NCBI RefSeq assembly: GCF_019977755.1
Contig: NZ_AP025144.1
Span: 310,001-374,000 of the forward strand
Reading direction: 5' to 3'
From: Vibrio penaeicida
GTDB taxonomy: Bacteria; Pseudomonadota; Gammaproteobacteria; Enterobacterales; Vibrionaceae
DNA length: 64,000 bases
Both the position numbers and the translations under genes were made by a program. Below the pieces are notes generated by a model. The model was not told the DNA's origin. It searched no databases and was given only the letters and a program-made list of their open reading frames with translations. The stretch's first letter is position 1. The number at the start of each line of letters is the position of its first letter. Positions 1-64,000 of the stretch are shown here, in pieces.

Positions 1-552
1 CAAGAGCGCGTTGCTAAGCTAGCAGGCGGTGTTGCAGTAATCAAAGTCGGCGCAGCGACTGAAGTTGAAATGAAAGAGAAGAAAGACCGCGTTGAAGATG
101 CACTTCATGCGACTCGCGCAGCGGTTGAAGAAGGCGTAGTAGCGGGCGGTGGTGTTGCACTAATCCGCGCAGCTTCTAAGCTGACTGAGCTTGAAGGTGA
201 CAACGAAGAGCAAAACGTAGGTATCCGCGTTGCACTACGTGCAATGGAAGCGCCAATTCGTCAAATCACAAGCAACGCAGGTGACGAAGAGTCTGTAGTT
301 GCAAACAATGTACGTGCTGGTGAAGATAACTACGGTTACAACGCTGCGACGGGTGAATACGGCGACATGATCGCAATGGGTATTCTTGACCCAACGAAAG
401 TTACGCGTTCAGCACTGCAATTTGCAGCATCGGTTGCGGGTCTTATGATCACAACAGAAGCGATGGTGACTGACTTACCTCAGAAAGATGCACCAGCAAT
501 GCCTGATATGGGCGGCATGGGTGGAATGGGCGGCATGGGCGGCATGATGTAA
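1..552 (+). CDS. groEL: Chaperonin GroEL, C-terminal part (gene cut by window start)
   Basis: This is the last 184 codons of the 60-kDa chaperonin, the ATP-driven folding chamber that works with GroES in the cytoplasm. The reading frame is open from base 1, so the 5' part lies outside the window. Visible family marks are [10 protein letters not shown], whose Asp (codon at 97-99) corresponds to the ATP-hydrolysing Asp398 of E. coli GroEL, then VVAGGGVAL and the flexible Gly-Gly-Met tail ending GGMGGMM. The remaining part covers the end of the intermediate domain and the second equatorial domain. The gene ends in a terminator 24 bases later. groES should lie upstream, outside the window. The identification is secure. 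Confidence 0.97.
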
Positions 553-575
553 GCCTCCTCCTCTCGGATGATAAG

Positions 576-602
576 AGCCTCGCAGTTATGCGGGGCTTTT
601 TT
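576..602 (+). terminator. Rho-independent terminator of groEL
   Basis: A 9-bp stem (AGCCTCGCA with TGCGGGGCT, one T-G wobble) with a four-base loop is followed by a run of T. It sits just after the groEL stop codon. Confidence 0.85.
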
Positions 603-759
603 ATATCTTAAACATTCAATTATTTTATCGATTTTATATAATTTAGATAAACGCTCTATAGGTGGAGTAGGTTTCGTTGATCTAAGCTGAAAATTCACTT
701 TATGTCGCATATTGTTCTGGTATGTTAGAGGCATAAAAATAAGTAGCTAGGTTAATCCT

Positions 760-2217
760 TTGAGCCATAATCACAATTTTCCAATTAAACGTTCTTTGCT
801 GGGCGTAACGGCTTTGTACGGTCTATTTCTGCTTCTTCTTGTTGTGGACGCGCTCAATGAAGCGTCGGAAGAATTTACAGCAGAAAAAAAGCATGTGGCT
901 GTGGCGTTAAAAGATATGTCGAACACATTAAGAGCGGTGGAGCATGAGATGACGGTGCTATCGCAGTTTAACGTCTCTGATTCTCCCCCTCATTTACATA
1001 CCGTTGTGGAAGGCAAAACGTGCTCTTTCGAAGGGCTAGGTGAGGGGCGTTCTACCATTCACTCGGACTTCATCATCACTGGTGTTGTCGATATGTGTGA
1101 TGTGCGTACCTCACTATACCAAGATGCGCATTTTTGGGTGCCTAGCGCTCACGTCATGTCTTATCTAGTGAACACCCGCGAAACAATTTCTTCCATCTAC
1201 TTTATTTCTAAAGATAAATACATTATTTCATCGCCTTCTAAGCTGGCGCGAAACATCACGAGCAGTACTTTTGATGATGTCCTTAAACATCGACCTTTTT
1301 GGCGAAACACTTTGCAGTACGGGCTTGCCAATAACCGTCGTGATATCACTTTTACAGGAGAATACCGCGATCTCTTTACCGGAAAGTCGGTAGTTACTTT
1401 AAGTGCGGCAGTGTATCGAGATGGAGAGCTGGCGGGCGTGTTGGCAATGGATGTTCTGGCGAGCCAGATTAAGCGTAATTTAGGGAAGGAGTACCTTATC
1501 CTTCCCTATCCAGGCGATAACCAAACGGGTCTGTTTACTTACAAAAAGTCGGGTGAGATCAGCGATGCTTCTCAAAATACGCGTTTGCATTTGAGTATCG
1601 ACCAACATTGGCAACAGCATTTGTATCAGTTGTGGAAGTACAAACATTATTGGTTGGTAACATGGTTTGTTTCTTATCTGTTTGTCGTTACGTTATTGAT
1701 TAATAAGAATTGGTCTTTGATTCAATCTTATGAAGATAAACTGATGCACCTTGATGATGAAACCGGGTTATTGAATCTCAAAGGGTTAGAGGCAAAACTT
1801 TCTGGGCTTAAGGAGCGTCCTTTCCTTTGCATTGCGGCGTACTCCGTAAAAGATACAGAATACCTGTCTGAACTAGCAAAAGAACAAGTTAAATCGCATG
1901 TACAAGTCGTTCTTAAGGAGAGGCTTCGTTCGTTCGATATTTTCGCTTCATCAGGAGATGGAGATTGGGTTCTGATTTTGCCTTGTGAATCGATAGAATT
2001 AGGTTCACAGCTTATCAATCAACTAGAAACCGAAGTGCGTTTAACACCTTATCGATTACCTGAAGGTGTAACCCAAGACTGTTTGCTCGAAGGGCATTTT
2101 GAATTAATACCTGTTCACAAATATGATGGGTATCTTCACCTTTGGCGCAGCGTAAGAACTCGGTTTATCGCACAAGACGCTGAGCCTAAAGAGATCATTC
2201 AAGCTGTCAGCCATTAG
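760..2217 (+). CDS. Membrane sensor with periplasmic Cache-like domain and degenerate GGDEF domain
   Basis: The protein has 485 residues with a TTG start. Next to the start is only a weak AGG, but no ATG suits the hydrophobic N-terminus better. One membrane segment lies at about 13-32 and a second at about 298-314. Between them is a ~265-residue periplasmic region, probably a PDC/Cache-type ligand sensor, since it has SIYFISKDKYIISSP and the late strand GELAGVLAMDV typical of that fold. After the second helix comes DDETGLLN (332-339), the usual opening of a diguanylate cyclase GGDEF domain, but at the active-site position the sequence reads SGDGDW (398-403). Cyclic-di-GMP synthesis is therefore unlikely. 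It may be a signalling scaffold or a GTP/c-di-GMP sensor. It is a single gene; the next gene converges on it. The domain reading is inference from motifs. Confidence 0.7.
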   Translation: MSHNHNFPIKRSLLGVTALYGLFLLLLVVDALNEASEEFTAEKKHVAVALKDMSNTLRAVEHEMTVLSQFNVSDSPPHLHTVVEGKTCSFEGLGEGRSTIHSDFIITGVVDMCDVRTSLYQDAHFWVPSAHVMSYLVNTRETISSIYFISKDKYIISSPSKLARNITSSTFDDVLKHRPFWRNTLQYGLANNRRDITFTGEYRDLFTGKSVVTLSAAVYRDGELAGVLAMDVLASQIKRNLGKEYLILPYPGDNQTGLFTYKKSGEISDASQNTRLHLSIDQHWQQHLYQLWKYKHYWLVTWFVSYLFVVTLLINKNWSLIQSYEDKLMHLDDETGLLNLKGLEAKLSGLKERPFLCIAAYSVKDTEYLSELAKEQVKSHVQVVLKERLRSFDIFASSGDGDWVLILPCESIELGSQLINQLETEVRLTPYRLPEGVTQDCLLEGHFELIPVHKYDGYLHLWRSVRTRFIAQDAEPKEIIQAVSH

Positions 2218-2244
2218 AACGTCAGTGATGTATGAATGGCTGCT

Positions 2245-2724
2245 TTATTTCTTACTCCGTTTCCCCATTGTTTGATGGACACCTCGGCGCAAGCTCCTAA
2301 AACTGCTTTCCAGCTTATCGACACCGAGCAAAATGGAAAGCATTAGGATCGTGACAAGTATTGCTTGTTGACCAAACCCTAACCCAGTCATGAGTCCAAG
2401 TGCCGCTAGTACCCATATAATGGACGCGGAGGTGACGCCGTGGATCTTCCCATCCAGTGTCATCATAACCCCAGCCCCTAAAAATCCTACCCCAGTAATA
2501 ATCTGCCCAAGTACACGAGCGTGATCCAAACTGTTGGGGGAAAGGTGTACCGCCAGCGACATGAAAAAATAGGTTCCAGAAATGATCAGAATAGACGTAC
2601 GTATTCCAACTGGCTTTCCACGTGTTTGGCGTTCAATTCCAATAAGAGAGCCACATACGGTGCAGCAAAGTAGGTCCCACCAAGAAAATGGTCCCAAGTC
2701 TAACCAATTTGAAATTTCAATCAT
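2245..2724 (-). CDS. MgtC/SapB-family inner-membrane protein
   Basis: A small membrane protein of 159 residues. The ATG at 2724 is preferred over an in-frame GTG at 2733 because GGAG lies 8 bases before it. It has four hydrophobic segments and the MgtC-family marks GSLIGIERQ, GIRTSILI and ITGVGFLGAGVM. MgtC-like proteins are linked to growth in low magnesium and to control of ATP synthase, but the exact role here is unknown. The C-terminus is short and basic, without the extra domain of Salmonella MgtC. The prophage is inserted only 91 bases upstream of this start, so the upstream control region of this gene was probably altered. Convergent with the sensor gene. Confidence 0.85.
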   Translation of the reverse strand: MIEISNWLDLGPFSWWDLLCCTVCGSLIGIERQTRGKPVGIRTSILIISGTYFFMSLAVHLSPNSLDHARVLGQIITGVGFLGAGVMMTLDGKIHGVTSASIIWVLAALGLMTGLGFGQQAILVTILMLSILLGVDKLESSFRSLRRGVHQTMGKRSKK

Positions 2725-2810
2725 GTAATGCACTCCAGAATAAAGTGCAAATATGGGGTTAAAATTTCTTTATTTCACTAGGCTTTTTAATGAATTATTT
2801 TTATGGAAAT

Positions 2811-2815
2811 AACAA
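2811..2815. repeat. Left copy of 5-bp target-site duplication (AACAA)
   Basis: AACAA lies directly before the TGTA terminus of the prophage and is repeated at 35275-35279 directly after its other terminus. Five base pairs is the duplication size made by Mu-type transposases. Confidence 0.9.
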
Positions 2816-2882
2816 TGTAGCGCGCCGCGAAAAGTGAGCAGCGAATACTACAAAAATGAGCACTGCGGGGAGTGCTCATTTT
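2816..2882. other. Prophage right attachment end (attR, late end) with three transposase sites
   Basis: From the terminus inward there are three copies of the motif RAARTGARCA: site 1 at 2831-2840, site 2 at 2853-2862 in the same orientation, and site 3 at 2873-2882 inverted. Sites 1 and 2 are 22 bp apart. The first motif begins 15 bp from the terminus, the same as at the other prophage end. The motifs are seen directly; assigning them to transposase A is inference from Mu. Confidence 0.8.
2853..2882 (-). terminator. Late-operon terminator formed by inverted transposase sites
   Basis: AAAATGAGCACT and AGTGCTCATTTT pair as a perfect 12-bp stem around GCGGGG. On the minus strand the hairpin lies 6 bases after the tail-fibre stop codon and ends in a T-rich 3' arm. 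It is the only hairpin seen after the last late gene. Confidence 0.7.
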
Positions 2883-2888
2883 GATAGT

Positions 2889-4664
2889 CTAGAGGAATGT
2901 GGTTTTCTTTACCGGATTGGGAGTCAAAACGAGGTTACCACTATTATCAACTTGAAGACGGAACTCTCCTCCATTGGGATTAGTCAAAATAGGACCAACC
3001 CCATTCTTCCACACAAAATCACCGCCAACAAAATCACCGCCACGAGAAGGAAAGCAAGTCATGAATGTGCCATTAGCAGCAACATGTCTAATGCGAACTT
3101 TTCGATTATCAGAAAAGGAAAGAAGAAGCTTATAACCGCGGATGTTAGTTCTAATGTCTGTCCCATTGTTCTCATCAAAACGAAAGAATGCTTCGCTGTC
3201 AGATGGCTCGCTAGAGGCAACATTCTCATAACCACCACCATCATCAACTTGAATGGTAATAGAATCAGGTAAAAACCCTTCTTCGAACTTAAATGAAACC
3301 ATGTTCGAAGTAAGAGGAAATTCAGTCAATGACCTAAATTCGATCGTATAAACTGCCAAACCTGTAGTGCCAGTAGAAGTTAAGGAAAGAAAAGATTCAT
3401 TTTCTTGCTCTATGCTTTGAAGATCTCCGGACTGAACAATAGTCCTATCTCCGGAAACAGTCTCGGATGTAGAAACTAAAGAGCCCGCTTTTGTAGACCA
3501 ATGAGCCAATACATTATCTTGATGACCAAGATATGAACGCTCCCACGCAGAAATCCAAACATTAGATATTGAGCTATCCTGATAGGATATATAGCGATTT
3601 CTATATCCATTATCCTGCTTCTGAGTCGAAAGTGGAGAAGAATGAACGGTATTGTCATGAGACTGGTTATCAAACTTAACCTGAGGTCCTGGAGACGCTT
3701 GAGAGTTCCAATCGTAAATAAAAATATGATAATGATTGTATGCACCAGCGTTGATCTCTATGCCTTTTGTTGGGCTTCTTCCGCGTCCAGCACCATACTG
3801 AAAAGTACCTTCAATAGTGTTATTAGAAACTTCTGCACCATTCAAAGCATCATCGACCAGATACTCATCACAACTAGCAAGCGTAACATGTTCTATTGTG
3901 TTAGCAGTAACCCAACTATCACTTAAAACCGACTCATCTGCCACATGACGAATACCACGGATAAATCTACCAATAAACTTACCAATCCGAGTAAAGTGAA
4001 TATAAGAACGACCATCGCCACCATCTTCTGTAGCATCATAAATTAGACCACCGGCAATTTTTAAATAACTACCTCCTATGATCTCAAGAGTTTCAATATT
4101 TGGCGCGGTATTTGACTCATACTGTAAAGCCCCGGAAAATTTAGCCGGATTATTACAAGAAACGGAAGAGGATGAGCAATCAATCTTAAGATGCCCCTTG
4201 GCGTTAAATCCCTCACCAAAAGTAACAAAATCATTACCAGACAACTCAGCCGAAAGAATCAAAGGACTGTCCTTAAAAAAGGTAATATTGCCTTTAAGAG
4301 TTACGGGACGAGTAAGTTGCAGAGGGGTCGTGACTACTCCCATCTTTCCTGAGGTTGAAAGCTCGGCAAGAAATAAGTCAAAAGCATCTGAATCATTACC
4401 AAATGATTGACTATCAATATAAAAATAGTTTTCAAAAACTTTTTTTAGGGCGTTTGTCAAATTTAAATCTGTATCTGGGTCATATTGAATACCCATTAAA
4501 GAAAGAACATTCAAAAACTCGTCAATAACATGGTTAAACCAATCCGCACCTGGATAACTAGGAACGTTGTTTTCACCGGATTCAGTAAAGTAACCAGGCA
4601 AGCCAGATACAGGCTTGTTAGCAGGGCGCTCAGTAACTTGAGAGCCATTTTGTAAAGGATGCAT
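2889..4664 (-). CDS. Phage tail fibre / tailspike-like protein
   Basis: The protein has 591 residues and is the last late gene of the prophage, following the gp48 equivalent, so it is most likely the receptor-binding fibre at the baseplate. The N-terminus (about 1-50: RPANKPVSGLPGYF, then YPGADWFNHVIDEFLNVL) resembles the virion-binding head of fibres in Mu- and P2-like phages. The middle (about 110-340) has short repeating strands rich in Gly, Asn and Ser, such as TLKGNITFF and NAKGHLKIDC, in the style of a right-handed parallel beta-helix. The C-terminal ~200 residues look like a separate binding part. No second fibre, fibre-assembly gene or invertase follows. Enzymatic activity on surface sugar is possible but no catalytic motif is recognised. 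Confidence 0.7.
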   Translation of the reverse strand: MHPLQNGSQVTERPANKPVSGLPGYFTESGENNVPSYPGADWFNHVIDEFLNVLSLMGIQYDPDTDLNLTNALKKVFENYFYIDSQSFGNDSDAFDLFLAELSTSGKMGVVTTPLQLTRPVTLKGNITFFKDSPLILSAELSGNDFVTFGEGFNAKGHLKIDCSSSSVSCNNPAKFSGALQYESNTAPNIETLEIIGGSYLKIAGGLIYDATEDGGDGRSYIHFTRIGKFIGRFIRGIRHVADESVLSDSWVTANTIEHVTLASCDEYLVDDALNGAEVSNNTIEGTFQYGAGRGRSPTKGIEINAGAYNHYHIFIYDWNSQASPGPQVKFDNQSHDNTVHSSPLSTQKQDNGYRNRYISYQDSSISNVWISAWERSYLGHQDNVLAHWSTKAGSLVSTSETVSGDRTIVQSGDLQSIEQENESFLSLTSTGTTGLAVYTIEFRSLTEFPLTSNMVSFKFEEGFLPDSITIQVDDGGGYENVASSEPSDSEAFFRFDENNGTDIRTNIRGYKLLLSFSDNRKVRIRHVAANGTFMTCFPSRGGDFVGGDFVWKNGVGPILTNPNGGEFRLQVDNSGNLVLTPNPVKKTTFL

Positions 4665-4715
4665 TGCGAATCTCCCAATTCAAAAACGATTTAAACGCCT
4701 TTCTAAGCGCTTTTA

Positions 4716-5303
4716 CTATTCATTTGCGTAGTAGTACTCGTAATACATTCCAGCTAACTTGTAGCGGTTAAGAGTACATTCAAGAACGCCTGCATCACTT
4801 GTTAGCAGCGGCGTTAAAACATCATCAAGACATGTCATGTGCGCACCAGGAATGCCAAATACTGTAATGCGCAAAATGTATCGATATTTCTGTTCCCATA
4901 ACGGATAAACACAAGAGCGTAAGCAGTGGTGAGGAAACACCTCTTCAACCTTGACGGTAAAACCCAAATCTTCGGCAAGCTTTTGAATGTTCCAAGCTTG
5001 CAAACCGCCCTTACGGTGATATTTTTCAACAACGGCAAAGCGGCGATATTCAATATTTGAACTTGGCGCAGCGTTACATTCAGGAAGCCCTAAATACTCT
5101 TCCCATTCTGGAAGAAGCTCATACGTCGTTTCAGGGCGCATTTCAAACAGAAGACTGTCTGCACTCGCTTCGACTTGTTCTAAGCGTGGAGCGTATCCCT
5201 GAGCGTATTTATACAGGTCTAACGACGTTGCTCTTTGCCACAAAATACCTCTTGGCATCTGTGACATTATCGAGTTAGTCCATTGCTCTACGGTGTGCCC
5301 CAT
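4716..5303 (-). CDS. Baseplate/tail protein, Mu gp48 type (YmfQ/DUF2313)
   Basis: A 195-residue protein at the place of Mu gp48, overlapping the end of gp47 by 16 bases. The DUF2313 pattern is visible: MPRGILWQRA near the N-terminus, then LLFEMRPETTYELLPEWEEYLGLP and the YHRKGG region. The family forms part of the baseplate wedge or tail-fibre attachment of contractile tails. The C-terminus (YYEYYYANE) is tyrosine rich. Confidence 0.85.
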   Translation of the reverse strand: MGHTVEQWTNSIMSQMPRGILWQRATSLDLYKYAQGYAPRLEQVEASADSLLFEMRPETTYELLPEWEEYLGLPECNAAPSSNIEYRRFAVVEKYHRKGGLQAWNIQKLAEDLGFTVKVEEVFPHHCLRSCVYPLWEQKYRYILRITVFGIPGAHMTCLDDVLTPLLTSDAGVLECTLNRYKLAGMYYEYYYANE

Positions 5304-6355
5304 GTGATTACTCCTAATGCATGAAGCTCATTAGAAAGAGCAGGCACATCAGCGTTAAGATCTAATGTGTAATCTTCAATACCAGAAACAGAACCAATAG
5401 CCGTTCGAACGGAGCTCAATCGCAACGTTGAACCAGGGCTAAGCGTTTTAAAATAACCTTCGATGCTAGATTGCACGCTTTGTCTAAGCTCTGTGTTGTC
5501 TGGTGAAATATTGATGCTCAGATCGGTTGTCTTAAGTTGCAACGGAATATAAACCGCTTCAATGCCACCTGGACGACCTACATCCGTTCCCGTTGCAGGG
5601 TCACTATGACGATAAATGTAATTAGCCATCGCCACTTGGTCTTGATAGGTTGGCAAAATATCGGAGCGGTCATCGAATACAAATGCATAGCCAACCGTTG
5701 CAGGACCTTGATATAAATCTTCAGCCCAAGCGCGTGTCACACCTGCAACTTCACGACACCAAGCAACATAATCATGAACAGCGCCGCCCATCGGTGGATT
5801 GCGCTTGCGAAATAGCAAACGTTCTAATACAGAAGCAACAGACTCAGTATCTGCACCACCTGTGATGCCGTCACAAATACCATTTGGCTGCACACCAGGA
5901 ACCGTAGAAACCAGCGTAAGCGTTTCGCCTTGAGCAAGGTTGCCAGCAGAGCCACTTTCTTCTGCTTCAACATCCACCGTCACACTGCCACCGGATGGCG
6001 CATTAGATGCAGCCACTCGATATAAGCGACCATCTGAATGCGTCATCACAGTGTCAATGGGAATAGGAACGCTGCCAACAAACGTAACAGGTCCAGAAGC
6101 ATTAGATGCAAGCTTTTGTATCACGCCTTCGTAACGAGCTGTGTCTATGATTGTTTGGTCTTCAGATTCTGTTGACGGGATGATTTGACGAACAATCCAA
6201 GTCTGATAATCGTAGATATCACGCATGCTTCCGCTGACGGCAGCATTTAGCGCTTGCTCGATACCAAACTTGGGTAAAACCGCATCTAAAGAGGCTTCAA
6301 TGTCGATTAAACCGCTTTCAATAAGCTGTCTTAGCGTAGGAACGTTAAACGGCAC
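5288..6355 (-). CDS. Baseplate protein J-like, Mu gp47
   Basis: A wedge protein of the contractile-tail baseplate (phage P2 J / T4 gp6 family), 355 residues. I place the start at a GTG at 6355, because GGGAGG stands 8 bases before it and the protein then begins VPFNVPTLRQLIESG, as in relatives; a longer frame to 6415 would run through the gp46 gene. Family marks include a TARYEGV segment, SAGNLAQGETLTLVSTVPGV and GGADTESVASVLERLL. Overlaps gp46 by 11 bases and gp48 by 16, so translation is probably coupled. Confidence 0.9.
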   Translation of the reverse strand: MPFNVPTLRQLIESGLIDIEASLDAVLPKFGIEQALNAAVSGSMRDIYDYQTWIVRQIIPSTESEDQTIIDTARYEGVIQKLASNASGPVTFVGSVPIPIDTVMTHSDGRLYRVAASNAPSGGSVTVDVEAEESGSAGNLAQGETLTLVSTVPGVQPNGICDGITGGADTESVASVLERLLFRKRNPPMGGAVHDYVAWCREVAGVTRAWAEDLYQGPATVGYAFVFDDRSDILPTYQDQVAMANYIYRHSDPATGTDVGRPGGIEAVYIPLQLKTTDLSINISPDNTELRQSVQSSIEGYFKTLSPGSTLRLSSVRTAIGSVSGIEDYTLDLNADVPALSNELHALGVITWGTP

Positions 6356-6797
6356 GTTGCGCCTCCCATAACTTAGAAACCGACAGAGAAAGCACTTCAC
6401 CGTCAGGTTTAGCAATGATGATATTCAAGGCGAGGGTTTGAAATTGAGGAATAGAGCCTGTCACAGTAATGCTTGACGCAAGAGGTCCTTCCCCTTGGTC
6501 TTGAAGCATCCAAGACAATGCATCTTCTGCGTATTTAACTGCACGGTTACGAACATCAGTGGTAAGCTTTTCACGATATAAAAGCCAAAGTTTAGAACCC
6601 CATGGCGCATCATAAAAAGTGTCACCTGGCCAACCACGCAAATCACTCGATTGGTCTGGAAGAGTATCGGATTCGTCAGCGCGAGCATCCGTAAAAAGGG
6701 AGATCAAAACGAGGGCAGAAATTGTGTCATCGACACTTCCGCCCTCGATAATAACTCCGCTGTTTTTCATCATGTCGAACACGATGCTCACGCTCAT
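6345..6797 (-). CDS. Baseplate protein, Mu gp46 (GpW/gp25-like)
   Basis: The protein has 150 residues and belongs to the Mu gp46 family, relatives of the gp25-like lysozyme-fold baseplate components that start sheath assembly. Seen: ISLFTDARA, then DLRGWPGDTF and WGSKLWLLYREKLT, all typical. It lies between the spike gene and gp47, with a two-base gap upstream and an 11-base overlap downstream. Confidence 0.88.
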   Translation of the reverse strand: MSVSIVFDMMKNSGVIIEGGSVDDTISALVLISLFTDARADESDTLPDQSSDLRGWPGDTFYDAPWGSKLWLLYREKLTTDVRNRAVKYAEDALSWMLQDQGEGPLASSITVTGSIPQFQTLALNIIIAKPDGEVLSLSVSKLWEAQRAV

Positions 6798-6799
6798 AT

Positions 6800-7405
6800 C
6801 TAACCCACTGGTGCTGATGTATCCCTATTCTCTGCATCTTTGTGGAAGTGACCTAGATAACTGAATCCGCCAGCGGTTAAATCTGAACCGCTAACAACAC
6901 TGGAAGAAGTAATGCCACCAGTGGCGAAGATACCTAAATCTGTTGAGATTCCACCTGTCACATGCAAAGGACCTTGAATCAATGTTTCAGGTGAAATAAT
7001 AGTGAGGGAAGAAGCGGCTTCAAAAATAACGTCGGTTGCTGTAACGATTATCTTGCCGTCTTTGGTGAGGCGTACTTTGTGACCTTCCAAATGATAGAGG
7101 AAAACATCGCCAGCTTCACCCTTTGGACGAACTTTTTTATCTTCAACAGCTACAGCAACCAAGTTACCTAGATTACCACCGATAGCCGCAAGAATGGCTT
7201 CAGAGCCAACAGGTGGGAACGAACTGCAACCGTAGTTTTGAAAGCGCTCGATGTCATCAACAGATTCATCCGCGTGCATCTTAAGCTGTAAGTTTTGGCG
7301 CTGTAAACCTTCGACCACACCAGAAACTACCGCTCTCGTAATTGCACCATTAATACGACGACGAATAGGTGCCAGTAACTTTTGTACAAATCGCTCTGTT
7401 ACCAT
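6800..7405 (-). CDS. Baseplate spike protein V, Mu gp45
   Basis: A 201-residue tail-spike protein that should form the trimeric membrane-puncturing needle under the tube. It has the gpV pattern: an OB-fold-like part with NYGCSSFPPVGSEAI (about 55-70), then the repeating beta-helical end DVIFEAASSLTIISPETLIQGPL and ITSSSVVSGSDLTAGG. The last residues include HFHKDAENRDTSAPVG, close to the His-containing metal-binding tip of Mu gp45/P2 gpV; I infer an iron-binding tip. Overlaps gp44 by 7 bases. Confidence 0.88.
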   Translation of the reverse strand: MVTERFVQKLLAPIRRRINGAITRAVVSGVVEGLQRQNLQLKMHADESVDDIERFQNYGCSSFPPVGSEAILAAIGGNLGNLVAVAVEDKKVRPKGEAGDVFLYHLEGHKVRLTKDGKIIVTATDVIFEAASSLTIISPETLIQGPLHVTGGISTDLGIFATGGITSSSVVSGSDLTAGGFSYLGHFHKDAENRDTSAPVG

Positions 7406-8475
7406 TGGCCACCACCTAGCTTCGTTTGCTTTTCTGCTTCAGCAGGAATATCGAATGCATCCGATTTCACCACGCTAACCACCGCCAAACGTCCACTGTC
7501 ATCTTCGCTAAACATGATCGAGGAAATCATCATCTCTTCATCAATACCTAATATCTCATCGAGAACAGGCACCAATGTGTTGAAGTTCCAAAGCTTGCCC
7601 GTTTGCGGAATTCGCCACCCTGTCACCGTGTATTCAGCACCATTCGATTTGGCTAAGCTTCGCTGGCGTTCCCATTGTCCGCGCTTGGCTGCACCTTCTG
7701 CCGTGGTAATTTCTTCATTGATGATAATCATTGGACGGTAACGGCTAATCTCTTCGTCTTTCACTTCCGCCTTGATACCGCCAACCGCTGAAAGTGGCGC
7801 ATCATCCCAACGGCCAAACGAAGCACCATCGGCTTTAACTGTGAAAATGCTATAACGATTACGCCAACTAAAACGGCCACGCGCAGCCTTAACGTTCTCA
7901 CCAAGAATCAAAGACACACCTGCACGCTCTTTACTTGATCGAGTGATAACTAAATTCCCGTAGGTGTCGCTGGTAAGCAACACGCCACGCTGACGAGCCA
8001 GACGAGAAAGCAGTTCATGCGGTGTTTCGCCTTGTTCGATTTGAATGCGAGGGAACGCCGCGCCTACATCCGTATTCACGATCACTTTAATGCCAAAGGG
8101 CTTGCAAATCACATTAGCAATCTGCGTTAGCGTTTGGTTGTTGAACTGGCCTGAAGGGTAATCAATAGAGCAATCCACCAAGTCTGCGGTCTTGTCTCGA
8201 CCACTGACTGAAATAACCACTTGAGTTGCATCGTAGCTCGGCACCCAATCATCCACATAGCCCGTAATCACACGCTCACCGCCAATTTCAACCACACACG
8301 GTTGTCCTTGCTTAATCGGGTCCATGAAGGCTTTATACTTATCTTCAGAGCCTTGCCACTTCCAAGTGAGCTCTAAGTCAAACGAACCAGACATCGATTC
8401 AATTGAGCGCGTCACGCTAATTTTTGTCCACCCACCGTAAACATTGCCGCCAGCCTTAAGCACAACATCACTCAT
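7399..8475 (-). CDS. Baseplate hub protein, Mu gp44 (gpP)
   Basis: A 358-residue hub protein of the contractile tail (Mu P, P2 gpD / T4 gp27 family). Seen: GGWTKISVTRSIESMSGSF at the N-terminus, the G-RDKTADLVDCS segment, and the YNPGEQVELTI-like part as FGIKVIVNTDVGAAF ... QGETPHELLSRLARQRGVLL. It should hold the spike above gp45. The start ATG overlaps the end of gene N by 8 bases. Confidence 0.9.
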   Translation of the reverse strand: MSDVVLKAGGNVYGGWTKISVTRSIESMSGSFDLELTWKWQGSEDKYKAFMDPIKQGQPCVVEIGGERVITGYVDDWVPSYDATQVVISVSGRDKTADLVDCSIDYPSGQFNNQTLTQIANVICKPFGIKVIVNTDVGAAFPRIQIEQGETPHELLSRLARQRGVLLTSDTYGNLVITRSSKERAGVSLILGENVKAARGRFSWRNRYSIFTVKADGASFGRWDDAPLSAVGGIKAEVKDEEISRYRPMIIINEEITTAEGAAKRGQWERQRSLAKSNGAEYTVTGWRIPQTGKLWNFNTLVPVLDEILGIDEEMMISSIMFSEDDSGRLAVVSVVKSDAFDIPAEAEKQTKLGGGQW

Positions 8476-9787
8476 TGATCACCTCGACCAAATCAGAAGG
8501 AAGAATAAACGAAGGGTTAGAAAACCCATTACGACGAACAATGCTTTGACGCATCTCGGTGTTACCTGTTTCTTGCCATGCCACCAAAGACACAGGCACC
8601 GTGCTTATCGGCTTGTAGATACTTAACTGAGGCAATAACTCAGCACGAGATCGAGTGTCTTCTAACACAGCCTGGCGTAGCACACGCAGCTGACGCCACA
8701 CGCTAGAATCGCCAACCTCAACCGCATCAGCAGAAAGGGCAGCAAGCTCATCAGCAATGCCGTAACCAATCTGCTTTAAGCGCTGACCTGTCATAACGGT
8801 ATTACGCTCAACACCTGAAAGGCTTTCAACCACGTCCACCTGGTCGTTAAGTTCAAAGCTAACATTGGCATTACCCATTGCAGCAGCTTTTGATACAGAC
8901 GATGAATTTAAAATTAGGCGCTTATAGGCATTCGCATTGTCAAGAATGGCTTGCTGCTTGGCAGGGTTCGCCACCATAGACACTGAACTAGCAAAGCCAT
9001 TGGCACTATCGATGTTACGACTTAAACCACCTGTAACAGCCAGTTCAGCTCGCATACCATCCCAACGGTTCTGCACGTTCTGATAAACATCGAGGGCGCG
9101 AATAGGGTCAGTCACCACGCCTTTCACATCTTCCATTAGCCCCATAGTTTCACGCGCTAACTCACCAGGGTAGGCTAGCAGGTTGCCAATAGAATCTTTG
9201 GCGCGCATAAGGCGATCAGTCCATTCACGCAACTCACTAGGCAGTGATGGTAAGCCTCGAGTAAATTCATCTAAGTCATCTAAGAACTGGTCAACCATAT
9301 CGCCTACACCTTCTGTGGCTGTTTCATCGAAGTCCTCTTCAAAAGCCGCGTTCGCCGCGTCTTGTGACTTTTCAGATTCGGCTTTTACTTGATTGACGGT
9401 ATCGCTTTTAGCGTTAGGGAATAGGTTTTCACCCACTTCGAAAACTTCAAAGCTAAAGGTCGCTAAGCCATCCGTTTTATTGACTAACTTAAAGCTACCC
9501 TTGCCAACTTGAACCTTACGAATACCAAACCAAGGGTGAATCATTTCACAAGGCCCTGGTGCGTTAAGCGCTTCAATGATTTGTTTTAGCTTTTCAAAAT
9601 AGCCATCACCTACCGTGCGGCCATTAATCATTTCTTGCTGAAGTACTTTACCGTTGTCTTCGGTATAGCCTTGTTCACGCTTAGGGTAAGCATGAGGAAT
9701 AGCACGGCGACCAAAGTCACCACTTGCATCATCTAGGAAAAATTCAACACCACGAATAGAGGCGGTTAAACGATCTTCAAATGCCAT
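8468..9787 (-). CDS. DNA circularisation / baseplate protein N, Mu gp43
   Basis: The protein has 439 residues. The first ~90 residues match the DNA_circ_N family, with the telltale GVEFFLDDASGDFGRRAIPHAYPKRE and a GDGYFEKLKQIIEALNAPGPCEMIHPWFG region. In Mu, gpN binds DNA ends in older literature but is structurally part of the tail hub. The rest is alpha-helical with many Ala/Asn. It sits between tape measure and hub gene, as in Mu. Confidence 0.88.
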   Translation of the reverse strand: MAFEDRLTASIRGVEFFLDDASGDFGRRAIPHAYPKREQGYTEDNGKVLQQEMINGRTVGDGYFEKLKQIIEALNAPGPCEMIHPWFGIRKVQVGKGSFKLVNKTDGLATFSFEVFEVGENLFPNAKSDTVNQVKAESEKSQDAANAAFEEDFDETATEGVGDMVDQFLDDLDEFTRGLPSLPSELREWTDRLMRAKDSIGNLLAYPGELARETMGLMEDVKGVVTDPIRALDVYQNVQNRWDGMRAELAVTGGLSRNIDSANGFASSVSMVANPAKQQAILDNANAYKRLILNSSSVSKAAAMGNANVSFELNDQVDVVESLSGVERNTVMTGQRLKQIGYGIADELAALSADAVEVGDSSVWRQLRVLRQAVLEDTRSRAELLPQLSIYKPISTVPVSLVAWQETGNTEMRQSIVRRNGFSNPSFILPSDLVEVINE

Positions 9788-9798
9788 TTAAAGCCCCT

Positions 9799-11598
9799 TT
9801 AATTTGTACCCGTATCTGGGTCGATTTGAATAGTTGGTGAAGAGGAAGTGGCGGTTACTTTTGGTTTGTCGCCTGACAAATCAACTTTTACATTCACTTG
9901 CCCACCGATAGGATAGTTAGATTGACTGCTAGGTTGAGCGTAATTACCAGTCAGGTATGAAGAAGGCTCAACGGGTGAACGCTCATAGCTCTTAGGATCA
10001 ACTCCGTAATACTGAACAGCTTGTTGTTGAGCCTCTTTATCCCCAAGGTAGGCTTTTAACTTAGTGGTAAACTTCCTATCCGCATTTCGGTAACCATCAA
10101 ACATTGAGTCTAATGTCGTGTCGATAATACTTGCCCCTAGGCTACTTGCCTCATAGGCGACATAAGCCGGAACCGCCATTTTAGCCGCAGCCACCGCAGC
10201 CCCTGCTTTGACCCCAGACCTACCTCTTGAAGGATTTGAAGTGCTAGAGCCACCTCCAGCCCCCGCCATACCACCAGCTGGCATGTTTACCACAAAGACA
10301 GGCATAGCGCCTAAGTCTTGAAACCCACCTTTGCCGCCTGCACCAGGAACGCCACCTTTACCAAATACGGTCTTAACCGAGGCGGCAATGTCTAATCCCT
10401 TTTTAGCCGCAACCAAACCACCGACAACCCATAATGCAGTTTCACCCCACTTCAACCAGTTTTGAATGGTGTCGTCATCAACGCTGTTGATGGCATCCGC
10501 AAGCTCTTGAATGGGTTCAGCCAGTCTTTGGTTGGCGAATTTATTGAATGAGTTATTCAGAGAGGTCATTGCGCTGTTTAATGTGGCGGCGTTCTTAGCA
10601 GCCGCTTCTTGAGTGGCACCTAACTCACCAGTGCCAGATGTCATTTGTTTAAGAAGATCTTTGTTCTCTTGAGAATAAATTGAAGACAGACCTTGTAATG
10701 AAGTCTGGTCGAATACATCGCCTAACTTTAACGGGTCATTCTTTGCGGCATCTAACACTTCAAGTAGCAGCTCCACTGGCTCTCTTAGTTCTCTGGTGCC
10801 TTCTTTAAATACAGCGATTCCTTGCTTATCTAAGAACTCCACTTTCTTTTTGTCTGAGAAAGTGGCAAACACGGCTTGAATAGACGTTAGCGATTCGTTG
10901 GCGTTACCTTTTGCCTTTGCAAACAACTGAACAAGGGCAGACATTTGTGTAATAGCTTCAGGTCCTTTGGCTTGGTAGGTTGCAAAAAGCTGCTCTGATA
11001 TCCCCGCTAAATCCTTAACGCTCACACTACCAATAGCGAACTGACCGTACAGTTCGTCAATGGTTTGCATGACCGCTTCTGAATCACGAATGCCTTTCTC
11101 TCGGAACTGAGCAAACAATGCACCTGTCGATTCAGCATCAGCGCCAAAGGCTTGCATGAAGACACCCATATTTTCCAAGTTGTCCATAACAAACTCAAGA
11201 TCACCTGTTTTACCAAGCAAGGTATCAACACCTGAAGCCAGAACGGTAGTGTCTATTCGAACATCTGATTGCGTTGAAAGGTCTTCTACCGACTTGGTTA
11301 ACACTGCAACCTGTTCGCTAGACAGCTTGGCGTTAGTACCAATACGAACCATCTGAGCATCAAATGCGGCAACGTTGCGCACGGTCGCGCCTGTCACCAG
11401 CGCGACTCCCAAACCCACGTATCGATTACCTAAAGCGTCGATACCCCGACCAGCGGCGGCGGTCGAGGTTTTAACCAGTGTCATGGCTTTTTGGTTTTTC
11501 TTGGCGAACTCACCCATCGAATTACCATACTGGCGCGCCTTCGCCGCGAGGTTGCCCGCAAGGTTTAAGACAATATCGGTTTCAAGCTTCTGTGCCAT
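9799..11598 (-). CDS. Tail tape measure protein, Mu gp42
   Basis: A 599-residue tape measure protein that sets tail length and may help DNA pass the membrane. The start is the ATG at 11598, inside the end of the frameshift extension of the preceding gene. The N-terminal ~350 residues hold the TMP domain (AAGRGIDALGNRYVGLG, then SSEQVAVLTKSVEDLST and TGALFAQFREKG). A hydrophobic stretch follows near 390 (WGETALWVVGGLVAAKKG), then glycine-rich loops and a second hydrophobic part near 470-490. Length is modest for a Mu-type tail (Mu's own is about 680). Confidence 0.9.
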   Translation of the reverse strand: MAQKLETDIVLNLAGNLAAKARQYGNSMGEFAKKNQKAMTLVKTSTAAAGRGIDALGNRYVGLGVALVTGATVRNVAAFDAQMVRIGTNAKLSSEQVAVLTKSVEDLSTQSDVRIDTTVLASGVDTLLGKTGDLEFVMDNLENMGVFMQAFGADAESTGALFAQFREKGIRDSEAVMQTIDELYGQFAIGSVSVKDLAGISEQLFATYQAKGPEAITQMSALVQLFAKAKGNANESLTSIQAVFATFSDKKKVEFLDKQGIAVFKEGTRELREPVELLLEVLDAAKNDPLKLGDVFDQTSLQGLSSIYSQENKDLLKQMTSGTGELGATQEAAAKNAATLNSAMTSLNNSFNKFANQRLAEPIQELADAINSVDDDTIQNWLKWGETALWVVGGLVAAKKGLDIAASVKTVFGKGGVPGAGGKGGFQDLGAMPVFVVNMPAGGMAGAGGGSSTSNPSRGRSGVKAGAAVAAAKMAVPAYVAYEASSLGASIIDTTLDSMFDGYRNADRKFTTKLKAYLGDKEAQQQAVQYYGVDPKSYERSPVEPSSYLTGNYAQPSSQSNYPIGGQVNVKVDLSGDKPKVTATSSSPTIQIDPDTGTN

Positions 11599-11734
11599 GG
11601 GTTAGGTCTCTTAGTTTTCGATAGGTTCTGAGCAATCGCCGCAAGGGCATAGTTGATGTGACGCTTAACGGAACTTTTGAACACATTGCCAATTGCAAGT
11701 TTTCGCAAATCTCCGGCAGCGCCTTAAGATCGCC
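11582..11734 (-). CDS. Frameshift extension of the tail assembly chaperone (-2 frame)
   Basis: A 50-codon open stretch in the -2 frame relative to the gp41 gene. It starts within the run GGGGGCGA (11730-11737) and ends with a TGA at 11584-11582, inside the first codons of the tape measure gene. The predicted peptide (GDLKALPEICENL ... RTYRKLRDLTHGTEA) is protein-like, while the -1 frame closes after 22 codons. It has no start codon of its own that would fit. The fusion would be about 162 residues. From memory, Mu uses a -2 shift at this very place. This corresponds to the G/GT chaperone pair of lambda. Confidence 0.75.
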   Translation of the reverse strand, partial: GDLKALPEICENLQLAMCSKVPLSVTSTMPLRRLLRTYRKLRDLTHGTEA

Positions 11735-12068
11735 CCCTGCTTTCAAGCTCCTTGGCAATCAGTTCATCGAGTTCGCTTGCCTTTTCTTGCAGCAATTTGA
11801 AATCGTCCTGGTGCAGTTTTCTTATCTCCTTGATTGAGATAGGTCCTTTCACACTGCCGATGTATTCCACCTGACGAACAAGAAGCTCTAATCCGTAAAG
11901 CACATCAGAGGTGTAAGACATAGCCACCCCGTCACTCACGATCACTTTCTCTGCCGCTAACTGCGCATCGATGTAATCACCCGAGCTTAACTCTCTTAGA
12001 CCAACTTCATGGTGGGCGACATCGCCCACCTTGAAACCATGATCCAGTCCAAAGGTCATGATAGCCAT
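11724..12068 (-). CDS. Tail assembly chaperone, Mu gp41
   Basis: A 114-residue acidic protein between tail tube and tape measure genes, the place of the tail chaperone that coats the tape measure during assembly. The sequence (TFGLDHGFKVGDVAHHEVGLREL near the start, GLELLVRQVEYIG in the middle) fits the Mu gp41 family. It ends ESRGRS, and the codons agg-ggg-cga contain the slip site that allows a -2 shift into a 50-residue extension. Overlaps the tube gene's stop codon by one base. Confidence 0.85.
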   Translation of the reverse strand: MAIMTFGLDHGFKVGDVAHHEVGLRELSSGDYIDAQLAAEKVIVSDGVAMSYTSDVLYGLELLVRQVEYIGSVKGPISIKEIRKLHQDDFKLLQEKASELDELIAKELESRGRS

Positions 12069-12421
12069 TACACGCGCTCCGCAGGGTTGCCTTCGAACGT
12101 GCCCGTGATGTCGCCAGAATCACTGAGCTGGAACGGCGCTTGCGGTGAGGCACCTGTAATCATGTAGTCCACCCCGTTGTCGCCTTCCCACGTTAGCGTG
12201 GCGTCGGTGATGTTATTGATGTCCACTACATCGACGTCTTCATCCGCCGCAATCACCACGGAAACCGTGGAAGGCGTGAACTCTTTCGACTTACCCCAAA
12301 TGCGGTTTGGACCCGCGTGAGAGGTATGGGTAAACCCACCTGGGTTCAAAGTCGAACCCTTCTTTGTTTTGAGTTGCTTGCTGTTGGCGCGAACAACGAC
12401 TTGACCAAGGATATGTCCCAT
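12068..12421 (-). CDS. Tail tube protein, Mu gp40 (M)
   Basis: A 117-residue major tail tube protein, stacked as the inner channel of the contractile tail. The family pattern is clear: GQVVVRANSKQLKTKKGSTLNPGG, a WGKSKEFTPSTVS turn and DATLTWEGDNGVDYMI. It follows the sheath gene by 15 bases. Confidence 0.92.
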   Translation of the reverse strand: MGHILGQVVVRANSKQLKTKKGSTLNPGGFTHTSHAGPNRIWGKSKEFTPSTVSVVIAADEDVDVVDINNITDATLTWEGDNGVDYMITGASPQAPFQLSDSGDITGTFEGNPAERV

Positions 12422-12436
12422 GGTGCGTACTCCCTA

Positions 12437-13915
12437 TTAAAGTTTGAACTGCATGAGTGCGGCGAAGATACGGAACTGATTCACGATGTCTGGCTTGAAC
12501 ACGCAGTTCAAACGGTTCTGGTCGCTGGTATCTCGATACACTTCTAATGTCTCTTTGAAGCCGTCGAAGTCTTCCATTAACCCCTTGGGCACCCAATCAT
12601 TATTGGCAAGCTCTAACACGGCATTGCGCATAATCTTGGGTGTCACCACTGGCTGACCAGGGTCAAGGCGATCAAGCACATCGTCACCGGCCAACTTATG
12701 GCGAGGGAATCGGTTGGTCACCATGGTTCGAAGTGAGTAACGCAAGTAACCCAATGTCGCTGGCGTCGTGATATCAAGATAGCTTGGGTCTGGGTCGCCA
12801 TAGGCGTTCTGGCGATACATCGACACTTCACGCTCAATCGCTACTTCATTGCCGGGCGTCACCATGTACGTTGCAATGCCATCATGCAGAAGCAGGTTAC
12901 GCTCTGTCATATCCCACTGAGCGGTTTTAGCCGGTGGCAATAAACTGGTCAGCACTAACGTTTGAAGAGGGCGAGCAGGGTCAATACCCAATGAATAAGA
13001 CGCTCGACCTGCGTAAGCGGCAGCAAATTCCCAAGGCGAGTTTGGCGAGCTGTTCGTACCCATACACGTAAACAAGAAGTCATTACGCGCAGAGCCAACC
13101 GCACCCGTCTCAGCAAAGGTGCCACGGAACGCAGTGTAAGCAATGCCTTCAATCATCTTGAGTGGACCCCAACGATTCACCAGCTCGTCACGTAGGTCAT
13201 TCATTGATTGGGTATCGTTAAACGGCATCACGATGTGGTTGTACCATTCGTTCGGAATAGCCGCGATAACCGCGCTCATGTCTGGCGTTCCTGCGCCGCC
13301 TGTCATGTCGGTAATCGCAATAGTCACACCACCAGGCAAGAACTCACCGTCGTAGTAGTTGTAGCGGATATCGATATCGTCGCCCGTCATACCCGTCCAT
13401 TTACACGTAAGCTCTACAATATCGGTAGACGCCGCTTTCAAAGCAGCAGTAACAGGTAGGTTGGTATCAGCGTTCACCTTAGCGATGATGGCCGTCGCAA
13501 TAGAATCGGCATCGTCTGTGTCTTTCACTGTTACCTGCACGCTAACGCCTGCAATCAATAACGCGATCACACCTGCTTTAACCGTGGTTGTGGTCACGGC
13601 AATCTCACCCTTAGCCGCACTTGCAGCCAAGTCAGCCACACCCAATGCATACACGTCTGTATATTCGTTGGTTTTGCGGAACTTCTTAAGCGTAAGAGAG
13701 AGCATGGAACCCTTGCCGTAAAGGTCGTCCATTTGGCTTTCACTTGTGGTAATGCGATTCAGCGTAAGTGCATCAGCAGTGCCGGTTGCCAACTGTTGAC
13801 CAAGGACTAATACTTTCTGAGCCAAAGCGGGTGTGCCTGAATTCGCTTCGCTGTTGTCGATCTCGATATAAACGAGCGGCACTCGAATATCGTTAGGAAT
13901 AGAGCCCAATGACAT
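12437..13915 (-). CDS. Tail sheath protein, Mu gp39 (L)
   Basis: A 492-residue contractile tail sheath protein. Start MSLGSIPNDIRVPLVYIEID is typical of Mu-type sheaths. Later marks include ALAQKVLVLGQ (27-37), MPFNDTQSMNDLRDELVNRWGP (~215), and the C-terminal part LDITTPATLGYLRYSLRTMVTNRFPRHKLAGDD, which forms the sheath-to-tube contact in relatives. Full length for the family. A 2-base gap separates it from the gp38 gene. Confidence 0.95.
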   Translation of the reverse strand: MSLGSIPNDIRVPLVYIEIDNSEANSGTPALAQKVLVLGQQLATGTADALTLNRITTSESQMDDLYGKGSMLSLTLKKFRKTNEYTDVYALGVADLAASAAKGEIAVTTTTVKAGVIALLIAGVSVQVTVKDTDDADSIATAIIAKVNADTNLPVTAALKAASTDIVELTCKWTGMTGDDIDIRYNYYDGEFLPGGVTIAITDMTGGAGTPDMSAVIAAIPNEWYNHIVMPFNDTQSMNDLRDELVNRWGPLKMIEGIAYTAFRGTFAETGAVGSARNDFLFTCMGTNSSPNSPWEFAAAYAGRASYSLGIDPARPLQTLVLTSLLPPAKTAQWDMTERNLLLHDGIATYMVTPGNEVAIEREVSMYRQNAYGDPDPSYLDITTPATLGYLRYSLRTMVTNRFPRHKLAGDDVLDRLDPGQPVVTPKIMRNAVLELANNDWVPKGLMEDFDGFKETLEVYRDTSDQNRLNCVFKPDIVNQFRIFAALMQFKL

Positions 13916-13917
13916 GC

Positions 13918-14127
13918 TTATTCTCCTTTAATGGCTTGCTTAGCCGATGCGTTAGTGGATTTCGTTTTAGCCGGTGCGTCAGCAGTCGCGTTCACTTCAA
14001 CCACATCACCATCTGCAATGCGTCGCAGCCAATATGAATTTCGTTTAACCTTTTCGCCTTCATCTGAAAGGAAGCCCCCTTCAGGGTTACGAACGGGAAT
14101 GTCTTTATTGTTCGGTTTTAAAATCAT
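13918..14127 (-). CDS. Small head-tail protein, DUF2635 (Mu gp38)
   Basis: The protein has 69 residues. The first 40 residues match DUF2635: an NKDIPVRNPEGGFL segment, a short linker and SYWLRRIADGDVVEV. It always sits directly before the sheath gene in Mu-like phages; its role is not known, and the C-terminal 25 residues (Ala, Thr, Lys rich) look unstructured. Confidence 0.88.
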   Translation of the reverse strand: MILKPNNKDIPVRNPEGGFLSDEGEKVKRNSYWLRRIADGDVVEVNATADAPAKTKSTNASAKQAIKGE

Positions 14128-14142
14128 CGTTATGCCCTTGCT

Positions 14143-14733
14143 TTATTGAGGCAGCTTCACTTCACCATCAATGGTGGGTGCGCCATCTGCGATTTCACCT
14201 TTCAAGCCAAAGGTAATGAAGTCATCTAACGTACTGAGATCAATCTCTTCATCTAAGTACCATTGCTGCGACCAAGTGACAGACCAGATAGCAATACCAA
14301 GCTTGTCAATTTCACCGCTGTATAAATTGTCACTGCGTACGTTTTCAACGCGACCATAGGATGTTGGTAGTGCGCTTCTATCCACCAGTTCACGCACCAA
14401 CTTTCCAGCGACCACTTCAGCACGTAGGTCTTTTTCGTAACCAAACTGGTCAGTGGTAAACACATAGGCCACAAGGTTTACGTGACCAATTAAGCGATTA
14501 CCCACGGTTTCATATTGCGGAACACGCAGGGCAGCAATGCGAACACCACCATCACGGTTAGCCATCCAACGCTTAATATCATCCGCTTTATCAAAGCGCC
14601 CAATGTGGCGCTCAACGGTTTGGATCTTTTCTATTTCACGTACACCACCTTCAAGCTTTGGCTTAAGGTACTGAACGATTTCATTCACCGCCCAAACGGT
14701 CGAACCACTGGTGGTAAAGTCGGGTCTAGACAT
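14143..14733 (-). CDS. Neck/tail completion protein, Mu gp37 (DUF1834)
   Basis: A 196-residue protein at the place of Mu J/gp37. Seen: VNEIVQYLKPKL near the N-terminus, YVFTTDQFGYE in the middle and RVENVRSDNLYSGEIDKLGIAIWSVTWSQ, all typical of the DUF1834 family thought to act at the tail terminator or neck. It overlaps gpG by 8 bases. Confidence 0.85.
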   Translation of the reverse strand: MSRPDFTTSGSTVWAVNEIVQYLKPKLEGGVREIEKIQTVERHIGRFDKADDIKRWMANRDGGVRIAALRVPQYETVGNRLIGHVNLVAYVFTTDQFGYEKDLRAEVVAGKLVRELVDRSALPTSYGRVENVRSDNLYSGEIDKLGIAIWSVTWSQQWYLDEEIDLSTLDDFITFGLKGEIADGAPTIDGEVKLPQ

Positions 14734-15271
14734 TCATTAACTCCTTCCAGAAGTCACCGATAACCGCATACACTTCAGATTGGTTGTCGGTACTTAGCCC
14801 TAAGTATTCGCGCTGTGGAATGTTCATCATGCGAGTGAATGCCCCTACAGACTGATAGACCGGAAACGCCAACGCTTTACCAAAGGCTTGTGTGATAAGG
14901 CGCGTATGAGCAGAGACTTGAACCGGACCAGAAAAGCCATCTTGATGAACGCCAGCGTAAGCCAATGGCGATCCAATTCGAACTTGGTTGCGTTGCACCT
15001 GGTACTGGATGGAGTCCAACAAGTCTCCATCGGCTTGCAACAGAGATTGGTTTCCATGTCGAGTCTTCGCATAACTGCTAGACCAATCATCCCAACGCTG
15101 ACCATCAGGTGACGTTTTCTCATCGGCGATTCTTCTTCTGGTTTGGCTCTCTACAATTCCACCTAACGAATCAAGCAATTCAACTTTGTGCTTTGGGTCG
15201 CTTAGGGTTTCAAGCAGCTGTTGATAGCGCTCAAGCTCTTGCGTTCCCGTTACTTGAACACCAATCGACAT
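14726..15271 (-). CDS. Phage virion morphogenesis protein G
   Basis: A 181-residue member of the gpG / phage virion morphogenesis family, needed for tail or head-tail assembly in Mu. Seen: ETLSDPKHKVELLDSLGGIVESQTRRRI, then SPDGQRWDDWSSSYAKTR, the family core, and GVHQDGFSG. In Mu the G gene stands next to F, before the protease; here it is between the gp36 and gp37 equivalents, so the gene has moved relative to Mu. Confidence 0.87.
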   Translation of the reverse strand: MSIGVQVTGTQELERYQQLLETLSDPKHKVELLDSLGGIVESQTRRRIADEKTSPDGQRWDDWSSSYAKTRHGNQSLLQADGDLLDSIQYQVQRNQVRIGSPLAYAGVHQDGFSGPVQVSAHTRLITQAFGKALAFPVYQSVGAFTRMMNIPQREYLGLSTDNQSEVYAVIGDFWKELMNV

Positions 15272-15705
15272 TACAAGACGCCTCTCAAACTTTTGCGGGT
15301 GAACTGGCGCTCGTTCTCTTGGATCAGTTCAACCTTGCCCACACTGCTTTCGGTTGGCGTTTCAATGGTTGGCAAGCCGAGTTCGCGCTTGCCATTGGCA
15401 ATTTCACGCAGGGTTTCAAGCTGCATCTTGTAGCGCTCTTCTAGTAGGTTCGTGGCTTGTTGGTCACGGTCGGCTAACCAGTAGAACGCAATAGTGATGG
15501 CAACCTTATTCAACATGCCTGGCACAGTCGGGAGTGGCAGAACATAACGACGACCTAAGAAAGAGTTAATCTCTTCATCGGCTTGGTCTAATGCCTGGTT
15601 AATCCAAACATCGTTGAGCTCGCCTGTGGCGCGGTCCACCGCAACGTTCCACAGCATCTGCTCATCACGATCAAGTAGGTCTTGCTTGGTTGCGTAAGTT
15701 GCCAT
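15271..15705 (-). CDS. Head completion protein, Mu gp36 (DUF1320)
   Basis: A 144-residue protein with the DUF1320 pattern: YATKQDLLDRDEQMLWNVA at the start, NQALDQADEEINSFLGRRYVLPLP and IAFYWLADRD. Members are connectors between portal and tail. The gene ends on the base where gpG begins. Confidence 0.9.
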   Translation of the reverse strand: MATYATKQDLLDRDEQMLWNVAVDRATGELNDVWINQALDQADEEINSFLGRRYVLPLPTVPGMLNKVAITIAFYWLADRDQQATNLLEERYKMQLETLREIANGKRELGLPTIETPTESSVGKVELIQENERQFTRKSLRGVL

Positions 15706-15729
15706 CGTATTTACTACCTTTTAAAAACG

Positions 15730-16206
15730 TTATTGCTGCATGTCTTGAAGATCGAGTACGTCTTCAGGCTCAACCACTTCGACCGTCAGGTTCGGCTCGT
15801 CGTGTACTCGCTTCGCCTTTTCAGGAGAGAGGAACACCACGTACTCTGGCTCATAATTCGGCGCAGAAACTCGGTCAGACGCATCCGGCTCTTTGTCCAC
15901 CACAAGCACCAGCTTTTCTTGGAGACGATGGAACTGAACGCCTGAGCGCCAAAACCCCGCATCTGATTTAGCGCATACTTTGAAAGCGCCAAGAATACAG
16001 ACAGCACCAACGCCATCCCCAGAGCCATCCCCAGAGCCCACCCCATCACCTTTCTTTTCCACCAATTGTTCAATTTGATTACCTTTTTTTTCGGTTTCTA
16101 CCTTAGCCTTTGCTAATGCTTCCTGTTCGGCTTTCTCTTTAGTGGTGGCGGTATTTCCTTCCACTTTTCCAGCCTTTCTAGTTGTTGGTTTTTTAGTTCC
16201 ACTCAC
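15730..16206 (-). CDS. Mu gp35-like (HI1506-type) protein with GTG start
   Basis: A 158-residue protein between the major head gene and gp36, the place of Mu gp35 / HI1506-like proteins of unknown role. I place the start at a GTG (16206) because AAAGGAG stands just before it; the upstream ATG at 16254 has no binding site. It starts with a Lys/Thr/Ala-rich tail, has a Gly-Asp-Gly-Ser repeat (GDGVGSGDGSGDGVG) near 50-65, and then a folded C-terminal part (AGFWRSGVQFHRL, VVFLSPEKAKRV). A head decoration role is possible but not shown. Confidence 0.7.
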   Translation of the reverse strand: MSGTKKPTTRKAGKVEGNTATTKEKAEQEALAKAKVETEKKGNQIEQLVEKKGDGVGSGDGSGDGVGAVCILGAFKVCAKSDAGFWRSGVQFHRLQEKLVLVVDKEPDASDRVSAPNYEPEYVVFLSPEKAKRVHDEPNLTVEVVEPEDVLDLQDMQQ

Positions 16207-16267
16207 TGCGAACTCCTTTAAACGAAGTTTGAATGGCGGTATGACTACCGCCAATCTGTTTTATGGG

Positions 16268-17164
16268 TTAGGCGATGAAGGGAGACACGATCACTTCTAC
16301 ATCTTGGTAATACACATTGGTATCACCGCCTTCAATCAGCATTCGCTCAATCAGCTTCTTCGCTGCCGCTCGGTTTGCATAGCCAACCACAAGCGTGGTA
16401 GGGCGAACGCCAAGAGGCACACCATCGGCACGTTTCATTCCGCCAAGCAATTTCACCGCCGCTTCATAGTTCGCTTCCGTCAGCGCCGCTTTAGAGCCAA
16501 TGGCTAACTGAGGGAAAGAGAAGCCCACTTCACAACGCCCATCTGTACCCGCTGCAAACTTGTTGTTGAACCAGGTGTATTCTTCGGTCGGGTTCATGTT
16601 TTTAAACGTGAACGGACGACGGTTCTGATACACGATAGGTTTCAGTGTTTGTGAGTTATCAAGTAAGAACCAAGGCGAACCTGTATCGGTTGCAGGATCG
16701 CCCACCACGTTCGAGAACGTTGAAGCAGGTGTGGTATCTAATGGGTGGTCGGTATCAAAGTAGTTCTGCCCGTCATAACAAAGCGTGTTAAAGCCTGCCG
16801 CCAGTAATGGGTAGGAAAGCTTGTCTGGGAACATGGTGACCTGATCACCAAAACGCTCTGCCAATACGGAGTACTGACCGATTTGGTCATCTTCAACATT
16901 TTCACGGCTGATAGAGATGGAGCTTTCAAACGTCTTGTTGGTAATGGCGTAACCATGCTTACCCACATCAGCCAGCTGGCGGTCACCCACCCACTCTTTA
17001 ATCTCTGGCAGGTCTTTCAACCACCCGTAGAAGTTAGAAGCACCAGAAGAGGGCACTTCAGTCGCAATCTTGTCCCATTGTGGGTTTGCTCGTGAAACCC
17101 CTTTCACGAACGAGGCGTTCATTGATACAAACAACGCTTCAATAATTTGAGCTTCAGTCGCCAT
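16268..17164 (-). CDS. Major head protein, Mu gp34 (T)
   Basis: A 298-residue major capsid protein of the Mu T family (HK97 fold). Seen: FNASFVKGV equivalent at 11-20, SSGASNFYGWLKDLPEIKEW, SISRENVEDDQIGQYS, and the C-terminal RPTTLVVGYANRAAAKKLIERML. Length matches Mu T (about 300). It follows the protease/scaffold gene with a 2-base gap. Confidence 0.95.
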   Translation of the reverse strand: MATEAQIIEALFVSMNASFVKGVSRANPQWDKIATEVPSSGASNFYGWLKDLPEIKEWVGDRQLADVGKHGYAITNKTFESSISISRENVEDDQIGQYSVLAERFGDQVTMFPDKLSYPLLAAGFNTLCYDGQNYFDTDHPLDTTPASTFSNVVGDPATDTGSPWFLLDNSQTLKPIVYQNRRPFTFKNMNPTEEYTWFNNKFAAGTDGRCEVGFSFPQLAIGSKAALTEANYEAAVKLLGGMKRADGVPLGVRPTTLVVGYANRAAAKKLIERMLIEGGDTNVYYQDVEVIVSPFIA

Positions 17165-17166
17165 GA

Positions 17167-17685
17167 TTACGCGTCCTTATTCAGTTCTTGGTTAGACGCG
17201 ATAGAGTGCTTTGATGCTAGGAACTCTTTTTCGGTCAAATTCATCTTGCGACACATCGCAAGCTCGTCTTTATCTAACTGGCTTCCACCTTCAACTTTTG
17301 GCTTCGCTACCTGAGCGTTGGTGGCAATGGATGGGGCCGTCTTTACAAACGCTTCGAACTGCTCAACACCGCCTTCAGCGCGACACATACCAACGAACAT
17401 GTCTTTGTTCGCAGGCGCAATCTTGCCTTCATCAATCGCCGCCTGAACCAAGCCATCGACTTTCTGATCGTCAATCTCTTTCAACTTAGCTTCAGCCGTG
17501 GTGGCGCGGTTAAGTGCAACCGTGTGCGTTTCAATTGGGATGAACTTAGTTAAGTCCGGAGTGGTGGCACGGTTTAGCGCAATGTCTTTCTCAGACTTGA
17601 GTGAATTAATTGCGACAACACCTTGCTCTTCGGTCGCGTCTTCGGCTAAGCCAAGCGCGGCTGCAATCAGCTGTGGAAGCTTCAT
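17167..17685 (-). CDS. Internal scaffold protein, Mu Z equivalent
   Basis: In-frame internal start inside the protease gene. The ATG at 17685 follows AGAGGAAACCGAC, a strong ribosome-binding site, and would give a 172-residue protein beginning MKLPQLIAAALGLAED. In Mu the scaffold Z is made from the same place in gene I. The protein is Ala, Lys and Glu rich and twice contains the pair IALNRATT / VALNRATT, probably a small internal repeat. Confidence 0.7.
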   Translation of the reverse strand: MKLPQLIAAALGLAEDATEEQGVVAINSLKSEKDIALNRATTPDLTKFIPIETHTVALNRATTAEAKLKEIDDQKVDGLVQAAIDEGKIAPANKDMFVGMCRAEGGVEQFEAFVKTAPSIATNAQVAKPKVEGGSQLDKDELAMCRKMNLTEKEFLASKHSIASNQELNKDA

Positions 17686-18171
17686 GTCGGTTTCCTCTTG
17701 TCGATTAAGGGCAGGTACATAAAAGTTAGGTTTGTTGGTTAAGCCAGCGCTGCTCATGGCAGTAATGACACCATCAGAGTCGTAATGAAAAGCAGGGGAG
17801 TAATAGAGGTAACGCTTATCTTCAATGAGCCAGCGACCTTGGTAATTCCAATCCACCTCTGCCCAAATCTCACCGTCTCGGTTCTCTAGCGCCAATATCC
17901 AACCATAGGCTTCTGCCTGCTCACCTTCAGGCGCTTTGATTTCTGTTGCGTGCTCCAAATCAAAGGGAAGCTTAGTGTCGAAAGCGCTTACGACTCCGTC
18001 GGGGTCACTGTTTAGCCACATACGCCCATCGCGTCCTTTGGCTTCACCTTTGGGGATCATCGGTATCCAGACCGTAATGTTTTTTTCCGGGTCGTCTTCT
18101 TGCTTCTTCCCCAAACCATCGATAACAGTTTGGGAAAGGTTAAAGCACACCGCTAAGTGGGTTTTCTTCAT
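17167..18171 (-). CDS. Prohead protease with scaffold domain, Mu gp32 (I)
   Basis: The head maturation protease, 334 residues from the ATG at 18171, chosen over the ATG at 18183 because GGAG lies 7 bases before it. The first ~150 residues hold the protease (IPKGEAKGRDGRMW, then FDLEHAT with a candidate catalytic His, and LYYSPAF with a candidate Ser, as in the Mu I family). The remaining ~170 residues are a charged helical scaffold that can be made separately from an internal start. The catalytic assignment is from family memory. Confidence 0.85.
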   Translation of the reverse strand: MKKTHLAVCFNLSQTVIDGLGKKQEDDPEKNITVWIPMIPKGEAKGRDGRMWLNSDPDGVVSAFDTKLPFDLEHATEIKAPEGEQAEAYGWILALENRDGEIWAEVDWNYQGRWLIEDKRYLYYSPAFHYDSDGVITAMSSAGLTNKPNFYVPALNRQEETDMKLPQLIAAALGLAEDATEEQGVVAINSLKSEKDIALNRATTPDLTKFIPIETHTVALNRATTAEAKLKEIDDQKVDGLVQAAIDEGKIAPANKDMFVGMCRAEGGVEQFEAFVKTAPSIATNAQVAKPKVEGGSQLDKDELAMCRKMNLTEKEFLASKHSIASNQELNKDA

Positions 18172-18193
18172 TACTGACTCCATAAATCAAAAC

Positions 18194-18211
18194 TTACATA
18201 ACAACCTCCTT
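18194..18211 (-). promoter_or_regulatory. Strong ribosome-binding site on a start-stop codon pair before the protease gene
   Basis: AAGGAGG (18205-18211) is followed after 5 bases by ATG and at once by TAA. This is the best ribosome-binding site in the interval and initiates nothing but a one-codon frame, 22 bases before the protease start. It may hold ribosomes to control the downstream gene, or may be a relic. Confidence 0.45.
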
Positions 18212-18255
18212 ATTGGATTAGTTGACATGTACTCGTTTCGTGGAGTTAAGAATGC

Positions 18256-18292
18256 AAAAAAAAAGCAACCGACGTGGAATAACGTCGATTGC
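18256..18292 (-). terminator. Strong terminator between the cargo genes and the protease gene
   Basis: An 11-bp stem (GCAATCGACGT with ACGTCGGTTGC on the minus strand) with a 6-base loop and nine T. The protease and later genes therefore need their own promoter in the 85 bases after it; in Mu a C-dependent late promoter (PI) stands before gene I. Confidence 0.9.
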
Positions 18293-18525
18293 TCTATTTG
18301 AGAGGGGGGAGGAAATGAAATGCTTCCTCGAAGGTGTTAAAGATTACCCGAAAAAATCCGCTTATCAAGTCGACTGGCGCATTGTTAGCTAAAATAGTTC
18401 ACCAAACCATGTTTAAACACCGTTTAAATCGCACCAGATTTGTTAGAACTTTTTTAATTAAAACTTTCCACCTGCACAACCTTAAAATCTCTTAGAGCGC
18501 AATACAGCAGCAAAAAACAAAATCC
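18293..18525 (-). other. 233-bp noncoding stretch ahead of terminator; possible small RNA
   Basis: No reading frame is found between the stop of the 60-residue gene and the terminator. The stretch is AT rich, has GTTTAAA-type repeats near 18412-18429 and a hairpin GAGGAA-TTCCTC at 18309-18329. Such a long untranslated 3' end that stops at a textbook terminator could be a small RNA, but I see no convincing promoter. Confidence 0.25.
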
Positions 18526-18708
18526 TCACTCTCCCTCTTCTTCCTGTATCCAGTGCACTTCCTTATGCGCATTCATCTCTTGCTCTGTCATGGTCCCCTC
18601 TCCGCAAATAAGATATTCGGTTTTGTCATGATTACACGGTGCATGTGGGTGGTGAGCAGCCCACTTAACGTGGAATTCTTCGGCGGTCACAAATTGGTAT
18701 CTGAGCAT
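18526..18708 (-). CDS. Hypothetical protein, 60 residues, in cargo cluster
   Basis: A short protein rich in His and Glu (VKWAAHHPHAPCNHDKTEY, C at two places, ending IQEEEGE). It shares one base with the stop of the gene before it, and closes the three-gene group between head gene F and the protease. The pattern of His and Cys may bind a metal. I recognise no family. Confidence 0.6.
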   Translation of the reverse strand: MLRYQFVTAEEFHVKWAAHHPHAPCNHDKTEYLICGEGTMTEQEMNAHKEVHWIQEEEGE

Positions 18709-19295
18709 TAGGGCAGTTCCTGTACAAAAGAGGAGGGTTGAAAGTTGTATCCTTGGGCGTCATTGTTGCCCAGCGAATCCTCGAACACTAACGATGGGTA
18801 GGCATTGGTGTCCATCCTGTATTTCGCCACCCCCACAATCTGGCACTCTCGAAAATAAGCATTCACGCGCTTTCCAGCACTCACGCTCAGCCCTCCCAGC
18901 TCCAACACCCCATGAAAAGAGGCACTTAGCCTGACGACCAGCTCATGCCATTGGTTGTCTTCTGGAAGGGCGGTCACCCCGCTCACAACGGGCACACCGT
19001 CAAACTCCGCTGTGACGCCAGCCAGCTTAAACACCCGACCATTATTCCCGGTATCCACTGACACACTGTAGTCGCTTGCCCCAAGAAACCGCTTGTATGG
19101 ACCATTGACTATCCGGTTCGTATTGAACGAAATGACCAATTGCTGCCCCGCCGAATAAGACGCGGCAGGAAGCGCTATGTAGCTATTGCCATCAAAGTAC
19201 GTGTAATAGCGGCGGACACCTTGAGAAGTAGCGCCAAGCTGGGCAGGCTGTCCATAACCCTGCGTTCGCCCACTTTCATCAAACTCATAAATCAT
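18708..19295 (-). CDS. LamG/concanavalin-like hypothetical protein in cargo cluster
   Basis: The protein has 195 residues. FDGNSYIALPAASYSAGQQLVISFNT followed by ELGGLSVSAGKRVNAYFRECQIVGVA resembles a jelly-roll LamG/concanavalin domain, the kind used for surface or sugar binding. It has no signal peptide, so if it is outside the cell it is on the virion. The position inside the head gene block suggests a capsid decoration protein. Overlaps its neighbours by 4 and 1 bases, so translated together with them. Assignment is by fold-like pattern only. Confidence 0.5.
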   Translation of the reverse strand: MIYEFDESGRTQGYGQPAQLGATSQGVRRYYTYFDGNSYIALPAASYSAGQQLVISFNTNRIVNGPYKRFLGASDYSVSVDTGNNGRVFKLAGVTAEFDGVPVVSGVTALPEDNQWHELVVRLSASFHGVLELGGLSVSAGKRVNAYFRECQIVGVAKYRMDTNAYPSLVFEDSLGNNDAQGYNFQPSSFVQELP

Positions 19296-19540
19296 TGCGG
19301 GGTCACTCCTAATGTAGGGACGCCCGATAGCGCCTTACCCCAAATCGCCTGACCGCTCGTCAGGTCATAGTGATAACGCCGCTTCGACACAATGGGGTCG
19401 CCCTCTACGTTAACGCTTGGCTGTGTGGCGGCTTCGACCACCTCAACATGGTAGAGAGTGCGATTAACGAACGACCCAACCAGTCCGATACTGATTTGAC
19501 GGTATTCGTGTGTAGAGAGCTCGACGGGTTGCGTATCCAT
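19292..19540 (-). CDS. Hypothetical protein, 82 residues, in cargo cluster
   Basis: A small protein starting MDTQPVELSTHEYRQISIG, predicted mostly beta (YHVEVVEAA, RRYHYDLTSGQAIWGKAL). No family recognised. It lies 11 bases after gene F and overlaps the LamG-like gene by 4 bases, so the three genes form one translational unit. May work with the LamG-like protein. Confidence 0.6.
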   Translation of the reverse strand: MDTQPVELSTHEYRQISIGLVGSFVNRTLYHVEVVEAATQPSVNVEGDPIVSKRRYHYDLTSGQAIWGKALSGVPTLGVTPQ

Positions 19541-19551
19541 GTGTTTATCCT

Positions 19552-20334
19552 TTATTTGAATGTCTGTTTTAACATCTGTTCTTTTTGAGACAGCGCTTCG
19601 CTATACGATGCCTGCCTATCTTTACCCGGGTTGTAATTCCATCCTGGCTCAATCCCTTCGGGCAGCACTTCCACTTCGCCCGTTCGCTTGTTCAGCCATT
19701 GCTTAGTGCCACCTTCTGGCGACACCGTAGAAACGGCGTCGTCAGCAATGAGCTTTTCAGCTTCAAACTTCGAGACCTGGCGTATCCAACATTTGCAGCC
19801 CCAACCATTCGGTGGCATGTGGTTATCCCACCAAGGATCGCCAACAGGAAGCAGCGTGCCTTTCCACTTAACATGCTCCATTCGGTGCTCCAATGAAGGA
19901 CCGTTCTGATACAACAAATAGGGCATTACGCGCCTAGTTCGCTCGATACGCTCCCATTGCCCGGCTGAACGTGCCGTTCGCATGTTGGTTTTGTAAATGG
20001 TCTTGATACGACCTTCACTGCCCAATTGAACAGGCTTTGAATCGCCGTTCAGTGGGTCGACCATGTTTTGAACGCCCCACCAACCCGACTTAACCAATAG
20101 CGGCTTTAAGACATCTCGAAACTGTTCGAACGTTTGCCCCTGCGCGATGGCATCGATAACCATGGCTTTCACCTCAACAAGAAGATCGGCATTGAGCATC
20201 TTAGCCACCGTGAAGGCGTTGCCGTGCTCTTCTTTCCAAACGTCCCGATAGTCAAAGCCTGGCTCTATCCCTTTGCGTTTGAACCATTCAAGGGATTCTT
20301 TTGGGACGATACCTGGTTCATTAGGGCTAGGCAT
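19552..20334 (-). CDS. Head morphogenesis protein F, Mu gp30 (SPP1 gp7 family)
   Basis: A minor head protein of 260 residues. The start at 20334 (MPSPNEPGIVPKESLEWF) is chosen because GGGGA precedes it and relatives begin so; a longer frame to 20388 would overlap the portal gene by 62 bases. Family marks: FDYRDVWKEEHGNAFTVAKM, QTFEQFRDVLKPLL, IYKTNMRTARSAGQWERI and the Cys-rich MPPNGWGCKCW. The protein is shorter than Mu F (about 430), so the C-terminal domain is missing. Confidence 0.88.
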   Translation of the reverse strand: MPSPNEPGIVPKESLEWFKRKGIEPGFDYRDVWKEEHGNAFTVAKMLNADLLVEVKAMVIDAIAQGQTFEQFRDVLKPLLVKSGWWGVQNMVDPLNGDSKPVQLGSEGRIKTIYKTNMRTARSAGQWERIERTRRVMPYLLYQNGPSLEHRMEHVKWKGTLLPVGDPWWDNHMPPNGWGCKCWIRQVSKFEAEKLIADDAVSTVSPEGGTKQWLNKRTGEVEVLPEGIEPGWNYNPGKDRQASYSEALSQKEQMLKQTFK

Positions 20335-21886
20335 CTTTAGCGTCCCCATAGCCACGCATCTGGAATAGGTATTGCGCCATCTGTTCAATGAACACGTCAG
20401 CGCCTAACGTCTCTTGAAGCTCCGGCAGTTTGTCTAAGAACGCGGCATAGCTGTCTGACTTGTTCGCCAATTCGATAATGGGGTTCATAAAGTCTTCTGC
20501 AACTTCAACCCATTCGTTCATGGCGTCATCGGTAAGCTCGCTCACTTCCTCTTCCGCCGTTTTGCCAACGCGGTTAATGGCGAGACGTTGGGCTTGCCTG
20601 TTCATAGCGGGGGGCGGGGTTTGCGCTAACATAGCCGAGGCAGGCATCAGCACGTCTTCATCGTCATTTGGCTCACGCAGACCAAACTTTTCACGTACTT
20701 CACTTGCCGATACGCGCATGCCACTTTCAATCATTGGTTTCAAGCTATCGACCAACATCTTCAAGTCTTCTGGCTCTGGCACGCGAATGCGAACTTTAGG
20801 GTAGCGCTCTTGCACGCCCCAATTTAGGATCACATAAGGCTTAACCAAGTATTCATTCACACACGCTTCCAGTTGGCGCGCATCCCATTTGGCAATATCC
20901 ATCCGCACTTCGTTATGAACGTTGGCTTGAGATTGCGAGCTGCCATTATCCGCCGTCATGGTTTGACCAAGTACTGCCTTGCTGGTTTGCTCATCGCACC
21001 AACGCGCCATGTTTTCAAACAGCGTGTTACCGCCATTGCCTTTGGCGGTTTCGATAAGCTCCAGCTTCATGGATTCAGGAATCACCGCCCCAGCATCACT
21101 GGCAATGCGACCAATGGCATTCACAAGCGTGTTGATATCCTCGGTACTGGCGTTCGGACCGTACTTACCCACCCGAACGGGAATGCCAAACACTTCGGCA
21201 AACGCCCACCAATCACGCACCGTGAACGATTTGAGCATGTACATCACGGCAACCAACCGCGCCAAACCGTTACGCCAAACAATGCCTGATTTAGATCGAG
21301 GCGTATGCACCATAAACTTATACGGCGCTAACAGCTCGCCACTTGGCGCAGAATCACTAATCAATAGAATGTCTTCAAGCGTGTCTTGGTCGGCGCGAAG
21401 GTAGCGCGGATCTACCCATTTATAATTTTGTGGTTTCCATGGCGTTTGCTGGGTATCCCATAGCACCTGCACCACCGAGACCCCTTTCCCCAAGCCATCG
21501 AGCAAATCAAAAAACAGCTCGGGTATTTGGTCGTTGGACATAATGTCACGAACGCGCTCCGCCAACTCGACATCAACTTGCTCATCACTGGCAGGCTCAA
21601 CGGTAGGTTCAATCGCCGCCACCGCGAGCTTACGGGTACGCAGCTGCGCCGCGTAGTGCAAATCGCGCTCTTCCATTTCTTCAGCAAGCGTCATGTAATC
21701 TTGTGGGTTGTTGCCATCCACCACACTGCGAAGTAAGCCCGCCAATCGAAGCGGGTTTAACGAAGAGGCGACACTGGCAGGTCGAGGGTTTCGCACACTG
21801 GTGGTGTACGCTTTGGCAATGTCTTCAGACAACACCGTTTTATCGGCTTTTAATGGCTTACCGTGTACATCAACAATTGAGGTCAT
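20327..21886 (-). CDS. Portal protein, Mu gp29 (DUF935)
   Basis: A 519-residue portal forming the DNA gate of the head. Seen: VRNPRPASVASSLNPLRLAGLLR, YMTLAEEMEERDLHYAAQLRTRKLAV, VQVLWDTQ and KAVLGQTMTADNG, all DUF935 marks. Full length for the family. Overlaps the large terminase by 4 bases and gene F by 8. Confidence 0.94.
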   Translation of the reverse strand: MTSIVDVHGKPLKADKTVLSEDIAKAYTTSVRNPRPASVASSLNPLRLAGLLRSVVDGNNPQDYMTLAEEMEERDLHYAAQLRTRKLAVAAIEPTVEPASDEQVDVELAERVRDIMSNDQIPELFFDLLDGLGKGVSVVQVLWDTQQTPWKPQNYKWVDPRYLRADQDTLEDILLISDSAPSGELLAPYKFMVHTPRSKSGIVWRNGLARLVAVMYMLKSFTVRDWWAFAEVFGIPVRVGKYGPNASTEDINTLVNAIGRIASDAGAVIPESMKLELIETAKGNGGNTLFENMARWCDEQTSKAVLGQTMTADNGSSQSQANVHNEVRMDIAKWDARQLEACVNEYLVKPYVILNWGVQERYPKVRIRVPEPEDLKMLVDSLKPMIESGMRVSASEVREKFGLREPNDDEDVLMPASAMLAQTPPPAMNRQAQRLAINRVGKTAEEEVSELTDDAMNEWVEVAEDFMNPIIELANKSDSYAAFLDKLPELQETLGADVFIEQMAQYLFQMRGYGDAKDA

Positions 21887-23493
21887 AGTCTAATTCCTTT
21901 GCCGCGTAGGTCTTGATTCGGCATGTCATCGAATCGGTTATTTTCTTCAGCAGAGCCATGAAAGCGGCGTTGGTTTTCATCCATGCTGGCTTTTATGGTG
22001 TGCAAGCCGTAACGCGTTAAATCCGCCTTAGAGGCTAAGTAAGCAAACCAAATAGCAATGGCACTATCGCCGTGTCGTTTGTTTCCGTTCTCGCCCTTGG
22101 TTCGGGTTGAATCGATGCTAGGAACGCCTGCTTTAATTTGGATTTGCCCCAAATCGGTGATCACGTCTTCATGTTTTGGAAGCAGGATTTCATCATCTTC
22201 AAACGCGGCTTTAAACGAAGGCATGTTCTCGCGGTAGTACCCCACAGAGAGCATCACCTCAACCACTTCTTCGCCGTACTTGTACCTGGCCTGTTCGGCT
22301 AGGTACTGGCCATTACCCCGCGCATCAAGATAAATACCATCACGCCTTGGGAGTTGGTCACAGATAAAGTAAAGCGCTTGCTCTTGCTGCTTGAATGGCA
22401 CGTTGCCAAGTTCTAACAAGAAAGGAACGGTGCGCTTCACATCATTTTGAACCGCCATGGGTGCATACACGGTTAGGTCGCCAGAGCGGGCGAAATCCTC
22501 ACCCAAGCAATGACGCAGTTTAGGATCGAGTTTATCGAGCTCTGGCTGAACGTGTTCGTCTAACCACTCTTTCATTTCCGCTTCACGGACGTGCTCTTTC
22601 GCTTCGTTAAACGCGTTAGAGCCAGTGAAGCTTAATACTGGCCCATCTAACCGCGCAGCACGTTCACGCAAGCCACGACTAATATAAGCACCACCGCCAT
22701 TCTTCGGAACACACTGGTACTCTTCAAGTGCATCTTCTTCGGTTGCCGTGTCACGAAGCAAGTTTGCTTTCCATTCATCTTCGAGTTCTTGCGTCCACGG
22801 TGTCTTCTTAACCTGGCATATACGTTTATATAGCCCTTGTTCGCAAGCGTCATCTAAGGTGATGGTGTGGATCGAGTAACGTTTTTTACCTGCACGACTG
22901 TCTTGAATTAGAGTGTTGAATAAATTCTCGATGCCGTTATGGGTACTGATTAAGCGAACCTTTGAACCCCACATGGTTAAGGCAAGGGCCGCTTTTAGCA
23001 CTTCGGCTAAGCGTTCATGAAAGGCCGCTTCATCGATGATAACCGTGCCTTGCATACCACGCAGGTTAGAAGGGTTACTTGATAAGGCTTTGACTTTGAA
23101 ACCAGACGCAAAGTTGATCACGTAAGTCAGAATGTCTTTATCTTCATTCTCGAAGACTTCTTCACTGACATCATCACACGCGCAGCTGTAAGCTTTGGCC
23201 CACATCGAGACAGCATCAATAAACTCTCGCGCCATGTCTTTGGTTGAACCAACATAAAAGACATCTTCACCGCCTGCACTAACAGAGGCGGCAGCACTCA
23301 ATGCTGAGTCTGCCGCTTCTGCCCATGTCACGCCTGTTCGTCGGCTTTTCTCTGCAATCTTTAATTGAGAGTCATCCGCTATCCAGCGCTTTTGATAAGG
23401 CAGCAACACTTCGTTCTTATCAAATTCACCAGATAAGACAAGCGTTTCACTTTGCCGCTGTAGATTTTTTTGGGCTGCACTTCTTTCTGTCAT
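21883..23493 (-). CDS. Large terminase subunit, Mu gp28
   Basis: The 536-residue DNA packaging motor. The ATPase part carries SRRTGVTW (Walker A-like, about 49-56), VIIDEAAF (Walker B) and ISTHNG (coupling motif). The nuclease part carries GEDFARSGDLTVYAP with candidate metal-binding Asp, DARGNGQYL and KRHGDSAIAI. In Mu it packages heads starting from host DNA next to the left end. Overlaps gp27 by one base. Confidence 0.95.
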   Translation of the reverse strand: MTERSAAQKNLQRQSETLVLSGEFDKNEVLLPYQKRWIADDSQLKIAEKSRRTGVTWAEAADSALSAAASVSAGGEDVFYVGSTKDMAREFIDAVSMWAKAYSCACDDVSEEVFENEDKDILTYVINFASGFKVKALSSNPSNLRGMQGTVIIDEAAFHERLAEVLKAALALTMWGSKVRLISTHNGIENLFNTLIQDSRAGKKRYSIHTITLDDACEQGLYKRICQVKKTPWTQELEDEWKANLLRDTATEEDALEEYQCVPKNGGGAYISRGLRERAARLDGPVLSFTGSNAFNEAKEHVREAEMKEWLDEHVQPELDKLDPKLRHCLGEDFARSGDLTVYAPMAVQNDVKRTVPFLLELGNVPFKQQEQALYFICDQLPRRDGIYLDARGNGQYLAEQARYKYGEEVVEVMLSVGYYRENMPSFKAAFEDDEILLPKHEDVITDLGQIQIKAGVPSIDSTRTKGENGNKRHGDSAIAIWFAYLASKADLTRYGLHTIKASMDENQRRFHGSAEENNRFDDMPNQDLRGKGIRL

Positions 23494-24071
23494 TATGCAA
23501 TCCCCAATATGCCTTTCTTAATGTCTTGAATGGTTTCAGCGGTTACGCCAGCCTGCTTCACAATGGCTTCAGTTGCATCGGCCACTTCCGCCGCAAATGC
23601 AGCGCGGATTTCTTTTTCAACCTTATGACTCACCATTGAGGCTTGCTCGATACGTTGAATAACCAAAGCGAGTTGAGCGAGTGCTTTGGGTGGGATCACT
23701 TCACCGTCTTCAGCGGCACTTTCCATCATGGTCATAGACGTTTCAAATGCCATGGTACGCACAAACTCTTGCAGCAGCTTACCCACATCAGAGGTGGGCG
23801 CGTCACCCAGTTTGGTGGTCCACACTTCCGCCACTTCGCGAGACTGACGAAGACGAGCGCCCATGTCTTCCATACGACGAGCATAACGATTGAGTGACGT
23901 GTAGCTTGGCTTTGCCTCTTTAGGCAAACCCGCCTCATCAATCATTTCATGGATAGCCCCAAGCACGTCTTGCTGAGTCATATCGCCATTGCGAAGCCAG
24001 AGGTTAAGTGACTCTCGGATTCCTTGAGGCAATAGCTCTATCTTTGAGCGGATCCGTTTCTTCTTGGTCAT
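23493..24071 (-). CDS. Small terminase subunit, Mu gp27 (DUF3486)
   Basis: A 192-residue DUF3486 protein that should recognise phage DNA for packaging. Seen: LPQGIRESLNLWLRNGDMTQQDVLGAI (helix-turn-helix-like), SYTSLNRYARRMEDMGARLRQSREVAEVW. Ends with a helical part. Directly followed by the large subunit. Confidence 0.9.
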   Translation of the reverse strand: MTKKKRIRSKIELLPQGIRESLNLWLRNGDMTQQDVLGAIHEMIDEAGLPKEAKPSYTSLNRYARRMEDMGARLRQSREVAEVWTTKLGDAPTSDVGKLLQEFVRTMAFETSMTMMESAAEDGEVIPPKALAQLALVIQRIEQASMVSHKVEKEIRAAFAAEVADATEAIVKQAGVTAETIQDIKKGILGIA

Positions 24072-24083
24072 GGTATTCCCTCA

Positions 24084-24374
24084 CTAAGCGCGTGGGCGTT
24101 TTACGCCTGGCACAACCGCTTGACCTGTCGCCACATCTTCACCGCGCCCAGTCAGCTTTGCCACTTGGCAATCCAGCACACTGCGAATTTCGATAAACCC
24201 TTGCTCTTCAAGCCAAGCGAGATGAGTACGAACCGCATCGCGGCTAATGTTGTGACCGTAAGTATCAAGACAAGAATCAAGAATGGATTCATTCGCTTCA
24301 TACCCTGTCATGTCATGCAGCGACCGTAAAATCACAAGGCGCTGGTCTTCTTTTAATAACTCTTTAAAGCCCAT
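24084..24374 (-). CDS. Winged-helix-like phage protein, Mu gp26 position
   Basis: A 96-residue protein that resembles the VpaChn25_0724-type phage family known from vibrio prophages. LVILRSLHDMTGYEANESIL ... ISRDAVRTHLAWLEEQGFIEIR reads as a winged helix. It may bind DNA or help packaging; it lies 8 bases after the DUF2730 gene, and 12 bases before gp27. Confidence 0.8.
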   Translation of the reverse strand: MGFKELLKEDQRLVILRSLHDMTGYEANESILDSCLDTYGHNISRDAVRTHLAWLEEQGFIEIRSVLDCQVAKLTGRGEDVATGQAVVPGVKRPRA

Positions 24375-24382
24375 AACACATC

Positions 24383-24688
24383 CTATTTATCATCGTTTAA
24401 ACGTTGTTCTAATAGCAGTTGAGCGAGGTGCTCGACTGGTCGCATTTGGGCGCGAAGTTCTTTCATCTCTCCGCGCGATTCAGAAAGTTCAAGAGTGAGT
24501 TTCGTGATCTCATCTCTGGTTGGCATCGCATCTACTTGCGCTTTTAGCTCGTCCATTTCTCGCCTCACATCCTGCACCTCTTCGCGTCTGGCATAGGTTT
24601 TGGATAGCAAGATCTGAATCACTTGAACCAATGTTAAAACGCCAGCCCACACGATAGGCCACCAAGTCTTTACCCATTCGTATTCCAT
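24383..24688 (-). CDS. DUF2730 protein, membrane-anchored coiled coil (Mu gp25 position)
   Basis: A 101-residue protein with one membrane helix at about 10-30 (WPIVWAGVLTLVQVIQILL) and a long coiled coil (ARREEVQDVRREMDELKAQV onward), outside to inside orientation unknown. The DUF2730 family sits in lysis regions of Mu-like phages and resembles the form of spanins, so a lysis role is likely. Shares its first base with the last base of the zinc-finger gene upstream. Confidence 0.8.
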   Translation of the reverse strand: MEYEWVKTWWPIVWAGVLTLVQVIQILLSKTYARREEVQDVRREMDELKAQVDAMPTRDEITKLTLELSESRGEMKELRAQMRPVEHLAQLLLEQRLNDDK

Positions 24689-24903
24689 CAGGGCTCCTTT
24701 CTAGACTGACAACTGACGCAGCGCACGGCATTTGGCATCGCCTTTAATCGCTCGGTTGAGATAACAACACCACAACTTAAGCAATAGCGATTACCGTGTT
24801 CATCTTCATCGGGCTGTTCTATGCAGCGTGTACGTTGATGGGCAATGGCTTTTTCCCTGAAGGTTTGCTCAAGCGCTTGAGCTTTATCAAACGAGTCGGT
24901 CAT
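24688..24903 (-). CDS. TraR/DksA-type zinc-finger protein
   Basis: A 71-residue protein with the C4 zinc finger CLSC (41-44) and CVSC (62-65) and a DksA/TraR-like helix before it. Such phage proteins may bind the secondary channel of RNA polymerase and replace DksA/ppGpp, as F-plasmid TraR does. Its start overlaps the end of the holin gene by 4 bases. The acidic tip expected for TraR is PDEDEHG at 31-37. Confidence 0.85.
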   Translation of the reverse strand: MTDSFDKAQALEQTFREKAIAHQRTRCIEQPDEDEHGNRYCLSCGVVISTERLKAMPNAVRCVSCQSRKEP

Positions 24904-25490
24904 TTTGCTTTCACCGCCTTAAGTGCATCACCGACCATTGAGCCTGTCCCTTTGGTTAAGCCACGCTTATCAGCCGAACGCCAACCAAGGTAAGTCAAAA
25001 AGGGCGCCATTAACCCCGCCGCAATTTCCCAGTTCGCGCCGGTGCCTTTACTAAACGCCTCAAGGGATTCAAACAAAAAGATGTAACCGATTGCAGAATA
25101 CAAACTCAAACGACAGCCCCAAGGGCGAGTGTGACGAACGTATTCATCTTCAGCCTTATCACCTTCACGAATCGTAACTTGGGTTTCGTGATGTTCGGCT
25201 TGTTTATCACCAAGCGTGAGCTCTTGGCGGCGAGTCTTTTCCTTTTCTAACTCGACCTTAATCTTCTCAAGTTCAACCAAAGATTCAGGTGGCAAGTTTT
25301 GCAGGGCGCGAGTAACGGCCAACTCTTTCTGTGCCTTGTTAGCACCAAACATGGAATCAGCTTTTTCCACAGCCTCGGCGACCTTGTCTGCCGTTTCGCT
25401 ACCACCAAACAAACTGGATATGCCGCGAATAGCCGCAGGACCATATTCCATGGCAAGCGAGGCTACCCCCGCGATGATTGAAAGTGACAT
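24900..25490 (-). CDS. Putative holin (3-TM type)
   Basis: A 196-residue protein. The hydrophobic N-terminal segment (SIIAGVASLAMEYGPAAIRGI), a charged middle (KVELEKEKTRRQEL onward) and two C-terminal membrane segments (YSAIGYIFLFESLEAF and WEIAAGLMAPFLTYLGW) match the 3TM holin family. The start has AGGAGCTT upstream. It should permit endolysin escape in the late phase. No motif proves this; the assignment is from layout and position. Confidence 0.7.
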   Translation of the reverse strand: MSLSIIAGVASLAMEYGPAAIRGISSLFGGSETADKVAEAVEKADSMFGANKAQKELAVTRALQNLPPESLVELEKIKVELEKEKTRRQELTLGDKQAEHHETQVTIREGDKAEDEYVRHTRPWGCRLSLYSAIGYIFLFESLEAFSKGTGANWEIAAGLMAPFLTYLGWRSADKRGLTKGTGSMVGDALKAVKAK

Positions 25491-25738
25491 TCTTTTAAGC
25501 TCCTGATTTTTGAAATCAAGTCGTTCCCTTGCGGCGTTTCCACCAAACCAAGGTGTCGGTTAATTTCCTGTTGAGAGGTACGGTGCCACGCTTTTGAAAA
25601 GTAACTTTGCAGGGTGGCATCGTGGCTAAATAGAGGTGGGGTTAACGGGGCTTTAACGCCTGTTTCAATCGCCTTCGACTCAGCTTCAAGGCGCTGTTCA
25701 CGCCCTCGTTGTTTGGCGTAGTCCCAATTGCGGCCCAT
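25463..25738 (-). CDS. Hypothetical protein in lysis region, 91 residues
   Basis: A basic protein with start MGRNWDYAKQRGREQRLEAESKAIETG, and a later FSKAWHRTSQQEINRHLG. No membrane segment or signal peptide is seen. It lies 2 bases after the DUF5675 gene and overlaps the holin gene by 28 bases, so it is part of the lysis unit. I do not recognise a family. Confidence 0.6.
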   Translation of the reverse strand: MGRNWDYAKQRGREQRLEAESKAIETGVKAPLTPPLFSHDATLQSYFSKAWHRTSQQEINRHLGLVETPQGNDLISKIRSLKECHFQSSRG

Positions 25739-25740
25739 GG

Positions 25741-26163
25741 TTACGCTCGGCGAATAACAAGCTTGGCTTTTTCACCACCAAGGTGAGCCATAAAGTAATC
25801 GAAGGCTGTGCCTGAATGGATAACGGCCCACTCATCATCCACTACACCAAAGTCCATGCCTGGTGCAATACAGCCTTCAAGCTGTGCTGCTCGGTTTGCT
25901 TTGTGGATAAGAATATGTGTTCGTTGAGAAGGGCCGAATCGAGTCACACCAAGGGTTGGAGCCTCTAGTGCGTAGCATTTGCCAAACTTCGGGCTGTCGT
26001 GTGGCAGCAGGTCATAGGTGCCTTCTGGAATACATGAAATGCCAGCTTGGTTATTTTTCCAAGGACGTTCAATGGTCTTGAGAATAGCGTTTCCATTCTC
26101 ATCGCACAGATAAGAAAAAACACCATGAGGAAAATAATTGCGATGGAGAGTGAGGGTTTTCAT
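25741..26163 (-). CDS. DUF5675 family protein, probable lysis-related enzyme
   Basis: A 140-residue protein with the DUF5675 pattern: FSYLCDENGNAILKTIERPWKNN, ISCIPEGTYDL, HILIHKANRAAQLEGCIAPG. Many Mu- and P2-like prophages have it at the place where a lysozyme is expected. The conserved IHKAN and C at about 97-112 could be an active site, similar in plan to an L,D-transpeptidase-like fold, but this is not known. It is the first gene of the late operon. No other endolysin is seen. Confidence 0.7.
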   Translation of the reverse strand: MKTLTLHRNYFPHGVFSYLCDENGNAILKTIERPWKNNQAGISCIPEGTYDLLPHDSPKFGKCYALEAPTLGVTRFGPSQRTHILIHKANRAAQLEGCIAPGMDFGVVDDEWAVIHSGTAFDYFMAHLGGEKAKLVIRRA

Positions 26164-26164
26164 A

Positions 26165-26220
26165 GCACAACCAGTTTAGTAATGGGGTTACGTTTAACTG
26201 ATTGTGCTTTCTATTTTATA
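26165..26220 (-). promoter_or_regulatory. Putative late promoter and leader hairpin before the lysis genes
   Basis: On the minus strand TATAAAAT (26220-26213) could be the -10 of a late promoter, with no clear -35, as expected of a Mor/C-activated promoter. The leader then has GCACAATCAGTT and AACTGGTTGTGC (26165-26207), a 12-bp stem with one wobble mismatch that ends two bases before the ATG. Confidence 0.4.
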
Positions 26221-26247
26221 GCCTGTGGAAGTAACGCGGATTGTTGA

Positions 26248-26712
26248 TTATTTCAATGTGCAGTTAACAATCATCCCCTGTTTAACTGGTGTAATTTCCG
26301 TTTCAAAATTATAGCCCCAAACTAAAGTTGATGCTTTGTGACTAGGCGATTTTAACGCGTCATTAATACTATTAAGCATGCTCTTTGGCAAGCTTGTATG
26401 GTGCGCCATATCAATCGCTTCCAATGACGTATTCACACAATGTATTCCGGCTAATGTGAATGCAACCACTAACTCATTGTCGTTGCTACTACTGACCGGA
26501 ATCATAGATGAAACACTGGATTGACTAACAAACAATATCCCAGTTTCTAAATTTTGCTTTTTTGTATCTTCGAGATCTTCCCACTTATCGGCATTGCTAT
26601 AACCAGCAACATCTAAGCGATGGGTCATTTCATTAACTGGTGGTAAATCTTTTGCCAAAACGGGCAGACAGAACAATGATGATAGTAATAAAGTAATGGC
26701 TTTCATTTTCAA
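26248..26712 (-). CDS. Secreted hypothetical protein, candidate lysogenic-conversion gene
   Basis: The protein has 154 residues with a clear signal peptide (MKMKAITLLLSSLFCLPVLA, cut before KDLPP). The rest has two Cys (IHCVN and VNCTL) that could form a disulfide, consistent with a periplasmic place. It lies 4 bases after mor and before the late promoter region, so it could be made with the middle transcript. Mu has no such gene here. It may exclude other phages or alter the host envelope, but no family is recognised. Confidence 0.65.
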   Translation of the reverse strand: MKMKAITLLLSSLFCLPVLAKDLPPVNEMTHRLDVAGYSNADKWEDLEDTKKQNLETGILFVSQSSVSSMIPVSSSNDNELVVAFTLAGIHCVNTSLEAIDMAHHTSLPKSMLNSINDALKSPSHKASTLVWGYNFETEITPVKQGMIVNCTLK

Positions 26713-26716
26713 TTCC

Positions 26717-27115
26717 TTAAAACAAATCCGGTTGACGGCTCTTAACTTCTATTTTGCGCATTTTAGCCACTACGCGATAGATATGCTGCATACTTTTGTC
26801 GTATTTACGCGACAGCTCTTCAACATTCGCACCATTGAACTCGCGCCAGATAGACAGGTTCATGATTTCAGATTCAAGCTGCCTGCCGCGTGGAAGGTAA
26901 AGCTGAACACCACCAAACTCTTTGCAAATACGGTGCAGTAAAACCACCGCAAGTTTTGGATCGGTTTCGTTCTTAACGAGTTCATCTTTAAATATGCAGT
27001 AGATTTGGCGCATGGCTTCTGGCCATCGTTGGTGCTCTTCATCGTCTGCTAATTTTTCAACTTCTTCTAGGCTTACATTCTTGTAGCCAAACAAATCTTG
27101 GTTATCGATGCTCAT
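26717..27115 (-). CDS. mor: Mor/C-family transcription activator
   Basis: A 132-residue member of the Mor family, which turns on middle/late transcription of Mu-like phages by binding upstream of promoters lacking a -35. The start at 27115 (MSIDNQDLFG) is chosen for GGGAGG 8 bases before it. Seen: a dimerisation part (AMRQIYCIFKDELVKNETDP, HRICKEFGGVQLYLPRG) and a helix-turn-helix at about 97-120 (EEFNGANVEELSRKYDKS-like, QHIYRVVAKM). No second C-like gene is present, so it may serve both stages. Confidence 0.9.
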   Translation of the reverse strand: MSIDNQDLFGYKNVSLEEVEKLADDEEHQRWPEAMRQIYCIFKDELVKNETDPKLAVVLLHRICKEFGGVQLYLPRGRQLESEIMNLSIWREFNGANVEELSRKYDKSMQHIYRVVAKMRKIEVKSRQPDLF

Positions 27116-27160
27116 CACTGCCTCCCATCCACATGGCATACCTTCACATAATATGAATAT

Positions 27161-27186
27161 AAAAACACCCCGCTTGGCGAGGTGTT
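27161..27186 (-). terminator. Early-operon terminator between gemA and mor
   Basis: On the minus strand AACACCTCGC-CAA-GCGGGGTGTT pairs (one T-G wobble), followed by TTTATATT. It stands 35 bases after the gemA stop. Confidence 0.75.
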
Positions 27187-27220
27187 TGTAGTATATGGCA
27201 GTGTTTACTGGTGGGACACG

Positions 27221-27739
27221 TTAACCAGTTTTGTAGTAGTTACTCGCATAATGTTCAGCTAATAGTTCGTAACCAGCTGGGCCTGTGCAATCGTTGTTCG
27301 ATGGAATGCGACCACCACTTTTAGTGATCACCTCGGCCATTAATCGATAGTGCCATTTCTTTAAAGCTTCCAACACTTCAGCCGCTTGAGCTGACTTAAG
27401 CCAAACCGCCTTTTCAATGCCACGTCCATTTGATGCAGTAGTCATGCGCTTAACATAAGCATCAATGGCAACGTCGTTCGCATTACGAATAAACCCTTGC
27501 TTGTGCATGGTGCGCCAAATCGCACGAATCTTTGCCACTTCTGGCGCTCTTTCTTGTGGCTTGCGCTTTGGTTTAAAGCCTAGCGCCTTCATTCTGTCTA
27601 ACACTTTGGTTAGTTGAATGTCGTTCAAGCCTTTGGCACTTCGCTTGCCTGTGCATTGCTCAAGAACGTCACGATAAGAATCATCTTCCATGGCAAGATC
27701 ACGTTTAGCGATTTGGACAAGTTTGAGTAAGTTAGACAT
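27221..27739 (-). CDS. gemA: GemA-like early protein (Mu gp16, DUF1018)
   Basis: A 172-residue protein of the GemA/DUF1018 family. Typical LVQIAKRDLAMEDDSYRDVLEQ and CTGKRSAKGLNDIQLTKVLDRMKALGF. In Mu, GemA alters host gene expression and DNA supercoiling. Last gene before the early terminator. Confidence 0.9.
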   Translation of the reverse strand: MSNLLKLVQIAKRDLAMEDDSYRDVLEQCTGKRSAKGLNDIQLTKVLDRMKALGFKPKRKPQERAPEVAKIRAIWRTMHKQGFIRNANDVAIDAYVKRMTTASNGRGIEKAVWLKSAQAAEVLEALKKWHYRLMAEVITKSGGRIPSNNDCTGPAGYELLAEHYASNYYKTG

Positions 27740-27745
27740 TTTGAC

Positions 27746-28090
27746 TTACCCCTGTTTTTTAGCTTCGTTGATTGCACATGTTCGACCAGCTCTCCAATAC
27801 CGCATAGCCATTCGTCTTTTGTTTGATGGTAATTTTGCCATCACATTCTTTACCATCTTCGTGGTCAGTGGATGATTAAATGACTCGTATCCATCCACCT
27901 CATATTCATCTGCCTGATACTTAACCCATGACTTAGGGTTACAAGCAGGGCAAGGCATGTCACCGCCATTGTCTAAATAAGAATCTCCATTATCGTCTCG
28001 ACCACCACTATCTAGATCCCATAGGTATCCATCAATGCAAGTTGAATCTAGATAATGAGCCCCAAAATCATAGCCTTGATAATCACACAT
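27746..28090 (-). CDS. Hypothetical early protein with CPAC motif
   Basis: A 114-residue protein, N-terminal half very acidic (YLWDLDSGGRDDNGDSYLDNGGD) followed by MPCPACNP, a single Cys-x-x-Cys pair, and a basic C-terminal half (KLPSNKRRMAMRYWRAGR). GGAGGAAAT precedes the ATG. It could bind one metal as a dimer. I do not recognise the family. Six bases before gemA. Confidence 0.6.
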   Translation of the reverse strand: MCDYQGYDFGAHYLDSTCIDGYLWDLDSGGRDDNGDSYLDNGGDMPCPACNPKSWVKYQADEYEVDGYESFNHPLTTKMVKNVMAKLPSNKRRMAMRYWRAGRTCAINEAKKQG

Positions 28091-28111
28091 ATTTCCTCCT
28101 AAGCTAGTAAG

Positions 28112-28348
28112 TTAGACATTTACGACCTCAACCAAATTAATACCTTCGCGTTCTTGAATAGAGCACTCAGCCATATTAACACCAACCCATAAACACATTA
28201 CTTGCTCTGGTGTTAACTCAGGGAAGCGTGCAAGGACGAGGCGGCATGGTTCATTTGCGGAATAATGGCTACTGTAAAGGTCCTGCATTAACCTTGCAGC
28301 TAAAACTACATCATGACTTCTGTTTAAATCTGGTAATGAAAACTTCAT
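28112..28348 (-). CDS. Hypothetical early protein, 78 residues
   Basis: The ATG at 28348 follows AGGAGA; an open frame goes further upstream but without a start signal. The protein (MKFSLPDLNRSHDVVLAARLMQ...) is helical, ending NLVEVVNV. Family not recognised. It is 8 bases after the zinc-finger gene. Confidence 0.55.
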   Translation of the reverse strand: MKFSLPDLNRSHDVVLAARLMQDLYSSHYSANEPCRLVLARFPELTPEQVMCLWVGVNMAECSIQEREGINLVEVVNV

Positions 28349-28356
28349 TTTCTCTC

Positions 28357-28593
28357 CTAAGCCGCTTTGCGCTTGGCGTTCTTGAATTCCAACTGACAAG
28401 CTTTGCACCAACTCTGCAACCCATCGGGGTTTCTTCTGCATGGCGACCAGAACAAGGTGTCTTGCGGCCAATACTCTTGGCAGTGCGGGCACCATTTCTG
28501 CAAGCCTAGTTCAGCATCGAGTATGGCTTTACCATTCGCTAAGCGGCGTTGTAATAAACCTGCTTTCATTAGTGGCGTGTATTCACCAAACAT
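28357..28593 (-). CDS. Small four-Cys zinc-finger early protein
   Basis: A 78-residue protein with CPHC (35-38) and, 25 residues later, CKAC (63-66) in the frame WCPHCQEYWPQDTLFW ... LQSWCKACQLEF. This is the recurrent zinc knuckle seen before HNH nuclease domains in phage proteins (...C-x-x-C-x-x-x-R-P...Y...R.SxC..C). The HNH part itself is missing, so nuclease activity is unlikely; DNA or RNA binding is possible. Confidence 0.65.
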   Translation of the reverse strand: MFGEYTPLMKAGLLQRRLANGKAILDAELGLQKWCPHCQEYWPQDTLFWSPCRRNPDGLQSWCKACQLEFKNAKRKAA

Positions 28594-28690
28594 AATAAAA
28601 ACCTCCTATAGCTTTGTGTTGTACTGGCTGCTCATCAGTGCCTAACAACCACGCTAGGCAGACAAGCAAGGCGAACCTTGCTTGTTTCGC

Positions 28691-29143
28691 TTATGCCTTA
28701 AGGCACATGCCTTCGGTAAGCTCCAACCCTTCGAGCTTTTTAAACTGACGACACAGCACAGAAGCTTTTGAGAAGTGAGGAACGTAAAAAATCCACTTAT
28801 CATGCAAATCTTGACATTCCTTTTTAACTCTGCGCTTTCCATATATTTTGGTTAGTGCCGCTTTTTCTTTTGTGCTGTATATGGATTTGGTTTTTTGGCA
28901 CCAAACATCAGCCAATATTTTAGGGGCTTTGTCGCTAATACCGTTTTTACCTGCACTAAAGCTTGCCCACTCGCCTTTGATGAACCCATCAATGTAAACT
29001 TGTAAACACGTTTTCGATTCAGACTCACGAACACGCGTTACCTTCACTTCGTGCCCTTTGTAACTAAAAGCAATATCAACCCAACCGCCGGCCATTTCCG
29101 CCTCAATCTTTTCCCACATCTCTTTTGTAATTGGTTTACTCAT
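28691..29143 (-). CDS. Hypothetical early protein, 150 residues, basic
   Basis: Starts MSKPITKEMWEKIEAEMAGG after AAGGAAT. The middle is beta rich (GHEVKVTRVRES, CLQVYIDGFIKGEW), the rest contains many Lys and three Cys (WCQKTK, KKECQD, VLCRQFKK). It resembles unnamed proteins often found in early regions of Mu-like vibrio and enterobacterial phages, but I recognise no function. The 90-base gap before it has no other gene. Confidence 0.6.
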   Translation of the reverse strand: MSKPITKEMWEKIEAEMAGGWVDIAFSYKGHEVKVTRVRESESKTCLQVYIDGFIKGEWASFSAGKNGISDKAPKILADVWCQKTKSIYSTKEKAALTKIYGKRRVKKECQDLHDKWIFYVPHFSKASVLCRQFKKLEGLELTEGMCLKA

Positions 29144-29234
29144 TCTTCATATTCCTTCTCATTGCTTGATATAGATTTAATTCGCTTCGATTTGAGAGCA
29201 GCGGCGAAACTTCATGATGTATTTGATTAACTGG

Positions 29235-29483
29235 TTAGGCCGCTTCGCTTTCGTCTTTTCCATTGAGTTCATCCATCATGTCTTCGTACTCTTCACGAAC
29301 GTTCGAACTTGACTGATTTAAAATGAACTTCAGTGCTGCGATATAGCCTTCTTCAAACGTGCTATCTGGAAATGCAGTGCCGTCGTTTTCAATTAAGGCT
29401 TCCGCCATTTCAATTTCTAGGTCAATCGCGCTGCGAGTGTGCGCGGTAGTAAAAGAACGTTGCAGTGGGTTAGTGGTATCCAT
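29235..29483 (-). CDS. Hypothetical acidic early protein
   Basis: An 82-residue protein beginning MDTTNPLQRSFTTAHTRSAIDLE. I choose the ATG at 29483 since GGAGG lies before it, not the longer 29510 start. Overlaps the gene upstream by 14 bases. Strongly acidic (pI low: EEYEDMMDELNGKDESEAA end) and perhaps a DNA mimic or inhibitor, but this is speculation. Confidence 0.6.
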   Translation of the reverse strand: MDTTNPLQRSFTTAHTRSAIDLEIEMAEALIENDGTAFPDSTFEEGYIAALKFILNQSSSNVREEYEDMMDELNGKDESEAA

Positions 29484-29751
29484 GTTGATATCCTCCATGT
29501 CGTTTTTCATAAACCGTCACAATGTTGTTGTCTCGAATTAGGAAGTAGGCGCAGTCACTTTCTAAAATTCGCTTTGGCTGCCAACCTGATTCGCACTTCA
29601 TTATTCTTCGTAGCCTGTTCTTGGTTGGGCGCTTAGCTTCCGATAACGCTACGACAAGTTGCGGCAGGCTGCGCCCCGTACGTTGTCGCCATCGCTCAAC
29701 AGCATGGCGACTTACGCTTATCTCTCCATATCGTGTGATGACCAGTAACAT
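29470..29751 (-). CDS. Hypothetical early protein with RHAVERW motif
   Basis: A 93-residue protein; the ATG at 29751 follows GAGGTG, whereas the longer frame overlaps the preceding gene by over 100 bases. Contains ISVSRHAVERWRQRTGRS, LRRIMKCESGW and FLIRDNNIVTVYEKR. The middle helix and the C-terminal beta strand pair (CAYFLIRDNNIVTVYE) are like small toxins of the RelE/mRNase fold, a loose similarity only. No antitoxin-like partner is obvious. Confidence 0.55.
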   Translation of the reverse strand: MLLVITRYGEISVSRHAVERWRQRTGRSLPQLVVALSEAKRPTKNRLRRIMKCESGWQPKRILESDCAYFLIRDNNIVTVYEKRHGGYQHGYH

Positions 29752-29761
29752 GCACACCTCG

Positions 29762-30379
29762 CTATAGCTTGGCGATATCAAGGGCGATTTGTTTGTACTG
29801 ACCATCACCTTGGCGTTCATAAATACGTAGGTAAGGCGTTTTACCGATAACCTTGATTGAGTCTGCAATGGCGTCCATCGCTTCTAACCAATCAGGGTCG
29901 GTAATGTTTAACTGGCGAAGGCTAAGCACTTGGTTAACATCGATGTGACCTTGCTTGTTTACTCGGAAAGACAAATCAACCAAGGCTTTAATTTCATCGC
30001 TTGAATTTTCATTCCAACGGTTAATGCATTCGTCAATTTTTGCTTTAGCCGCTTGGATGCGTTCATCGAACACGCGGTGCTCTCCAATTGAGCGTTGCAC
30101 CTTGTATTTGCCATCAAACGAAAGCAGCGTAACGTTGCCTTTGGTGCCGCCGTATTTCACATCAAATTCAGCAGAGCTTAGGTCTACAAAATCCGCGACG
30201 TTCTGCATGGCTTCTTTCTTAAACAGCGCAAGGGTTTCTTGTGTCGCAATCGCTTTTTGTACGATGTCAGCAACAACATCATCACGCAGTAAATCAACGT
30301 CTTTGATTTGGCTTACTGGTACTTGGTGACCTTGGCCGTTAAAGCGGAAACCGTCTTGTGGTTGGGTTTGATTAGTCAT
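29762..30379 (-). CDS. DUF3164 family early protein
   Basis: A 205-residue protein of the DUF3164 family common in early regions of Mu-like phages. Seen: DGFRFNGQGHQVPVSQIKDVDLLRD, VADFVDLSSAEFDVKYGGTKGNVTLLSFDG and RSIGEHRVFDERIQAAKAKIDECINRW. The start is the ATG at 30379; a GTG at 30391 is possible. In Mu the position overlaps that of gam/kil; its role is unknown, perhaps nuclease control. Confidence 0.85.
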   Translation of the reverse strand: MTNQTQPQDGFRFNGQGHQVPVSQIKDVDLLRDDVVADIVQKAIATQETLALFKKEAMQNVADFVDLSSAEFDVKYGGTKGNVTLLSFDGKYKVQRSIGEHRVFDERIQAAKAKIDECINRWNENSSDEIKALVDLSFRVNKQGHIDVNQVLSLRQLNITDPDWLEAMDAIADSIKVIGKTPYLRIYERQGDGQYKQIALDIAKL

Positions 30380-30394
30380 TGTTTTTCTCACTTA

Positions 30395-30721
30395 TTAAAA
30401 ATTCTTAGGCTGCACCGCAATAAGCTCTGGTGCGTATGGGTTTAAGTACTGGGTAATTTGCTCTGCGTTAATGTTGTCGGTCTCACTTTCCACCCATCGA
30501 ATCAAGCAGCCACTCAGCTTTGCGATGCGTGAAACTTGAAGCCTCTTGCAAGCCAGCTCACGCACTTCATTTGATTTACTAACAAGCCATACAGGTGGAA
30601 ACTCGATGGTAATAACAGGGATGGCAATGCCAGTGCTTACATTCACGATCAAGCTTCCTGCCGTTTCTAATCGAGACAGGGCATTAGCCACAGCGCGACG
30701 CTTTTCATTTAGATGCATCAT
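30395..30721 (-). CDS. Hypothetical early protein, 108 residues
   Basis: Starts MMHLNEKRRAVANALSRLE after GGAG, with its first bases overlapping the stop of the 55-residue gene (translational coupling). A helix, then a beta part (SLIVNVSTGIAIPVITIEFPP) and a second helical part, ending in a short tail (ALIAVQPKNF-like). No family recognised. Confidence 0.6.
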   Translation of the reverse strand: MMHLNEKRRAVANALSRLETAGSLIVNVSTGIAIPVITIEFPPVWLVSKSNEVRELACKRLQVSRIAKLSGCLIRWVESETDNINAEQITQYLNPYAPELIAVQPKNF

Positions 30722-30885
30722 TGGTTAGCTCCTCGTTGATTTTCATAAAGACGACACGCTGAAATATGCGCATCCAATTGTTTGAGTTCTTCCTGTGAAA
30801 GCCCGCGCTCGCTTTCCGCTCTTAGCAGCACAATCACATTCTCGAACGCTGCTCTGTACTCTTGGTTAAGTGGTAACGATTCCAT
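30718..30885 (-). CDS. Small early protein, 55 residues
   Basis: ATG at 30885 after GAGGTG, eight bases after the B gene stop. The product starts MESLPLNQEYRAAFENVIVLL and is one or two helices (RGLSQEELKQLDAHI). Its stop codon overlaps the next start. Conserved spacing and coupling suggest a real gene. Confidence 0.6.
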   Translation of the reverse strand: MESLPLNQEYRAAFENVIVLLRAESERGLSQEELKQLDAHISACRLYENQRGANQ

Positions 30886-30893
30886 CGGGCACC

Positions 30894-31841
30894 TCAATCG
30901 TTGGTGTCTAATTCAGCAAACGCTTTGCGCAGCACTTGCTCACTAATGGTTTGACCTTTGGCAAACATCGCCGCCAGTTTGAGTGTTTTGCTTAGCAATC
31001 TAAGACCACCTGGGCGCTCACTGATTTGCAGCATTAACCCGCGTTCAGACTCGCCGTTTACGTTCCATGCATCAGCAATGGTACGAACGTCTGCTTGCTT
31101 GGTTTTGTGGATGCCACGCTTCTTCGCAATGCGAGAGAACAAGCGCGCAAAATCTTCATTACGGCGACCACCTGTAAGCTGCGTGTAAACCTTGTTATTA
31201 CCCACTAGCACCATGCCAACCCCCGTTTCTTCTTGCAGAATTCGCAGCTCTTCCAGTGTTGGGTAGTCAAGGTGATCCGCTTCATCAATCACCACCAAAC
31301 CTTCACTACCAATCAGGCGGTTTCGGATAACGCGAGACAGTGGGCCTTTACGGCGTGGCGCATCGTCCATGCCTAGTTCCATAGCCAGTTCATATAGGCA
31401 CTCAGTAAGGCTTGAACGGCTTGGGCTTGAAGTGATCATCCATACGTTGTTGTTGCTTCGTTTGTATTCGCGCAGCGCTTCTGATTTACCCACACCAGAC
31501 GCCCCAAAAATAACCACGATAGATTCGGTAACTTGGGCATACATCATGTCGTCGGTCAGCTGCTTAGCCGTTGGTGTCATCACAAAGCCAGGGTCTTTAC
31601 TTGGCGTGGCATTACGCTGTTCTCTCATACGTAACCACTGGTTCAGTTTTTCAATCATCTTGGTTGGGTCGGCTTTGTATGAACCGTTCAAGATTTGGCT
31701 TAGCGTGGCAGGTGATACGCTGATCTCTTTTGCAATCTGAGACGCTGAAACAGCCTTCGATTCTGTTAATGCACGAATGCGCATTAATATGTCGGTTTGC
31801 TTCGCTTCTGCATTGCCTAGTTCAACTACGTTTGTACTCAT
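30894..31841 (-). CDS. Transposition protein B, AAA+ target-DNA ATPase
   Basis: A 315-residue MuB homologue that binds target DNA in an ATP-dependent way and delivers it to the transposase. The ATG at 31841 has GGAG nine bases upstream. An N-terminal helix-turn-helix (SASQIAKEISVSPATLSQIL, about 33-52) precedes the AAA+ part with Walker A GASGVGKS (113-120) and Walker B LVVIDEADHL (182-191), then a sensor-1 VLVGN. The C-terminal domain resembles that of MuB. It gives target immunity and replicative transposition. Confidence 0.94.
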   Translation of the reverse strand: MSTNVVELGNAEAKQTDILMRIRALTESKAVSASQIAKEISVSPATLSQILNGSYKADPTKMIEKLNQWLRMREQRNATPSKDPGFVMTPTAKQLTDDMMYAQVTESIVVIFGASGVGKSEALREYKRSNNNVWMITSSPSRSSLTECLYELAMELGMDDAPRRKGPLSRVIRNRLIGSEGLVVIDEADHLDYPTLEELRILQEETGVGMVLVGNNKVYTQLTGGRRNEDFARLFSRIAKKRGIHKTKQADVRTIADAWNVNGESERGLMLQISERPGGLRLLSKTLKLAAMFAKGQTISEQVLRKAFAELDTND

Positions 31842-31875
31842 ATCAATCTCCATTTATGGAAGGTTTAAATAGGGT

Positions 31876-33867
31876 TTAAAGCTTGTTTTTGAATTTCTGT
31901 TCAAACAGGTTTGAAACGCTTTGGCTGAAGTTCTGTTCGTAGTCTTCGTCTTCATCTTCTAGCGCTATGGCCTTAGCCGCCGTGTTGCCAATCGATACGG
32001 GTCTGAATGGTTCAACCACTTTGCTTTCAGGTAGCACTTCTTCTTCAAGCGGCTTCATCATTGCAGCCACTTCCAGTGCATCCATTTCTGTTTGAGCTTG
32101 CGCAGCAATCTTGTTCGCTTTGGTAAATTGTGTGCGTTTGCGTTTGTGCTCTCTTGCCGCTTGCGTATCGCCAAATCCGGTCTTATCAAGACATTCAGCG
32201 GTACAAATTCGAACCCCATTCAAGGTGTAAACTTCGATAGATTCATGCAGCTTTAATGGGTCGAAACGTGCAACCAGTTTTTGGCCAACATGGTTCATCA
32301 TCGACTCGCTGTAATAGCGGTTCTTACGGCCTTTCAAACTGCCGCCAGCGTCCAGTGAAATGGTGCCGTGTTTAGACACTCTTACTGCCTCGGCTTGAAG
32401 CATCATCATTTGCAATTGGTCGGTAGTTGCTTTGCGTATTGCTGCCGTTTCATAGCTGGCATTGAACGCTTGGTTAAAGCTCATAAACCCTTTGCACACT
32501 TCGGTGTTTCGGTTCTCTTTCGCGTTGTACATTTCCACTCCTTTAGCAATGGCTTGTAGAAAGTCTTCCGCGTCGATCGCTTTGCTTCCGTAGTTATCTG
32601 GTTTTGCCATTGGGTTCGGGCCTGTATAAGCGCCACGACAAAGTGGATGTTTATCGATGTACTCTTCAAGGCCGCCCACACCAAACGCACGCTCAATCGG
32701 TTTCGCTTGGCCGTGACCTTTGCCTAATATCACGCTCGACCAGTGCAACTTGATATTCATCATTGGGATGATGCCAAGTGGATCGTCTGCTTTTACTTTG
32801 AAGCGGTAACGGTTAGGAACGCCGCCCGTCATCCATTTGTTTGCAGCTGCTCTGGTGTTATCCAAAGTCAGTTCTTTAGGCACACCGAACTTTTCACAAA
32901 CGTCCATTAATGAAAGGCGAATGCTGTCTGTGTTTTCACTAATATCGCAACGCCAACCAACAATTTTGCGGCTGTAGATGTCTTGCCAAAACCACGTTTT
33001 AGGACGAAGAATTTCACCGTTAAACCACTTCACAAACACGTTGTGTTGATAGCCATCTCCGTTGATCCATTCCAGAGCGTGAAGCCCTTCAACGGTACGT
33101 TCTTGCGGTGGGAACATTTGGTGCAGTGCGTGTTCACCTTCACGAAGCATGATGCGTTGTTGTACTGGCACTTCATGTTCAAGGCGGCGTCCTAAGCTTT
33201 TTAGGCTTGGAACTTTCCAACCCTTCGAAGGGGCTGTATCAATAAGGCGCTCATAACAAACCGACATAGCAGGTTGCTCTAGGCTCAAGTAGTCGGCTTT
33301 GAAAAACTCCCACGCTTCAGGTGTGATGTAGGCAAACTGATTCGGCTTTTGAGTTTGGGATGATTCAAAGTTTTTAGGCAGCAGAGCTGGAGCCCAATCA
33401 CATTCGTCTATCCCTTTCACCTTCGCGCAACTACGGCGCAAAGTAGAAAGTGCCACGCCATATTCTTCAGAGACCGATTGATAAGCGTCCATCAACTTGA
33501 TGCCGTTATTCTTAAGTGCAAAGACAGCTTGAACGGTGCGCAATGCTTGCTGTGCTTTCTCTTTGGCAGCGTTGTTGTTCTTACTCCAACGAGCCCAAAG
33601 CGCTTCACGGCAATACGACTGCTCGCTTTTCTTTTTCGGTAACTCAAGAACCTGATCGCCAATTTGAACTTTGCCTTGTTGCTTTAGTAATGCTGTTTGC
33701 GTTGGGACAGGTAATAAGCTGACGTGGTATTCAGTCGCCTTTGTCCCTTGTCTTTTTCTTTCTAACTCAGGATTAGACATAGCAAGCTTCTTCAATAGAT
33801 CTCTTGCTCTTCTACCTGTGGATGGAAAACCAACTACACCTGCTAGTTCACTTGCTATAAACCACAT
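31876..33867 (-). CDS. DDE transposase A (MuA family)
   Basis: The 663-residue MuA transposase, which makes the strand cuts and joins of phage integration and replication. The N-terminal domain (1-60: WFIASELAGVVGFPSTGRRARDLL ...) is the same winged fold as in the repressor. Catalytic residues read D271 (NGDGYQHN), D336 (LTLDNTRAAA) and E392 (KPIERAFG), almost identical in number to the D269, D336, E392 of Mu. A domain III tail (about 575-663) ends in a basic helix. The start follows GGAGG. No damage seen. Confidence 0.96.
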   Translation of the reverse strand: MWFIASELAGVVGFPSTGRRARDLLKKLAMSNPELERKRQGTKATEYHVSLLPVPTQTALLKQQGKVQIGDQVLELPKKKSEQSYCREALWARWSKNNNAAKEKAQQALRTVQAVFALKNNGIKLMDAYQSVSEEYGVALSTLRRSCAKVKGIDECDWAPALLPKNFESSQTQKPNQFAYITPEAWEFFKADYLSLEQPAMSVCYERLIDTAPSKGWKVPSLKSLGRRLEHEVPVQQRIMLREGEHALHQMFPPQERTVEGLHALEWINGDGYQHNVFVKWFNGEILRPKTWFWQDIYSRKIVGWRCDISENTDSIRLSLMDVCEKFGVPKELTLDNTRAAANKWMTGGVPNRYRFKVKADDPLGIIPMMNIKLHWSSVILGKGHGQAKPIERAFGVGGLEEYIDKHPLCRGAYTGPNPMAKPDNYGSKAIDAEDFLQAIAKGVEMYNAKENRNTEVCKGFMSFNQAFNASYETAAIRKATTDQLQMMMLQAEAVRVSKHGTISLDAGGSLKGRKNRYYSESMMNHVGQKLVARFDPLKLHESIEVYTLNGVRICTAECLDKTGFGDTQAAREHKRKRTQFTKANKIAAQAQTEMDALEVAAMMKPLEEEVLPESKVVEPFRPVSIGNTAAKAIALEDEDEDYEQNFSQSVSNLFEQKFKNKL

Positions 33868-33878
33868 AATGAAACCTC

Positions 33879-34136
33879 CTAGCTTGCAGCTCGAAGTGAG
33901 CGGTAACGGCTAGGCCAAAGTTGATCAGGTGTCATACCTATAGCTTCAGCAATAATTCTTTCGCCCTTTGGCCATGGTGAGCGAAGTGCATTAGCCAGCG
34001 TGTTTTCACCAAGGCCAGCTTCACGAGAAAGTTGACGAACAGAAAGCCCACGCTTTTTAAGAGCAGCAACAATGTCAGCTCTGTGCCAATCACTTCCTTC
34101 TTGAATGTTTTTTTGAGAGACTGTTTCGTTACTCAT
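33879..34136 (-). CDS. ner: Ner-like DNA-binding early regulator
   Basis: An 85-residue Ner/Nlp-family protein with a helix-turn-helix (ADIVAALKKRGLSVRQLSREAGLGENTLANAL) and the family end IAEAIGMTPDQLWPSRYR. In Mu, Ner shuts down early and repressor transcription soon after induction. It is the first leftward gene next to the operator region, 11 bases before A. Confidence 0.92.
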   Translation of the reverse strand: MSNETVSQKNIQEGSDWHRADIVAALKKRGLSVRQLSREAGLGENTLANALRSPWPKGERIIAEAIGMTPDQLWPSRYRSLRAAS

Positions 34137-34207
34137 GTTAGTTACTCCAGTACGTTGCTTAACTTAGTAACACAAGTATTGATCCAAGAGACACCAAGAG
34201 TCAACAC

Positions 34208-34363
34208 AAAGGACAGTATTTTTTTAATAGTGTCCTTTTGATTAAATTACGAAGGACGCATTTAAAATGAATAAGAACAATGAAAACATAGACTTAGATG
34301 AAACGGACACCAAAAGCATAGAATCGGAAAAAGTGTCCGTTTGTGATGAGAGTCAAAGGACAG
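34208..34363. promoter_or_regulatory. Operator array between ner and repressor gene
   Basis: A 9-base motif AAAGGACAG / GTGTCCTTT recurs. A facing pair lies at 34208-34216 and 34230-34238 (12 of 13 bases symmetric around a T5 tract), a second pair at 34302-34310 and 34333-34341 (AACGGACAC / GTGTCCGTT) and a further half-site at 34355-34363, the last three inside the repressor gene. These are likely operators for the repressor and, as in Mu, sites for the transposase N-terminus (enhancer). Function inferred. Confidence 0.6.
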
Positions 34364-35040
34364 TTTGGTTTATAGCTTCTGAGTTAGCAGGACTACCTCA
34401 AATGCCAACATCAACGAGAAGAGCTAGAGACGAACTAGAGCGGCTTTTAAAAAATAGAGACCATTTGAAAAGGAAAAGAGTTGGCACTAAAGGTTACGAA
34501 TACCACATAAGCATTCTTCCATTAGAAACACAGCAAAGCCTTGGTACTGAAGCGCTCGAAGGCACACAGGAACCAAAGCCAAGCTATAGCGACCTATCGC
34601 TGTATAAGGATTTCACAGAAGAATTTGCATTAATACCTGGTTATAGAATTCAGGTATCAGCAGGGCACGGCTCTTTAAACCCAGACCAACTAGAGCCAAC
34701 CAGGCATTTAGCATTTAGGCGTAAGTGGTTGAAGTACAGGGGCTTTAAAGAAAAGGATTTAGCGATCGTGTGGGCAAAAGGCGACAGCATGGAACCAACG
34801 ATTCACAACAACGATACGCTTGTAGTAAACATGGAAAGGAAGAAACCATCAGATGGGCACATATACATCTTTAGAAACGGCGATGAGTTGTTTGTGAAGC
34901 GCTACCAAAGCATGTTAGGCACTTGGCGTCTGATTAGCGACAACAGCTTCTACAGCGATTTAGACATACCTAAAGAAGAACAATATCAATTTGAAGTAGT
35001 AGGGCAAGTTGTTCACATTGCAAAGGACTTAGGCGATTAG
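34267..35040 (+). CDS. Prophage repressor: Mu-type DNA-binding domain fused to LexA-like S24 peptidase
   Basis: The protein has 257 residues. Residues 33-90 (VWFIASELAG ... RRARDELERL ... RKRVGTKGYEYHISILP) are clearly homologous to the first 60 residues of the neighbouring transposase A. After a linker, residues 125-257 form a LexA/CI-type peptidase with a likely cleavage Ala-Gly at 132-133, Ser174 (GDSMEP) and Lys211 (FVKRY). RecA-stimulated self-cleavage could release the prophage. Mu's own repressor lacks such a peptidase and depends on ClpX. It is the only rightward gene, with AAGGA before the ATG. Confidence 0.9.
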   Translation: MNKNNENIDLDETDTKSIESEKVSVCDESQRTVWFIASELAGLPQMPTSTRRARDELERLLKNRDHLKRKRVGTKGYEYHISILPLETQQSLGTEALEGTQEPKPSYSDLSLYKDFTEEFALIPGYRIQVSAGHGSLNPDQLEPTRHLAFRRKWLKYRGFKEKDLAIVWAKGDSMEPTIHNNDTLVVNMERKKPSDGHIYIFRNGDELFVKRYQSMLGTWRLISDNSFYSDLDIPKEEQYQFEVVGQVVHIAKDLGD

Positions 35041-35090
35041 ATTTAAATGTTTAAACTCGATTTAAACAGCGAACAAACAAAAACAACCAG

Positions 35091-35274
35091 TGCTCACTTT
35101 GATAGGGTAAAAAGCCACGATTCAGATTTATTGCTCATTTCTAGATTTTCTTCTCAAACTAAAAAGGGTTCAGCCAAATCATGCCGAACCCCTTATTCCA
35201 TCTACCCGTAACCGCACATAACCTACGTTAACACCCTATAACACACTATTGTTCATTTCTTTAGTCTCTATACA
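35091..35274. other. Prophage left attachment end (attL, early end) with three transposase sites
   Basis: Counting from the terminus at 35274: site 1 at 35250-35259, site 2 at 35132-35141, site 3 at 35091-35100, all matching RAARTGARCA (minus strand). The gap of about 118 bp between sites 1 and 2 and 41 bp between 2 and 3 resembles Mu attL, where HU bends the long gap. Site 1 begins 15 bp inside the end. Confidence 0.75.
35161..35191 (-). terminator. Terminator-like hairpin inside attL
   Basis: On the minus strand GGGTTCGGC pairs with GGCTGAACCC (one G-T wobble) and TTTTT follows. On the plus strand the stem has an A-C mismatch and no T run, so it works best leftward, to stop host transcription entering the early region. 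It may weakly end the repressor transcript too. Confidence 0.6.
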
Positions 35275-35279
35275 AACAA
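35275..35279. repeat. Right copy of 5-bp target-site duplication (AACAA)
   Basis: Follows the CA terminus directly and equals 2811-2815. Without the prophage the host sequence would read GGAAATAACAA joined to CAAATATTG. Confidence 0.9.
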
Positions 35280-35337
35280 CAAATATTGATCGTGAAAATG
35301 GCTATATTTGACGTTTAAATAGGTCGTAATCAATAGA

Positions 35338-35366
35338 TTGCAAGGTAGGCATAAGTCGCTTATATT
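35338..35366 (+). promoter_or_regulatory. Sigma-70 promoter of the VC2662-like gene
   Basis: TTGCAA (35338-35343), a 17-base spacer and TATATT (35361-35366) lie 39 bases before the start codon. The prophage lies 59 bases upstream of the -35 and leaves this promoter whole. Confidence 0.6.
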
Positions 35367-35405
35367 TCGCGCTCCTGTTCCTTTGAGTCTTTGGAGACGT
35401 GATCA

Positions 35406-35969
35406 ATGAAAAAACAAATGTCAGTAATTGCTGTATCGATGGCTATGGTATCCCCTTATGCCTTGGCGCAAGATTCGGCAGCTATGTTCTCTACACTGGA
35501 TGGCTTTAATGCACCAGCTAGTGATGCAGTTGGCGGTGTTCGTTTGTCTGTTTTACACGGAAAAGTGAGTGCTGTTAAAGGTGTTGATGTGTCAGTGTTA
35601 GGCATGTCTGAGACCGATACGATGACTGGTTTAAATTTAGGTATGTTCTTTGGCGCATCAAAAGTAAACCAAGAGATGAAAGGGGTGTCTCTTGGGATGT
35701 TTAACTGGAATATGGGCACGACGAAAGGCGCCAACTTAGGCGTAGTGAATGTGACTCACGATGTAAAAGGCGTCAACTTCAGTGCTGTTAACTACTCAGA
35801 AGGATTTACCATGGCTGATGTTGGCTTGGTTAGCTTGTCTGAGAAGTCGAACGTACAGCTTGGTGTGTTCAACAAAACCAAGCAAATTGAAGGTGTACAG
35901 ATTGGCTTGCTAAACTGCGCAGACAACGGGTTTTTGCCTTGTTTCCCGTTTGTGAACTTCTCAATTTAA
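35406..35969 (+). CDS. VC2662/LA_2272-type surface repeat protein
   Basis: A 187-residue exported protein (signal peptide MKKQMSVIAVSMAMVSPYALA, cut after the second Ala). The mature part is made of ~20-residue repeats of the form GLNLGMF, GVSLGMFNWNM, GANLGVVNVTH, GVNFSAVNY, NVQLGVFNKT, GVQIGLLNC, as in the LA_2272 repeat family. It may be a small outer-surface beta structure. In V. cholerae the gene stands next to epmB as here. Function unknown. It ends before a terminator shared with epmB. Confidence 0.8.
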   Translation: MKKQMSVIAVSMAMVSPYALAQDSAAMFSTLDGFNAPASDAVGGVRLSVLHGKVSAVKGVDVSVLGMSETDTMTGLNLGMFFGASKVNQEMKGVSLGMFNWNMGTTKGANLGVVNVTHDVKGVNFSAVNYSEGFTMADVGLVSLSEKSNVQLGVFNKTKQIEGVQIGLLNCADNGFLPCFPFVNFSI

Positions 35970-35981
35970 AACTTGAATTTG

Positions 35982-36005
35982 AAGCTCCTGATTAGTCAGG
36001 AGCTT
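35982..36005. terminator. Bidirectional terminator between VC2662-like gene and epmB
   Basis: AAGCTCCTGA-TTAG-TCAGGAGCTT forms a perfect 10-bp stem. Its right arm overlaps the epmB stop codon; it may stop both converging transcripts. Confidence 0.75.
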
Positions 36006-37027
36006 TATTCCAAGTGTAAATCCAGTGGCGTTTTGCTTTTTCTACCGCCGATCTCGCGTGTTAATTTGGGTACTAAATACCCTGATACTTCTTCAATGAC
36101 TTCGGCCATTAGTGCTTTTGCTTGTTTATCTGAAACATAGAAGTGCGCCGCGCCCTGAACTTTATCCAGAACATGGATGTAGTAAGGCAAGACACCGGAT
36201 GCAAACAGATCTTCACTGAGTTTTATAAGTGCCTCTGAAGAATCGTTAACCCCACGCAGCAACACACTCTGGTTCAATAACGTCACGCCAGCTTGTTTGA
36301 GCTTGGCAAGGTAAGCTGAAAGCTCAGCATCGATCTCATTGGCGTGATTAATGTGTGTCACCATCACGACATTCAAACGACTTCCCCTAAGTAAGTAACA
36401 TAGCTCATCGGTAATACGAGAAGGAATGACGACAGGGAGCCGAGAGTGAATTCGGAGTGTTCTCACGTGCTCTATTGCTTCGATACGTGAGACCAGCCAT
36501 TCCAACTCGCTGTCCTTCGCCATAAGAGGGTCGCCACCAGAAAGAATGACTTCATTGATCTCTGGGCGCTTGGCAATGTACGCCAAGTTCTGCTCCCAAA
36601 CGGATTTAGAGCCTTTGTTGTCTTGATAAGGGAAATGACGGCGAAAACAGTAACGGCAGTTGATGGCGCAGCCACCCTTAACGATCATCAATACGCGAGA
36701 TTTGTATTTATGCAGCAACCCCGGTTGGTCGTTATCTTGCTCTTCCAGAGGGTCGGCCGAATAGCCTTTATGAACCTCAAATTCTTCCATTAAGGGCAGA
36801 ACTTGCTTGAGTAAAGGATCGTTAGGGTTGCCCTTTTCCATTCGATTGACAAAGCTTTGTGGCACGCGCATCGCAAACAGTTCGCGTGCGGCTAACCCTT
36901 TTTGCCAAGGGGTAGGGTCTATTTCAACCGCTTGCAACAACTTGTAGGGATCGGAGATCGCATTCGCTAATTGTTTGAGCCAGTTTTGCTCAACAGAAAC
37001 AGCTTTTCGGGTTATGATGTGCGGCAT
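36005..37027 (-). CDS. epmB: EF-P (R)-beta-lysine-forming lysine 2,3-aminomutase
   Basis: A 340-residue radical-SAM enzyme that turns L-lysine into (R)-beta-lysine, the group that EpmA puts on elongation factor P. The radical-SAM cluster ligands are C120, C124 and C127 (CAINCRYCFRRHF), followed by SGGDPL. The end KTPLDLHLE is typical. The gene diverges from efp with a 32-base gap, which must hold both promoters. epmA is 9.7 kb away in this window. Confidence 0.95.
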   Translation of the reverse strand: MPHIITRKAVSVEQNWLKQLANAISDPYKLLQAVEIDPTPWQKGLAARELFAMRVPQSFVNRMEKGNPNDPLLKQVLPLMEEFEVHKGYSADPLEEQDNDQPGLLHKYKSRVLMIVKGGCAINCRYCFRRHFPYQDNKGSKSVWEQNLAYIAKRPEINEVILSGGDPLMAKDSELEWLVSRIEAIEHVRTLRIHSRLPVVIPSRITDELCYLLRGSRLNVVMVTHINHANEIDAELSAYLAKLKQAGVTLLNQSVLLRGVNDSSEALIKLSEDLFASGVLPYYIHVLDKVQGAAHFYVSDKQAKALMAEVIEEVSGYLVPKLTREIGGRKSKTPLDLHLE

Positions 37028-37059
37028 TAAATTGAACTCGAAGATGGTAAGAGGAAAAA

Positions 37060-37626
37060 ATGGCTACTGTTAGCACGAATGAATTTAAAGGCGGTCTTAA
37101 AATTATACTTGATAATGAGCCGTGTGTCATTCTCGAAAACGAGTATGTTAAGCCGGGTAAAGGTCAAGCATTCAACCGCGTAAAAATCCGTAAGCTGCTT
37201 TCCGGTAAAGTTTTGGAAAAGACGTTCAAGTCTGGTGACACAGTTGAAGTTGCAGACGTAATGGACATCGATCTAGACTACCTATACAACGACGGTGAGT
37301 TTTACCACTTCATGAACAGCGAGTCATTTGAGCAAATCGCAGCGGATCTGAAAGCGGTGGGTGACAACGCTAAGTGGTTGGTAGAAAACGACACTTGTAT
37401 GATTACGCTTTGGAACGGTAACCCAATTGCAGTAACACCACCAAACTTTGTAGAGCTTGAAGTCACTGAAACAGATCCTGGTCTGAAAGGTGATACTCAA
37501 GGTACAGGTGGTAAGCCAGCAACACTGGTAACAGGTGCGGTTGTTCGTGTACCTCTGTTCATTGCTATCGGCGAAGTTATTAAGGTTGATACGCGTAACG
37601 GCGAGTACGTTGGTCGTGTAAAATAA
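37060..37626 (+). CDS. efp: Elongation factor P
   Basis: The 188-residue translation factor that rescues ribosomes stalled at proline runs. The modified residue is K34 in VKPGKGQAF; the surrounding loop matches the lysylated type (E. coli-like). Three beta domains are full length. AAGAGG upstream is the binding site. Terminator after the gene. Together with epmB and epmA it is a complete beta-lysylation system. Confidence 0.98.
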
Positions 37627-37652
37627 CGATAACCTGATACAAACCGTTACGA

Positions 37653-37679
37653 AACCGCTCCTATGTGAGCGGTTTTTTT
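37653..37679 (+). terminator. Terminator of efp
   Basis: AACCGCTC-CTATGT-GAGCGGTT, an 8-bp stem followed by seven T (with the stem's own). Confidence 0.9.
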
Positions 37680-37795
37680 ATAATTTAAGTAATATATTTA
37701 TTAAATAAACTTAAGTTTATATGAACCAGCATCATCATCCTTTATGATTCTCGGCGCTTAGTTGGAACCAAGGTCACACTTAAAGGAGATCTCTG

Positions 37796-38377
37796 ATGAA
37801 CTTACCTACCAAGGCAGTCGCAACCCTATTTACGCTTACTCTTGGCTTTTCTAGCCAAGCTAGTGCTTTTCAGACATTTGATAGCACCGCAGGTCAACCT
37901 GACGCGCAAGAATGTCGCTACTTATCTGATGCGGGAAAGAATGCATTTGATGCAAACACTGGAAAGCTTTGGGCTTGCAGTACTCAAGGTTGGGTATTTT
38001 TCGAATCTCAAAGTGCTCATAAATGTTTGAACGCATCAAAAGCAGAACAAGCGAAATACCCTGCGTGGAAAAAAGGGCGTACTTACGTTGGCGGCAATAA
38101 GGTACTGTTCAATAACAAAGTATACCGCGCGAAATGGTGGACAAATTCAGGTACACCAAGTAATTCAAGTGCGTGGGCACTGGATGTGAAGAAAACCTTG
38201 GCTAAGACCTGGAACCAAAACCATCACTACAATAGTGGTGAGAATGTCGTGTTCATGGGGCATGTATACGAAGCGAACCATTGGAGCAAAGGCAAATTAC
38301 CACCTGCAAATGTTTCTCAGCATAACCGCAGCAAAGAATGGCGTTATGTTGGTCCATTTGAATGCCCAAAAAGCTAA
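37796..38377 (+). CDS. Secreted chitin-binding protein with two CBM5/12-like domains
   Basis: The protein has 193 residues with a signal peptide (cut near ASA-FQ, residue 24). A short Cys-containing part comes first, then two domains of the chitin-binding (ChtBD3, CBM5/12) type, at about 82-125 (AWKKGRTYVGGNKVLFNNKVYRAKWWT) and 138-185 (TWNQNHHYNSGENVVFMGHVYEANHW). The aromatic pairs WW and HW should touch chitin. No catalytic part, so it may serve in adhesion to chitin or colonise host tissue. AAGGAGA precedes the ATG. Confidence 0.85.
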   Translation: MNLPTKAVATLFTLTLGFSSQASAFQTFDSTAGQPDAQECRYLSDAGKNAFDANTGKLWACSTQGWVFFESQSAHKCLNASKAEQAKYPAWKKGRTYVGGNKVLFNNKVYRAKWWTNSGTPSNSSAWALDVKKTLAKTWNQNHHYNSGENVVFMGHVYEANHWSKGKLPPANVSQHNRSKEWRYVGPFECPKS

Positions 38378-38402
38378 AAAGACGATTTGAATATCATTCC
38401 CC

Positions 38403-38429
38403 AAAATGCGCCTTAGTGGCGCATTTTTT
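38403..38429 (+). terminator. Terminator after the chitin-binding gene
   Basis: AATGCGCC-TTAGT-GGCGCATT followed by TTTT. Confidence 0.88.
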
Positions 38430-38575
38430 GTCTCAACTCCTAGAGTACGTTCTTGTTTCATTGTGGCAAAAATTGAATAACGCTCTCAGTCTCGCACCCT
38501 CATAAATACAGAGCACGCTCCTGCCTTTTATTTGTCGCTATAGTAACCCGATAAATAAAAAAGCAAGGAAGCCGT

Positions 38576-39256
38576 ATGTCTGAAGAATCTCAATTGCCAC
38601 TGGATGATTTTATTGAATACCCAGTGGAAGAAATGTCGAAACGCGCGAATCAAAACTACAATCTCATCAAGCGACGCCACTCTATTCGTCAGTTCTCCGA
38701 CCGTTCAGTCCCCAAGTCCATTATTGAAAGCTGCATTAAAGCGGCGGGAACAGCGCCAAGTGGAGCGAATCATCAACCTTGGCACTTTGTGGCGATCAAT
38801 AGCGCAGACGTGAAAGCTCAAATTCGTCAAGCGGCAGAAGAGCTCGAACAGTCTTTTTATCAAGGAAGGGCGGGACAAGAATGGCTTGATGCGCTTAAGC
38901 CACTAGGGACTAACGCCAGTAAGCCTTACCTAGAAAAAGCACCGTGGCTAATTGCTGTTTTTTCTCAAAAGCGCGGAGGAATGGAAAACGACGAAAACCA
39001 AACCAACTACTATGTGCATGAGTCGGTTGGTATTGCGACAGGTTTTTTACTGCAAGCTTTGCACAACGCAGGGTTGGGTACGCTTACTCATACCCCAAAA
39101 CCCATGAGTTTCCTGAGTAAAATATGCGGACGAGATAATAGCAACGACCGCCCATACATGCTGATCGTAACTGGCTACCCTGAGGAAGGCGCTACCATTC
39201 CTCAACACGCTACCTATAAGAAGCCGTTGTCTGAGATATCGACGTTTATAGAATAA
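38576..39256 (+). CDS. Nitroreductase-family FMN oxidoreductase
   Basis: A 226-residue protein of the nitroreductase superfamily. FMN-binding marks are RRHSIRQFSDR (33-43), AAGTAPSGANHQPWHF (56-71) and GLGTLTHTPKP (166-176). It may reduce nitro compounds, quinones or flavins; within the family the closest pattern is that of iodotyrosine-dehalogenase-like enzymes. GGAAG stands before the ATG. Single gene with own terminator. Confidence 0.88.
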   Translation: MSEESQLPLDDFIEYPVEEMSKRANQNYNLIKRRHSIRQFSDRSVPKSIIESCIKAAGTAPSGANHQPWHFVAINSADVKAQIRQAAEELEQSFYQGRAGQEWLDALKPLGTNASKPYLEKAPWLIAVFSQKRGGMENDENQTNYYVHESVGIATGFLLQALHNAGLGTLTHTPKPMSFLSKICGRDNSNDRPYMLIVTGYPEEGATIPQHATYKKPLSEISTFIE

Positions 39257-39258
39257 TA

Positions 39259-39287
39259 AAAGATCAGCGGTTTGCTGACCTTTTATT
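39259..39287. terminator. Terminator between nitroreductase and DUF3015 genes
   Basis: AAAAGATCAGC-GGTTT-GCTGACCTTTT, an imperfect 11-bp stem with T-rich ends on both strands, between convergent genes. Confidence 0.75.
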
Positions 39288-39305
39288 AATACATCAGAGG
39301 GTGTC

Positions 39306-39737
39306 TTAGATGTTTGCTACAACTGTATTGTAGTAAGCTTGTGGTGCAGCATCGAGTTGAGTTGCCATCTCAGCACGCACTTTCGAGATTACGCTTGCTT
39401 GAGCGTTTTTCTCTACTTCTAGGATATCCAACATTGCATTCAGGTGTTCACCTTCACCTTGGCTTGTTTCTTCCATGATGTGATCATAGTTATCTTGAAT
39501 AAACATAGCCGCTTCTACTCGTTTGCCTTCGCAACTCTCTTGCGAAGATATCTTAGATGAAACCGCAGTAGTACCTAGATCCCAGATTATGTTTGAGATC
39601 GCGGCTGCTGTACCATTATCATTAAAGATCATCGCCCCAATACCACAATGTGTCCAAGGGTTGATACTGTCTTCCGCCATTGCGTTGCCAGTGAAAAGTG
39701 ATGCAATAGTTAATGCTGTTACTGTGATTTTTTTCAT
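39306..39737 (-). CDS. DUF3015 family exported protein
   Basis: A 143-residue protein with a signal peptide (cleaved after NAMA) and the DUF3015 signature NPWTHCGIGAMIF and SNIIWDLGTTAVSSKISSQESC. Two Cys (in HCGIG and QESCE) may form a disulfide in the periplasm. Located 12 bases after the DUF4105 gene, so one operon. Its function is unknown; the pair is recurrent in Vibrio and Pseudomonas. Confidence 0.85.
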   Translation of the reverse strand: MKKITVTALTIASLFTGNAMAEDSINPWTHCGIGAMIFNDNGTAAAISNIIWDLGTTAVSSKISSQESCEGKRVEAAMFIQDNYDHIMEETSQGEGEHLNAMLDILEVEKNAQASVISKVRAEMATQLDAAPQAYYNTVVANI

Positions 39738-39749
39738 GTTGTTACTTAT

Positions 39750-41612
39750 CTACCAATAAAATGAAAGAGACCCTGAGTACTCATATGAGTCTTGATACTT
39801 AACTTGAGCTCGGAAATCAAAGTTTTTGTGACTGAAGAACCTATGTTCCCAATCCAAGTAATTGCCATAAGAGCCCATAGAGCTTAGGGATATGTGATGT
39901 CCTACTTTTAAAGACATCGCCCAGTTGGGAGTTACATTGAAAACCCCACCGATTTCAGGACCACTTTTTATGTAGCCCCCAAATTTGTCTGTGCTTCTTA
40001 TATCTGCAGAAATAGCAGTATAAGCAGCAAAATAATTATTCAGACTCCTCGCCTTACCTATAAATCCATCTACATAAAAAGATGAGCAGCTCTGGCAAGT
40101 TAAGCTATTCGTTTTGTATCCGGAGGAAAGTCTCCATGCTATACCGCTATCGAGCGGTAAACCTGTTTTCGAAGTATTAAGGTTAGTAATGTTAAATAGA
40201 ATGAGCTCCCTAATGGACCATGTACTTTCTGAGTGTAAATAACGTACCCGAACATCGAAAACTTCTAACTCTGAGAAAGGGATCCTTGCTGTATTGACGT
40301 TCAAAAAGTCGTAGTAGTTAGCTCTGAACCTAAACTCAGATGCAAAACCAAGAGGGGGGGTGTATACGCTACTTACTTGGAGAAGTGCTGTATCTTGTGA
40401 TGAGTGTGGTGGCGAGGGATTTTCTTCTTCCCAATCTGTGTTACCTGAACTCAAGGTAAATCTTTGTCTTAAAAGCTGCTTTCTCGACTCTTCTTGTAGT
40501 TGAGTTAGACCAGAATTTTTACTCTCTATAAAAGCATAATAATCAAACAACGTATCAATGATCTGTTTAGCAGCATAATCTTCATATTGCTTTAGATGAT
40601 CTGGAATTGTGTTTGGCTGAGCATCGATAATGATTTCAACGGTTTGTTTTTGGTTTTGGTTTAGTTGAAAGTATTTATTGTAAAGATCTTGTTGCCTTGA
40701 ACCATGATAGGTAATGGATTCTATATCATCATCGTTAAGCAAGCTCACCACATCATAAGGCATAACCCATAATTTATTGGTTTTGTGTAAAGGTCTACCC
40801 ATTAACATTTCAAGCAGCTTTGCCAATTGGTAAGCGCAATTTTCTGTAAAGAAATAATATGTTTTCTTTGTTGCTTCCAACTCCCAAAAATGTGCTAGTA
40901 GAAAGTTAACATCTTGCTTAGGAAGTTTAAGCTCATATTCCCATAGGTCACGAAGCTCAGATTCGTTATAAAGCAAATTCTGATGGTGGTACATTTGATT
41001 GGCATAGTGACCATCGTATCCACCCGTTATTCCTTTATAGATGTACTCAAGTTTATTGTCAGAATCAGGCACTATAGCGCCATAACTAAAAGTATGATCT
41101 AAAAGCTTGTTGTTTTTCAGTTTGTTAAATTTGATCATTACGTGACCAAACATGGATGCTGGGTTTCCGAGGTAACCAGAGGCGTACACAAGACTGACTG
41201 AATCAGCTTTGAATTCCATTAAATAGTTAGAATAATGAATGCATTCTACTTCAGGTAATGATTTCAGTCCCAGGTTAGACATTAAGTACAGCTTTCTTGC
41301 GGGAAACTTGCATTGAGAAGTCGGATCTGTGTGAAACAATCTAATTGTTGCTTCTAATTCTTCTTGTGGGGAATACTTTCCATTGGGTGCTAGAAAGAAT
41401 GATTCAGTGTTTATGGCACTACTTTCCCCATTTGAATGAAGTAATAAGTGCCACATGTCTGAGTGATGAAGATTTTGAAGTAATGCTTGCTCTACTGTTC
41501 TCTGGATAGTATCGGAAGATACATAGGTAGTTTTCGACCAAGACGAAAATGGAAGTAGTAGAGCTACGAGGAAAATGAACTTTATGTAACTCAAACTAAT
41601 ACCAATATTCAC
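39750..41612 (-). CDS. DUF4105 family exported protein
   Basis: A 620-residue protein with a signal peptide (N-terminal 26 residues). DUF4105 region at about 130-310: LVYASGYLGNPASMFGHVMIKF, FSYGAIVP, and YYFFTENCAYQLAKLLEML, containing candidate Cys and His of a papain-like (NlpC/P60) fold. The C-terminal ~230 residues are beta-rich with aromatic tips (DWEEENPSPPHSS, then FRFRANYYDFLNV, EHRFFSHKNFDFRAQVKY) and resemble an outer-membrane beta barrel. AT content is higher than neighbours. It could be an outer-membrane protease or transglutaminase; unproven. Confidence 0.8.
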   Translation of the reverse strand: MNIGISLSYIKFIFLVALLLPFSSWSKTTYVSSDTIQRTVEQALLQNLHHSDMWHLLLHSNGESSAINTESFFLAPNGKYSPQEELEATIRLFHTDPTSQCKFPARKLYLMSNLGLKSLPEVECIHYSNYLMEFKADSVSLVYASGYLGNPASMFGHVMIKFNKLKNNKLLDHTFSYGAIVPDSDNKLEYIYKGITGGYDGHYANQMYHHQNLLYNESELRDLWEYELKLPKQDVNFLLAHFWELEATKKTYYFFTENCAYQLAKLLEMLMGRPLHKTNKLWVMPYDVVSLLNDDDIESITYHGSRQQDLYNKYFQLNQNQKQTVEIIIDAQPNTIPDHLKQYEDYAAKQIIDTLFDYYAFIESKNSGLTQLQEESRKQLLRQRFTLSSGNTDWEEENPSPPHSSQDTALLQVSSVYTPPLGFASEFRFRANYYDFLNVNTARIPFSELEVFDVRVRYLHSESTWSIRELILFNITNLNTSKTGLPLDSGIAWRLSSGYKTNSLTCQSCSSFYVDGFIGKARSLNNYFAAYTAISADIRSTDKFGGYIKSGPEIGGVFNVTPNWAMSLKVGHHISLSSMGSYGNYLDWEHRFFSHKNFDFRAQVKYQDSYEYSGSLSFYW

Positions 41613-41723
41613 GTGGTGAAATGCTCTAATCTATATATTCACAGTATTTAATATCAATTTAATGGATAATGAAATAGAAACACGTAACTATTTGTAACTA
41701 AATAAAAAAACATTCTATGCTCG

Positions 41724-42704
41724 TTATTTTTTTACGAAGAAGTACGTATTTAAGTAATCGTTCAAGGGTTTAAATGCTGGGTTCGCCCATGTTAAGTACA
41801 TATTTGGACCATCTGACGGATAGAGCCCAGATGCGATGTCGCCTTTATTGATAAAAGGGGAGCCTTGGCTGCCAATAAGCTCCCCACCACCTGCATTTCG
41901 AGTTGAGTCTACTTTGTATTCGTACAATAGCCCGAGTAAAACACCGGCATTTAAGTTGCTGTGTGTTTTTTCATGCAATGGATTGACGATGCCTCCAGCG
42001 TGGATGGTTCCGTCTTTCTTGCAAGGCGTTGGAGTACCAAGAGCACGATCAGCGTTGAGTTGTCCGTTCCCATGCAGGCATTCATTGAGGTGGAGTGCCT
42101 CGAAGCTTTGTTGTTTTGCTGTTTGTTTGTAGATGTTCAACTTGTTTTTAAAATCTTGGTAGGCATCGTTGAGGTCACTGCCCACCAAAGTATGGCTATT
42201 TCCATCTACATAATAGTCAAACATCTGCATGAGCTTTTGGTAAGCCGTAAGCCGCAACGTTTCATCTTCACCATTCTGGGTATAAATCCACTCTATCGCG
42301 TGCACTTGCTGGGTAGCGGATGCCAATGCGACGGCAAACGAATCTTGATCGGATGTGTTTGTAGGATTGCTTGCCAAAATGCCGATAACAATCGTCTTAT
42401 TATTGAATTGGTTATGAACATCTTGGTTCGACCAATGGACAAAATTTTCAGCTTGATCAACGACGCGTTGATGCTGCTCTTTCGTAACCGTTGGGTCGAT
42501 AGCTAATACATAAATACCCTTCTTAAAATCGCAGTTAGGGATATCAGCGACTGTTTGGCAGTGATCAATCTCAGAGTAAACATGAACGGTAGTTTTGGTG
42601 AGCGCTGGCTGACCCAATTCATGATTAACGGTATTAGGATCAATTTGGCAGCCAGAGAGCAACCAAGTACATATTACAGTCAGAAAAACAGATGGTTTGA
42701 ACAT
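41724..42704 (-). CDS. Unknown lipoprotein with HEKTH motif
   Basis: The protein has 326 residues with a lipobox (LLSGC, Cys19). The mature protein starts QIDPNTVNHELGQP. No family recognised. Features: a regular alpha/beta part (VLAIDPTV, TIVIGILASNPTN), then Cys at ECLHGNGQL and TPCKKDG, HEKTHSNLNAG (a possible metal-binding His-Glu-x-x-His variant) and GGGELIGSQGSPFINKGD. Single gene; the upstream 355 bases contain no other gene. Confidence 0.6.
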   Translation of the reverse strand: MFKPSVFLTVICTWLLSGCQIDPNTVNHELGQPALTKTTVHVYSEIDHCQTVADIPNCDFKKGIYVLAIDPTVTKEQHQRVVDQAENFVHWSNQDVHNQFNNKTIVIGILASNPTNTSDQDSFAVALASATQQVHAIEWIYTQNGEDETLRLTAYQKLMQMFDYYVDGNSHTLVGSDLNDAYQDFKNKLNIYKQTAKQQSFEALHLNECLHGNGQLNADRALGTPTPCKKDGTIHAGGIVNPLHEKTHSNLNAGVLLGLLYEYKVDSTRNAGGGELIGSQGSPFINKGDIASGLYPSDGPNMYLTWANPAFKPLNDYLNTYFFVKK

Positions 42705-43027
42705 TACACTTACTATTTAAAATGAAGCGAGTTGTGCTTCGGTTCCAATGAGAACCAGAACCTTTTATCCCAAGTTAGGGTTGTTTCGGTCATGGTTAAT
42801 GTGTCAAAGCTCTGGCAATAACCAGTCTTTATTTATGCTCTTCCATGATTTCTTATTTGGCTCAATGTGTTGCTAATGAGAACGAGTTGTCTCGACCTCG
42901 AACAAATGAGCAATAGAGGGTCTTAAGCGACAAGCGGCGGGATTATAGTGAGTTAACAGCCATATTTACAGAGTGAAAATTGTACATATTTGTAAGCAAG
43001 GTGATTGAAGCTTCTACTGTAGGAGAA
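42705..43027. other. Intergenic region, nothing recognised
   Basis: 323 bases between the lipoprotein gene and the frd terminator. It must hold the lipoprotein promoter. I see no open frame, tRNA, clear operator or repeat. Two partial TGAGAAC motifs (42761 and 42890 regions) recall half of a Fur box but are too weak. Confidence 0.5.
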
Positions 43028-43050
43028 GAAAGGGAGCTAACCTCCCTTTC
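43028..43050 (-). terminator. Terminator of the frd operon
   Basis: GAAAGGGAG-GTTAG-CTCCCTTTC on the minus strand, a 9-bp perfect stem, 9 bases after the frdD stop. Confidence 0.7.
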
Positions 43051-43059
43051 TTTTTCAGC

Positions 43060-43437
43060 TTAAATCATAAAGATAAATACAATAGAAAATGCCGTTATAA
43101 GACCAGAAAATGCATAGCACGCAATTTTCCCAACAACACCAGTATGGAATTTCAAATCGTGCATTCCGTGGTGAATTCGATGCATCGCATGCCACATAGG
43201 TAAAGAAAGCGTACCAATGATGAATAGAGCACCAATGAGTGAGGTCGCAAACTCAGAAACACGCTCGTAACTGAGAGCTTGTACATCAATAACCCCTAAT
43301 GGAACCAACACACCGAGGATTAAGATAGTAATAGGGGTAATCATGGCAAACCACGTTCCCCCTGCACCAAACAACCCCCACCAAATTGGTTCGTCGGAGC
43401 GTTGAGGCGTTTTGTTTACCGAATAATTAGGTTTCAT
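43060..43437 (-). CDS. frdD: Fumarate reductase membrane subunit D
   Basis: A 125-residue inner-membrane anchor with three membrane segments. The start is the ATG at 43437 ([10 protein letters not shown]), with GGAGC before it; a longer frame overlaps frdC. The [11 protein letters not shown] motif before the last helix is typical. With FrdC it carries quinol oxidation. Last gene of frdABCD. Confidence 0.93.
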
Positions 43438-43447
43438 TTTATGCTCC

Positions 43448-43831
43448 TTACACCACGATGAGTACAACCAGAGAAATTACAGCCACTGCTGCCCATTGGC
43501 TTATTACAATGAGCTTCTTCTCGACGGGTTTTCCTTTCAAGCGAATTGGCATCACTTGCGGCATCATGCTGAAAAACGTCTGGGCATGGAGCAGGCTACC
43601 TGCCAGCGCAACGACGTTTATGGCAACAACAATCGGGTTTGCCATGAAGGCTAGCCAGCTTTGCCAAGCTTCTGGTCCTTTTACTAAAGCACCCAAACCA
43701 AAAGTGAGGAATAAAGTAAAAAGCACCAACGGAAGTACTGTTGCCTCACGAAGCATATAGAATCGGTAGAAGGGATGGTCTTTCCACCACGTACGCTTGA
43801 TTTCACGAACGTAAGGTTTGCGGTTACTCAT
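43448..43831 (-). CDS. frdC: Fumarate reductase membrane subunit C
   Basis: A 127-residue membrane anchor with three segments. The FrdC marks [23 protein letters not shown] and the [12 protein letters not shown] with a His near the quinone site are present. A 2-base gap to frdB and a 10-base gap to frdD. Confidence 0.94.
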
Positions 43832-43833
43832 GG

Positions 43834-44592
43834 TTATGCCTCCTTTACCTGTTCATCTTGTGGCTTCAGCATGGCGATAACAAAATCCATAGACGATGCT
43901 ACTTTGCCTTGGTTTACCGCTGCTGCTGGGTCGACATTTTTAGGGCAAACATCGGAACAGTAGCCCACAAAAGTGCAGCCCCACGCGCCATTCTGACCGT
44001 TTATCAAACCCATACGCTCTGCTTTACCGTGATCACGACTGTCGAGGTTGTAGCGATGCGCCAGTGTTAATGCTGCAGGGCCCATGAATTCTGGGTTAAG
44101 ACCAAATTGAGGGCAGGCCGCGTAGCAGAGCCCGCAATTGATGCAGCCAGCAAACTGCTTATACTTCGCCATTTGCTCTGGAGTTTGGATGTTTGTTCCA
44201 TCTTCCGGTTTACGATCGTTGCCGATAATGTAGGGTTTAATGGCTTCGAGACGCTCGATGAATGGGGTCATATCCACTATCAGATCTTTTTCGATAGGGA
44301 AATTCGCCAAAGGCTCGATTTTCACACCGTCGGGGTAATCTCGTAGGAAGCTTTTACAAGCCAGTTTGGGCACCCCATTGACCATGATCCCACATGAGCC
44401 ACAAATCGCCATTCGACACGACCAACGGTAAGACAACTCTTTGTCCAAATGATCTTTCACGTAGCCTAAAGCATCGAGTACCGACATGGTTTCATCGAAT
44501 GGGACGTCAAATGTCTGGAAGTGAGGCTCTACGTCTTTTTCAGGGTCGTAACGCAGAATGTCGACTTTTTGAATACGAGTGGCTGACATCAT
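43834..44592 (-). CDS. frdB: Fumarate reductase iron-sulfur subunit
   Basis: A 252-residue subunit that moves electrons from quinol to FrdA. The three cluster sites are visible: CRMAICGSC with a later Cys in PKLACKSF (2Fe-2S), [13 protein letters not shown] (4Fe-4S) and [13 protein letters not shown] (3Fe-4S). Its ATG overlaps the frdA stop (ATGA). Confidence 0.97.
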
Positions 44593-46394
44593 GCTTTCTC
44601 CTCTGCGGATTTGGCGGCTTCAGCGGCAGCGGCTTTTTCTGCGGCTTCTCCGTATAAACGTGCCTTAGGCTGTGACTTGGTGATTTTTACTTCGCTGTAA
44701 TCGATGGTGGGCGCAGAATCTGGCTGATAAAAAGCAAGTGAATGCTTCAAGAACTGCTTGTCATCTCTATCGGTATAGCCATCATCTAAACGTTGATGAG
44801 CCCCACGGGATTCTTTGCGCAATATGGCTGAATGCACCATGGCTTCCGCAACTTCTAACCCATAGCCGACCTCAATGGCATACAACAAATCCGTATTGAA
44901 TACCTTTCCTTTATCTTTAATGCTGATGCGCTTATATCGCGCTTTGAGCTCGGTGATTTTTTCAATGGTGGCTTGCATCAGATCTTCTTGACGATAAATA
45001 CCGCAGCCCGCTTCCATGGTATGACCCATTTCTGTGCGAATATCTGCCCAGTTTTCATCCCCTTCCTGATTCATCAATGCTTGAATTCGAGCTTCTACAT
45101 CCTGGATTTGAGAAGCGATAGCGTCGTCGTTCCACCCAGTGAATTCATCGGTATGCTTCGCGGCGTTTTCACCTGCGACTCGACCGAAGACCACAAATTC
45201 AGCCAGAGAGTTAGAACCCAGCCTGTTCGCGCCGTGCAACCCAACTGAAGCGCATTCACCGACGGCAAACAAACCTTTAATGCGAGTTTCACAGCCTTTA
45301 TCTGTTTCTATACCACCCATGGTGTAATGCACTGTTGGTCTTATTGGAATGGGTTCTTTGGCTGGGTCGACATTCACGTACGCTTTGGCCAGTTCGCAAA
45401 TGAAAGGCAAGCGCTCTTGCAGGTAGGCTTCTCCAAGGTGGCGAAGATCGAGGTGAACCACATCTCCCAAAGGATGCTTAATGGTGTTGCCTTTTTGTTG
45501 CTCGTGCCAGAAAGCTTGGGAGACTTTATCTCTTGGACCTAGCTCCATGTATTTGTTTTTGGGCTGACCAACAGGCGTTTCCGGCCCCATGCCGTAATCT
45601 TGCAAATATCGGTAGCCGTTTTTATTGATGATAATACCGCCTTCACCACGGCAACCTTCGGTCATCAAAATGCCGGTTCCCGGTAACCCCGTTGGATGGT
45701 ATTGCACAAATTCCATATCACGGAGTGGTACACCGTGGCGGTATGCCATCGCCATTCCATCGCCAGTCACAATGCCGCCATTGGTATTACAGTGATAAAC
45801 GCGCCCAGCTCCCCCCGTTGCTAAAACCACCGATTTGGCTTTGATGACAACGAGTTCACCCTCTGACATATGAATGGCAATCACACCCTGAATTTCGCCA
45901 TCGTTGACCAGTAAGTCGACCACAAAATACTCATCAAACCGATGAATGTTGGAGTACTTCATCGAGGTTTGGAACAGAGTGTGGAGCATGTGAAAGCCCG
46001 TTTTATCTGCCGCAAACCAAGTGCGCTCCACTTTCATGCCACCAAATCGGCGAACGTTCACTTCACCGTTTTCTTTGCGGCTCCAAGGGCAACCCCATTG
46101 CTCCATTTGAATCATTTCGCGAGTGGCGTTTTCTACGAAGTATTCCACCACATCTTGTTCACACAACCAGTCTCCACCGCCAACGGTATCGTTGAAGTGG
46201 TTGTCGAGGCTGTCTTCGTCTTTGATAACGGCTGCGGATCCCCCTTCAGCAGCAACGGTATGAGAGCGCATGGGGTAGACTTTAGAAATAAGAGCGATGT
46301 CTAATTCTGGGTTTGCTTCAGCAGCAGCGATTGCAGTGCGAAGACCAGCGCCGCCAGCGCCGATGACTGCGATATCTGTGGTTATAGTCTGCAC
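44589..46394 (-). CDS. frdA: Fumarate reductase flavoprotein subunit
   Basis: The 601-residue catalytic subunit that reduces fumarate to succinate in anaerobic respiration. FAD site [15 protein letters not shown] (12-26), the flavin-linking His in [10 protein letters not shown] (44-53), and catalytic loop [17 protein letters not shown] with [10 protein letters not shown]. First of four overlapping genes frdABCD. The promoter region also faces epmA. Confidence 0.97.
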
Positions 46395-46715
46395 AGTTAC
46401 CTCCGGTTAGTAACGACAAATGCAAAAACGACAGCGCACGTGTAGCGAGCCGTCCCTGCCGGATTCTGTTGAACCCATTAATCCTAAAAAACCTTGATTC
46501 CTGTAGGTATATTAAAAGAGCTCCAATACGGAAAAATTGATTCATTTAGGTTTTTGCTTCGGTAATGCAAACAAGAGCATAAAATTTCTGAAATGTGTGA
46601 TTTTAGTCACTGACGTCCAATGTGAACATTAATGGCGGTGGAAGAAGAATCGCCGCTGGAAGAGAAAGAGGAGCACGGCTAAAATAAGGCGCTTAAACAC
46701 CCAAAGAGAGATTGT
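46395..46715. promoter_or_regulatory. Shared frdA-epmA promoter region with CRP-like site
   Basis: 321 bases without a gene. TGTGA-TTTTAG-TCACT (46596-46611) matches the CRP consensus in 9 of 10 key bases. It lies 105 bases before epmA and 202 before frdA. Two TTGAT half-sites of an FNR box (near 46494 and 46537) lack their second half. Fumarate reductase is normally FNR-dependent, so the weak match is notable. Confidence 0.5.
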
Positions 46716-47690
46716 ATGTCCACCATGAACTGGCAACCGACCGCTGATATTGCGCAGTTGAAGCAACGCGCGGAATTGATTGGAAAGATACGTACGTTTT
46801 TTCAACGCAACGATGTATTGGAAGTCGATACTCCCGCGATGAGCCACGCTACGGTAACGGATATTCACCTACATACCTTCCAAACCCAATTTGTGGGACC
46901 AGACTATGCTGACGGGCGTTCTCTCTATTTAATGACCAGCCCTGAGTTTCACATGAAACGTCTGCTTGCCGCAGGCAGTGGCTCGATCTATCAGATTTGT
47001 AAGTCGTTTCGAAATGAAGAAAACGGGCGATTTCACAATCCCGAATTTACTATGTTGGAGTGGTATCGAATTGGATTTAATCATCATGATTTGATGGATG
47101 AAATGGATGAGCTACTTCAACTTACCCTTGCTTGCGAGAAAGCGGTTCGCATGACCTATCAAAATGCTTTTTTGTCGGTGTTAGGGGTGTGCCCACTGGA
47201 AGATTCCATGGACATCTTAAAGCGAGCAGCAGGCGAATTGGGCTTAAGCGATATTGCGCAATCAGAAGAAGACAGAGACACGTTATTACAGCTTCTGTTT
47301 AGCGTTGGCGTCGAAAACAAGATAGGGCAGGATGCCCCAGTGTTTGTGTATGATTTTCCTGCCTCCCAAGCAGCGCTAGCAAAAATCAATCAGCAAGACC
47401 CGAGAGTAGCGGATCGATTTGAAGTCTATTTCAAGGGGATTGAACTCGCGAATGGGTTCCATGAACTGGATAATCCTTCCGAGCAGTTATCGCGATTTGA
47501 ACAAGACAATAAACAGCGAATCGGCATGGGTTTGAGCGAGCAGCCCATTGATTATCATCTAATCGAGGCCTTAAAAGCAGGGTTGCCACAGTGTGCTGGT
47601 GTTGCGCTGGGGATCGACCGTTTGGTTATGTTAGCACTGGGAGAAGAGCATATTGATCGCGTCACTGCCTTCTCGTTTCCAAGAGCTTGA
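46716..47690 (+). CDS. epmA: EF-P beta-lysyltransferase
   Basis: A 324-residue paralogue of the class II lysyl-tRNA synthetase that attaches (R)-beta-lysine to K34 of EF-P. No tRNA anticodon domain. Motif 2 is at [20 protein letters not shown], motif 3 at [18 protein letters not shown]. The start ([21 protein letters not shown]) follows AGAGAG. Own terminator follows. Confidence 0.96.
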
Positions 47691-47738
47691 GTACAGGCTA
47701 GAGAAAACAATAATTGCGGCTGGGCGAGTGCAAATAAA

Positions 47739-47767
47739 CAAAAACCACCTAAGCGGTGGTTTTTGTT
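47739..47767 (+). terminator. Terminator of epmA
   Basis: AAAACCACC-TAAGC-GGTGGTTTT-TGTTT, a 9-bp stem, 50 bases after the stop codon. Confidence 0.85.
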
Positions 47768-47783
47768 TATCACAATGTATTTG

Positions 47784-47883
47784 GCATCAACAATTCGATA
47801 AGCAGCACTTACGTTGAAACAAGTATCTTAACTTGTTGATGCAGTAATGTTTCTCGAAGTAGGAAGCTTCGATACCTCATTAC
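47784..47883. other. Structured intergenic DNA with two inverted repeats
   Basis: GCATCAACAA (47784-47793) pairs perfectly with TTGTTGATGC (47833-47842). Right after it GTAATG (47844-47849) pairs with CATTAC (47878-47883) and encloses TCGAAG/CTTCGA. A Fur-like box TGAGAACCATTTGCA (minus strand, near 47970-47990) follows. No gene is visible in the 245 bases. It could be a small RNA or regulatory element. Confidence 0.4.
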
Positions 47884-48012
47884 CAAAGGTATTTAGGATT
47901 CAAGGTCGGGATTGAGTCGTACTCTCGTTCCACAGACTTTGACAATATATCCCTAAAATATTTTTAATGCAAATGGTTCTCAATAGCGTTTTGTTTTTAG
48001 CTAAAGGACCCG

Positions 48013-48900
48013 TTAAGTAATAAGAATCCCCGTCCCTATTACCGCTAAGATTGCGCCTATCCAAGCATAGGGGTTTGGGCGTTGTCGCGTGTAAACCCAC
48101 AGTAAAGGCAATACCATGATGGGTGTGGTTGAAGAGAGTAATGCGACCATGCCGACATTGCCGTCTCGCAGGGCATAAAGAATCAGTGTCATGCCGACCG
48201 CCATTGCCAAAAAACCATTAATGGCGCATATCCAAAGGACGCGTAAATTGATGGGTTTAATCGGGCGAGACAGTTTGGCTCCGGTCATTCTAAAAGCACA
48301 ATGCGCAAGAAATGCGGTAATCATTCGAATGGCTGACGCAGCAACGGGATCGATGTTGCCCTGCATGACGGGTTTTGCAATGACCCCACCTAAAGCCTGA
48401 CAAATCGCCGCGAGCAAACCTAACGCGAGCCCAATGGCGACGCTGCCTTGTATCACTTCCCACTCGTGTTGACCTTGTTTTTTCTTTCCAAAGAAAATGG
48501 CGGCCATTACACCTGAAAAAACCAGTACCGATCCGAATAGTTCAGTTCCGCTTAATGTTTCGCTGAATATCCAGTACCCCAGAATGGCTGAAAACACGGC
48601 ATGGCAAGAAAAAAGTAAGCCTGCTTGTCTTGGCCCCATGCGGTTCATACACGCGAATAGAGCGGTATCCCCAATGAAGATTCCCACTAACCCAGACAAT
48701 GCCATAGGTAATATATGTTCACTGGTTATGGTTGCCCAACCACCGGTAAATAGCGCCATAATAATGAGAATGATGGAAGTACAACCCATCCGCCACCGGC
48801 TGTAGGAAAAGGAACCTAAATGTCTCGCGGGTGTAACAGAGATAATGCTGGAAATTGCCCAGAGAAAAGCGGCCGCTAAAGCAAGCCATTCGTATGACAT
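48013..48900 (-). CDS. EamA/DMT-family transporter
   Basis: A 295-residue membrane protein with ten predicted helices in two EamA repeats (AAFLWAISSIISV and AAICQALGGVIAKP as the two repeat starts). Such proteins export amino acids or metabolites. The substrate is unknown. Downstream end near the structured intergenic element. Single gene. Confidence 0.85.
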   Translation of the reverse strand: MSYEWLALAAAFLWAISSIISVTPARHLGSFSYSRWRMGCTSIILIIMALFTGGWATITSEHILPMALSGLVGIFIGDTALFACMNRMGPRQAGLLFSCHAVFSAILGYWIFSETLSGTELFGSVLVFSGVMAAIFFGKKKQGQHEWEVIQGSVAIGLALGLLAAICQALGGVIAKPVMQGNIDPVAASAIRMITAFLAHCAFRMTGAKLSRPIKPINLRVLWICAINGFLAMAVGMTLILYALRDGNVGMVALLSSTTPIMVLPLLWVYTRQRPNPYAWIGAILAVIGTGILIT

Positions 48901-48965
48901 CGCGTTTGAAGAACAGGTGGTTATAAAAAACTCACTATGCCTGAATTACTGGGCAACAACTAGCT

Positions 48966-49679
48966 TTATTTCCAGTGAAATTCTTTGGGTTGTGGGAAGT
49001 GTTCTATTGCTTTATTTGGGCAATCACAGAATACGCCATCCACTCCGATTTCATTCAGCCATTGCCAGTCTTCAAGTTGATTAACGGTATAAACATAAAC
49101 AGAAAGCCCACGTTGTTTCGCGTCTTTGACATAGTCCTCATCCATCACATCAAGGCTAATGTTTATCGATACTGCGTTCAGGTTTTCAGCAAACTCAGCT
49201 TTATCGAGACCCTTTGAGCTAGTTAAAGCGCCAATGAGCACGCTTGGCTTAGTTCGCTGTATTTCGGCAAGCCAGTCATGGTTAAAAGAAGAAACGATTA
49301 ACTGGTGATTCGAGAATTGGAACTGCTCCGTTGCGAGATCAAGATGATGATAGAGTAAAGAGAGATCCGAGATACCTTTAAGCTCAATATTCAAAGCACA
49401 TTGACCTTTTACAAGAGCGAGCACCTGCTTTAATGTTGGGATCTCCTCGCCATTGCCCGCATCTAGTTTGCTTAATGAATCGCGGTCAAACCACTTAAGT
49501 AATCCTATGCCATTTGTGGTTCGATTAAGCCATTTGTCGTGGATGACCCAAAGTTCACCATCGTGTTCGTGGATATCCAGTTCTATTGCAGGTGCGCCAC
49601 TATCTACGGCCGCTTGAAAAGCAGACAAGGTGTTTTCAGGGTGGGTCGCTCGCGCACCTCGATGGGCAATGATGATCAT
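48966..49679 (-). CDS. Glycerophosphodiester phosphodiesterase (cytoplasmic type)
   Basis: A 237-residue GDPD enzyme without signal peptide, splitting glycerophosphodiesters to glycerol 3-phosphate and an alcohol. Catalytic and metal residues in HRGARATHPENT (6-17) and ELDIHEHD (38-45) are intact; later LNIELKG. It resembles UgpQ. The gene lies 17 bases after the SLC13 gene, so one operon. Confidence 0.93.
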   Translation of the reverse strand: MIIIAHRGARATHPENTLSAFQAAVDSGAPAIELDIHEHDGELWVIHDKWLNRTTNGIGLLKWFDRDSLSKLDAGNGEEIPTLKQVLALVKGQCALNIELKGISDLSLLYHHLDLATEQFQFSNHQLIVSSFNHDWLAEIQRTKPSVLIGALTSSKGLDKAEFAENLNAVSINISLDVMDEDYVKDAKQRGLSVYVYTVNQLEDWQWLNEIGVDGVFCDCPNKAIEHFPQPKEFHWK

Positions 49680-49696
49680 GTTTGGGCTCCGTCAGA

Positions 49697-51112
49697 TCAG
49701 TAAAATATCCACATCGCAGAGTATACGATTCCAAGACCAATTACGCCCATGATAACGCCAGTTTTTGCCATATCTTTGCTGTCTATTAGCCCTGTGGAGT
49801 ACGCAAGAGAATTCGGTGGTGTAGAAACTGGCAGAATCATGCCTAAGGATGCAGAAAAAGCCACAACGACGAGCAGTGATTGCAAACCCCCTATGCTGGC
49901 TAGTGAGGGCATCGATGCCCCAATCGCAGCAGCAATGGGCATCAAAAGGTTAGCGGTCGCGGTATTCGACATAAAGTTGGCCATCAGCCAGCACACAACA
50001 GACAATGTGAGTACGACGGCAATTGGCGATAACGATTCATAATCGATAGCATGAGCCAGAGCGCTAGCTAACCCCGTTTTATCCAAGCCGATACCAATCG
50101 CTATGCCACCTGCAACCAGCCATAACACATCCCAATTGATTTGCTTGAGCTCTGCTTTTCCCATTATTCCTGTGAGGGTGAATACCGTGAGCGGAATGAT
50201 GGAAACCACATACGTATTCATGCCATGAAGTTTCGTCGTCATCCACAACACAATGGTGAGTGCAAAGGTGATGTAAACCGTAATGGCTCGCCAACCTCGC
50301 TTAAAAGTACCGCTGAGTTTGAGTGTCATGCTTTTTTGCGAGGCAGGAAAAAGCTTTTGCAGAAGCAGCCAAGCGATGGTCAGTTGAATAAAGACAAAAG
50401 GCAGCCCCATCATCATCCAAGATAGAAAATCAATACTGTGCTCACCAGTTAGATACTGTAAAGCGATAGCGTTGGGTGGTGTCCCTATCGGTGTGGCAAT
50501 ACCTCCCGTATTTGCAGCTATGGGAATGCAAAGCACCAGGGCTTTGATGCCTGTATCTCCTTTTGGCGCTGAAGCCACAATCGGACCAAGTAGGGCGAGC
50601 ATCATGACTGTCGTTGCGGTATTCGACATAAACATGGAAAACACAGCGGTTATCAGCATAAGACCTAACATGATGAATCTAGGCTGGTGGCCGAAAGGTT
50701 TCAGGAGGACTCGGGCTAAATTATTGTCTAGATCGTATTTGGCAGCGGCAATCGCGAGCGCAAATCCACCCATAAACAAAATGATAATGGGTGAAGAGAA
50801 CGCACTAAAAATATCGGTATATGTGAGAAGTTCTCCTAACTCATGATGTTCGGGGGCGATTCGAAATGGATATAGCCCTTTATCCGAAATCATCACGAGT
50901 TGAAGTGCAATGATGAGGATTGAAGTTGCGAAAACAGGGACTGGCTCCAAAACCCAAAGCAATGCTGCAAGCAAGAATATCGTGAGTAAACGATGTTGTA
51001 CCAACGTCAGGTTATCGATAGGAATGGAATCGGTAGGAATAAGAAGGACAATAACGGGAATAGCGAAACTGAAAGCGAGTTTAAACCAAACCGAGGAGTT
51101 GCTCTTTACCAT
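49697..51112 (-). CDS. SLC13/DASS-family sodium:anion symporter
   Basis: A 471-residue transporter. The two Ser-Asn-Thr motifs that bind Na+ and carboxylate are present: SNTATTVMMLALL and SNTATANLLMPIA. Ligands probably C4-dicarboxylates or citrate. About 11-12 hydrophobic segments. First gene of an operon with the phosphodiesterase. Confidence 0.9.
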   Translation of the reverse strand: MVKSNSSVWFKLAFSFAIPVIVLLIPTDSIPIDNLTLVQHRLLTIFLLAALLWVLEPVPVFATSILIIALQLVMISDKGLYPFRIAPEHHELGELLTYTDIFSAFSSPIIILFMGGFALAIAAAKYDLDNNLARVLLKPFGHQPRFIMLGLMLITAVFSMFMSNTATTVMMLALLGPIVASAPKGDTGIKALVLCIPIAANTGGIATPIGTPPNAIALQYLTGEHSIDFLSWMMMGLPFVFIQLTIAWLLLQKLFPASQKSMTLKLSGTFKRGWRAITVYITFALTIVLWMTTKLHGMNTYVVSIIPLTVFTLTGIMGKAELKQINWDVLWLVAGGIAIGIGLDKTGLASALAHAIDYESLSPIAVVLTLSVVCWLMANFMSNTATANLLMPIAAAIGASMPSLASIGGLQSLLVVVAFSASLGMILPVSTPPNSLAYSTGLIDSKDMAKTGVIMGVIGLGIVYSAMWIFY

Positions 51113-51234
51113 AATCTATCTCGTTGAAGCCTTAATCTAGAGGCAGAATAAATTAAGATTCGGTGGTGTACTTAGATCGTGTCGGTAATTTGGAAAGGTG
51201 CTTGTGGCTATTGAATAGAAGTTTGTTTTTTATC

Positions 51235-51260
51235 AAAAAAGGCAGGTTTTCACCTGCCTT
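51235..51260 (-). terminator. Terminator of psd
   Basis: AAGGCAGG-TGAAAA-CCTGCCTT followed by TTTT on the minus strand. Confidence 0.9.
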
Positions 51261-51294
51261 CATCGGGGTATCTTTATTTGAGTATACTGCGCAG

Positions 51295-52161
51295 TTAGTC
51301 TTTCGATTGATGCGCGTAAGGTGTACCCATCATCGTCGGAGCGTTTAGCTGCATACTGTCATCGAACTTGATGCTGTCTTTCGCGAATAGGTTGATAACG
51401 GTTGAGCCAAGCTTAAAGCGACCCATTTCCTCACCTTTTTTCAGTACAACAGATTTGTTGCCTTCTGCTGGGTAATCCCAAGTATAAACAGTGTTGCCAC
51501 GAGGTGGAGTGACAGTGCCTGACCATACTAGCTCGATGCTGCCAACAATGGTTGCGCCAACCAGCACTTGTGCCATCGGACCAAGTTCAGTATCGAAGAT
51601 ACAAACAACACGTTCGTTGCGAGCGAATAAGTTAGGAACGTTTTCCGCTGTTAATGGGTTTACTGAAAACAAATCGCCTGGCACATAAATCATTTTACGC
51701 AGTGTGCCGTCACAAGGCATATGTACCCTGTGGTAGTCACGTGGAGATAGATAAAGCGTTGCAAATTCGCCATCAACAAACTCTCTAGCCAAGGCTTCAC
51801 TGCCACCTAGCAACTCTTGCGCCGAATAGTTGTGACCTTTTGCTTGAATAAGCTGACCGTCTTCAATTGGACCGAATTGGCTTACACAGGCATCGGCTGG
51901 GTGCGAAATGACGGAATCACCTTCAGCAAGAGGGCGAGCCCCTTCTTTTAGCTCACGTACGAAAAACTCGTTGAAAGTTTTGAAATAAGCAGGATCCGAA
52001 TGCAAAGCTTCGTCCATGTTGACGTTGTATTGCTTGATAAACCAACGAATTACGGCTGTGGTTAGGCTGCCTGCTTTTGCGCTCGCCAGTTTACCGACAA
52101 GGCGCGTTAATCCATGTTGTGGAATCCAGTACTGGAGACTCACTTTAATTTTATCTAACAC
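51295..52161 (-). CDS. psd: Phosphatidylserine decarboxylase
   Basis: The pro-enzyme making phosphatidylethanolamine from phosphatidylserine at the inner membrane, 288 residues. Self-cleaves at LGST ([11 protein letters not shown]) to make a pyruvoyl group. Start set to the GTG at 52161 ([17 protein letters not shown] follows); no ATG is available and a TTG at 52173 is also possible. Catalytic D and H in [11 protein letters not shown] and [13 protein letters not shown]. Lies next to rsgA as in E. coli. Confidence 0.94.
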
Positions 52162-52295
52162 AATTGATTCCAATTTGTTCTACAAGTCGGCGCGAGATGT
52201 TACTGAATCTCACTTCTGTTGTCAGCTTCTTTACAAAAAGGGTTTACGATTTGCCACAAATTTGTGGCAAATATCGCCAAGTGGGAGTCTTATGA

Positions 52296-53351
52296 TTACA
52301 AATCAGCTTTTTTATTGCGTGAGTACTGCCTGTTGGCTTTGTTCTCGCCCATGCTCTCAATAATGCGGTGGTAGTTTTCAAAACGAACACTGCTGATCTC
52401 TCCGCGTTCGACCGCTTCACGAATAATACAGCCAGGGTCATCATTGTGTTTACAATCGCGAAATTTGCAGCCGCCTAAGAACGGTCGAAATTCGACAAAA
52501 GCTTCCGTAACTTCTTCTGCTTCTAAGTGCCAAAGACCGAATTCACGAACTCCCGGAGAATCGATAAGGTCGCCCCCTTTAGGGAAATGGTACAGTCTCG
52601 CGGTGGTCGTTGTGTGTTGCCCCAATCCCGAGTTTTCCGATACGGCGCCTTCTTCAGCATCAACTTCTGGCATTAATGCGTTGACTAAGCTGGATTTTCC
52701 GACACCAGATTGTCCCACAAAGATGTTAATTCTATCTTTAAGCTCGACTTGCAGTTCTTCGATCCCTTCTCCGGATTCCTTACTGACCAACAGAACTTTG
52801 TAGCCAATTTTCTCGTATGCCGTTAACCATTCGCTGTAGGTTTCGCGCTGCGCGCTGTCAAGCAAGTCAATTTTATTCAAGACGATTAAAGGTTCAATAT
52901 TCAATGTCTCGGAAGCAACAAGGTAGCGGTCAATAATATTCAGAGAAAGTTCAGGTAATACAGAGGATACGATCACCATTTGGTCAATGTTCGCAGCGAC
53001 AGGTTTTAAGCCGTCGTAGTAGTCAGGACGGGTCAAAATGGAGGTTCTCGGCTCGACGGCTTCAACCACCCCCGCGATGCCTGCCATAGATTCATGACCA
53101 GATCGCCAGATAACTTTGTCACCAGAGACTAAACTTTCAATACCACGTCTGAGATTGCAGCGATGAACGCTTCCAGATTCACTGTCTTCAATGTCGGCGT
53201 GTTGACCAAAACGAGTGATGACCAGCCCTGACTTGGCTGATCCCAACATAGACTCTTCCCATTGGATGGTTTCTTCTTGGGTTAATCGCTTTTTTTGGTT
53301 ATGACGAACGCGTCGTACTTGACCTTTTGTGAGCTTTTTCTTTTTTGCCAC
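52296..53351 (-). CDS. rsgA: Ribosome small-subunit GTPase RsgA
   Basis: A 351-residue circularly permuted GTPase that checks the decoding centre of 30S subunits. GTPase motifs run G4 (NKIDLLD), G1 ([10 protein letters not shown]), G3 ([10 protein letters not shown]). The Cys-His zinc site [14 protein letters not shown] follows. A basic N-terminal tail precedes the OB domain. Diverges from orn with an 80-base gap. Confidence 0.96.
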
Positions 53352-53431
53352 GGATTATCAACTTCTTTGGTTGGAATTCCAAAATAGGTGGGTATGATAC
53401 CTCTTTTATCAACAAAATAGGCAATTCATCT

Positions 53432-53977
53432 ATGTCGTTCAGCGATCAAAACTTAATTTGGATCGATCTCGAGATGACAGGGTTAGACCCTGAAACCCAT
53501 AAGATCATTGAAATCGCTACCATTGTTACCGATAGTGAGCTCAATATTCTCGCTGAAGGACCCGTTCTCGCTATTCATCAACCTGAAGAAGAGCTTGCGA
53601 AAATGGATGAATGGTGCACAACCACTCATACGGGCAGTGGCTTAGTGGCTCGTGTTAAACAAAGTACAGTGACAGAGCAGCAAGCCATCGATCAAACCAT
53701 AGAATTCTTAAAAAAATGGGTACCTGCAGGTAAGTCGCCAATCTGCGGCAACAGTGTTGGGCAGGATCGCCGTTTTCTTTATGAGTTCATGCCAGAGCTT
53801 GAAGCATACTTCCACTACCGATATATCGATGTCAGTACCATTAAAGAACTGACACGTCGCTGGCAGCCAGAGGTGCTAACACAATTTTCTAAAACAGGTA
53901 GCCACCTTGCTTTGGATGATATTCGTGAGTCCATTGCTGAACTTCAGTTTTATCGCAAGCAAGTATTTAGCATCTAA
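53432..53977 (+). CDS. orn: Oligoribonuclease
   Basis: A 181-residue DEDDh exonuclease that degrades short RNA and pGpG. Motifs: [10 protein letters not shown] (ExoI), [10 protein letters not shown] (ExoII) and [10 protein letters not shown] with D (ExoIII). The ATG at 53432 is used; the longer frame back to 53345 covers the promoter. Upstream of the tRNA array. Confidence 0.96.
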
Positions 53978-54159
53978 GTACTTCTCAATTCTTCCCGTAT
54001 TGTCTTTCTGAGGTGTTGGAGAATACGGGGATCTGTGAATTTCGAGTCTTTTAGGATCAACCTTAATGATTGAATTGATTAAGGGATGAACGAATACAGT
54101 GGCTTTTGTTTCTTTTTCAATCAAACTGACAATTTTTTTGATTTTTTTGAATGAAGGGC

Positions 54160-54187
54160 TTGCATCAAAAGAAAATGCTCTTATAAT
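54160..54187 (+). promoter_or_regulatory. Promoter of the tRNA array
   Basis: TTGCAT (54160-54165), 16-base spacer, TATAAT (54182-54187), then a GC-rich discriminator GCAGCCC. T-rich upstream DNA may be an UP element. The pattern is that of stable-RNA promoters under stringent control. Confidence 0.8.
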
Positions 54188-54219
54188 TCGCAGCCCTAAA
54201 CGACGGAAACGTTGTGAAT

Positions 54220-54295
54220 GCGACACTAGCTCAGCTGGTAGAGCGCAACCTTGCCAAGGTTGAGGTCACGAGTTCGAACCTCGTGTGTCGCTCCA
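54220..54295 (+). tRNA. tRNA-Gly (GCC), copy 1
   Basis: A 76-base cloverleaf with GCC anticodon at 54253-54255 and encoded CCA. Confidence 0.97.
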
Positions 54296-54358
54296 ATTTC
54301 CACTTAGTTTGGAAATGAAAAGCTTTCATCATGCTTTAAATGATGATTACAATACGGA

Positions 54359-54435
<77 letters not shown>

Positions 54436-54467
54436 AATTTAGATTGATTGCTATTGCGATGAATCAT

Positions 54468-54543
54468 GCGACACTAGCTCAGCTGGTAGAGCGCAACCTT
54501 GCCAAGGTTGAGGTCACGAGTTCGAACCTCGTGTGTCGCTCCA
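54468..54543 (+). tRNA. tRNA-Gly (GCC), copy 2
   Basis: Identical to copy 1 in all 76 bases. Confidence 0.97.
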
Positions 54544-54607
54544 AATTCCTTCCCATTTTGGGAAATATAAGCGCTCATCATGCTTTGAATGATGACTACA
54601 ATACGGA

Positions 54608-54684
<77 letters not shown>

Positions 54685-54716
54685 AATTTAGATTGATTGC
54701 TAACGCGATGAATCAT

Positions 54717-54792
54717 GCGACACTAGCTCAGCTGGTAGAGCGCAACCTTGCCAAGGTTGAGGTCACGAGTTCGAACCTCGTGTGTCGCTCCA
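54717..54792 (+). tRNA. tRNA-Gly (GCC), copy 3
   Basis: Identical to copy 1. Followed by a short spacer and another Gly without fMet between. Confidence 0.97.
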
Positions 54793-54841
54793 CTTTCTAG
54801 CAAGAAAGTACAAAAGCTTTTATCGTGCTTAACGATGATCT

Positions 54842-54917
54842 GCGACACTAGCTCAGCTGGTAGAGCGCAACCTTGCCAAGGTTGAGGTCACGAGTTCGAA
54901 CCTCGTGTGTCGCTCCA
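54842..54917 (+). tRNA. tRNA-Gly (GCC), copy 4
   Basis: Identical to copy 1. Confidence 0.97.
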
Positions 54918-54980
54918 GATTCTTTCCCTTATGGGAAATATAAGCGCTCATCATGCTTTAAATGATGATTACAATACGGA

Positions 54981-55057
<77 letters not shown>

Positions 55058-55089
55058 CATTCAGATTGATTGCTACTGCGATGAATCAT

Positions 55090-55165
55090 GCGACACTAGC
55101 TCAGCTGGTAGAGCGCAACCTTGCCAAGGTTGAGGTCACGAGTTCGAACCTCGTGTGTCGCTCCA
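55090..55165 (+). tRNA. tRNA-Gly (GCC), copy 5
   Basis: Identical to copy 1; last intact tRNA of the array. Confidence 0.97.
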
Positions 55166-55184
55166 ATTTTTTCAAAGAAAAAAT

Positions 55185-55250
55185 ACAACCTTACTAAGGT
55201 TGAGGTCACGCCTAGTTCCTTGAAGATCAAGAACCTCGTGTATCGCTCCA
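55185..55250 (+). pseudogene. Broken tRNA-Gly remnant
   Basis: Keeps the anticodon stem CAACC/GGTTG, variable part TGAGGTCACG and the 3' end ATCGCTCCA. The anticodon loop is changed to TTACTAA, a block of about 15 bases sits in the T arm, and the acceptor 5' arm and D arm are gone. A decayed sixth Gly copy. Confidence 0.8.
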
Positions 55251-55417
55251 AATTTCCGCTTGGAAACTAACTTGTTTAGAAACTAAAAGCGTTTAGAAAG
55301 TAAAAATTCTCACTAAAACTGTTAGTGACGATTCTCCCGAAAGGGAATGATGTGAAGACGCATCAACCGCTCTTTATCAATGCTGTGAAGCATTACCCCA
55401 GAAAGAAACAAAACAAT

Positions 55418-55439
55418 CACCCAGTCGGGTGTTTTTTTT
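55418..55439 (+). terminator. Terminator of the tRNA array
   Basis: CACCC-AGTC-GGGTG followed by eight T, 168 bases after the remnant. Confidence 0.88.
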
Positions 55440-55950
55440 CGTTTTCAATTTACAGCTAGTCAACGCCATAAATGGTGCTCAGTTTTCCACTGCTTTTGAT
55501 AAGTATATAGGGGAACGTGCCGCATGTTTACAATTTAGCTAACAGACTTATCCACAATCTATATTCTGTGGATAACTTGGTTGATAAATTGTTTTATTAA
55601 GAAGTTTTGAAAGGATTTGCAAGGATCTTTCTTTTACTTTCGGCGTCACAGCTAAAGATGAAACTCATGTAAGCCTTTGTATATCAAGCGATGAGGGGTG
55701 TTTTTGTTTTTTAGTACATGTAAGAGTTAAGATCATTAACTCATATTTTTTTGATCCTCGTCATTTATTGTGTCTGTGTTTAACTTTTCGTTATCCAGCT
55801 ATCTGTGCTACCAAATTCACTTTTTTCCACATAGAGCACTTTTTGAGAATTACATCAAATTATAGGTACAAATACCGTCTCAGATTTTGAACTTTTAATT
55901 ACAGGAAATAAATTTGGTGGCGTTTTATAAGTGGTTAGTTACATAGGCTA
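55440..55950. promoter_or_regulatory. datA-like DnaA-box cluster between tRNA-Gly array and queG
   Basis: 511 bases without a gene. Two perfect DnaA boxes TTATCCACA face each other: plus strand at 55548-55556 and minus strand at 55567-55575, ten bases apart. A relaxed box TTTTCCACA is at 55823-55831, one-mismatch boxes at 55483-55491 (TTTTCCACT) and 55775-55783 (minus, TTAAACACA). An IHF-like site with one mismatch is at 55682-55694. E. coli datA, which promotes loss of ATP-DnaA, has the same neighbours (glyVXY and queG). Same role is inferred. Confidence 0.6.
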
Positions 55951-57063
55951 CTATGCATCTCTGGGTAGACCCTTTTGGATTATCCTAATTAAGCGCTCTT
56001 TTTTCCTGTCCTTGATGGGTGTTTTTGCCATTTGACTGTCGATTGCCCATTGGATGTGTTCATCTAAATTGTCATCTATTCCAATTCGCTCACGAAGAGC
56101 ATAGACGATACCCTGAGAAAAGGGCGCATTTCCCATCGCGACCGCAATATTTCTCATCCATTGAATGTGACCAATGCGTCGAATCGCAGAGCCTTCCATC
56201 TTTTTCAAAAATTCTTGTTCAGACCAAGATATCAAAGTAATCAGATCGGAAGACCCAAAGGCATCGCGTCGATAAAAGTCGGATTGATCCGTGATGTCTG
56301 CTTCGCGGTTCCATGGACATACCAATTGGCAATCGTCACAACCGTATATCCTGTTACCCATTTTAGCGCGAAGCTCTACTGGGATTTTTCCACTCAACTC
56401 AATAGTTAAATACGAAATGCAAAGTCGAGAGTCGATTACGCCTTCACTTATGATGGCACCCGTTGGGCATGAGGTTATGCATGCCTTGCAGCTTCCGCAT
56501 TGATCGGTAGATGGCTCATCAATAGGCAAAGGCAAATCAATCAACAGTTCACCTAGAAAGAACCAAGAACCGGAGCCTTCATCTAATATAAGTGAGTGTT
56601 TTCCTGTCCAGCCTAATCCAGCTTTCTGAGCTAATGGGCGCTCTAAGAGTGGTGCCGAATCAACAAATGGACGGTATCCAAATTTTCCCGCCTCTTGCTC
56701 TATACGTTGTCCAAGCTTTTTAAGCTGATTGCGCACTAACTTGTGATAATCCCGCCCAAGGGCGTATCGGCTAATGTAACCTTGGGTGGTGTCGTTAAGG
56801 TTACTTGCAAATTGAGCATCTGGAGGAAGGTAGTTCATACGAGCGCTGATCACCCGAACGGTTCCAGGCAATAACTCATCGGGTCTAGCTCGCATCATAC
56901 CGTGTCGAGCCATCCAGTCCATTTCTCCGTGGTATCCTGCATCCAGCCAGTCTTGCAGTGGTTTCTCGTGCTCTTTTAAGTCGACATCGCAAATGCCAAC
57001 TTTCTGGAAGCCAAGTTCTATAGCCCACTGTTTAATTTTGACGGCGAGTTCGGAGTAATCCAT
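55951..57063 (-). CDS. queG: Epoxyqueuosine reductase
   Basis: A 370-residue cobalamin and iron-sulfur enzyme, last step of queuosine synthesis in tRNA. Cluster motifs CGSCKACITSCPTGAI and CDDCQLVCPWN bind two 4Fe-4S. Reads toward the DnaA-box region. In E. coli nnr follows in the same direction toward tsaE; here queG is turned and the interval has no nnr. Confidence 0.96.
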   Translation of the reverse strand: MDYSELAVKIKQWAIELGFQKVGICDVDLKEHEKPLQDWLDAGYHGEMDWMARHGMMRARPDELLPGTVRVISARMNYLPPDAQFASNLNDTTQGYISRYALGRDYHKLVRNQLKKLGQRIEQEAGKFGYRPFVDSAPLLERPLAQKAGLGWTGKHSLILDEGSGSWFFLGELLIDLPLPIDEPSTDQCGSCKACITSCPTGAIISEGVIDSRLCISYLTIELSGKIPVELRAKMGNRIYGCDDCQLVCPWNREADITDQSDFYRRDAFGSSDLITLISWSEQEFLKKMEGSAIRRIGHIQWMRNIAVAMGNAPFSQGIVYALRERIGIDDNLDEHIQWAIDSQMAKTPIKDRKKERLIRIIQKGLPRDA

Positions 57064-57299
57064 GATGCTAATAGCGTGAAAAATGGGCGACGATTCTAAC
57101 TGATCCTATAAGTAAAAAGAACACCTTTCCAGAGCAGAGCTTAGATAAATAGGGCTAGTCTAGGATAGGAGGTGCCATATGGAGCATTTTTTATCGTTTC
57201 TTAACAGATAAGATCTTGTCTCTCAAAACCAACACGGTTTACTATTCCGTTTCTTTTGAATTTTATATAGTCGTTGATCGGCACTGGAACATGCAACAA

Positions 57300-57764
57300 A
57301 TGAACATGAAACAATATTCCCTCATTGATGAAAACGCGACGGTCGAATTTGGACAGCGAATAGCGAAGGCATGTACCCAGCAAACAACTATTTACTTGCA
57401 TGGCGATCTGGGTGCTGGCAAGACGACATTCAGCCGCGGCTTTATACGGTTTTTAGGGCATATTGGTAATGTTAAAAGCCCAACTTATACATTAGTGGAG
57501 CCCTACCAGTTAAAAGATTGGCAAGTTTATCATTTTGACTTGTATCGACTGGCAGACCCAGAAGAATTGGAATTTATGGGTATTCGTGACTATTTTACTC
57601 CTGATGCGATCTGCCTTGTAGAGTGGCCCGAAAAAGGTGAAGGGCTTCTGCCTTCTCCTGACTTGGATATTGAATTGAAATATGACCAGACTCAACGTGT
57701 TGCTACGGTCACAGCGAATACGGATTATGGTCATGCTTTGCTTAAGAACTTGGAGTCGTGTTGA
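57300..57764 (+). CDS. tsaE: tRNA t6A synthesis ATPase TsaE
   Basis: A 154-residue P-loop protein needed for the t6A modification with TsaB and TsaD. Walker [11 protein letters not shown]; later [20 protein letters not shown] and EFMGIRDYF. The start is uncertain: ATG at 57300, 57291 or 57306, all close; the longer frame to 57216 seems unlikely from family length. First of a tightly packed operon. Confidence 0.93.
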
Positions 57765-59470
57765 TTTATAAGCAATTTCGAGCGTTTTTACTGTTTGCTT
57801 TCTTTTTTCTGTTCGGGGTTGCTGCCAAAGTATCGGCGAATACGCTTGAGGGAGTGAGGGTTTGGCCCTCACCTGAAGAAACTCGTATCGTCATTGATTT
57901 GAGCAGTGAAGCCAATTACAGCTACTTTACACTAACGAATCCAGTGCGATTGGTTGTCGATCTTAAACAGACGAATGTGAAGGCTAAACTTCCCATCAAT
58001 GTGAAAGATTCAGCCGTATTGAAGAAAATTCGAAAAAGTACCCCACCGACTAAAGGGACTTATCGCTTAGTCTTCGAACTGAAGAAGAAAACTACCCCGA
58101 ATTTATTCAAGTTAAGACCGACACCTGGTGGTCAGTATGGTCATCGTCTTGTGATTGACTTGCCTCACGGTAAAGTCAGTAAACCAGTCAAAGCTCAGCC
58201 ATCAAATCCAATTGTTCCTTCTAAACCTTCCCCGAGTAAGGATGCTTCCCAATTTTTAGGCAATGCTGACGTGATTATTGCCATTGATCCAGGGCATGGT
58301 GGTGAAGATCCAGGTTCTATTGGTCCCACAAAAAAATATGAAAAGCATGCCACGCTCATCATTTCAAAGAAATTAGCCAGCGAATTAAACCAAGTCCGCG
58401 GAGTACGAGCCGTTCTTACTCGAACAGGGGATTACTTTGTTAACCTGAACAAGCGCTCTTCGATCGCTCGGAAGAATAAAGCACATCTTCTTGTGTCAGT
58501 GCATGCCGACAGTTTCCGTTCACCACAGCCACGCGGTGGTTCTGTTTTTGTGCTCAATGTTCGTCGCGCCAATAGTGAAATTGCTCGTTGGGTCGAAAAA
58601 CACGAGGAACAATCAGAACTTTTAGGTGGCGCGGGTGAAGTGTTATCCAAGGTTAATAACGACAGAAACGTCAGCCAGACCTTGCTGGATCTCAAATTCA
58701 GTCACTCACAAAAAGAAGGGTACAAGGTCGCGACCAAAATTCTGAAAGAAATGGGCAAAGTAACTCGCCTTCATAAGAAAGAGCCAGTTCATGCAAGCCT
58801 AGCGGTCTTGAAGTCTCCGGATATCCCATCGGTATTGGTTGAAACGGGTTTTATGTCTAACCCGGTAGAAGAAAAGCTGTTGTTCCAGCGTTCGCATCAA
58901 AACAAACTGGCAAAAGCATTATCGAAAGCGATTGTGAGTTACTTTGAAGCAAACCCACCGGAAGGTACTTGGTTGGCGAACAAAGGGGCAACCATTAAAC
59001 ACAAAGTGGTACGCGGAGAGTCGCTGTCGCGAATTGCACAAAAATACGGAACGACAACAAAAGCCATTGTCGCGACGAATAAGCTAAAAAGCACCAATAT
59101 TTCTGTTGGGCAAGTATTGCTCATCTCAGGTGACGCCCCAACTACACCGTCTGTGAAAACACAGGTCATTACGCATGTAGTCAAACCGGGCGAGTATCTA
59201 GGTAAGATTGCGAGTAAATATAAGGTGTCTGTTGCGAGTATTAAACAGCAAAATAAGTTGAAATCGAATACGCTAAGAGTAGGGCAGAAGTTAAAAATTC
59301 AAGTTAAATTGAAAGATAAGCCAGTGGTGAAACACAAAGTGAGAAAAGGTGAATATCTTGGCAAAATTGCTTCCCAATATGGCGTAACGACTTCCGCAAT
59401 CAAAAAAGTGAACAACCTTAAATCTGACACCTTATCGGTAGGACAGATTTTGATCATCCCGAGCAAATAA
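57758..59470 (+). CDS. amiB: N-acetylmuramoyl-L-alanine amidase with three LysM domains
   Basis: A 570-residue periplasmic zinc amidase for septal cell-wall splitting. GTG start overlapping the tsaE end by 7 bases. Signal peptide to about residue 28 (KVSA-NTLEG); AMIN domain at 30-130; Amidase_3 at about 170-390 with zinc residues in [10 protein letters not shown] and SVHADSF and the catalytic Glu in LVETGFMSN; LysM repeats at about 420, 474 and 522. E. coli AmiB has no LysM; Vibrio AmiB does. Confidence 0.95.
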
Positions 59471-61485
59471 TGACGATAAAGATACTGCCTGCACGATTAG
59501 CGAACCAAATTGCCGCAGGTGAAGTGGTCGAAAGACCCGCGTCTGTTGTAAAAGAACTGGTTGAAAATAGCTTAGATTCAGGCGCAACTCGTATAGATAT
59601 CGATATTGATAAAGGTGGCGCTAAGCTGATTCGTGTTCGAGATAACGGCAAAGGCATCATTAAAGATGAGCTTGGACTTGCGCTGAGTCGTCATGCTACA
59701 TCGAAGATCCATACATTGGATGACCTCGAAGCCATTATGAGCTTAGGGTTTCGAGGTGAGGCGCTGGCCAGTATTAGCTCCGTTGCTCGATTGACGATGA
59801 CATCACGACCTGCAACTCAAGATCAGGCATGGTCTGCATACAGTGAAGGTCGAGATATGGAGGTAAAACTCCAGCCAACCGCACACCCGATTGGTACTTC
59901 CGTTGAAGTGTTGGATTTGTTTTTTAACACGCCTGCTCGCCGAAAATTCTTACGTACTGAGAAAACAGAATTCTCACATATTGATGAATTGCTAAAGCGC
60001 ATTGCCTTAAGCCGTTTTGATGTGACCATCAATTTACGTCATAACGGAAAAATGATTCGACAGTATCGCGCAGCAAAAACCGAACGGCAGGAAGAGGCGC
60101 GTATCGCAGCGGTTTGTGGCGGTGCATTTGTCAGACACATGTTGAAGATTGAGTTGGAGCACCAAGGGCTGAAATTGCATGGCTGGATCACGACTCCAGA
60201 AGGGGCTCGTCAGCAAAGCGACTTACAATATTGTTATGTGAATGGACGAATGATGAGAGATAAACTGATCAATCATGCCATTCGCCAGAGCTATGAAAAC
60301 AGCTTAAGCCCCGATCAGTATGCCACCTACGTATTGTTCATTGAACTCGATCCACACCAAGTTGATGTGAACGTGCATCCTGCGAAACACGAAGTACGTT
60401 TCCATCAAGCAAGGCTGGTACATGACTTTATTTACCAAGCATTGAGTGATGCATTATCGCAAAGCGAAGTTATTGCTCCTGTAGAAGCACGTGCGTCTGC
60501 ATATCATCAACCGACGACGAATGAAGAACAACACCGTGTAATGGAAGCTATTGCGAGTTCACCGGCATACCCAAGAAAAGCTGAGCCAGCTTCCTACAAC
60601 GAAGCGCTTTCCACTCAGCGAATTACCGATGCTGTACCAAGTGATATTAACGAGTATCATCAAAAAAACGTCTCGCCATCAACAAGCTTCTCATCACCTA
60701 CAAACCGCTCATCAGCCACAAACAATGAATGGCAGCAAACAAAAACGCCAAACAGTTCCGGGTCTGTTGGCAGTAAAAACAAACCGCAGTTTAAAGAAGA
60801 AGCGCCAAGTTGGCAGGAAGTCAAAGCATACAAAGAGCTACTTAATACTCCTGAAGATACAAAGCCCATTGAGCACACAGAGGCAAGTACATCAAAACCT
60901 CAAGATGCTCTAGAAACGAAACGTGATCACTTTGTATTGGGTAAAGCATTTACGGTTGTTCGTGAGCAATATTTGTTGATGGAAGCGAAGCCGGAATGTG
61001 TGCTGGTTAACTTACCGAGAGCAGAGTGGCACCGAACTCAATGCCAACTGTCGGCGAGTGAAGCGCCTTTAAAAGCTCAGCCTCTTCTTGTGCCACTTTC
61101 GATCAAACTGGATAAGAACTTGGTAGAGCAGGTTTCACAATTTGATACTTTGCTGCAACGGCTTGGAATTCAGCTGCGCGAAAAAAATGCACGCAGTATC
61201 ATGGTAATGGCGGTACCACAGCCTATCAGGCAGCAAAACTTACAACTCTTGATACCAGATCTGTTATCGTATCTGCAGAACCAAACCCAAGAGATTGAAG
61301 CGAAGTTAGTTTCTAATTGGTTGGCGACTGAAGTCACTCAGGTTAAAGCAACCTACTCAACATCGGAAGCCATACAATTAATTTCGGATATTGAAAACCT
61401 GAATGACGGGCGACTGCCTGTCGATGATCCAGTGTTTTGTCAGCCGATTGACTTCGCATCAACCATTGCAGCAATGAATTCGTGA
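59470..61485 (+). CDS. mutL: DNA mismatch repair protein MutL
   Basis: A 671-residue GHKL ATPase coupling MutS to MutH. N-terminal ATPase part with [30 protein letters not shown] and GFRGEAL. The middle linker (about 345-480) is Ser/Thr/Asn rich. The C-terminal dimer domain has no DQHA-type endonuclease motif, as expected with a MutH-based system. Overlaps amiB by one base and miaA by 4. Confidence 0.97.
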
Positions 61486-62417
61486 TGACAGATAAACTTC
61501 CATTGGCCCTGTTTTTGATGGGACCGACAGCGTCGGGTAAAACCGAAGTAGCAATACGATTAAGACAAAAATACCCTGTTGAGATCATTAGCGTTGATTC
61601 CGCTTTGATCTATAGAGGCATGGATATTGGAACGGCAAAACCCGATGAGCGAGAGCAAGAGCTTGCACCGCACCGCCTGATCGATATTCTCGATCCTAGC
61701 GAATCGTATTCCGCAGCGGATTTTCGTCGAGACGCACTGGAACAAATGCATGATATCGCTTCGAAAGGAAAAATTCCGCTGCTGGTTGGTGGAACTATGC
61801 TGTATTACAAGGCTCTATTAGAAGGACTATCGCCTTTGCCTGCGGCAGATCCTGCAATTCGTCAAGAAATAGAGCAAGATGCGTTGACTTTAGGTTGGTC
61901 AGCGTTGCACGATAAACTGAAAGAAATTGATCCTGTATCAGCGAAGAGAATTCACCCGAATGATCCACAAAGATTGTCACGGGCATTGGAAGTTTACAAA
62001 ATTTCAGGTAAAACTCTTACTGAACTGACCAAAAAGCAAGGTAAACCCTTGCCATTTAGGGTAAAGCAATTTGCGATAGCCCCCAAGGAAAGGGCAGAGC
62101 TCCACCGCCGTATCGAGCTTCGATTCGAAAAAATGATCAGTGCTGGATTTGAAGAAGAAGTTCAAGCGTTATACGCTAGAAAAGATCTTCATCCGGATCT
62201 ACCTTCGATTCGATGTGTTGGTTACAGGCAAATGTGGGACTATTTGGATGGGAATTGTACGTTGGATGAGGCGGTTTTTCGCGGAATCTGTGCAACCCGT
62301 CAATTGGCCAAGCGACAGATCACCTGGCTGCGCAGCTGGAATGATTTAACTTGGTTAGATAGCGAAAACATTGAAGATGCACAAGAAACTATGTCAAATG
62401 CCATAGCATCTGATTGA
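61482..62417 (+). CDS. miaA: tRNA dimethylallyltransferase
   Basis: A 311-residue enzyme that adds a dimethylallyl group to A37 of tRNAs reading UNN codons. Walker [12 protein letters not shown], then [19 protein letters not shown] and the DIGTAKP Asp; [14 protein letters not shown] near the end. Start overlaps mutL. A -10-like TATAAT at 62428-62433, after its stop, may serve hfq. Confidence 0.96.
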
Positions 62418-62532
62418 CTTCACTGTGTATAATGTGATCGTTTTTGCGCACTTTTTCATTTAGCTCGAATGCAAAAACAGCTCTCGGAATAGCTAAATAA
62501 AATTAAAAATACAATCAAATAAGGAAAATAAA

Positions 62533-62796
62533 ATGGCTAAGGGGCAGTCTTTACAAGACCCATTTCTAAATGCGCTACGTCGTGAGCGTGTACCCGTATC
62601 TATCTACCTCGTTAACGGTATTAAACTTCAAGGTCAGATCGAATCTTTTGATCAGTTTGTGATCTTGTTGAAAAACACTGTTAACCAAATGGTTTACAAG
62701 CATGCGATCTCTACTGTGGTACCTGCTCGTGCGGTAACGCACCACAGCAACACAGAACGTTCTTCTGAGCGTCCACAAGAGAAATCTGAAGATTAA
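62533..62796 (+). CDS. hfq: RNA chaperone Hfq
   Basis: An 87-residue Sm-like hexamer that pairs small RNAs with their targets. Sm1 [20 protein letters not shown] and Sm2 [10 protein letters not shown] are typical, with a short acidic/Ser tail ([10 protein letters not shown]). AAGGAAAATAAA before the ATG. Stands between miaA and hflX as in other gammaproteobacteria. A TATAAT 99 bases upstream may be its own promoter. Confidence 0.98.
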
Positions 62797-62822
62797 TAGT
62801 ACTTTAGTAAGGAGTTGAGTGC

Positions 62823-64000
62823 TTGTTTGACCGTTATGAAGCCGGTGAACAGGCTGTACTTGTTCATATCAACTTCACGCAAGAAGGTGAATGGGATGAT
62901 CTAGCAGAATGTGAAATGCTAGTGAAGTCCGCAGGGGTTGAAGTTCTGCAAGTTGTCACAGGCAGTCGTCAGTCCCCACACCCTAAATACTATGTCGGGG
63001 AGGGTAAAGCTCAGGAAATTGCTCAAGCAGTGCTAAGCGCTGGAGCAGAAATCGTGATCTTTAACCACTCCCTTTCTCCTGCCCAAGAAAGAAACCTCGA
63101 ACAACTCTTTAAGTGTCGTGTATTGGACCGAACCGGTCTGATCTTAGATATCTTTGCTCAACGCGCTCGAACCCATGAAGGTAAGCTGCAAGTAGAACTG
63201 GCTCAATTACGCCATCTCTCGACGCGCCTAATTCGTGGTTGGACGCATTTGGAGCGACAAAAAGGTGGGATAGGTCTTCGAGGACCAGGTGAAACTCAGC
63301 TAGAAACTGACCGACGTTTATTGCGTGATCGTATAAAAGCCATTCTTCGACGCCTTGATAAGGTAGCGAAGCAAAGGGAGCAAGGTCGCCGAGCTCGTAA
63401 TCGTGCAGAAATCCCAACCTTATCTTTGGTCGGTTACACCAATGCGGGTAAATCGACATTATTTAATCGGATCACCGAAGCAGGTGTTTACGCAGCGGAT
63501 CAATTATTTGCTACGTTAGACCCAACTTTACGTAAGATTGAATTAGACGATGTGGGAGTTGCTATTTTGGCGGATACCGTTGGATTTATCCGACATCTTC
63601 CCCATGACTTAGTCGCTGCATTTAAAGCCACATTACAAGAAACGCAAGAAGCTGACATTTTGTTACATGTTGTCGATGCCAGTGACGAGCGTTTTCGTGA
63701 GAATATCCATGCTGTTCATGAAGTACTAGAAGAGATTGATGCCCATGAGGTGCCAATGCTTGTCGTCATGAACAAGATTGACAATATGGAAGGTCAGAAA
63801 CCCAGAATTGAATATGACGAAGAGGGTATACCTCAACGTGTTTGGGTTTCGGCAATGGAAGGCGAAGGCTTGAAACTGTTGTTTGATGCTCTAACCAAAC
63901 GGTTGGCGAGTCAAATGGTGCAGTATCACCTCCGAATTCCGCCCCAATATCAGGGGAAATTTCGAAGTACATTCTTCCAATTGAAAAGTATTCAACAAGA
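62823..64000 (+). CDS. hflX: GTPase HflX (3' end cut by window)
   Basis: The first 392 codons of the ribosome-splitting GTPase HflX. TTG start (LFDRYEAGEQAVLVHI) with AAGGAG upstream and 26 bases after hfq. The HflX domain is at about 1-195 and the GTPase domain follows: G1 GYTNAGKSTLF, G3 DTVGF, G4 NKID. The full gene should run about 35 more codons past the window end. Confidence 0.96.
   Translation, partial: MFDRYEAGEQAVLVHINFTQEGEWDDLAECEMLVKSAGVEVLQVVTGSRQSPHPKYYVGEGKAQEIAQAVLSAGAEIVIFNHSLSPAQERNLEQLFKCRVLDRTGLILDIFAQRARTHEGKLQVELAQLRHLSTRLIRGWTHLERQKGGIGLRGPGETQLETDRRLLRDRIKAILRRLDKVAKQREQGRRARNRAEIPTLSLVGYTNAGKSTLFNRITEAGVYAADQLFATLDPTLRKIELDDVGVAILADTVGFIRHLPHDLVAAFKATLQETQEADILLHVVDASDERFRENIHAVHEVLEEIDAHEVPMLVVMNKIDNMEGQKPRIEYDEEGIPQRVWVSAMEGEGLKLLFDALTKRLASQMVQYHLRIPPQYQGKFRSTFFQLKSIQQ

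Follow-up and report, generated by a model that had tools for sequence, protein, structure and literature searches.

Two perfect DnaA boxes face each other in the gap between a tRNA-Gly cluster and queG on contig C1 of Vibrio penaeicida, and the corresponding gap of the E. coli chromosome houses datA. This raises the question whether vibrios possess a counterpart of datA and, if so, which form it takes. With regard to position and conservation, the answer is plain: positions 55536–55831 are a conserved DnaA-box cluster at the E. coli datA position. That this cluster works as a Vibrionaceae variant of datA, serving as a DnaA-ATP-hydrolysing or titrating site, is the reading we consider probable on the basis of the sequence comparisons described below.

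The window, i.e. the whole stretch of 64 kb that was analysed (C1:310001-374000), belongs to a genome of 6.78 Mb in three contigs. The gene order at the locus is orn, five tRNA-Gly and three tRNA-Met genes, the gap, queG, tsaE, an amiB-like gene and mutL; the order in E. coli is identical except for nnr, which sits between queG and tsaE. An earlier note on this DNA had described a gene-free stretch between the tRNA-Gly genes and queG at the E. coli datA location, and both points hold. No ORF of at least 60 aa was found in 55198–55950 and no tRNA gene was called by ARAGORN in 55166–55950; Rfam at gathering score matched tRNAs only and likewise had no match in 55166–55950. Both neighbouring units have their 3' ends towards the element, which is therefore not a promoter of either. 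A reading as queG promoter was accordingly dropped, the element being located beyond the 3' end of this gene. The distance to the origin of replication also resembles that of E. coli, amounting to about 10% of the chromosome in both cases. Here, oriC is located between mnmG and mioC (near C1:4114150-4114440), which places the element about 386 kb away, or 9.3% of C1 (4,134,604 bp, taken as a closed circle). In K-12, box 2 of datA (4,392,744) and oriC (3,925,744-3,925,975) are 467 kb apart, or 10.1% of 4.64 Mb.

Within the tRNA cluster, the tRNA-Met copies (54359–54435, 54608–54684 and 54981–55057) are interleaved with tRNA-Gly and look like initiator tRNAs. The last tRNA gene is followed by a degenerate tRNA-Gly-like remnant (55182–55250), whose first part is missing and which received no ARAGORN call. 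The tRNAs adjoining the element vary among vibrios.

Table 1 Features of the datA-like locus and its flanks, in positions of the window; misfits and mismatches refer to the V. penaeicida copy.
Feature	Position	Strand	Remarks
tRNA cluster	54220..55165	+	5 tRNA-Gly (GCC) and 3 tRNA-Met (CAT); reads towards the element; ARAGORN, Rfam
Terminator-like hairpin and T run	55418..55439	+	After the tRNA unit, ~110 bp before box A; pattern match only
Box-7-like weak DnaA site	55536..55544	+	TAGCTAACA; 12 bp upstream of A; 4 misfits
DnaA box A	55548..55556	+	TTATCCACA; perfect; counterpart of E. coli datA box 2
DnaA box B	55567..55575	-	TTATCCACA, inverted; perfect; offset 19 from A, 10-bp spacer
Weak DnaA box D	55579..55587	-	12 bp after B, same direction as B; 2 misfits
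Conserved GATC island 1	55624..55627		Kept in 58/59 loci
Candidate IHF site	55670..55682	-	TAAGCCTTTGTAT; 2 mismatches to consensus WATCARNNNNTTR
Conserved GATC island 2	55731..55739		GATCATTAA; GATC in 57/59 loci
Conserved GATC island 3	55750..55766		TTTGATCCTCGTCATTT; GATC (55753) in 59/59 loci
DnaA box E	55775..55783	-	TTAAACACA; one misfit
DnaA box C	55823..55831	+	TTTTCCACA; exact TTWTNCACA; counterpart of E. coli datA box 3
queG	55951..57063	-	Converges on the element, 3' end facing it

The number of boxes alone is at chance level, whereas their clustering and conservation are above it. Six TTWTNCACA boxes were found in the window compared to 8.4 expected, which is ordinary. The genome-wide pattern searches, which used TTATCCACA alone and not the wider TTWTNCACA, gave 56 sites versus 66 for the reversed control, meaning that this 9-mer is not enriched. 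Both counts would suit a chance cluster of boxes. However, C1 contains 42 TTATCCACA sites and four places with two perfect boxes at most 300 bp apart, compared to about 0.12 such pairs expected by arithmetic from the counts; these places are oriC (the mnmG-mioC gap), the rppH-mutH gap, the datA-like locus and C1:2272888.

The comparison with related genomes speaks even more clearly. In 99 of 101 Vibrionaceae loci (some species are counted twice in this number, which stems from two overlapping genome sets), the A/B pair is found downstream of queG with at most one changed base; both boxes are perfect in 72 loci and one base is changed in 27. Of these loci, 77 have A and B at an offset of 19 and 22 at an offset of 18, and C follows 262–282 bp after A in all 99, as TTTTCCACA in 88 and as TTGTCCACA in 11. 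The two failing loci show A alone (L058) or B and C but not A (L201). At the genus level, the exact A/B pair is present in 178/196 genomes, in all but one as a single copy (the position next to queG was checked for the fetched loci only), compared to 1/196 for the reversed control. Ten of the 18 genomes without the exact pair were examined; a single base of A or B is altered in nine of them, and B and C are retained in the remaining one. With order and spacing kept to this extent, the possibility of a chance cluster is negligible and was ruled out. Conservation in relatives, by which the earlier note had proposed to judge its idea, thus came out in favour.

We further looked into the individual parts of the element by aligning 69 Vibrio loci, which were reduced to 59 by merging eight near-identical rows and dropping L090 and L091 (misfit in A; both are counted in the 101-locus set). 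The rows were anchored on A, whose presence in 59/59 loci is by construction; they were chosen without regard to boxes B to E or to the IHF column. An occupancy scan without preset positions recovered B and C in 59/59 and E in 58/59 loci at up to one misfit, and D in 58/59 at up to two. B is exact in 57/59 loci and C in 50/59, with one misfit in the other nine; E shows one misfit in 58 loci and two in the remaining one. By comparison, the best of 60 letter-permuted patterns of the exact DnaA box reached 17/59. For D, the position at +12 from B is the best of all offsets tried (mean 1.75 misfits, 59 loci). Pairwise identity amounts to 94–99% for A, B and C, 90% for E, about 80% for D, 80–84% for the GATC islands and 71% for the IHF-like stretch, compared to 30–39% in seven of the eight spacer stretches and 50% in one of 8 bp. 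Besides the two perfect boxes in opposite orientation ten bases apart, which the earlier note had described correctly, the further near-matches it mentioned (D and E) therefore keep their place in relatives, and C adds a third exact box.

Two further parts of the element emerge from these loci. Between A and C, GATC occurs 3.2 times per locus versus 0.73 expected, an excess of more than fourfold, and is fixed at three places. Such sites may have to do with Dam and SeqA or with weak ATP-DnaA sites as known from oriC. The box-7-like site keeps its ACA end in 98/99 loci, and its offset of -12 has the fewest misfits of all offsets from -24 to -9 (mean 2.69, 59 loci); at most two misfits are found in only 26/59 loci, the V. 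penaeicida copy having four.

The possible IHF site of the earlier note stands in part. The occupancy scan yielded a single IHF column, at 55670, with at most one mismatch in 43/59 and at most two in 56/59 Vibrio loci, whereas the copy of V. penaeicida itself is weak. In the permutation control at up to one mismatch, 0/80 permuted patterns reached 43, the best one (42) being placed within the conserved boxes; at up to two mismatches, 6/40 reached the observed 56/59. As a positive control, the same scan found a site with at most one mismatch at A+65 to +67 in 20/23 enteric loci, including K-12. Based on the permutation results, the presence of an IHF site in the Vibrio element is likely, but not secure. 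The genome encodes both IhfA and IhfB.

How closely does this layout follow that of E. coli datA? Both elements are located between the tRNA-Gly cluster and queG and share the extended box 2, ACAGA[G/C]TTATCCACA; the weak site 12 bp upstream of it has a candidate counterpart in Vibrio, with the misfits mentioned above. Furthermore, A and C match the consensus boxes 2 and 3 and, like these, point the same way, with a candidate IHF site in between. The geometry, however, differs: box 2 and box 3 are separated by 162 bp in E. coli and by 275 bp here, and the IHF site at +65 compares to an IHF-like site at +122. In addition, the Vibrio element contains the inverted boxes B, D and E, with a step of 12 bp from B to D, and three conserved GATC islands compared to one GATC in K-12. 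Since the interval lengths of E. coli (65 and 162) differ from those found here, we class the element as a datA variant and not as an E. coli-type datA.

In E. coli, DDAH is described as depending on the IHF site as well as on boxes 2, 3 and 7, and the bend made by IHF is proposed to unite the DnaA molecules of box 2 and box 3 (PMC5742627, PMC5835720). The DnaA encoded in the present genome is identical to E. coli DnaA at R281, R285, L290 and R334, the residues named for this reaction (PMC5742627). The counterparts of boxes 2 and 3, the trace of box 7, the candidate IHF site, the tRNA unit, IhfA/IhfB and these DnaA residues together point to a site that would inactivate DnaA-ATP. Position, kept boxes, the orientation of A and C, the candidate IHF site and the distance to oriC all fit the datA-like interpretation proposed earlier. 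In such a scenario, DnaA-ATP would be gathered on the element and its ATP hydrolysed soon after origin firing. DnaA would be bound at A, along with the weak box that precedes it by 12 bp, and at C, in the orientation of E. coli boxes 2 and 3. An IHF bend between A and C would bring both DnaA groups together, and the inverted B–D array would contribute additional DnaA. Early duplication of the site would then lower DnaA-ATP and delay re-initiation at the oriC of chromosome 1. IHF might be removed by transcription running on from the tRNA cluster, in line with E. coli datA, for which such read-through out of the tRNA-Gly operon has been reported as a prerequisite for IHF leaving (PMC10950094).

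Several observations weigh against the datA reading. The spacings of 122 and 275 bp are unlike those of E. coli, and spacing matters for E. coli datA according to two reports (PMC4585315, PMC5742627). The V. penaeicida copies of the IHF site and of box 7 are degenerate, with two mismatches and four misfits, respectively. The inverted A/B pair resembles DARS; the essential boxes of E. coli datA point one way, an inverted pair being a DARS-type feature (PMC5742627). Moreover, the 46/46 loci from other families of the order described below lack such a pair after queG. For the B–D array, E and the GATC islands, E. coli datA gives no explanation. The B–D array may add DnaA or may make the site partly DARS-like.

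Taken further, this resemblance would make the element a site of the DARS type, at which DnaA is recharged with ATP and A, B and D serve as boxes I, II and III; we regard this as quite improbable. If the boxes are assigned in this way from the sequence, E. coli DARS1 and DARS2 do show the same ordered arrangement (+, -, -), with 12 bp between II and III. The offset from I to II, however, is 14 in both E. coli sites and in this genome's own site upstream of uvrB, compared to 18 or 19 in the 99 loci, where 14 never occurs; the difference is about half a helical turn, and a true DARS core was set aside on this ground. The gene neighbourhood is a different one as well, the element being near neither uvrB (C1:2694856-2696850) nor mutH (after the rppH-mutH gap near C1:3380300-3380900), and the genome has box clusters elsewhere, at the DARS1 and DARS2 positions. 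For V. cholerae, DARS-like sequences have been reported at these two places (PMC6090056) and also appear in PMC8682772.

The counterpart of DARS1, near C1:2697239 upstream of uvrB, reads TTATCCACA-5-GGTGGATAA and has an offset of 14. At the DARS2 position, a box cluster lies between rppH and mutH (C1:3380300-3380830), the core box I of which looks degenerate.

Both likenesses could also be combined in a two-armed datA, an idea we consider speculative and rather unlikely. Facing arrays in 12-bp steps (box-7-like site and A versus B and D), an IHF bend and an arm of E and C with Dam sites would join the same-direction layout of datA to a DARS-like inverted core, and such an element might inactivate DnaA at one stage of the cell cycle and reactivate it at another, depending on IHF or on GATC methylation.

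Another alternative to the datA variant, to which we assign a similarly small chance, is a pure titration site, which would soak up DnaA by the number and quality of its boxes and have no catalytic effect on ATP. The locus does belong to the four spots of C1 where two perfect boxes lie at most 300 bp apart, and PMC12371093 counts in favour of this view. Nevertheless, with two of the 56 perfect boxes of the genome, the element accounts for a small share of them, and titration alone would presumably need neither a fixed order and near-fixed spacing nor an IHF-like column and GATC islands.

Finally, the A/B pair could act on transcription and stop transcripts that run on past the tRNA cluster, either as a road-block or as an RNA hairpin with A and B as its stem. 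The two boxes are indeed inverted copies situated behind tRNA genes, and box 2 of E. coli datA is reported to reduce read-through (PMC10950094). A search for compensated changes in the 99 loci found none, and the hairpin reading was rejected: A or B is changed in 27 loci, never both, leaving a G-U pair in 19 and breaking the pair in eight. Moreover, a terminator-like hairpin is already present at 55418, the boxes persist in those 10 of the 18 named enteric loci that have no tRNA gene within 2.5 kb, and C, D and E are left unexplained. This makes such a role in transcription very improbable.

The datA variant can also be placed among the layouts found in other families. The extended box ACAGA[G/C]TTATCCACA is common to Vibrionaceae, Escherichia, Xenorhabdus, Pectobacterium and two further families (f5 and f11). 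In all 23 enteric loci, comprising K-12, 18 named ones (Escherichia, Citrobacter, Enterobacter, Xenorhabdus, Pectobacterium) and four of a family taken to be Enterobacteriaceae (f19), A is followed by a box in the same direction at 160–164 bp; in one of them (L069), an extra box at 122 bp precedes the one at 163. Families f5 (one locus) and f11 (two loci) share with Vibrio the extended box A and two perfect boxes on the + strand downstream of queG, but their A–C distances of 161, 165 and 165 bp are those of E. coli; an IHF match at +65 is absent from these three loci. Elsewhere in the order, 46/46 loci fetched from the remaining families lack such a pair within 1.2–1.8 kb beyond queG, and five of these loci have tRNA-Gly genes upstream; they belong to a set of 58 hand-chosen loci (54 from 169 genomes with a QueG match and four others). 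From this distribution, the E. coli-type layout looks older and the Vibrionaceae layout would be derived.

Judged from these comparisons, the locus is real, conserved, at the datA position and of its own layout; datA is known from E. coli, and the probable Vibrionaceae form differs from it in geometry. No statement on a Vibrio datA was found in the open-access literature searched; an earlier mention may exist in the original datA publications (2013 and 2017). PMC4585315 describes datA conservation within E. coli. With a conserved counterpart, the inactivation of DnaA by a DNA site becomes open to testing beyond enteric bacteria, and the differing geometry of this counterpart represents a natural experiment on the box spacings and directions that DDAH requires. 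Vibrios are, in addition, two-chromosome cells in which the replication of chromosome 1 also times that of chromosome 2. A reading as crtS was considered as well; this site lies elsewhere on chromosome 1 of V. cholerae. The RctB titration sites of V. cholerae are extra initiator sites near an origin and have been likened to datA (PMC3937223), but they bind RctB and control chromosome 2, whereas the Vibrio element consists of DnaA boxes on the contig that carries oriC.

Two minor observations concern additional boxes. In Photobacterium (L040 and others), 10 of 14 named loci show an extra consensus DnaA box on the minus strand 55 bp after A; no box was recognisable at +43, and the +55 box falls into the register of B (+19) and D (+31), at multiples of 12 bp. 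At C1:2272888-2272910, far from uvrB and mutH, V. penaeicida has a perfect opposed DnaA pair with the DARS offset of 14 (2389-2411 of L123). Its flanking genes were matched in one of six compared loci, and the exact pattern is present in 88/99 genomes of the genus, mostly once.
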